Positions 1-34,693 of a DNA stretch of 34,693 nucleotides are shown piece after piece; the first letter of the stretch is position 1; every line of letters begins with the position of its first letter. A model generated the notes under the pieces. It was given only the letters and a program-made list of their open reading frames with translations. It did no database searches and had not been told where the DNA came from. A program made the position numbers and the translations under genes. Source of the stretch: Ureaplasma sp. Hg2 (GTDB taxonomy: Bacteria > Bacillota_I > Bacilli_A > Mycoplasmatales > Mycoplasmoidaceae); contig JAACJW010000011.1 of NCBI GenBank assembly GCA_021378525.1, positions 1 to 34,693 on the forward strand, in the 5' to 3' direction.

Positions 1-555
1 TATGGCGCTTCTAAATTAGCTAGTGAATGATTAATTAAAAGTGCGATTGAAGCTTATGGGATTAATGCAATCATCCTTCGTTATTTTAATGTAGCTGGCG
101 CTAGTGACTCAGGACTTTATGGTTCGCGAGTTAGTAACCCGACATTATTAATCCCAGTTATTAATAAATCATTGATCGAGAAATTCCAAATGAAAGTTTT
201 CGGAACTGACTATAAAACAACGCGTGATGGTTCTTGTTTACGAGACTTCATTCATATTGCTGATTTAGCAAAAGCACATATTTTAGCTTTAGATTGAATG
301 CTTAAAAATAATAAATCAAATGATTTTAATTTAGGCACTAATAGTGGCTACACTGTTTTAGAAGTAATTAATGAGGCGTCTAAGGTTATCAACAAAAAAG
401 TTGATTTCATTGAAGCACCCCGCCGTGCAGGGGACCCTGACCGTCTAATTACTAAAAACGATAAAGCAAACAAAACATTGCAATGAAAACCAACCCACAC
501 ACTTGCTGACATGATCAAATCAGATTATGACTTTAGAATTAAATTATATAAATAA
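1..555 (+). CDS. galE: UDP-glucose 4-epimerase, C-terminal part (5' end outside window)
   Basis: Extended short-chain dehydrogenase/reductase that interconverts UDP-glucose and UDP-galactose in the cytoplasm, feeding glycolipid or capsule precursors. The window opens exactly at the catalytic YxxxK motif (YGASK), so the NAD-binding Rossmann half is missing to the left. What remains shows the typical epimerase blocks: LRYFNVAGA, a TRDGSCLRDFIHI block (family DGTxxRDYIHV) and FNLGTNSGYTVLEV. Two in-frame TGA codons (28-30 and 295-297) fall where Trp fits. The stop is TAA at 553-555. The next gene starts 11 bases later, so the two are probably cotranscribed. Other sugar-nucleotide epimerases are possible, but the RDxIH and NLG blocks are typical of GalE. 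Confidence 0.9.
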
Positions 556-566
556 GAGGGTTATTC

Positions 567-1556
567 ATGGCAAAAAAAGCTTACAAAATCGAAGAACAAA
601 TTAGTCGTTTAAAAGAAAAAGGACTGATAGTTGATGATAAATGTTGTCAATATTTATTGTATAACACATATTATTTTTTAATCAACGGATACCGTGCGCC
701 ATTCATTGACGAATATAAAAACTTTCTTCTAGGGAGTTCAATCGAAGATCTTAAAAATATGATGTCCTTTGACAATGAATTAAGAAATTTAATGTTACAA
801 GTAACGTTATTACTTGAACATCGGATCAAAGCTGTTTTTGCCCATTTCTATTCAATCGATATTGGCATGTATAAATATTTATTAATGGAAGGTTATGACA
901 AGAACAACGCAGCCAACGTTTATAAGAATGATGTTGTTAGTCAGACAAAACACTGACCGTCATTAGATGTTGATAAATATTTTATTAAAAAAGTTGGTGA
1001 TATTGTTAAGTTAAATGGCAAAATAATAAACAAGCATATTCTAGATCACTATGACTCGGTCTTATCTCATCATATGGAAAAGCACGGCCACATCCCATTG
1101 TTTATAACTATCAATCAGATTTCATTAAACCTCTTTAGTGAAATGTTTCAATGAACCGATGAAAAGACTCAAAACAATATTTCAAAACAGTTTGCTTGTA
1201 GTACGAAACACTTTATTAACCTAATCGAATTAACTAGGAAAGTTCGTAATAAAGCAGCTCACTTTGAACGATTATATACTTTTAAAGGATTCGGCACAGA
1301 ACCTAACAAGGAATATAAAATAATTCCATATTTTAAATCTGTTAGCATTTTTTTCACGCGCGATGAATATGAAGATTATGTTGATCAATTATATGATTTG
1401 ATTAAAAAATATCTAAGTAAATATGATGATGAGACACAGCAAAAAATAAATAAAACATTAGGCTTAGAAGACGAACGAGAAGTATTTAAAAAGAAAGCTG
1501 AACTATTTTCACCAGATGAAATCCCGTTCTGTAAAAATTTTAAGACAGGCTGTTAG
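567..1556 (+). CDS. Abi_2 family (AbiD/AbiF-like) HEPN-domain protein
   Basis: 329 residues, reading through TGA at 954-956 and 1152-1154 as Trp. It matches the Abi-like (Abi_2) family known from abortive-infection phage defence. The N-terminal block (YYFLINGYRAPF, about residues 31-42) corresponds to the family's YYxLxGYxxPF region. Near residue 227 the motif RNKAAHFERLY gives an R-x4-H pair (R227, H232), the signature of HEPN RNases. The protein is therefore a candidate RNA-cleaving abortive-infection effector; that activity is inferred from the family. A ribosome site (agagg) lies just before the ATG and overlaps the end of galE's context. A T-rich run follows the stop at 1557-1566. There is no room for a separate gene or long RNA upstream, only 11 bases. 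Confidence 0.8.
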
Positions 1557-1637
1557 TCCTTTTTTTACATTAAAAAATTGATAGAGCGTTATGAGAAAAA
1601 TATTGATGTGATAAACTTTAGATATAGGGGATAACTT

Positions 1638-2951
1638 ATGAAACGAAGAAATTTTTTAAAAATAGGTAGTGTTTTAGGATTAGTTGCAATTGGTTTGACA
1701 ATTCCATTAGCGATGACAAGTTGTAGTTCAACAGCAACAACTCCAAATGTAGACCAACCCGCACATTCAATTGTTCGCCCAACACCATTATTTATAAATG
1801 TACCGAGCGAGATAACTAAAGTAAATTTTAGTGCAGCGAACACAATTAATAAAACCGAATTAATTGGCGAAATTAGATTGCTAAATGTAGCAATGAAAAA
1901 GAATCCTTTAATGATGTATGATCTAACGATAGATTTCTCTCAATATGGTTTATATGATTTGAAGGACAACAAATGTTTGCCCAATGAGTTATTTGATTTA
2001 GGCAATCAATTGGACGGATTGCATTTTATTGGTCTTAAAACTCATGCCCCTCAAGGCGAGTTAGACTATGTCTTTAATTTAGATGCACGGTTTTCAAAAT
2101 TTAAAAAACTTAGAACACTAGAAATTTTAGGAACAAAGGATGAAGGCGTCATTCGCTGTCAACCAGAAGCGTTAAATGCGCTTAATTCACTTGTAACACT
2201 TAAAATAATGGGCCAATCAATTTATGATGTCGACGGGATTATCACTGCAAAAAGTAGCTCATCTTATTCAATTGAAAATGTGGATATTAAAACCAATGAT
2301 TCTAGTCAGAATCATGTTCCATCGTTTATTTATAATTTACCAAATTTAGTTGAGCTTTCAATTGGATCTAAAATTACTAAACTAGATGATCGCATTTGTG
2401 CTTTTAAATTTTTGTGATTTTTAGATTTATCTAATAATCAAATCACCGTACTTCCTAAAAATAAATTTCAATCGAATTATCTTTCGACAATAAATTTAGC
2501 GAATAACAAGATTACTACGCTCCCAGACACAATGCTTAAAAATGGCTCGGTTTATAATTTGAACTTAGCGAACAACAAATTAACGGGGTTAGGGTCAAGC
2601 TTTTCAAGCTTATCTAATTTAGGATTATTAAACATTAATAATAATATCTTTAATAAAATTCCTTCCAGTGTACTTAAAATGAATCACTTAACTAGTTTCT
2701 CATGTGCCAATAATAATTATTCACTTGAAGCGATTGATAAATCAATTGCTAATTTAACATCTCTTAAAGTGTTAAACCTAGCGGGCAATACTACAGTGGA
2801 AGTGATACCTTCAGCAATTAAGGGGATGCAGAATATAACGACACTATCATTACCGGTTGGGGCAGATGTATTTGACGATGGCCAAATGGTCCCAGAATCA
2901 ATTGATAACGCTAAATTAATTTGACCTGATTTAATAACCTACGATGCATAG
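1638..2951 (+). CDS. Leucine-rich-repeat surface lipoprotein
   Basis: 437 residues, with TGA read as Trp at 2415 and 2922. The N-terminus is a lipoprotein signal: basic MKRRNFLK, a hydrophobic core, then the lipobox AMTSC with C29 as the lipidated residue. The middle and C-terminal parts hold irregular leucine-rich repeats, for example LDLSNNQITVLP, INLANNKITTLP, LNLANNKLTGL, LNINNNIFNKIP and LNLAGN, with about 23-residue spacing typical of bacterial LRRs. It should sit on the outer face of the membrane as a binding or adhesion protein; the ligand is unknown. A ribosome site (agggg) precedes the ATG. An 80-base gap separates it from the Abi-like gene, and a clear terminator follows, so it is probably monocistronic or ends the galE transcript. 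Confidence 0.85.
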
Positions 2952-2990
2952 ATAATAAAATATATCTTTAAAATAGGTATATTTTATTAT
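2952..2990 (+). terminator. Intrinsic terminator after the LRR lipoprotein
   Basis: A 13-bp perfect stem (2952-2964 with 2978-2990) is followed by a T-rich tail (ttcattttcttttt). It starts immediately after the TAG stop. The stem is all A/T apart from the loop, so efficiency is uncertain. Confidence 0.7.
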
Positions 2991-3047
2991 TTCATTTTCT
3001 TTTTGTTATAAAATTAATTGAAACAATTAAATTTAAGGGGATTGAGA

Positions 3048-3593
3048 ATGGCTAAATGTTTATACAAAACTAATTATTTAAGTTTGATGGAATCCGACAA
3101 AGGCTTCTTTTATGGTGAACGTAAAGGGATTGATAGTAGTGCAACGCTTTGCTATCAAAAACGTGCGGACGGCTATTATTTTTTAATAAGATATCAACTG
3201 CTTCCGATTAGAAGTGAAGCAAATATTTCCAACAAACTTTATGCTTGTTGCATTACCGGCTCAATCGAACCCAATGAAACCTTTGAATCAAATATTATTA
3301 AAGAAGTCGCCGAGGAATCAGGCTTCGTCATCAATCAATCGTTGATAGTGGCATCAAATATTTATGTTGCAACAACGCAAATGAATGAGAATGTAAAAAC
3401 ATTTATTGTTGATATTACTAATAGTTCTCAAAAGGAATTCCATGGTGATGGCAGTTATTTTGAAAGCATCAGTGAGAATAGATGATTATCAGCTAAGCAA
3501 TTAGAAGCAATTATTTATGACAATTCTGAACCTTATTTAGTTAATTTATACATTGCTTACGATTTATTTAAACGAAAAGTTTTAGGGAGATAA
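3048..3593 (+). CDS. NUDIX hydrolase
   Basis: 181 residues. The NUDIX box spans residues 71-93 and fits G-x5-E-x7-KE-x2-EE-x-G-F, with the usual Arg of REUxEE replaced by Lys (KEVAEESGF). NUDIX enzymes hydrolyse nucleoside diphosphates linked to another group (ADP-ribose, NADH, dinucleoside polyphosphates or oxidised nucleotides) using Mg2+ held by the box glutamates. The length and the early Tyr/Phe-rich strand suggest an ADP-ribose or sugar-nucleotide pyrophosphatase, but the substrate cannot be read from the sequence. ATG at 3048 was chosen because aagggg lies 7 bases upstream; an in-frame TTG at 3018 lacks such a site. TGA at 3483 is Trp. It ends 5 bases before uvrA and is probably cotranscribed with it. 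Confidence 0.85.
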
Positions 3594-3598
3594 TTCAA

Positions 3599-6436
3599 AT
3601 GAAAATACATGACGCCATTGTTATTAAAGGTGCAAGAGAAAACAACCTTAAAAATATTGACATTGAAATACCAAAGAATAAATTCGTAGTTATTACTGGA
3701 CTATCGGGTTCGGGTAAATCATCACTAGCGTTTGACACCATCTATGCTGAGGGTCAAAGACGTTATTTAGAATCACTTTCATCATATGCAAGACAATTTC
3801 TTGGCGGCAACGAAAAACCAGAAGTTGATTCGATTGAAGGTTTATCGCCAGCGATTGCGATTGATCAAAAATCAACTTCTCACAACCCACGTTCAACCGT
3901 CGGTACAGTGACTGAAATTTATGACTATCTAAGAGTCCTTTTTGCAAGAATTGGGAAACCATATTGTATCAAGGGACATGGTGAAATCAAGACTCAAACT
4001 ATCAAACAAATCCTTGATAGTATTTTAGAATTAGAAGATGGTGCAAAAGTTCAAATCTTAGCACCGATCGCTTCGAACGCAAAAGGAACTTTTAAGAACG
4101 ATTTTATCAATCTTAAAAAAGAAGGTTTTTTAAGAGTTAGAGTGGACGGTGCCACTTTAAGTTTGGATGATGAAATCAATCTTGAAAAAAACAAGAAACA
4201 TAAAATTGAAATTGTAATTGACCGAATCGTTTTACACCGCGACCAACAGACTCGCTCACGATTATATGATGCGATTGAAGTGACTTTAAAACAATCGAAA
4301 GGTTCAGTCATCATTTTGCACGAGGATGAGGAATTATTATTTAATGAAAATTATTCATGTAATGAATGTGGTTTTGCAATTCCAGAATTGGAACCACGCT
4401 TATTTTCATTTAATTCACCCATCGGAGCTTGTAGTCAATGTAAGGGCTTAGGTTTTACCTTTGAACCAGACGAGGATCGAATGACACCCAATAAAAGTTT
4501 ATCAATTAATCAAGGCGGGATTGACTATTTTAAAAACACAGTTAACACAACATCGATTGATTGACAACGCTTCAACAATATCATTAAGCATTACGGTATC
4601 GATCCAAAAGCACCAATTAAAAATCTAACCAAAGAAGATATGCGCCATTTATTGTACGGATCTGAAGAACCAATTCATATTACAATTGTATCTAGTAGCG
4701 GTAGTAAAATGGAAAAATATGAATACGTTGAAGGTATTTTAGCATTAGTTAAACGTCGCCATTTTGAAACTTCTTCAGCAATGGCGCGAGAACATTATTC
4801 AAAATACATGGCAGAAAAAACATGTGTTTTATGTCATGGTAAAAAATTATCACAAGAAGCTTTGTGTGTTCTTGTTGGAACAAAAAATATCATTGAAATA
4901 ACCGAGATGGTTGTGACTGACACGATTGATTATTTTCTAAAAGTTAAACTAACTGACAATCAAACATTTATTGCTAAGCAAGTTTTAAAGGAAATTATTG
5001 ATCGATTAACTTTTCTAAAAAATGTTGGTTTAGATTATTTGTCATTATCACGAACGGCATCAACATTATCTGGTGGCGAAGCGCAACGGATTAGATTGGC
5101 AACACAAATTGGGAGTCATTTAACTGGCGTTTTATATGTCCTAGATGAACCTTCAATCGGGCTGCATCAAAAAGATAACGCAAAATTAATTGAGACTTTA
5201 AAAGCAATGCGTGATTTAGGTAACACCTTAATAATTGTTGAACACGATGAAGAAACGATGATGCAGGCAGATTGTCTAATTGATATTGGTCCAAGAGCAG
5301 GAATCGAAGGTGGACATGTTGTTGCGATGGGAACGCCGCAAGAAGTTATGGCTAATAAGGATTCAATTACTGGGCAATATTTATCAGGTACTAAATGAAT
5401 TCCCGTTCCCAAAACACGGCGTGGAGGGAACGGTAGAAAGCTTATTTTAAAAGGGGCGAGTGGCAATAATTTAAAGAAAGTAAATATTACTATTCCTTTA
5501 AATAAATTTATTGTTGTGACTGGGGTTTCGGGTTCAGGTAAATCAACCCTAATATTAGAAACATTAGTTAAAGGAATAGAAAGAAATAATTTTGATCCTT
5601 TTGTTAAACCATTACCTTTCCGTGACCTAATTGGATGTAACCATATTGATAAGATCGTTAAGGTTTCACAAAACCCAATTGGGCGAACACCGCGGAGTAA
5701 TCCAGCGACATACGTTGGAGTATTTGATGATATTAGAACTGTTTTTGCAACGGTTCCAGAAGCAAAAGAACGTGGTTATCAAAAGAGTCGTTTCTCATTC
5801 AATATTCCTGGTGGACGTTGTGATCGTTGTCGTGGTGACGGAACAATTCGCATCGGAATGCATTTCTTGCCAGACGTTTATATTAAATGTGAAGAATGTA
5901 ACGGCCATAAATATAATGAGGAAACTTTAACAATTAAATTTAAAGGTAAATCAATTTATGACATTCTTGAAATGCCAATTGATGAAGCGGTTGATTTTTT
6001 TAGAAACATTCCAGCCATTCATCATAAGTTACAATTAATGGTTGATGTCGGTTTAGGATATTTAAAACTTGGCGCCTCATCAACAACTCTTTCAGGCGGC
6101 GAAGCACAACGAATTAAATTAGCTAAATTCCTACAGCGAAGAGCAACTGGTAAAACGTTATTCGTTCTTGATGAACCAACAACCGGTTTACACACCGATG
6201 ATATTGCCCGACTTATTGATGTTTTAAATCGAATCGTTAATAAGGGTGACACTGTATTAGTGATCGAACATAACCTTGATTTAATTAAGGTTGCCGATTA
6301 TGTTATCGATTTAGGACCTGAGGGCGGTAATAATGGTGGCGAGGTGATTGCAACCGGAACACCTGAACAATTGTTATCGCACGACCACATATCTTATACT
6401 GCCCAATATCTAAAGAAAGTATTATACAAAGGATAA
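3599..6436 (+). CDS. uvrA: Excinuclease ABC subunit A
   Basis: 945 residues, the normal UvrA length, with TGA as Trp at 4562 and 5396. UvrA is the dimeric ABC-type ATPase that recognises bulky DNA lesions and loads UvrB in nucleotide excision repair. First half: Walker [10 protein letters not shown] (residues 34-42), zinc module C254-x2-C257-x20-C278-x2-C281, ABC signature [14 protein letters not shown] and Walker [10 protein letters not shown]. Second half: Walker [10 protein letters not shown] (642-650), a second zinc module with CDRC and CEEC, signature [14 protein letters not shown] and DEPTTGLH. All catalytic motifs are intact. It lies 5 bases after the NUDIX gene and 3 bases before guaC, indicating one operon. 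The separate SOS-type context of uvrBC is not in this window. Confidence 0.97.
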
Positions 6437-6439
6437 ACC

Positions 6440-7405
6440 ATGAAAATTTTTGACTATGAGGATATTCAATTAATCCCATCAAGATGTATTGTAAAATCAA
6501 GGAAAGAATGTGACACTTCTGTTAAATTGGGAGGATTTACATTTAAAATCCCGGTTGTTCCAGCGAATATGAAAACTGTTATAGATGAAAAATTAGCGAT
6601 ATGATTAGCTGAGAATGGTTATTTTTATGTTATGCATCGTTTTGATACTGATAATCTTAAGTTTACCAAAATGATGCATGATAAAAAGTTATTCGCATCA
6701 ATCGCTGTTGGGATTAAACAACAGGACTACGATTTGTTAGAAGAAATGCATAAACAAAAAATATTTCCTGAATTTGTTACAATAGATATCGCTCACGGAC
6801 ATTCTTTGAGCGTTAAGGCGATGATTGAAGCAATTAGAAGGTATTTACCCAAAACTTTTATTATTGCGGGTAATATCGCTACCCCTGAAGCTATTAAGGA
6901 TTTAGAAAAATGAGGGGCAGACGCAACCAAAGTTGGGATTGGACCTGGGAAGGTATGTATTACCAAACTTAAAACCGGTTATGGAACCGGTGGTTGACAA
7001 TTAGCGGCCCTTAAATGATGCTCACAAGCTTCCACTAAACCAATTATCGCTGATGGCGGACTTCGCTATAATGGCGATATTGCTAAATCAATTCGTTTTG
7101 GCGCCACCATGGCAATGGTCGGAAGCATGTTGGCTGGCCACGAGGAATCACCGGGGGCAACCATTAAAAAAGATAATAAACTATATAAAGAATATTACGG
7201 TAGTGCATCAGAATTTAATAAAGGATCTAACGATAATATCGAAGGTAAAAAGATTTTAATTCCCCATAAGGGAAAAATCATCAATACACTTAATGAAATG
7301 CAACAAGATTTGCAATCTTCGATTTCATATGCTGGCGGCAAAACAATCGAAGCAATAAAAACTTCAGATTACGTGATTGTAAAAAATTCGATTCTTGAGA
7401 GATAA
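6440..7405 (+). CDS. guaC: GMP reductase
   Basis: 321 residues; TGA codons (6602, 6911, 6995, 7016 region) read as Trp. It converts GMP to IMP with NADPH, letting a purine-auxotrophic mollicute balance salvaged guanine and adenine nucleotides. The TIM-barrel lacks the CBS pair found in IMP dehydrogenase. The catalytic loop [11 protein letters not shown] carries Cys173, and the block [16 protein letters not shown] is the GMP reductase form rather than the IMPDH one. The N-terminus [15 protein letters not shown] also fits type 2 GuaC. A ribosome site (aaagga) overlaps the uvrA stop, 3 bases upstream, so it is the last gene of the NUDIX-uvrA-guaC operon, ended by the bidirectional terminator at 7436. 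Confidence 0.93.
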
Positions 7406-7435
7406 GATTAATAATTATAAAATAAGAACATTAAA

Positions 7436-7468
7436 AAAACACTTTAGCTTTTATTGCTAAAGTGTTTT
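7436..7468. terminator. Bidirectional terminator between guaC and rpiB
   Basis: A perfect 13-bp stem (7436-7448 with 7456-7468, core CACTTTAGC/GCTAAAGTG) and a 7-base loop, flanked by an A-run on the left and a T-run on the right. It lies between convergent genes, so it can serve both strands. Confidence 0.9.
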
Positions 7469-7481
7469 AATTGTATTGTTT

Positions 7482-8366
7482 CTAATCATCTAAAATTGAT
7501 TCATCAAAACTATTCATGATTTCTTCTAGTTCCTCATCAACGTTCTTTTCACTAACGGGTTCTTCGTTTTTTATTATTTTAGTATCGTTAGCCTTCGCTT
7601 GTTGTTCATTGTATTCGACTTGATGCTTTGTCAAGGTTCAATCGTGACCGCGAGCATATAATAATTCTGGATCATTAATCAAGTGATTGGATTCGTTAAT
7701 TTTCAATTTTTCTTTTTTCGAAAACTTTGATGGTTTAGAAGAACGTGTTGTTAAAGCTTTAATATCGTCATCATTTAATGATTCGATTTTAATGGCGCCA
7801 TTTTCTGATGCTTCTAAATCATTAATAAAAGTTCCATTCGCAGTAACGCCAGCTACTTTTGAACTTTTTAATTTTACTGTGGGTTCAAAATAAACGGTGG
7901 GATCAATCGATGAAATTATATGTTCATTTTCATAATCAGCTATTTTCTTAAGTCGATTTGCGTGACGTCCGCCCAAAAATTTATTTGTCAAAAAGATGGT
8001 TATCATTTCGATTATTTCTTCAACATCAAACATTCTGGCACCAAAAGCAATAACATTAGCGTTGTTATGTTGTTTTGCTAATTCTGCGGTTTCTTTATTA
8101 TATAACAGGGCAGCACGAATACCATGGACCTTGTTAGCAGCAATGCTAATGCCAATGCCGGTCCCACAAATTATAATTCCTAATGATTTATCATCACTAG
8201 CAACTCGTTCAGCAACTTTTATTCCATAATCAGGATAATCGACACTATCAAAGCTATCGGTTCCTAAATTAACCATTTGATAACCTTCTTTAGTAAAGTG
8301 GTTAATAATTTCTTGTTTGAATTCCGGTGAAGAATGATCTCCTCCGATATATATTTTTTTAGTCAT
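7482..8366 (-). CDS. rpiB: RpiB/LacA/LacB-family sugar-phosphate isomerase with long C-terminal extension
   Basis: 294 residues; TGA near 7635 is Trp and the true stop is TAG at 7482-7484. Residues 1-145 are a full RpiB domain: GGDHSSPEFK at the start, CGTGIGIS with active-site Cys67, NVIAFGARM and GGRHANR. RpiB interconverts ribose-5-phosphate and ribulose-5-phosphate in the non-oxidative pentose phosphate pathway. The family is usually about 145-150 residues, so the second half is an addition: a segment rich in Lys, Ser and Asp, a motif with Trp near ARGHDWTLTKHQ, then an acidic tail ending SILDD. I do not recognise the extension. The start overlaps the tsaC stop by 8 bases, so translation is probably coupled. 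Confidence 0.88.
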
Positions 8367-8916
8367 TTTGCTTTTTTATCTGATTGAGAGTAAAGAATTT
8401 TTCAATCTCATCAATGTTATCTCCTTTACGTAATATCTTTCAATTGTCTATGTCTATAATTGTAGAGGCTTTTTCTGTTTTTTGTTTCCCTTTTACAATA
8501 ATTAAATCTCAAATGTATTCTGAAAACTTTGTAACTGCATCCTCATCACTTAAAATTGGAGGTTCGCCAGAAATGTTTGCGCTACTTGAAAACAGCGGTC
8601 CAGTCCGAGATATTATTTTTAATAAAGGGATTGAATCGGGCATACGGAATGATTTGCCGTGCATGACAATTGTTGTTGCCCCTGGCCAAAACTTATATAA
8701 AAATTTTTCTTGCAACGGGCTTAAATTATTCAAAAGGTCGTGATTGCAAACGAACAAAATAAGTTTTTTACTACGCACTCTTTTTTTGATGTGGTATATT
8801 AATTTTTCATCCATGCCAACAATTCCCATCACGGTATCAGTTGGAACAATAGCACACTTATTATTTTTTAATTCAAAAATAATTGCTTCCATTTCTTTTA
8901 AATCATAAATTCGCAT
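8359..8916 (-). CDS. tsaC: Threonylcarbamoyl-AMP synthase (Sua5/YrdC/TsaC family)
   Basis: 185 residues, with two TGA-encoded Trp in the last third. It makes threonylcarbamoyl-AMP from threonine, bicarbonate and ATP, the first step of the t6A37 modification of ANN-decoding tRNAs. Seen in the sequence: PTDTVMG (residues 25-31), the basic KRVRSKK segment, WPGATTIV, and the C-terminal SSSANISGEPP signature. It is a single-domain YrdC-type protein without a Sua5 C-terminal domain. A ribosome site (aggag) overlaps the prmC stop, 9 bases upstream of the ATG, and its own stop lies inside rpiB, so it is in the middle of the prfA-prmC-tsaC-rpiB run. prmC next to a Sua5/YrdC gene is a common Firmicute arrangement. 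Confidence 0.9.
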
Positions 8917-8925
8917 ATAAGGCTC

Positions 8926-9768
8926 CTATAACAAATTATCGATAATACACACTCGATCGTTACTATCGTAATCTTTTATAAAACGGACATGGCCCTTTTT
9001 AATGTACTTATCGATTAATTTTTGGATCGCTGCTTTTTGGTCAAAGCCAATTTCAAGGGCAATCATAAATTTTGGATTACATATTTGTTCATATGTTGAA
9101 AATAGTTTTTCATAGAAGAATAAACCATGGTCGGGTGCAAATAATGCTGCATGAGGTTCATAGTCATAAACCGATTTAGGTAGCTTTGCTGCTTTGTCAA
9201 TATATGGCGGATTACATACGATAACATCGAATTTTAATTCCTTTTTTATTATAGTATCAATAAAATCACCGTGTCTAATATCAACTTTAGCATTTAATTT
9301 AATTGCATTTTCCTTGCTAGTTTGCATTGCTTCTAAATCAATATCGGTTAAAGTAACTTCACTAGTCGGCACTTTTTTCTTAATTGTAATACCAATTACA
9401 CCGCTACCACTACATAAATCAAGAATCTTTTTTTTAGGTAAATCTTCAATTGTGTTAATTACATTTTCAACTAATAATTCAGTTTCTTTACGAGGTGAAA
9501 AAACATTATCATTAATAATGAATTCATATCCATAAAAATTAGTTTTGTGAATAATGTAAGCTAGCGGTTTTTGATTAACTAAATAATCATTCAAAGCAGC
9601 AAAGTATTCTTCTTCGTTTAAAGTGTTTAAACTAGCGCAACTAATGAAATCTAGTTTGTTTTTAATCAATGGATTGAAATTATATAATAATTTGTAAGCG
9701 ACTTCAACATCATCGTGTTGCTTCTTTAAAAGCTCAGACGCTTTGTTAATTAATGTTTTGTTATCCAT
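8926..9768 (-). CDS. prmC: Release factor glutamine methyltransferase
   Basis: 280 residues, the usual size of PrmC (HemK). It methylates the glutamine of the GGQ motif in peptide chain release factors, using S-adenosylmethionine. The N-terminal helical domain is followed by FSPRKETE, the SAM-binding loop LDLCSGSGVIGI and the catalytic NPPY (residues 186-189). Its partner, release factor 1, is encoded directly upstream: the prfA stop and the prmC start share one base (TAATG), a strong sign of translational coupling. In an organism that reads UGA as Trp there is no RF2, so RF1 is its only expected class I substrate. Confidence 0.95.
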   Translation of the reverse strand: MDNKTLINKASELLKKQHDDVEVAYKLLYNFNPLIKNKLDFISCASLNTLNEEEYFAALNDYLVNQKPLAYIIHKTNFYGYEFIINDNVFSPRKETELLVENVINTIEDLPKKKILDLCSGSGVIGITIKKKVPTSEVTLTDIDLEAMQTSKENAIKLNAKVDIRHGDFIDTIIKKELKFDVIVCNPPYIDKAAKLPKSVYDYEPHAALFAPDHGLFFYEKLFSTYEQICNPKFMIALEIGFDQKAAIQKLIDKYIKKGHVRFIKDYDSNDRVCIIDNLL

Positions 9769-10847
9769 TATAATGCCAACCCACTCATTAATGTAGTTTG
9801 TTCATCGGTAATTAAAGCGTCGATGATTTCGTCTAACTTACCTAACATGATTTGGTCGAGTTTATTTAAACTTAAACCGATTCGATGATCAGTCACTCGG
9901 TTTTGAGAATAATTATAAGTTCTAATTTTTTCAGAGCGATCACCACGACCGACTTGCCCTTTTCTTAAATCAGATAGTTCATCATGACGTTCGGCAGTTG
10001 CTTTATCCCAAAGCTTAGCCCGTAACATTCGCATTGCCGTTTCTCTATTTTGAATTTGACTTTTACCATCTTGACAAGCAGCGACAACGCCGGTTGGTAA
10101 GTGAGTAATTCGAACTGCAGATTCAGTTCGGTTAACGTGTTGGCCACCAGCGCCGCCGGCACGGAAGGTATCGACTCTTAAATCACCAGGATTAATTTTA
10201 ACATCGATTTCATCTTGTTCGGGCAAGACAGCAACAGTAATTGTTGAGGTATGAACACGCCCTTTAGATTCAGTTAAAGGAACGCGTTGAACACGGTGGA
10301 CACCTGATTCAAATTTCATTTTACTATATACTTCATCGCCACTAACACTAAAACTAATGAAATCATATCCATGAGCTTGTGATTGGATTTCTAGAATGGT
10401 AATTTTTCAGTTTTGATTTTCTGCATATTGCTTATAAGCATCAAAAATATTCCCGACAAAAATGCTTGCTTCATCGCCACCTGCAGCTGGACGCATTTCG
10501 ATAATAACGTTCTTATCATCGTTTGGATCAACCGGAAGAAGGAGAATTTTTAATGCCGCTTCTAGAGCTGGGATATTGCGTTTTGATTCTTCAAGTTCAG
10601 CTTGTGCTAAAGAAATTAACTCTTTATCATTTTCGGTTTTAATAATTTCTTCAGCATCAATTCCTGCTTCGATAAATTGTTTATAAAGCTTATATTTATC
10701 CACTATTTTAGAAGTGTGTTTTAATTGACGATTAAGGTTTTTCATTTCCTCAATATCACTACCGACAGTTTCTAATTTTTTACTTAAAACAAGTGAATTT
10801 TTATAGACTCGAATTAAAGCTTCATATAATTTTTTGTTGTATTCCAT
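9768..10847 (-). CDS. prfA: Peptide chain release factor 1
   Basis: 359 residues, normal RF1 length, with one TGA-encoded Trp near 10405. It recognises UAA and UAG and triggers peptide release. The stop-codon tripeptide is the RF1 type PxT (PLT, residues 190-192, in RVPLTES), and the catalytic GGQ lies at 234-236 in a GGAGGQHVN context. The segment [16 protein letters not shown] is also typical. I placed the start at ATG 10847 (MEYNKK), preceded by aggaaa about 10 bases upstream. The longer in-frame start at 10901 would translate through the terminator hairpin at 10878-10899 and is rejected. It overlaps prmC by one base and follows rpmE by 111 bases. Confidence 0.95.
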
Positions 10848-10877
10848 GTTGTATGATTTCCTAACTTTAAAATAAAA

Positions 10878-10899
10878 GACGTTAGTAGAAACTAACGTC
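10878..10899 (-). terminator. Intrinsic terminator or attenuator between rpmE and prfA
   Basis: A perfect 9-bp stem (GACGTTAGT/ACTAACGTC) with a 4-base loop, followed on the minus strand by cttttatttt. It sits only about 30 bases before the prfA start, so it should reduce or end transcription coming from rpmE unless read-through or a local promoter supplies prfA. Confidence 0.75.
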
Positions 10900-10935
10900 A
10901 AGATGTATTAATAATGTAATAATTTATTTAAAAAC

Positions 10936-10953
10936 ACTCTTGAAAACAAGAGT
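10936..10953 (-). terminator. Weak hairpin with T-run just after rpmE
   Basis: A 7-bp stem ACTCTTG/CAAGAGT with a 4-base loop, followed on the minus strand by gttttta, 5 bases after the rpmE stop. With the hairpin at 10878 it forms a double terminator region. Confidence 0.5.
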
Positions 10954-10958
10954 CTAAT

Positions 10959-11243
10959 TTATAAGGTTTCTAAACCTTTCTTTCCGTCTATTTTACGAAC
11001 TTTAGCTTTCTTTTCTACTTTTGTAGTCATAGTAGTTTTTCCTGCGTCAAACTTAGAAGATAGTTTTTCACTACGTCCTTTAAGTTTTCCACCAACTGTT
11101 TTACCAATGTAGAAAGGGTGACATTTAGCACAAATATCTAATGTAACTTTCTCATTTTTTAATGTAGTTGTAATTGAATATTTAGCTCCACATGAAGCGC
11201 AAACGAATTTGCTATCATGAGTTTCTGGATGGATATTTTTCAT
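10959..11243 (-). CDS. rpmE: 50S ribosomal protein L31
   Basis: 94 residues. Ribosomal protein bL31 of the large subunit, bridging to the small subunit. The N-terminus MKNIHPETH and two CxxC-type pairs (C15-x2-C18 and C38-x2-C41) mark the zinc-binding form. The HPFYIGKT block after the second pair is also conserved. A lysine-rich C-terminal tail of about 35 residues extends beyond the usual 65-70-residue core; such tails occur in mollicute L31. A strong ribosome site (taggagatg) precedes the ATG, and a consensus promoter lies about 40 bases upstream, so it starts its own transcription unit ahead of prfA. Confidence 0.95.
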   Translation of the reverse strand: MKNIHPETHDSKFVCASCGAKYSITTTLKNEKVTLDICAKCHPFYIGKTVGGKLKGRSEKLSSKFDAGKTTMTTKVEKKAKVRKIDGKKGLETL

Positions 11244-11281
11244 ACTTTCATCTCCTATAAATTATTGCATTAAGCATATTT

Positions 11282-11309
11282 ATTATATACATTTTAATGT
11301 GAATGTCAA
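11282..11309 (-). promoter_or_regulatory. Promoter of rpmE
   Basis: On the minus strand TTGACA (11309-11304) and TATAAT (11287-11282) are separated by 16 bases. Both hexamers match the sigma-70/SigA consensus exactly, and the ATG follows about 38 bases after the -10 box. Confidence 0.8.
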
Positions 11310-11350
11310 TTTTTATTGTAAACAAAGGTTAAATTTTTTATATTTTAACG

Positions 11351-11956
11351 TTAATTTTTACTGCTATTTAGATTGACATACGGCGGTTGATAAAGCTCAC
11401 CAACTAGATTTTTCTTATCTAATTCTAAAATACCTACGGTATTATTATCTGATTTAATCATCAATTCCTTGGCGCTACATAACATTCCAAATGATTTTTG
11501 ATTCATTAATTTTCCTGGTTTGATCAGCATTCCATTGGGCATCATTGCGCCGACTGGAGCAACAACAACATTAATGTTGTTTCGCACATTCTTTGCGCCG
11601 CAAACAATTTGCAGCACTTTATTTTTAATGTCGACTTCACATAAATGTAAGTGAGTATTTGGAATAACCTCACAAGACTTTACAGTTCCAACAACAAAAT
11701 GTTTACCATTGTCAATTGCTGGTATTTTTAGTTTAGTGCACCCTTCAATATAAGCAATAATATTTTTAGATGGATATAGCAAACCACTAGGTATTTCTAA
11801 TTGTTTACTAACGTTGAACAAGTTCATTCCTGTTAGCTCATCACCGTTATAGAATAGCACTCCATCTTTAATAGTTTTTCGTGATGTAGCTATTTTATCG
11901 TTAAGTTTGATAACTAATGTGTCTTTTAGTGTTGTTTTGTTATAAAACATATGCAT
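11351..11956 (-). CDS. YtpR-like protein with C-terminal tRNA-binding (EMAP-type OB-fold) domain
   Basis: 201 residues. The second half (about 85-190) is a tRNA_bind domain like that of the PheT N-terminus and Trbp111: FVVGTVKSCEVIPNTHLHLCEVDI, in which the hallmark His-Pro-x-Ala-Asp is relaxed to NTHLHL, then QIVCGAKNV and GMLCSAKEL (written in shortened blocks here). The first half corresponds to the DUF4479 region found in YtpR proteins of Firmicutes and mollicutes. The role of YtpR is not established; binding of structured RNA is inferred from the fold. The start ATG at 11956 is preceded by aggag 10 bases upstream; a second ATG two codons on is possible. It is divergent from the DegV gene. 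Confidence 0.85.
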   Translation of the reverse strand: MHMFYNKTTLKDTLVIKLNDKIATSRKTIKDGVLFYNGDELTGMNLFNVSKQLEIPSGLLYPSKNIIAYIEGCTKLKIPAIDNGKHFVVGTVKSCEVIPNTHLHLCEVDIKNKVLQIVCGAKNVRNNINVVVAPVGAMMPNGMLIKPGKLMNQKSFGMLCSAKELMIKSDNNTVGILELDKKNLVGELYQPPYVNLNSSKN

Positions 11957-11971
11957 TTAACTCACACTCCT

Positions 11972-12016
11972 TTGAATAATGATAATATTATAATATAATT
12001 AGTAAATATATTCGAA
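11972..12016. promoter_or_regulatory. Divergent promoter region of the YtpR-like and DegV genes
   Basis: On the plus strand TTGAAT (11972) and TATAAT (11994) have 16-base spacing toward degV. On the minus strand TTCGAA (12016) and TATAAT (11992) have 18-base spacing toward the YtpR-like gene. The -10 boxes overlap in AT-rich DNA, so assignment is tentative. Confidence 0.4.
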
Positions 12017-12048
12017 TTAGTATGGAATAAATTTATAAAGGAGGGCAT

Positions 12049-12912
12049 ATGAAAAAGGTCGCAATTATTACCGACACTTCTGGTTATTCAAAACCAAAAG
12101 TACTTGAAGGTCTCTATATTAACCCGATTGGGGTTATTGTCGAAACTCCAAATGAAACACATATTTATAATGACACAATAGATATTCAACGAAATGAAAT
12201 CTTGAATTATTTAAAAGAGGGTGCGAGCGTTACCACTAGTCAACCGCGAATCGGTGAGATTATAGAACGAACTGAGCAAATATTAGAAGAATACGACGCG
12301 GTTGTTTTTATTGTAATTTCTAAAAAATTATCAGGCTCATATTATTCTTTAAAATTAGTGCAAGATGAATTCGGGCCCAAACGTGTTCATATCATTGATA
12401 CGATGGAAGTTGGACCAACAATTATTTGAATGATTGAAGACGTTCGAAAAATGTTGAATGAAGGAAGAACTTTTAAAGAAATAGATCAATATATTAATGA
12501 CTTCAAAAAAAGATGTTTCTCTACGGTAATTGTTAAAAACGCCAAGCATTTAGTTAAGGGCGGACGTTTAAGTGGCTTAAAAGGAATGCTAGTGAATGCT
12601 TTAAAAATTAAGCTAATAATTAAAGTTGAAAAAGGTAAATTAGAATACTTTTCAAAGGATAATACGATGGCTGGCGCCGCCTTAAAATCATTGGTTTTAA
12701 TAAACGAAAAGAATCAATTTAAAAAAAATAAAATAAAACGAATTGCTATCTCCTCTGATCTTAGTAATAAGGAAGAGTATGATTTATGCTTGGATAACAT
12801 TAAAGAATTTTGCGGTGATGATATTGAAATTTCTAATATCCCACTACCAGGTTGTATTATTAGCCACGTTGGCGGCGATACTTTTGCAATTACGATTGAA
12901 GCGAATAAGTAA
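12049..12912 (+). CDS. DegV family fatty-acid-binding protein (FakB-like)
   Basis: 287 residues, with one TGA Trp at 12427. DegV/FakB proteins bind a fatty acid and present it to the kinase FakA for phosphorylation, feeding exogenous fatty acids into phospholipid synthesis; mollicutes depend on host lipids. Seen: the N-terminal strand with ITDTSGY (residues 7-13), the fatty-acid-binding loop TTSQP (62-66), LSGSYYS (94-100), the GRLSGLKG block and a C-terminal GxIISHVGxDTFAI region. All match the family. A strong ribosome site (aaaggagggc) precedes the ATG. The product's fatty-acid preference cannot be inferred. It stands alone, divergent from the YtpR-like gene. Confidence 0.9.
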
Positions 12913-12944
12913 ATATTAACTTGTTTTATTTTGGTAAATAAATG

Positions 12945-12978
12945 AGTTTAAAACTATTTTAGATCATAATTTTAAACT
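12945..12978 (+). terminator. Possible weak terminator after the DegV gene
   Basis: A 9-bp stem (AGTTTAAAA at 12945-12953 with TTTTAAACT at 12970-12978) with a 16-base loop, about 32 bases after the stop. There is no clean T-run, so this is tentative. Confidence 0.35.
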
Positions 12979-13045
12979 AAAATTAATTCTGAAGATAAAA
13001 CACTATATTTCTAATCTAAATTAATGCTTTAGATTTAGGTATCCT

Positions 13046-13062
13046 CTATAATTAAATTATAG
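13046..13062. promoter_or_regulatory. 17-bp palindrome containing a TATAAT box, upstream of the small peptide gene
   Basis: CTATAATT-A-AATTATAG is a perfect palindrome. It contains TATAAT on both strands and lies 55 bases before the ATG at 13117, so it may combine a -10 box with an operator. No good -35 is visible. The rest of 12913-13116 is AT-rich with no gene. Confidence 0.4.
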
Positions 13063-13116
13063 ATAAATAAAAATTAATTTATTTTTTGATAGATTTAGAA
13101 GATTAGAGGTGATATT

Positions 13117-13227
13117 ATGGCTTTTTGAAACAAAAAGAAAAAAGATGCAGACAAGGTTAAAGTTGAAGCAGTCGTAGCTGAACAATCAGCTCCGGCAGCT
13201 GACAAACCAGCTATGGCAAAAGATTAA
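13117..13227 (+). CDS. Small lysine/alanine-rich peptide (36 residues)
   Basis: Starts MAFWNKKKKKD, with TGA as Trp at position 4, then a Val/Ala/Glu/Lys-rich tail ending AKD. The ribosome site agaggtgat lies directly upstream and a strong terminator directly downstream, so it looks like a real monocistronic gene despite its size. The N-terminal aromatic residues plus five lysines could hold it at the membrane surface, and the rest is probably disordered. I do not recognise a family and assign no function. Confidence 0.65.
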
Positions 13228-13238
13228 AACTATAAGAT

Positions 13239-13272
13239 AACAAAAAAACCCGCAAATGCGAGTTTTTTTGTT
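13239..13272 (+). terminator. Intrinsic terminator after the small peptide gene
   Basis: Lower stem AACAAAAAAAC/GTTTTTTTGTT (13239-13249 with 13262-13272) plus upper CGC/GCG, separated by small mismatches and closed by a short AAAT loop. The A-run and T-run make it functional in either direction. Confidence 0.85.
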
Positions 13273-13703
13273 GTAGTCAATTGAATTGTTAAGTAAGGAG
13301 TTGTATCTAACATTTTTGTGTTTATTTTTGATTGATTAGTATGATTCAAATTATAATAGCACCCGTTACATTATGTATTATAAGGGTGCGAGAGTTATTA
13401 AATAGTTTAGATAGCAATCAACTACAAAATTGTTAACCTTTCGACTAACACTATTATTATAATGCTCGCTTTATAATGCACAAGTGTTTTGCTTAGTTCC
13501 AAATATAAGATGTTGCTCTGTTTTCATACTATATTTTGATTTTTCATGATGTTATAAAATTATTGAATTAAATTTTATAAATTAGCAACTATCCATTTAA
13601 TTCATTCCTTCTAATATATTTATTGTTATAATTATTATTACTAATTATTATCCTTAGAGATAATAGATTATTTTTATAAATCAATATAATTTAAGGAGTT
13701 TCC
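13273..13703. other. Gene-free stretch with inverted-repeat element
   Basis: No ORF of useful length is found on either strand. It holds an imperfect inverted repeat (TTGTAGTCAATTG at 13271-13283 and CAATCAACTACAA at 13415-13427, 11 of 13 matches) around a hairpin GCACCC/GGGTGC (13359-13364 with 13384-13389). A TTGATT-18-TATAAT promoter-like pair (13328-13357) sits just before that hairpin. A 41-codon minus-strand ORF (about 13435-13560) has no ribosome site and is not called. Confidence 0.4.
13623..13651 (+). promoter_or_regulatory. Candidate promoter of the membrane protein gene
   Basis: TTGTTA (13623-13628) and TATTAT (13646-13651) with 17-base spacing, about 52 bases before the ATG at 13704. 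The surrounding DNA is AT-rich, so the match is not strongly specific. Confidence 0.35.
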
Positions 13704-14639
13704 ATGAATTCAGCTAATATTCTAGTTTTGGTAATAGCTATTGCTTTATTGCTAATTTCTTTTCTTGTAAAATATGCGACATACACAGGACAAATTAAAT
13801 TAGAACGATATAATGTTGCGGCGATGATTGTATTTGTTGGTGCGGCATTTTTAGCTTTTTATATCGGGTTAAGATGGGTCCCGGCAATTGAGAACGCGAT
13901 CAATCACAAGTATTCTAAACAAGATAACCCAATGCAATATAATGTAACTCTAAGTTGATCGTTTCTTTTGGATTTTTGTCCGATGATTAGTGTGGTCATT
14001 AGTTTATCTATGTGCACTAAAATGGGCCGAAAATTTCTTGGTCACATTTCCCCCTTAGTTTTTTATGCTGGCGCCATGGTCATTTTTGGATCAAAAATAG
14101 TAGATAGTAAAGCAACGCTTTCCTTCGGCTATTTGATTCTTGGAAATCAAGAACCAGGGATACCATACAATACAATTACAGTCGGAATGCATTTATATAT
14201 TCTAACCGTTGGTTTTAATGCTTTGCTATATAAAGATAAATTAAATCGCTATGACGCTTTAATAATAGCAATTTTTGTTGGATTATTTTTATCATATGTA
14301 GCTATTTTAATGACAATATTTGACGTTACTTCTTACACATCAGGTTTAAACCAATGGGATTTTATTGGTAGCGAGCAAAACTATGTTCCGGCATTTAATT
14401 TCTTCTATAAATTATTTAAAGGAGTACCAATATGAGCATTGCCAATTCTTACCTATTTATTCCATTTAATAGTAACTCTAATTTTTAGTTATATTAAAGT
14501 ATGATCGTGCTATATGTGGCCAAGTAAAACCACATTAGATTATTCGTTTTTTGAATTAACATACCTTTTATCCTTCAAAAAATTCAATAGAACTAGGTTG
14601 CTAGAAATTTATAATGAAAAATATCGAAGATATAAATAG
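13704..14639 (+). CDS. Multi-pass membrane protein, possibly YwaF/TMEM164-like
   Basis: 311 residues, with TGA Trp at 13956, 14433 and 14499. Seven hydrophobic segments are visible: about 5-23, 38-58, 83-103, 111-131, 172-192, 200-224 and 243-270. The segment SFLLDFCPMISVVISL, followed by a glycine-rich helix and later a GMHLYILTVGFNALL helix, resembles the TIGR02206 (YwaF/TMEM164) pattern of a Cys/Pro helix and a His helix, but the match is weak. Function unknown; possibly lipid-related if the family holds. The C-terminal tail is cytoplasmic-looking, basic and Tyr-rich. A ribosome site (aaggag) precedes the ATG. It converges on the acidic-repeat gene across two strong hairpins. Confidence 0.7.
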
Positions 14640-14673
14640 TGGCCATTGTAAAGTCATTGAATTTTTTGCAGTG

Positions 14674-14691
14674 AACGGCTTATAAGCCGTT
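14674..14691 (+). terminator. 18-bp perfect palindrome after the membrane protein gene
   Basis: AACGGCT-TATA-AGCCGTT forms a 7-bp GC-containing stem with a 4-base loop, 35 bases after the stop, followed by ttcgc rather than a T-run. It probably works with the next hairpin as a terminator. Confidence 0.5.
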
Positions 14692-14697
14692 TCGCAT

Positions 14698-14758
14698 AGA
14701 CATAATATAGAAAATATAATCAGCTAATTTAGCTGATTATATTTTCTATATTATGTCT
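14698..14758. terminator. Perfect 30-bp inverted repeat, probable bidirectional terminator
   Basis: The left arm 14698-14727 and right arm 14729-14758 are exact reverse complements with one base between them (core CAGCTAA-T-TTAGCTG). In practice the loop is about 5 bases and the stem 28 bp. It lies between two convergent genes, and on the plus strand it is followed by ttttac. Confidence 0.85.
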
Positions 14759-14759
14759 T

Positions 14760-15407
14760 TTACTTATTTTCTTTTTCTTTTTGTATTCCACTTACAGTTT
14801 CGGTAAATATTTCAGTGAAATCTTTTTGAACTATAACTTTTTTAGGAATTGGTTTTTTGTCCTTGTACGGATTTGAATGCTTATGAGCTTCTTCAATTAA
14901 TTCATCGCCGACTATTTCTTCGATCGCTTCTTCGACCAATTCTTCTTCAATTAACTCTTCAATCGTTTCCTCAACCAGTTCCTCTTCCACCATGTCTTCT
15001 ACAACTTCTTCAAGAATATTATTAATTTCATCTTGTTCAGCCATTAATTCGGCCTTTCGAAGTGATTCGATTTCCTCTTCATGGGTAACATAACATTTAT
15101 CAACTCACTTTATTCAATCATTAATACAATTTTCGATATTGACAATAGCTTCATCGCCAATTTTATCTAAATTAACTAGTCATTTATCATGATGTTTTAA
15201 ATATCTTTTTAGAATTCTATTAATGGTATCTAATGACTTGTTTCTAAAATGCTTGGGCTCTCTTCTAACAGCATTTATGATTCTATTAATAGCTCTTGCC
15301 GTTTCGATTTCACGATGATAATGTTTAGTTTTTGCACTTTTAACTTTGATTCATTTTTGAAGTTTAGTACCTAAAGTGTGATTGATTTCAGATTTATTTA
15401 TTGCCAT
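14760..15407 (-). CDS. Acidic glutamate-repeat protein, unknown function
   Basis: 215 residues, with TGA read as Trp at four places. Residues 1-120 are basic, helical and His/Arg/Lys-rich. Residues about 122-170 are a run of degenerate units of the type EELVEE-[TA]-IEE-[LI]-, making a highly acidic, probably coiled-coil segment. The C-terminal 45 residues are Lys-rich. The start at 15407 follows gggag, and an extended -10 promoter lies upstream, so the internal ATG at 15044 (which would give only the acidic part) is not preferred. No family is recognised. The basic half could bind nucleic acid and the acidic half a partner protein, but this is speculation. It converges with the membrane-protein gene. 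Confidence 0.75.
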
Positions 15408-15443
15408 GATTATTGATCTCCCTAATAAAACTTATATAAGTTA

Positions 15444-15475
15444 ATTATAGCATTGATACATAATTAGTATGTCAA
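15444..15475 (-). promoter_or_regulatory. Promoter of the acidic-repeat protein gene
   Basis: On the minus strand TTGACA (15475-15470) is followed after 20 bases by TATAAT (15449-15444) preceded by TGC, an extended -10 element. The long spacer is offset by the extended -10. Confidence 0.6.
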
Positions 15476-15531
15476 ACAACCCCTCATTACTTTTATTGTT
15501 TATATTTTAAATGAAGATATATTTAAAATTG

Positions 15532-15560
15532 TTGAAACCTTTTTAAAATTTCCTTAAATA
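15532..15560 (+). promoter_or_regulatory. Candidate promoter of the GH1 gene
   Basis: TTGAAA (15532-15537) and TAAATA (15555-15560), 17 bases apart, 66 bases before the ATG. The AT-rich region offers alternatives, so this is tentative. Confidence 0.35.
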
Positions 15561-15626
15561 AAAAGTACATAAATGAGTTTTTGTAGGACAATTAATATTA
15601 TATTACATAATAAAAAAGAGGTATTT

Positions 15627-17069
15627 ATGAAATTTAAGAAAAATTTTTATTGAGGTGCAGCAACTTCCGCTGAACAAAGCGAGGGGCACGGGACAACCAA
15701 GAAAGGGCAAACTTACTGAGACCTTTTCTATCAACACGAACCCAATCGGTTTTATGATAATGTTGGTCCTAATATCACTAATGATAAAATGACATATTAT
15801 AAAAAAGATTTAAAAGCTTTTAAAGACATTGGGTTCAATTCTTTAAGGGATAGTTTTAGTTGAGCAAGATTATTTCCTGATGGGGAAAATGTGAATCAAG
15901 AAGCTGTTAAATATTATCACAACTTTCTAAGGGAGGCAAAATCTTTAGGCATCACCATGTTTATGTGTTTGAGTCACTTTGATTGACCAGCATGAATTAT
16001 TGAAAAAGGTGGTTTAGAGGATAAGTTTTGAGTAACTAAATATCTTAAATACGCTCAGTTTGTTTTTGAAGAATATAAGGATGAAGTAGCCTTCTTTAGC
16101 ACTTTCAACGAACCGATTGTATGTGTGACATGTAGCTACTTAAATAAATATCATTGACCATGTGAGGTCGATAGTAAGAAAGCGGTTCAAGTAGGCTATA
16201 ACATGACGCTAGCACATGCATTAGCGGTTAATTACTTTCAGTCTAACATCGCAGCCGTTTCAAAAGCGAAAATTGGTGTGATTGTTAATATTACGCCAGC
16301 GATTGTAAAAGACGGTATTACTGGGACAAAAGCTGACGAAGCAGCGGCTAAACTTTTTGATGTTCTTCATAATTATGCTATTCTAGATGGAATGGCATTA
16401 GGTGAATTTCCTGATGAGCTAATTCATTTGCTAAGACAGAAAAATTTACTGCCGGAATTCACATTAGACGAAATGGCTATTATTAATGCCGTTAAAATAG
16501 ATTACTTAGGATTAAATTTTTACGCCCCACAAAGAGTAGTGGCTCCAACCAAGCAGGAATTGGCTGACAATAAAGATAATATATTGGCTCAGGCAGCAAC
16601 GCCTTATCATTATGATAAAGCGCGTTATAACGTGTTTCGAGGATGAGAAATACGTCCCGAAACATTATTTGATATCGCTAAAATAATAAAAACAAGATAT
16701 AACAATATTCCTTTTTACATCTCTGAAAATGGAATGGGTGTATCTGGTGAAGAAAAATTTAGAAATAAAGAAGGTTATATCGAGGATGATTATCGAATTG
16801 CTTTCATCCAAGAACATCTTGTACAAGTACATAAGGCGATTGAAGAACTGAATGTTGATTGCTTTGGATACCATTTATGAACTCCTATTGATTGTTGGTC
16901 ATGACTAAATGCGTATAAAAATCGTTATGGATTTATTGAATTAGACTTGAAAAATCAAAAGCGAATAATTAAAAAATCAGGTTATTGATTTAAAGAAATG
17001 ACTACAACCAATGAAATAAAAACACCCTTCAAAAAGATTGAAGAGTGTATAGATTTAAAAGATGTATAA
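15627..17069 (+). CDS. GH1 6-phospho-beta-glycosidase
   Basis: 480 residues, the usual size, with many TGA Trp codons. It hydrolyses beta-glycosidic bonds, probably in PTS-phosphorylated disaccharides, in the cytoplasm. The acid/base Glu is E162 in TFNEP and the nucleophile is E367 in ISENG. The N-terminal FYWGAATSAEQSEG is typical of GH1. In the C-terminal phosphate-binding region the SW...RYGF pattern keeps the Ser and Tyr used by 6-phospho enzymes, while the expected Lys appears shifted by one position (YKNRYG). That favours a phosphosugar substrate but does not prove it. No PTS gene lies in the window. The ribosome site aagagg precedes the ATG. Its last codons overlap the minus-strand terminator of the GH38 gene, which ends 7 bases away. 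Confidence 0.92.
17022..17048 (-). terminator. Terminator of the GH38 gene, lying inside the GH1 coding end
   Basis: On the minus strand an 11-bp stem (ACACTCTTCAA with TTGAAGGGTGT, one G-U pair) is followed by tttttattt. On the plus strand the same pair is a C-A mismatch, so the hairpin is better suited to the minus transcript. It ends about 30 bases beyond the GH38 stop. Confidence 0.75.
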
Positions 17070-17076
17070 ATAATAT

Positions 17077-19593
17077 TTACTTTATTATAAATTCTAGAAA
17101 TTCATGGCCTTTAATAGTTGCTTTGTATTCTTTAATAGCTTTATTTTTAAGTTCTACATTAGTAAAAAAATTGATTTGAATATCTTGTTTTTCTGATAAC
17201 GGATTTAAAAGGCGAAGTATTTTTTCGTGATCTAAATTACGATATAATGCCGACTGTATCAAACTACCTTTTTGAATATCATATATTTTTTTAATTGTTG
17301 AATCACATTCGAACCCTTTTGTATTAATGTTGGCCAAACTAGAAGGCGCGTAATTAATTTTACTAGAACTATATATTTGATTTATGTATTTAAATTTTTC
17401 ATGATTTACTAGAGTTTTTTTAATATCTAAATTAGCATTATTAACAACAAAATTATATGATATTTTAGATAATTGTTTGTGCGAATCTGGAGTGGTTATA
17501 GTTTTGTGATCAATATATTTTAAATCGGTTGCTCGTGATAATAAATTATTACGTTTTAAATATTTATGAGTTCTAAATAATGTGGCATCGATTTGATTTG
17601 CTGAAGTAAATATATATTCACGACAAATATCACTATAAAGACTGTAAAACTTTTTATCCTCATTGATATAAATTGAATTTTCAAAAACATTATAATTACT
17701 ATCGACTTCAAGTAAATTAATGGCCTTTCAATCCAATAACTCTCTAATGTTTTCCTTCTTTACATAACCCATTTGTTGGTTAACGTAATGGTTTTTACTA
17801 TCAAAAGGTACTTTAAAAGTAATTGCTGCGTGGATATCTTCTGGTATTCGATCGAAGGTTACATTTATAAATTTATCATCATCATGAACAATAACTTTGA
17901 TGTTAAATTTCATTTCATAATCGCAAATTTTATTTAGTCAATTATTTAAATGACTAGGGACATGAAGACTATATGCGTAATCATGACAAGCGAATCCATT
18001 GTTACCTGAGGTAGTTTGGCTTAATAGCTTGGCATTTTTAAGTGATAATAAAAACTCATCATTTGCTTCAGGCGCGTGGTTGAAGGCGTCACCGCTTTCA
18101 GCGCAAAACTTCAAATCAAATATATCAAGATAATTAGTTTGCTTAATTTCTGGTTTACGATTCTTGTTCGCGGTATATTTAATTTTTAATGGCAGTACAC
18201 TAAAAGGAGCTAATTCATGAACTTTTAGAAGAATGGTTTTAGCATATAAAGGTTGCTGTGGTTTTTCTACCAAATCATTAGTAGTGGTAATTTGCTTAAT
18301 ACCATTACTAATTTTTTCACTTTTAAGTGTAATAAAATCAAGTGATTTATTACCGTCTAAAATTTCAAAATCTGACTTATAACCAATAATTTTACCTTTG
18401 AAATAGAAATCATTTTTATAAGGAGTAAGATTGAATAAAATAATATCGTCAAGAAATTTACTTGTGACAACCTTTTTAACGAGGTCAATCATCGCAGAGG
18501 CTAGACCGTCGGCTTCAATCAGCCTATTTTTAATGTCTCTATTAACATTATCAGGGTTTGCTCCCGAATATGCGTGCTGACCTTCTGAGGCTAATAACTT
18601 AGTTCACACTTTGTTAATAGAAATTTCAGGGTAAACAAAATTTTGTTTAGTTAAAATATATAATGGTTCGACAACATGTGTCATTTTAGAATCCAAGTTT
18701 GAGATAAGTTTCTTTATATCCATTCTTGTTGAAGACACAGTCTTATGCACGGCTCCGCCGTACGAAATATCAAAATCCCCTTTATATAAAACAAGGCTAT
18801 CTTCATCAATCTCTTTTTCGACCGCCTTAATAAATTCTTCTAATGTTGATAAAATATATTTATTTTCAGAATCAATATTATTTAGTTTAGCGACAACTTC
18901 AACTAAATTTACATTAAATGGAGTTATGTCGCCACCAACTAATAATGGGACGTGTTTATACTTGCCAGCAGATTGATATTTAATAATACGTTTAATTCGG
19001 TTTTCATAAATTTGTTCAAAATCTTTATTATTATCTAAATAACCGCAACCTTTATATCCGGTTATTAGGTTATACACTAGGACATTATTGTCTGGGGTAC
19101 CTCATCTAAAAATTGGCTCTCTTCGACTTTTGTTATAATCCACACCACGGTAAATTATTGCTCATTTAAGGTTAAGGTGGTTGTATAAGGTTGCGATTGA
19201 ACCGTTAGCCCCAAAAGCGTTTGGAGTATAAGCATACGGCATCGGCTTTCCATAATTATTTGCAATTTTTTGCCCATATTTAAGGTTACGGATTAATGAT
19301 TCTCGCGTTGTTAAACGAAGATCAGGTTGATTATATCAAGGACCGATTTGAAAGTTATATCTAGATACTAGATCCTTTAGAATAGAAATGTATTTCTTAT
19401 CCAAATGTCAATCATCAAACATACATACTTGACCGCCCATTAAGAATGGGACATAATATGTTTTTATTTCAATAGCTAAATTATTAAACATTTGCTCAAA
19501 TAAAACATTGGTTTGGGCAAATGTATAATTTCACTCCTGATCTCAGTGGGTATGATGGATGACATGGATTACATGATGATTGTTAGTAGACAT
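17077..19593 (-). CDS. GH38 alpha-mannosidase-like protein with substituted nucleophile
   Basis: 838 residues, close to E. coli MngB, with TGA Trp throughout. GH38 enzymes are zinc-dependent alpha-mannosidases; MngB-type enzymes cleave 2-O-mannosylglycerate or mannose oligosaccharides. Aligned blocks: HHTHWDQEW (zinc ligands H16 and D18), IGPWYNQPD, the FG block near 124-128, GSTRMDIK-like SSTRMDIKK, and GQHAYSG with H340 at the fourth zinc-ligand position. The block that normally reads PDxFG, with Asp as nucleophile and zinc ligand, reads PNAFG here (N125), and the HD pair is HA (A341). The fold is clear but activity is doubtful. A ribosome site (aaggag) precedes the ATG. It follows the permease by 105 bases and is probably cotranscribed. 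Confidence 0.85.
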
Positions 19594-19648
19594 AAAAACT
19601 CCTTATTAATTTATTATAAGTCTTTCATAAAAAAAGAATGAGATTGGT

Positions 19649-19669
19649 GGTTAACTTTTGTTATTAACC
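19649..19669 (-). terminator. Weak hairpin between the permease and GH38 genes
   Basis: A 6-bp stem GGTTAA/TTAACC with a 9-base loop. On the minus strand a T-run follows only after about 12 bases, so any termination is partial. Read-through from the permease into GH38 is likely. Confidence 0.3.
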
Positions 19670-19698
19670 GATTAAAACTATGGTCTTCTTATTTAAAA

Positions 19699-21321
19699 CT
19701 AATGTTTTAAGTTTTTTTGTTTTTGAACTAAAATTTCGCCTCATGTACCAAATATAGTGGCTAAAATGATAAACATTAACACCGTTGTCTTAACGATATT
19801 TCCTATTAAATTTTGGTGCATTTCATGATATAAACCAGCGTTATTTACGAAAATCCCATCACTATTTTTTATTAAATTAGTAGCTGTTTCACTTTGATAA
19901 AAAGAGCTATTAGAATTATAGAAAAGATCATTGCTAGCCATAATACCTAAATCTACAAATTGTTGAATAACAATAAAAACAACGGATGCACTAATTAGAA
20001 ATGTAGCGATCACTGCCGTATAAACGAAATGCTTATTTTGTTTTATTTCGGTGTTAAAGTGTTTCTTTCGATTAATTAATCCGCCAAAAATAGCACCAAC
20101 AATCATTACGAAAATTAATAGACTCGTCCAGTTTAATAATAAGTCGACAAAACTATATAAATTATTTGTTGGATTATTAGAGGTTGAATTATTCATTCCA
20201 TAGTTATAGTTGTTCAAATTAAGAAAGCCATAAGCTCCAATTAAACTAAAAACAACAACTTGAAAAACGACCGTAATAGCAGTTAGATAAACACCTATTT
20301 TAACGCGTTCATCCTTAGATAAGTGAGCGAATCTTTTGGTAAAGACGATATCCTTATCGGCTATTAAATCACTATACACTCGAGGTGTCATCATTGCCGA
20401 TGTATTCAAGCAGCCTAAGGCACTAACCGCAACAAGAGTGTTGAGGACAGCACTCATTCATCCTGGCATTGCTAAGCCACTCATTGAACCATCAAAGGAG
20501 CCAACTAACATAAAGATGGTTAATATTATATAAATGACGGTTAACATTACTAAACCCCAAAACATTGCTTTCGGAGTTTTTTCAGGGTCCTTCATTTTAG
20601 TTTGCAGTGATGCACTTTTATAAAATCCATCAAACGCAAAAAAGATTGAAGGGACAGAAGCCATGAAACCAATTCAAGGTGTTAGAGCTAACATCGGTTG
20701 TTTATAGATTAAACTATTGGCATGATTTGGATCTAATGGAACCGGGAGAAAGTTGATGGTGTTTGCGCCATTAACGTTACTTGTTACACCATAAATAATA
20801 ATGATTAAAATTGGAAAGAACTTTAGTATTGTTATTAATATATTAAGGCGGTTACCTCACATACTAGAGATCCCAGTTCAAAAAATAAACCACATGGCAA
20901 TAGCCAACACAATTAAGGATAGCCCCCACCACGGAAGCTTAAATCCATAAGCGTTTTGAAGCATCATCACAACATAAAAAGGAAGCCCGAAATAAACAAT
21001 CGGTAGATAACAATAGGCCATAAAATTTTTTGCCATTTTATAAATAAACTCGTTATTCATATTCTTATTTCAATGCAAAATTCCTAAGTCACTATGCTTT
21101 GAATTACTGGCAATTTCAATTAGAGCGATACCCATTGAAATAATAGCCACCCCAACGATGACCCAAGATATAATGGACATCAGTAAAGAACCCCAATTAT
21201 CAGTTAGGACAGTTTCGTTTTTAAAGAAAATTCCGGTTCCGATAGTACCGCCACCAACGATAAATATAGCTGATAGAAAACCTATTTTTTTATTCGTTTT
21301 TTTAATTTCGATTTTAGCCAT
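19699..21321 (-). CDS. APC-superfamily amino acid permease
   Basis: 540 residues with twelve hydrophobic segments. The first contains GGGTIGTGIFF, the substrate-binding glycine loop of APC transporters (G-[GS]-x-IGxGIF). Segment 6 has the FFAFDGF pattern typical of the family (family FFAYxGF). It is an amino acid:proton symporter or exchanger in the plasma membrane; the substrate is not readable. In-frame TGA codons near 21072, 20880, 20460 and 19740 are Trp, so the gene is intact. A large loop between segments 9 and 10 and a second of about 60 residues before segment 12 are Asn/Ser-rich and probably outside. The ribosome site is weak (aaagg). It lies between the big lipoprotein gene and GH38, same strand. 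Confidence 0.88.
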
Positions 21322-21479
21322 ATTTTTACCTTTGATTTACATTATTCTAACACATTGCTTTTTTTGTTTTACAATCGGTGCAAAACGTTTTATATATTTT
21401 AATGTTATAGTAAAAAATTAAAAATATGATTTAGGAGTTTGTTAGCATCAAAAAATTTAATAAAATAAACCAAAAATTC

Positions 21480-21507
21480 ACAAAAATGAAACTCATTTAA
21501 TTTTTGT
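21480..21507 (-). terminator. Candidate terminator after the 1083-residue lipoprotein gene
   Basis: An 8-bp stem ACAAAAAT/ATTTTTGT with a 12-base loop, followed on the minus strand by gaatttttgg. A 7-bp GTTATTA/TAATAAC pair lies nearer the stop (21546-21576). Nothing else is seen in 21322-21583. Confidence 0.35.
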
Positions 21508-21583
21508 AGTTTGAAGATTAATAAAAAATATTAAATTCATAGTTCTGTTATTAGGAAAATATTAAGTCTTTTAATAACCGGAT

Positions 21584-24500
21584 CTAAACACTAAAAGATG
21601 TATTGTTAATCACTATGTATAGATTTGAGAAATGCCCCAAATCATCTGTTTTATAACGAACTTGTAAAATAACATCACCATCACCATTGATTGCTGTGGA
21701 TACATTTGTAATTGAAGTTTGGTTGGTGATTGTCGCCCCACTACTTGTTAAGTAGGTTAAATCATCCGCCAATGACTTATTGTCTAACTGGGTAATGAAG
21801 TCGTTCTTTGTTGCGCTGATTTTATTAAATGTAAGCGTTGGGGTAGGATATTCTTTTGCAAAGCCTGTTAAGCCACTAATTTCAAAATACATTTTTTTAT
21901 CAGATCAAGAATTCGCTTTATAAGTACCGATTATTTTATTACTAGTTGCATCATAAGTGATTGACTTAATTAAACTTGTGTCAAATCCATTAAAAGTAAC
22001 ATCGTCATTACTTGTTATGGTTTTGATATCTTGAGTTACATTGCCGGTGAAAAGATTGGCGAACATTATTTTGGTAACTTTTGCTAGACCTTTTTTTGCT
22101 GCAATATTGGGTTGACTATATTTGGTTCCAAAATCATTTTTTGGCATATCTAAAATGTTTAAGGCCTTCACTGAACCTGCACTATTAAATTTATATTTTC
22201 CAGTTAGTTTATGAGTGGTCGCACTATAAGATAATGAAGTAATATTCTTAATATCGCCACCAGTAAAATTGATATATCCATTAGATTTTAGATCATTAAC
22301 TAGCTTAGTGATATCACTTGAATTATTTACCATAGTAGCAAATGACGTTTCATCAATTTTAGCAATGTTAGCTCCAACGCTAGTAGTAATTGGAACATTT
22401 CTAGTAGCAAATTTAGCACCATTAAAATCAACAATTTTAGTTTTAGCAGCATCTCAGGTATGTTCCTTATATGATAATGATAATTTATGAGTTTTCATAT
22501 CATAGGAAGCACCTTGAATGGCGCCGTTATCAACGTTAGCAAAAGTTATGTATTTGTCATTAACCAAATCTGTCACCAACGCTTGTACTTTGGTTGCATT
22601 ATTAATCATGTCATTAAAGCTTTGCTCATCAATGTTAGCGATGCCACTTCCAACTGTAATCGCATTAATGCCGCTTATGTTGTAAGTGTGGCCAATGTTA
22701 GTTAAAGTCACAACAACATTAGTGTTGGCGTCCCATGATTTATCCTTGTAAGCAATTGTTAAAGCATTAGTGGGTGCATCGTATGAAACGTTTTGAATTG
22801 AATTGATATTACCTTGAATTGTAATATATCCTTTAGTGACTAAAGCGCGAGTTATGCTTTGGGCATCCTTGCCGTTTTTAATGGTATCAGTGATTGCTGT
22901 GTTATCTACTTTACTAATATTAACACCTTGAGCAAAGTTGAATTTTCCATAATTAATTCCAAAGTTACTAAAAGTAACAGTCGTTTGTTGGGTTTTAGGA
23001 TTTCATGAATTAAGCACATAATTAAGCGTCATTGTTTTATTACTCGCATCATATGAAAGGGATTTGATGGAATCTAACGACCCACCACCTAATTTAATAT
23101 AATTATTTGCATATAAATAGTCGGCAACATAAATAGGGTCATTTTGAGCTTTAAAATAATTAGCAAAATCTTGTGCAACGATATTAGAAACATCGTTTTG
23201 ACTAACCTTCAACTGTCCATAAACCTTGCCAAATAACCCCTCTAATTTCAACGTTTTAATAGTCGGGATACTATCAGCTTTATTTCACGAATTTGCATAA
23301 TATTGATATTCTAGAATGCCTGTTGATGCATAAAAGATTGAAAAAATATGGGTTGTGTCTATACTACCAAAATCAATAATTTGACCTTGCTTAAGGAAAG
23401 CAATTTTTTGTGTCGCGGTTTTATTATTCAAATTTGAGATAAGTGAAGATTCAGATGTTTGACTTATATTTTTGCCAGGTTTTAATACTATGTTACTATA
23501 AAGAATTCCAAATGAAGCTTGAGTTATGGTGAGATCAAGTGGTTGTGTTTTGGTTCCTCAACTACTATCAGCTCATTGAGCTATAAGTTTGTTAGAACTG
23601 CTGTCGTAGTTGATTGACTTGATACCATGGAAACCATCGTTCAATTCAGTAAAGTTAATATAATTAAGGGAAATTAGTTTATTTAAAATAGTTGTTATAC
23701 TTTGCTTACTATTGACTAAATCACCGAATGATTTTTCATCAATATGATTGAGCTTAGAACCCGCTGACATGATAGGTTTTGCTGGATATAATTGTCCAAA
23801 CCCTTTTATACTAAGATGCTCAATTGCCATATCGACACTAGAAGTTTTGGTATTCGCTTTGTAATGTACATCAAAAGTAATCGCAGTATCACTAGCTCCA
23901 ACCTTGTTAGAAGTGCCTACATTATCGATTGATATTTTACTAATATCATTATGATTCACATTAAAAGAGATGTTAAAATCATTATTTAAATTTTTTAAAC
24001 TTAGTGTTGGATCACCTTTAATATATAATGATGAAACGATATGCTTAGATTTATCAAACCCATTTATCGGCTTAATAACAGCTTTGCCAGCAATATAGTT
24101 ATTATGAGCGTAGCCGCTAATAACGGCTTCTCCTAATAACCCATTTTTAACCTGTAAAGGAACTGACATTTTTTGTTGCTTAGCAAATGTTGTTGGATAA
24201 TAATTTATATTATTAATCGTTAATTTCCCGCTATCGTTATTTGTTATCATAGTAAGGTTACTTAAATCTAGATAGCTATTTGAATTTAGAACATGAATGT
24301 TTAAACTAAAAGCTTGCAACGCACTTTGATCGCTAGGTAAATATTTAAGTTTTTCTGATTTAGTTATAGCACCACTTTTTAGTTCAATGGTTGGAACAAT
24401 TATTGCCTTGTCAGAATCAACAAAATTATTAATTGTAATTGTTTTTGTTGCAGTCTTTGAAGAATTTCTATTATATGATATTTCAAAAGTAACTCACTTA

Positions 24501-24835
24501 TTAATTGAGTCAGCGGCGTGCGTACTATTTGATACTATTTTAATGGTTTTGATTGATCCGCTATTATCTATCGTGATATATTGATGCTTATAATAGTCGG
24601 AATGACCTACCAATAATTTTATGACTTCATTTGGTGATTGCATAATACTTTTAAATTGAGTCATGAAATCTTCATAACTAACTTGGCTATTTGACATCAA
24701 TTTCATTTTTGGAATATCATATCCAGTTGTTTTGCTAGAGTTTGGCGAAGCACATGATGTGATGGTCAATGGAATAGATATTAAGGTTGCGACTAATGCA
24801 AAACCCATAAAAGATTTTTTAATTTTTTTATTCAT
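21584..24835 (-). CDS. Large modular surface lipoprotein, 1083 residues
   Basis: The signal peptide ends in the lipobox TITSC (C28), so the protein is anchored on the outer membrane face. After an N-terminal region of about 250 residues it is built from at least six degenerate units of about 110-120 residues. Each unit has a linker with I-D-x-x-[ST]-F or similar, a [YF]I-[TNK]-[FL] strand, then a signature of the type SYDA-x-x-[NH]-K-L-x-x-x-Y, and ends with an SW (TGA-coded Trp) turn. Examples are SYDASNKTMTLNY, SYDAPTNALTIAY, SYDMKTHKLSLSY and TYDATSNKIIGTY. No catalytic motif is seen; it may be an adhesin or variable surface protein. A ribosome site (aagga) precedes the ATG. The family is not recognised with confidence. 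Confidence 0.85.
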
Positions 24836-25277
24836 TTTTTCGTTCCTTACATTATTAGAGAATGTTATAGCTTGTGTTTTTAATTAGGAAAGATTAAACT
24901 ATCGGATTTGAATCTTGTTAAAGGCGAATTCATATCTAACCAATAAATCGGATGTCGATTTATTTATTGGTACGCGATTTTGGATTTCTTTGATGGAACT
25001 CTTTACTTTAAAATGGTACATCATCAATTTCAAGTAAGCATATTCCTAAAAACAATTGCATAATACATATATAAAGATTGTGCAACGCATACTAAAATAT
25101 ATAACTATTTTCCTTATTTGTCTACATATACGCGTAATTACGGATAATTAGAATGTTAATATTAGATGCTCAATGCCTTGTAGAAAGTTTATTCTTTAAT
25201 GCATTTAAGGGAACGATTATATTAAAAAATATCTAGCGATTATCGCTAGATATTTTCATTAATTTTTAAATATTTTA
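24836..25277. other. Intergenic stretch between lipoprotein and chitinase 1 genes
   Basis: AT-rich, without a gene. It contains the chitinase 1 terminator (listed separately) and a hairpin ACCAATAAAT/ATTTATTGGT (24939-24948 with 24962-24971), which may be in the leader of the lipoprotein mRNA. A 50-codon plus-strand open stretch without a start codon (about 24885-25035) could be a gene remnant but resembles nothing I know. No convincing promoter for the lipoprotein gene is visible. Confidence 0.4.
25226..25256 (-). terminator. Intrinsic terminator of chitinase 1
   Basis: A perfect 14-bp stem (25226-25239 with 25243-25256, core TCTAGCGA/TCGCTAGA) with a 3-base loop, flanked by A and T runs, 21 bases after the stop on the minus strand. 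Confidence 0.9.
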
Positions 25278-28200
25278 TTAGTAATATTTATTATTGCTAA
25301 TAATCTTTGAAGTATTATAATATTCGTTGACATTGAATGCTTGAGCAGAATTATTACTATTTGATAATTCGTTTTTCATTATGTTTGACATGTCGTGGTT
25401 ATATGAATGACCATCTCATTCGCCACTAACATCCCAGACAATCATCCCACCTAAATCACTGTTGTTAATATAGTTACATTTTTGAGTAATTGAATATGGT
25501 GTATCGGTTGTTGTGACCTTACCTGATTGACTATTATAATAATATTGAGCATTTGCTACTTCATCAGTATAAAGGCCTCAATTAGAACCTTTTCCTTCAT
25601 TAGCCATTTTTGCATAAGATCCAGAACCTGCGGTTCCGCCCGTATCTTCTCAATCACCTTGAAAAGTCCCGGTTTTACGAGCAAACAATCCAGGTAATTC
25701 TTTAATTGGCGTGCCTTGAGAAGGGTTGGTAAAGAACCCTCGCGTATAAAAGGCACCACCGATAAGAATTTTGCTCGAAGGGAAACCAAGGTTATCAGTT
25801 AAATAATCAACACCTTTTTTAGTGCTAAAATCATAGCTATTCAAGAATTCGTTAGTAATAGTATCTCGATCGCTTGAACTAAAATAACCATTATTGATAT
25901 GATATATCTTATTGTTTATTGTGACGGTTGGTTGCTGGTTCACAATTGCATCAGCCAATAATTTATCACTATCTAAACTAGCCATATTACCAAAGAAATT
26001 ATCAAACGAACCGTGCATATCGTAGGACATTAAGTTGAAGTAGTCCACATAGTTGTTTAGTTCTGAACTCAATCCCGCTTGCATGTTTGTGATGTTAACA
26101 GATAGAGCTGTTGATATAGTGGTGTTTCTAACGTCACCATCATTAGAAGCGTCTAATCCCGCTCTTAATTCCTTAAGGAAAGTAACGAAATTGGCTTTAT
26201 CGTTTTGCATCGGATATTCTCAATCGATATCGACGTTATCAAAACCTCATCTCTCAATAAGAGCAATTATATCGCCAATCATATTTTGCCGTTTAGTTTC
26301 ATCGCACATTATTGGGGCGAAATATGTTCTATTACTTCACCCGCCAATTGACATCGATGTTTGGAAACCATAAACACTTTTAGCGGCGTTCATTTCTCCC
26401 ATAATTCCACCATTTTCAACGGTAGCATCTAGTCCGCCTCTGAAAATATATTTATTTCCGTTAGGCCACACATCATACCCCGTCTTATATGATCTACTAT
26501 AGGTCCCACCATATTTAGCTGGATTTAAATCTGAATCAAAGTCACCCCAACCATCCATAAAGCCGATGTGGCCATCGCTAGAGTGAGGTTGAATAAAGGA
26601 CATAATATAATCATTGTAATTACCAACGTCACCATTGCCAGGCAATTTATATGATGCATGTCCGCCGTATTGAGCTCAATCCGGATAATAACCAGTTCTT
26701 CTTTTATAAGGTTTACCATTGGTTTTCATGTCAGCAACATTAATATTTCAATACTTAGAAGGTGTTGCATAATTATCTTCGTTTGCACCGTTAGGTGTTT
26801 CTCGTTTTATATCATCATTGAAGATGATTGAATATTCTAGATAACCACCCGCATCATCTGGATGTAAGTTAATTCTGCTAATGTAACTTTTCGGTTCTAA
26901 TTTATTGCCATCAGAATCCACTAGTTTAATTAGATTTGTTTCAATATAATCAGCTGTAATTGAACTAGGTAGTTTAGAAGATTTATCATGTGATGACATA
27001 TCATTAATTTGTAGCGTCGGAACAGATAATGGATCATAGGCAAATGTTCCTGTAAAACTTCATACGGTTCGTCTTTCAGTTCCATATTGACCGTTTTTGA
27101 CAGCATACTTAAATGTTATAGTTACCTTACCTTTTATATAACCACTATATGCTTCGCCTGTTTTAGCGTAATCAATTTTTGTTACGTCTGAATATTGAAG
27201 CCCTTCATGCATTACACAAAATTTCTTAGCTTGATCTATTAAAGACATACTTTTATAAGAGCTAAATTTCCCGTATGTTCCACCACTATATGGTAATTGT
27301 ACTCATGCATTTGTAGTTGGCGGTGGCGGTGTGGGAGAATTTGTTTTAAATCCTTGAAAGTTTGTAGTTATTGAAGTTTGCAATTTACCATTAATTGTTA
27401 TTTCGGTTTGGAATTTAATTGTTATACTAATTGATCCAATATCATCATCAGGTGTAGTGGAAATAGTTGGTTTTCCATATTTTGTAATGTAAGCTTGATC
27501 AATATGAACTCAATTATTTAAAATATACTCATCATTAAAAACACCGCTGCTTGGCAGTTTGTTTTTATCAGAATCACTTGGCGATATTCAATACACGTTA
27601 TAAATTGTAGCTTGAGTTGCAAAGCCATGGAAAGTTGTTGAAATCATTGTTTTTAATTTACCATCGATAGTTATATCTGCTTTAAAATTAATTGTTATCT
27701 TAATGGTTCCGTTGATGTCATCAGTCTCTTTTGTAACTGAAGGAGCTCCATATTTTGTAGTATATTTAGAATCAATGTTAACTCAATGATCTAAAATATA
27801 GCTACTATTGAAATCACTATTACTTGGTAGATTTTCTTTATCATCTTCACTAGGTGATAATCAATTTACATTATAAGTAGTTGGTGTAGGTTCTGGTCCT
27901 GGAGTGGTGTAAAAATTGGTGAATGTATGACTATCAGATTGTTTTAGACTACCGCCGATTGTCACTTGAGTTTCAAATATAACATCAACTTTAATTGTGC
28001 CAGCACTTTTATTTGTTGTGATGGTAATGTCTGGAATATTTGAATATTTATCTTTATAAGTTTGACTCATACTCATCCAATTTGTTCAAATATAGCCTTC
28101 ATCAAATTTAGCATTATCAGCTGCTAAATCAGTATCCTCTTTGGGAGGTGTTCCTCATGAAAATTTATAGGTTTCAGCAGGAGTTAAGAAATTGGTAAAG

Positions 28201-28868
28201 ATATGAGTATCAGACGATTTCATTGTTCCATTAATAGAAATCGGAGCCTCAAAAGTAATATCTACTTTAATCGTTCCAATTGATTCGTTAGGTGTAATTT
28301 TCATTTCGGGAATATTATGATATTTATCAGTATAAATAGAATTAACACTTACTCAGTTATCTCATATATATTTACTATCGAAAGTTTTGTCACTAGCAAA
28401 TAATTTTTTATCAGCATCAGATGAATCACCCCAATTAAAAGATGCTACCGTAGGATTTGATATCGCTAAGCCTGTAATTTTAGTAGAAATAGAAGTTACT
28501 GAACTTCCTAAATATAATACGTTGGACGCATTATTAAAAGTAATATCAACAAATAATGAACCATCACTATCGTTTTCATTGTAAATTCGGATTGAAGGGG
28601 CTTTATATTGAGATTCGTAACTTGGGCTATTTTCATCAACTTTAGAAATGGTATATCAACTTGATATATTTCCGCTCGTAACCTTGCTTGGCAGGATGGT
28701 TTTCTTATCATCTCCGCCATTAAAATTTCAAACAAAATTATATTGATCAACGTCGCTTTCATCTGAATGTGTTTTTGATGTTGATGAACATGAAGTAACT
28801 AGTAGTACGGGAGCCGCAACTAATAGCGATGTAAAAGCTAATAGAGTTAGACTTTTTTTGATATTCAT
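25278..28868 (-). CDS. GH18 chitinase lipoprotein 1
   Basis: 1196 residues with many TGA Trp codons. The signal peptide ends LVTSC (C27), so the enzyme is tethered outside the cell. Five N-terminal modules of about 90 residues follow, each with the pattern FxW...P...D...L, YI...NW, a Y-x-x-KY segment, GTIKV and a closing GF or NF; they resemble the mollicute lipoprotein-associated (Lipoprotein_17) domain. A Pro-rich linker leads to two accessory domains and then the GH18 barrel: RRTGYYPDW, MSIGGWS, DxxDxDxE as DNVDIDWE (catalytic E884), MSYDMHGSFD and GGAFYTRGF. All catalytic residues are present, so it should hydrolyse chitin or related GlcNAc polymers. A consensus-like promoter and strong ribosome site (ggagg) precede it. 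It is the downstream paralogue of a tandem pair. Confidence 0.92.
27345..28742 (-). repeat. Five Lipoprotein_17-like modules of chitinase 1
   Basis: The first module is the most diverged; the other four share FDxxYIWxxW-type, KY-x-x-[IA]P and GTIKVDITF-type cores. Boundaries are approximate and set by the recurring Y/F-x-x-W starts and the Pro-rich linker (SPTPPPP). Confidence 0.65.
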
Positions 28869-28909
28869 TTTAATTTCCTCCGATTTCATATATTAAGATT
28901 TCGGATTTA

Positions 28910-28939
28910 ATTATATAGGTAAAATATTTAAAAAGTCAA
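28910..28939 (-). promoter_or_regulatory. Promoter of chitinase 1
   Basis: On the minus strand TTGACT (28939-28934) and TATAAT (28915-28910) are 18 bases apart, about 42 bases before the ATG. The rest of 28869-29117 is very AT-rich and holds no gene. Confidence 0.65.
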
Positions 28940-29117
28940 TATTTTACAAACTATTTATATTTACTTATTTTAGTAAAAAATATTTATTTTGACTAAATAT
29001 GTCTAATATATACTTAATTTAATTAATTATTTATATTTATTTTTATAATTGTGATATAAGTATTTTTTGTGATTTAATGTTTTTAGAATAAAGATGTATA
29101 ATTCGAAGAAAAGTTTG

Positions 29118-29168
29118 AAAAAAATCTATCATAACCGCTCACTTGGAGATGCTACAATAGATTTTTTT
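29118..29168 (-). terminator. Intrinsic terminator of chitinase 2
   Basis: A perfect 12-bp stem (29118-29129 with 29157-29168) encloses a 27-base loop. On the minus strand the right side ends in seven T. It lies 16 bases after the stop, so the two chitinases are transcribed separately. Confidence 0.8.
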
Positions 29169-29183
29169 AGGATTCGTGAAATA

Positions 29184-32100
29184 CTAATTTTTATGTAGAT
29201 TAATAACTTGATTTGTTTGGTAATAAGTTTTAACATTGAAGGTTTGTGATATTTGTGGATCATTCATTTGAGACTTCATTATATTAGACATACCATGATT
29301 ATAACTGCTACCATCTCATTCACCACTTATATCTCAAACTATCATTCCGCCTAAATCATCACTCTTAACATAATTGGTCTTTTGAGTAATTGAGTATGGA
29401 GTGTCAGTTGTGGTGATTTTACCAGTTTGATTATTGTAGTAATATTGCGCTTGTGAAACAGGGTCGGTGTATAATTTTCACCCAGTTCCTTTTGCTTCAT
29501 TAACCATTTTAGCGTATGAACCAGATCCGGCTGTTCCAGTTGAGTCTTCTCAATCTCCAGCAAATGTTCCAGTTTTACGCGTGAACATTCCAGGCAATTC
29601 TTTAATTGGAGTTCCTTGACTCGGGGATGTTATGAATCCTCTTGTATAGAAAGCTCCACCAATTAATATTTTATTACTTGGATAATGCAATGTTTTGGTT
29701 AAATAATCAACACCTTTTTTAGTGCTAAAATCCATAGCGCCTAAAAATTCATTACTAATTGTTTGACGATCACTTGAACTAAAATAACTATTATTAATTG
29801 TATAAGTCTTACCTTCGATAACGACAGATGGACGTTCATTAACGATTGCCTCTGCTAATAATTTATCACTGTCTAGACTAGTCATATTACCAAAGAAATT
29901 ATCAAACGAACCATGCATATCGTAAGACATTAAATTAAAGTAATCAACATAATTATTTAATTCAGGACTTAACCCTGCTTGTTCATTAGTTTGATTAACT
30001 GATAGAGCAGCTGAAATAGTAGTATTTCTAACGTCAGGATCATTAGAGGCATCTAATGTTTCTCTTAATTCTTTAACAAAAGAAACATAGTTTGCTTTAT
30101 CAGCGGATGTAGGATATTCTCAATCAATGTCAACATTATCGTAGCCTCAACGAGCTACAAAATTAACTATATCATTAATCATGGTGGTACGTTTAGATGC
30201 GTCACTCATTACATTGGTCATCATATGACGATAACTTCATCCACCAATAGACATCGATGTTTGAAAACCATAAACACTTTTAGCAGCATCCATTTCTCCC
30301 ATAATACCACCATTAATCATTGTGTTATCTAAAGCTACTCGACCAAAATGTTGGGCACTATTAGGTCATAACTGAAATGAACCACCAGGCAATTTTTTAG
30401 CATAAGTGCCACCATATTTACTTGCTCCCATTGGACTATTAAAATCTCCTCAAGCATCATAATATTGAATATGTCCAGTTGTTTCATCAGGTCTAATGAA
30501 ACAGAATATATAATCATTGAAATTATCAACATCACTACCACCAGGTAATTTATATTCCGCATGACCACCATATTGGGCTCAATCTGGGTAATAACCAGTT
30601 CTACGCATATATTGTTTACCATTAGTTTTAAGACCACTTACATTAATGTTTCAATAATTTGATGGGCTACTATAATCATCGTCATCCGCACCCTTTGGTG
30701 TTTTACGACTAATTGGTGCTTTAAAGATAATTGAATATTCTAAAAAGCCGCCTTCATCATTTGGATGTAAATTAATTTTTGATATGTAATCTTTTGGTGA
30801 TAATGTTTTTCCTCTATTATCAATTAACGTGATTAAGTTAGTTTCAATATAATCAGTTGTAATTTGACTTGGTAATTTAGATGCTTTATCACTTGCACTC
30901 ATGGCGTTAACTTGTAATTTAGGAGCAGATGCTGGATCATTAATGAAATTAGCTTTAAAACTCCAAGACGTTCTTTTATCTGTGCCGCCCTTTACGTTTG
31001 CCACTTTTTGATTAAAGTTAATAGTTACTTGACCCATTATATAAGGATTATAAGACGAACCAACATTTTTGTAATCAATGGATTTTATATCGGTATATTC
31101 TAATCCACCATTAACTGTACATCATTGTTTTCCTTGATCTATTAAAGACATATCCTCATATTCACTGAATTTACCAAATGTTTTTCATGTTTGACCAGCA
31201 TATTTCATATGCATTCAAGCGTTTGTTACTGGCGGAGGTGGAGGAGTTGGTTTAGTTTTAAACCCTGTGAATGTTGTTGATATAGAATTAACGGTATTAC
31301 CTTTAAATGTAACTTTAGTTTGAAAATTTATTGTTAAGTCTATCGACCCTTTATCTGAGTCGGTTTTTCTTGTGATGCTAGGATTACCATATTTTGTGTA
31401 ATACGCTTGATCGATTTTGACTCAATGAGCTAATATATATTTATCAGTGAAAGCACTATCGTCTGGTAATAATTTTTTATCATTAGCGCTAGGTGACAAT
31501 CAACTAACATTATAAATGGTCGCAGGAGTTTGAAAACCTGAGAATGTAGTTTTAATGGTTTTAGTTTTAACACTATTGAACGTAACGTCGGTTTTAAAAT
31601 CGATTTGTACAGTTATTGTCCCTTTGGTTAGATCATATGTTTTTGCAACGGTTGGGTCACCATATTTTGTAGAATATGCTTGATCAATATTGACTCAATT
31701 TTTTAGAATATACGCATCAGTAAAAGAACTATCGTTTGCTAAAAGTGTTTTATCAGCAACACTTGGTATTTTCCAACTGACTTTATATTTCGGTGGAACG
31801 GGAGTAGGAGGCGTAGTAAACCCAGTAAATTGATCTTCGGCTATTAATTTACTTTGGTTGTCAATCAGTACTTCAGTTTTAAAATTAATAGTGACATCTT
31901 TTGTTCCGGCAGATTTATTATCCTTAATAGTAATTTTTGGTGTGCCTGGATAATTATCTTTGTATAGTTGATCAATATTAACTCAATTATTTCAAATATA
32001 ATCATTAGTAAATAATTTATTATCTACCATTTTTTTCCTATCGTTTACAGATGGCCCCTTCCAGCTAAAATGATAGACTAATTCTTTAAAGCCATTGAAA

Positions 32101-33047
32101 ACTTTGTAGCTTTGTGATTTTAAATGTCCATCAATCATAACGTTTGTCTTGAAGCTAATACTTACTTTAATTGAACCCGCTTTTAAATTAGGTGTAAAAG
32201 TTATATCTGGTATGCTAGGATAGTCATCTTTATATTTTTGATCAATATGCATTCAATGTTCTCACGCATATTCTTTAGTAAAGGAGCTATCGTTCACGTA
32301 CAATGATTTATCATGCGCGTTAGGTTCGATTCAATTAAATTCGTGAGTTGTAACGGGAGTTTTAAAATTAGAGTATGTTTTAGAAGCGCTAGTCTCCATG
32401 ACGCCCTCAACTGAAACCGCCTCTTTAAAAGTGATGCCAACTTTAACTTCGCTGGTTGATTTAGTTTTTGTAAGCGTTATATCAGGAATACCTTTATATT
32501 TATCCTTATAACCTTGATCTATTTTCATTCAGTTATTTCATACATAATCCTTAGTGAATAAGGCATCATCAGCATAACGATTTAAATCTGATGCAGATGG
32601 CCCGGTTCAGTTAAAATTATAAACTCCAGGTTTTTTTATTTCTAATCCACTTATATTGGTGGATACCGAAGTTACACTCTCCGATAGATAAGAAACATTA
32701 GCTGAATTAGCAAAGGTAACATTAAGGGATAAAGTCCCTGCTTTGTCATCTTGATTGCTTATCTTAATAGATGGAGCCTCATATTTTTTATTATATTCGG
32801 GGTCACCCTTTGTAGCGGCATCAATTGAATATCAATATTTAGATATATAGTTAGGTTTTACTTCTGATGGTAAAATAGTCTTCTTATTCGTATCGTCATC
32901 AAAGGTTCAATTAAAGTTGAATTTTTCACTATCTACTTTGTTAGAATTATCTGACGATTTCGAAGCACAAGACGTAGCTAATAATATTGGAGCACCAATA
33001 AGCAATGTTGAAAATGCTACTAATGCGATACTTTTTTTAATATTCAT
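29184..33047 (-). CDS. GH18 chitinase lipoprotein 2
   Basis: 1287 residues, same plan as chitinase 1: lipobox LATSC (C27), N-terminal modules (six here), Pro-rich linker TPPPP, two accessory domains and a C-terminal GH18 barrel with RRTGYYPDW, MSIGGWS, DNVDIDWE (catalytic E977), MSYDMHGSFD and GGAFYTRGF. The length difference of 91 residues equals about one module. The catalytic halves are much more alike than the modules, with nucleotide runs identical for 30-35 bases. It is expected to be an anchored exochitinase or endochitinase; the mode cannot be told. The ribosome site aaggagg lies 8 bases before the ATG. The upstream 400-base region carries a candidate operator and an oppositely oriented small RNA gene. 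Confidence 0.92.
31250..32945 (-). repeat. Six Lipoprotein_17-like modules of chitinase 2
   Basis: Modules 2-6 share the core NWxxIDQxY-x-x-KY, a [GS]-x-P start of a strand, and closing GF. The first module is the diverged counterpart of chitinase 1's first. Boundaries are approximate. Confidence 0.65.
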
Positions 33048-33186
33048 TGTATGGTCCTCCTTGAAAAAGACGGTATATTTTTATTGCAAATGATGCAAAT
33101 GGGATATACTTATCCACTTTAATTGTAATTTTATAAATTTAATATGTAAAATGATACGTATTGTTTTGAGCAACAATTTAAACCAA

Positions 33187-33205
33187 GTTATATTTACAAT
33201 ATAAC
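33187..33205. promoter_or_regulatory. Candidate operator, 8-3-8 inverted repeat
   Basis: GTTATATT-tac-AATATAAC is a perfect inverted repeat about 140 bases upstream of chitinase 2 and about 80 bases from the small-RNA promoter. Its size suits a dimeric regulator such as the adjacent GntR-type protein; binding is not shown. In AT-rich DNA such repeats also arise by chance. Confidence 0.35.
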
Positions 33206-33282
33206 GGTTTTTATATATCACCCTTAACAACAAAAAATATACTTAAAAATAAATAATCAAACTAAAAAAAACATAATAACTG

Positions 33283-33311
33283 TTGACATTGATTTTTAAA
33301 CATAGTATATT
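33283..33311 (+). promoter_or_regulatory. Promoter of the small RNA gene
   Basis: TTGACA (33283-33288) and TATATT (33306-33311) with the ideal 17-base spacing. No coding start follows on this strand. Confidence 0.8.
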
Positions 33312-33317
33312 TAAAGA

Positions 33318-33393
33318 GCAGGGGGAACATGGATGTCCATCCGTGCCAACCAGATCTTTAGCAGTTAATAGCATGACTATTAACTCTTTTTTT
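33318..33393 (+). ncRNA. Orphan small RNA gene, about 75 nt
   Basis: Starts about 7 bases after the -10 box and ends at an intrinsic terminator. The predicted fold has a 5' hairpin (GG-aa-CATGGA at 33324-33333 with TCCGTG-CC at 33340-33347, loop TGTCCA, one G-U pair), a single-stranded linker containing AACCAGATCTTTAGC, and the terminator stem. There is no start codon with a ribosome site and no reading frame through it. It lacks the SRP RNA core GGTCAGGTCCGGAAGGAAGCAGC in part or whole, and is too short for tmRNA or RNase P. The GC content is clearly higher than its surroundings, as expected for a structured RNA. Family unknown; it might act as a regulatory RNA, and its neighbours are chitinase 2 and the GntR-type gene. 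Confidence 0.7.
33363..33393 (+). terminator. Intrinsic terminator of the small RNA
   Basis: A perfect 9-bp stem AGTTAATAG/CTATTAACT with a CATGA loop, followed by c and seven T. Confidence 0.9.
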
Positions 33394-33422
33394 ATACTAT
33401 TTGCCTAAATGAGGTAAATTAA

Positions 33423-33450
33423 AACGCGTTTACAAATTATTGAACGCGTT
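33423..33450 (-). terminator. Terminator of the GntR-type gene
   Basis: AACGCGTT occurs twice (33423-33430 and 33443-33450), each a self-palindrome, so the pair forms an 8-bp stem with a 12-base loop. On the minus strand ttttaattt follows. It begins 5 bases after the stop. Confidence 0.65.
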
Positions 33451-33455
33451 ATCTT

Positions 33456-34178
33456 TTAATTGGTTATTAATTTTTTATATTGGTGAGAAACAATCATATC
33501 GTCCAAAGCAGGCATAATAATTTTACCAATTTCGATTAAATTATTATCGAGATCATAGAAGGTTGAATATTTAATGAATAAATAATCACTGACTTTTAAT
33601 AGCTCGGGGAAAATGTTTCTATTAGGGACGTATTTTATAATTGTATTTCTTTTGCAGATGGCAACATCATTACGACTTCAAAATTGTGAATTGCCTTGTT
33701 TAAGATCATACTTATTAATATTAGGAATCGATTTAGAATTAATACCAATATGTAATATTTCCTTAATTCGATTGTTCTTATAGGTAAAAGTTTTTGAAAC
33801 AAAGGTAAATTTTTCATCGATAGCCTGGTTATCATTTAATTTGGCAAAGATTTGATAATCTTCATCGTTAAATAAATTTTGACCATCACTAATAATTTTA
33901 ACTTCGGCTGGCGTACTTCCTAGGACATAAGTTTCACTTTTAATAATATTGTCGTAGTCAAAGGGTTTAACAAAGTAACCTAAATTTGATTTAGCTTCAA
34001 TTACCCCATTATAAATAAGCTTTAATAAGACGTTATGAATTAATGTCTTAGACGTATCAAATTTTATCGCGAACCATCTTTCGCTCGGGATTTTATAACC
34101 TATATCTCATTCCTTTATTTGAATTTTAAGTAAGATATATTTTAAAATTTTTGCTTCAATGCAACTTATATTTTTCAT
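33456..34178 (-). CDS. GntR-family transcriptional regulator (HutC/UTRA type)
   Basis: 240 residues, typical for HutC-subfamily regulators, with two TGA Trp. The N-terminal winged helix carries the family signature: a G-Y-K-I-PSER segment (PSER at 31-34), the recognition-helix region DTSKTLIHNVLLKLIYNGVI (family SRxTVRxALxxLxxEGLI, with Lys in place of the usual Arg) and the wing GYFV at 67-70. Residues about 85-240 have the beta-rich layout of a UTRA ligand domain; UTRA regulators often sense phosphosugars such as GlcNAc-6-P. Next to two chitinase genes, control of amino-sugar use is a sensible but unproven guess. No strong ribosome site precedes ATG 34178. It is divergent from the Cys-rich peptide gene. 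Confidence 0.8.
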
Positions 34179-34251
34179 ATTAATATTTTACATTCAAAGT
34201 ATAATATATGGTTAAGTATTTAGATATTTTAAGCAGAAATTAAAAAAGCAG

Positions 34252-34257
34252 TATAAT
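34252..34257 (+). promoter_or_regulatory. -10 box of the Cys-rich peptide gene
   Basis: TATAAT, 23 bases before the ATG; no recognisable -35 at the right distance (TATTTT-AAG region). The short distance implies a leader of about 16-18 bases. Confidence 0.45.
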
Positions 34258-34280
34258 GGAAATGATAAGGAGGTGAGATT

Positions 34281-34406
34281 ATGAGTAATAAAAAATGTGC
34301 ATGTGAATGCAAAGACGACAAATGTGGTTGCAACGAAGGCAAATGCCAATGTAAAGAAGACAAATGCGATTGTAAAGAAAGCAAATGCGATTGCAATTGT
34401 AAATAA
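34281..34406 (+). CDS. Metallothionein-like cysteine-rich peptide, 41 residues
   Basis: Twelve of 41 residues are Cys, mostly in CxC pairs, with Lys, Asp and Glu between and no aromatic or large hydrophobic residues. From residue 11 on it is built of seven-residue units of the type D/E-x-K-C-x-C-K/N, four copies, coded by 21-base near-repeats. Composition and spacing are those of metallothionein-type thiolate metal binders (zinc, copper or cadmium); no known bacterial family is recognised. The ribosome site aaggaggtga is optimal, 7 bases before the ATG, suggesting high expression, and a very strong terminator follows. No stop-codon recoding is needed. Role in metal storage or stress is inferred from composition. 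Confidence 0.8.
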   Translation: MSNKKCACECKDDKCGCNEGKCQCKEDKCDCKESKCDCNCK

Positions 34407-34452
34407 TTGAAGACACTTATGTTAATACAAATGTATAAATAACATAAGCGAT

Positions 34453-34496
34453 ATAATAAAAAAATAAACGAATTTAATCGTTTATTTTTTTATTAT
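34453..34496. terminator. Strong terminator after the Cys-rich peptide gene
   Basis: A perfect 19-bp stem (34453-34471 with 34478-34496; core ATAAACGA/TCGTTTAT) and a 6-base loop. The long A-run and T-run make it usable on both strands. The following 34497-34686 is AT-rich with no gene seen. Confidence 0.9.
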
Positions 34497-34686
34497 GATA
34501 TACATATATGTTAACAAAACTTAATACGCTGTCATGCTTTTGTGTTCTCTAATAAATTTCAAATATGCAAATGAATTTCAAATACGGCAAAATATATTAT
34601 TATATAATAAAAATAGTGACTTACATAAGTGAGCACCTATTTATTATATTTTTTAAGCAAATATAATTTTTATAAAGGCAATTAAA

Positions 34687-34693
34687 ATGAAAA
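34687..34693 (+). CDS. Possible start of a further gene (cut by window end)
   Basis: ATGAAAA follows ataaaggcaatta, an acceptable ribosome site. Only two codons are visible, so nothing can be said about the product. MK-starts are common in this genome's lipoproteins. Confidence 0.3.

Follow-up and report, generated by a model that had tools for sequence, protein, structure and literature searches.

A maintained GH38-fold protein of Ureaplasma sp. Hg2 with asparagine at the nucleophile position and an altered zinc site

A GH38 alpha-mannosidase homologue of Ureaplasma sp. Hg2 (hereafter P0001) carries asparagine where the family has its catalytic aspartate, and further changes in its active-site pocket are common to its ortholog in a second species. 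On balance, its sequence leads us to favor a selectively retained, catalytically disabled paralog, a pseudo-mannosidase that would be cytosolic, non-hydrolytic and sugar-binding; P0001 has probably exchanged hydrolysis for binding or for a different function. The gene lies on contig JAACJW010000011.1 (GCA_021378525.1), of which positions 1-34,693 were analyzed (the window; 34,693 nt). Features are located in Table 1.

Table 1. Coordinates in the window of P0001, its active-site positions and its neighbors
Feature	Position	Strand	Details
P0001, GH38-fold protein	17077..19593	-	838 aa, NCBI table 4, start ATG 19593-19591
His16-Trp17-Asp18, two kept zinc ligands	19540..19548	-	alignments
Asn125 (AAC) at nucleophile/zinc-ligand Asp position	19219..19221	-	alignments; identical codon in ortholog
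Asp222, kept general acid/base position (SpGH38 D232, SpAms1 D493)	18928..18930	-	alignments and literature
Gln339 (CAG) at zinc-ligand His position (SpGH38 H351)	18577..18579	-	alignments
His340 (CAC) at substrate-binding Asp position (SpGH38 D352)	18574..18576	-	alignments
Phe504 at SpGH38 Tyr574 position	18082..18084	-	alignments
GH1 glycosidase, convergent with P0001	15627..17069	+	NEP and ENG motifs intact
APC-type amino acid permease	19699..21321	-	PF13520, 156 bits; upstream of P0001, 105 bp gap

By its predicted structure, P0001 has the GH38 fold throughout its length, and it belongs to the family both by sequence and by full-length architecture. Read with UGA as tryptophan (used nine times over the 838 residues), the frame matches the GH38 N-terminal domain (PF01074) at 87.5 bits against a Pfam cut-off of 25, while Alpha-mann_mid stays under its own (20.3 versus 31.1 bits). 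The best NCBIfam match is NF007331 (MngB, mannosylglycerate hydrolase), whose score of 326.9 bits lies far short of the 1138-bit cut-off for MngB equivalogs. The closest solved-structure sequences found by phmmer are the GH38 enzymes of E. faecalis (3lvt/5kbp) and S. pyogenes (SpGH38; 2wyh/2wyi), with which P0001 has the full-length fold in common: the top PDB matches of its AlphaFold2 model (pLDDT 74.4, pTM 0.82) are all GH38 over their full length, with TM scores of about 0.75-0.80 for the bacterial ones (0.79-0.80 for 5kbp). E. coli MngB, a GH38 2-O-(6-phospho-alpha-mannosyl)-D-glycerate hydrolase, resembles P0001 in domain order, in having no obvious signal peptide and in its H-x-H-W-D, R-G and G-x-D motifs. 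In contrast to MngB, P0001 has Asn125, Gln339 and His340 for Asp, His and Asp, and no adjoining PTS transporter.

GH38 enzymes cut alpha-mannosides through a covalent intermediate on a zinc-holding Asp, by a retaining double displacement. This residue is D125 of SpGH38, both nucleophile and zinc ligand (PMC2815779), and its counterpart in S. pombe Ams1 is D402 (PMC7609781). The initial annotation had reported an 838-residue frame with Asn at residue 125, encoded by AAC, and had matched this Asn to the Asp of the PDxFG block. Our alignments agree: the match is gap-free in phmmer alignments with 3lvt, 5kbp and 2wyh and recurs in two MAFFT alignments. Only the span given for the TPNAFG motif was off, since 19213-19230 reads YTPNAF (residues 122-127) and TPNAFG occupies 19210-19227. 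Among the 132 sequences with a letter in this column, Asp is present in 127, Asn in P0001 and its ortholog, and Thr in one (L079); the other two are misaligned fragments. Non-Asp letters in L084 and L085 reflect frame-fragment misalignment and L109 is badly aligned, and none of these was counted. Relocation of the nucleophile to another Asp, named at the outset as a way the assignment could fail, was rejected, as the block contains no Asp and its flanks are gap-free. P0001 therefore lacks, in its PDxFG block, the Asp nucleophile of an active GH38 alpha-mannosidase.

The active site is more altered than was first described, because the zinc-ligand His column holds Gln339. H16 and D18 were rightly listed as conserved, but H340, taken for another kept ligand, was placed one residue off: Q339 aligns with His351 of SpGH38 and H340 with Asp352. 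Likewise, the residue following H340 is Ala, as stated, but Ala341 falls on a conserved Ser column, and the Asp thought to be replaced there belongs to the column of H340. This gap-free register of residues 339-341 was set between the flanking anchors Trp330, Asp348 and Asn351. Of the 130 sequences that have a letter in column 339, 127 show His, only P0001 and its ortholog show Gln, and L036 shows Tyr. The four zinc ligands His, Asp, Asp and His are thus an incomplete set in P0001 (H16 and D18 kept; N125 and Q339 changed). At column 504, Tyr is found in 43 of 46 sequences with a letter (order-plus-MngB alignment), while Phe occurs naturally in 9 of the 30 sequences of alignment A2, including some canonical GH38 proteins. 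Judging from these alignments, substitution has affected two zinc ligands out of four, the Asp that contacts substrate and, probably, a Tyr of the pocket, so that D125, H351, D352 and Y574 of the SpGH38/E. faecalis type are N, Q, H and F. Equivalents of W18, F127, R149, Y192 and D232 of those enzymes remain. Kept residues comprise H16, D18, W21, D91, E98, F127, R149, Y180 and D222, the last at the position assigned as general acid/base in the literature (PMC7609781, PMC2815779); an active GH38 alpha-mannosidase has this Asp as well. Altogether, 27 of 34 near-invariant GH38 residues are kept in P0001 and 29 of 34 in the ortholog.

Asn125 appears to be peculiar to this pair within the order. GH38 was detected in the same 30 of 320 genomes whether Pfam or P0001 was used as the query, and Asp125 is kept in all other GH38 loci of the order. 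Scanning genome contigs with P0001 alone yielded no matches; with the two-species alignment as query, 59 relatives were recovered, none with Asn at 125. In a survey alignment of 54 sequences (order loci plus MngB and L154), nearly every member has the canonical catalytic residues, and real departures in the zinc and nucleophile columns are found in P0001 and its ortholog, L036 (genome G232), L034 (G248) and L154/L079 (G357); non-Tyr letters at column 180 in one sequence group are alignment slips. L036, from another mollicute family, carries D18N, G128C, H339Y, D340H and Y504F but, unlike P0001, keeps Asp125. Its identity to a canonical relative is 38% over 873 columns, and it groups with canonical sequences in the tree, so it lost these residues independently of P0001. 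The D340H and Y504F changes are the same in both proteins, each of which is also missing two zinc ligands, a parallel that stands out as the most intriguing of these results. With His beside a lost His339 in two lineages, His340 of P0001 might be a replacement or relocated metal ligand. The terminal branch of P0001 is the longest in the tree (3.15 changes per column); P0001 pairs with long branches only, and its placement inside GH38 is unsure.

Several of these loci have features of their own. L036 corresponds to L153:8273-10867, an intact frame of 864-878 aa; next to it are encoded a SIS-domain regulator and a protein of 2257 aa containing ten Lipoprotein_17 domains. In L154:7284-10118 (944 aa, from G357 of the same class), the nucleophile Asp is Thr (GYTATSYG), and the neighbors are a putative GxGYxYP glycoside hydrolase and a HAD phosphatase. 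L034 has Tyr for zinc ligand His16 (HTYWD) and is otherwise canonical; a second GH38 copy in G248 contains an in-frame TAA.

Since the carboxylate nucleophile is gone and the zinc site is crippled, normal hydrolysis by P0001 would, on the established mechanism, be blocked at any useful rate. Binding without cutting is plausible because solved structures show sugar retained by other GH38 enzymes whose nucleophile has been mutated (PMC7609781, PMC2815779); by their entry titles, 3czn, 3cv5 and 7ufu are such structures. Drosophila Golgi mannosidase II D204A and the Bl_Man38A nucleophile mutant resemble P0001 in the lost nucleophile, and their solved structures still have sugar bound. These laboratory mutants are engineered single changes, whereas P0001 is natural, has additionally lost the zinc His and is fixed in two species. 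The kept stacking residues Trp21 and Phe127, together with Arg149, Tyr180 and Asp222, could still accommodate a sugar resembling mannose. By eye, the N-terminus shows no evident signal peptide, which suggests a cytosolic location, where P0001 may bind a mannoside or similar glycan uncut and act as a sensor, store or partner protein. Weighing against a disabled protein, the kept acid/base and remaining ligands would suit an enzyme too.

Retention under selection is best judged against G001, the sole other genome of the genus examined, so that comparisons rest on two species in total; both genomes are drafts (46 and about 40 contigs), with completeness of G001 only about 85%. The G001 ortholog, likewise 838 aa, shares 71% identity with P0001 and shows no indels or stop; its codons 125 and 341 are AAC and GCA, and its residues 339-341 again read QHA. 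The draft assemblies, and one neighboring ligand misaligned in the initial annotation, might raise suspicion of a sequencing, assembly or alignment artefact, but the identical AAC codon and QHA residues in an independently assembled species, in conserved gene order, refute this, and with it the GAC-to-AAC sequencing error named at the outset as a possible source of Asn125. Between the orthologs, dN/dS (NG86) is 0.085 over the whole gene, with 0.051 in residues 1-275 and 0.119 in residues 366-838, and neighboring genes give similar values (0.036-0.163); with dS saturated at about 2.3, these ratios are rough. The initial annotation's impression of a maintained gene was thus well founded, and the evidence it proposed for a selected change, Asn in more than one species with dN/dS well below 1, was obtained, with two species. 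Of the three readings it offered, a pseudo-enzyme and changed chemistry are both viable; recent loss of function finds no support in a change common to intact proteins that have diverged this far. A dispensable remnant drifting toward loss would fit the exceptionally long terminal branch and the lower identity of the C-terminal half (64.5%), yet we consider it very improbable: both copies are indel-free despite saturated dS, and the pocket is the best conserved part (87% identity within four residues of active-site positions versus 70% elsewhere). The gene is thus under purifying selection, which is strongest near the active site. Where the pair jointly departs from a strong canonical consensus, the substitutions concentrate in the pocket (22, 23, 125, 134-136, 148, 338-343, 504, 507), a pattern that looks like remodelling kept by selection. 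Catalytic residues lost together with selective retention, as found here, are the marks of a pseudoenzyme.

An ordinary GH38 mannosidase able to work with Asn and Gln in these positions would account for the preserved fold and most of the invariant residues, and both side chains could bind metal weakly. Such tolerance is hard to credit, however, given the near-universal Asp at 125 and His at 339 in the aligned sequences, and because the covalent step is lost when the carboxylate nucleophile is missing (PMC7609781, PMC2815779). The main rival to a disabled protein, unlikely though deserving attention, is a re-purposed enzyme whose pocket was rebuilt for other chemistry or another substrate: Asp222 would serve as acid/base, His340 would be a relocated metal ligand or the site metal-free, and an external nucleophile (water, phosphate or the substrate's acyl group) would replace Asp. 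Retention of Asp222, Arg149, Tyr180, H16 and D18, the separate origin of His340 beside a lost His339 in two lineages, and the large number of coordinated changes that both species have fixed in the pocket are consistent with such an enzyme. On the other hand, the nucleophilicity of an Asn side chain is very poor, relocating a ligand by one residue requires a local register shift of which the gap-free flanks give no sign, and no GH38 enzyme lacking the nucleophile Asp was found in the literature searched. A broader proposal, that mollicutes repeatedly turn GH38 into a class whose zinc site has been taken apart and re-formed about a His located one residue downstream of the former ligand, yielding glycan sensors or an enzyme with a non-Asp mechanism, seems improbable.

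If P0001 is a disabled, sugar-binding protein, it would add to the GH pseudo-enzymes already known in other families (e.g. PMC6549527); no natural GH38 protein without its nucleophile is described in the open-access literature searched, which omits most subscription papers. GH38 proteins without the nucleophile are automatically annotated as alpha-mannosidases, and as a result the metabolism predicted for these organisms would be incorrect. Retention of an 838-codon disabled enzyme in small genomes, together with a second lineage bearing overlapping changes, makes it directly testable what the GH38 fold does when it does not hydrolyze.

The order of the GH1, GH38 and APC permease genes, along with genes further out, is common to G001, and the permease may be functionally tied to P0001. 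Contig C16 of the same genome encodes a canonical GH38 protein (PDSFG), truncated by the contig end, next to a fructose/mannosylglycerate-type PTS transporter. Neither this type of GH38 nor its PTS subunit was found in G001, about 85% complete, where the best PTS match has 33% identity; a role for P0001 as partner of the canonical paralog is therefore unsupported. Further upstream of P0001, the window contains two adjacent, similar lipoproteins (25278-28889 and 29184-33047), each combining Lipoprotein_17 domains with a GH18 domain of chitinase type at the C-terminus; DxxDxDxE is intact in both. An RpiB-like protein of 294 aa with a long C-terminal extension (7482-8366) overlaps a Sua5-like gene, an arrangement that is the same in G001. 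A leucine-rich-repeat lipoprotein is encoded at 1638-2951 and resembles another encoded on contig C16 (L039:11019-12110).
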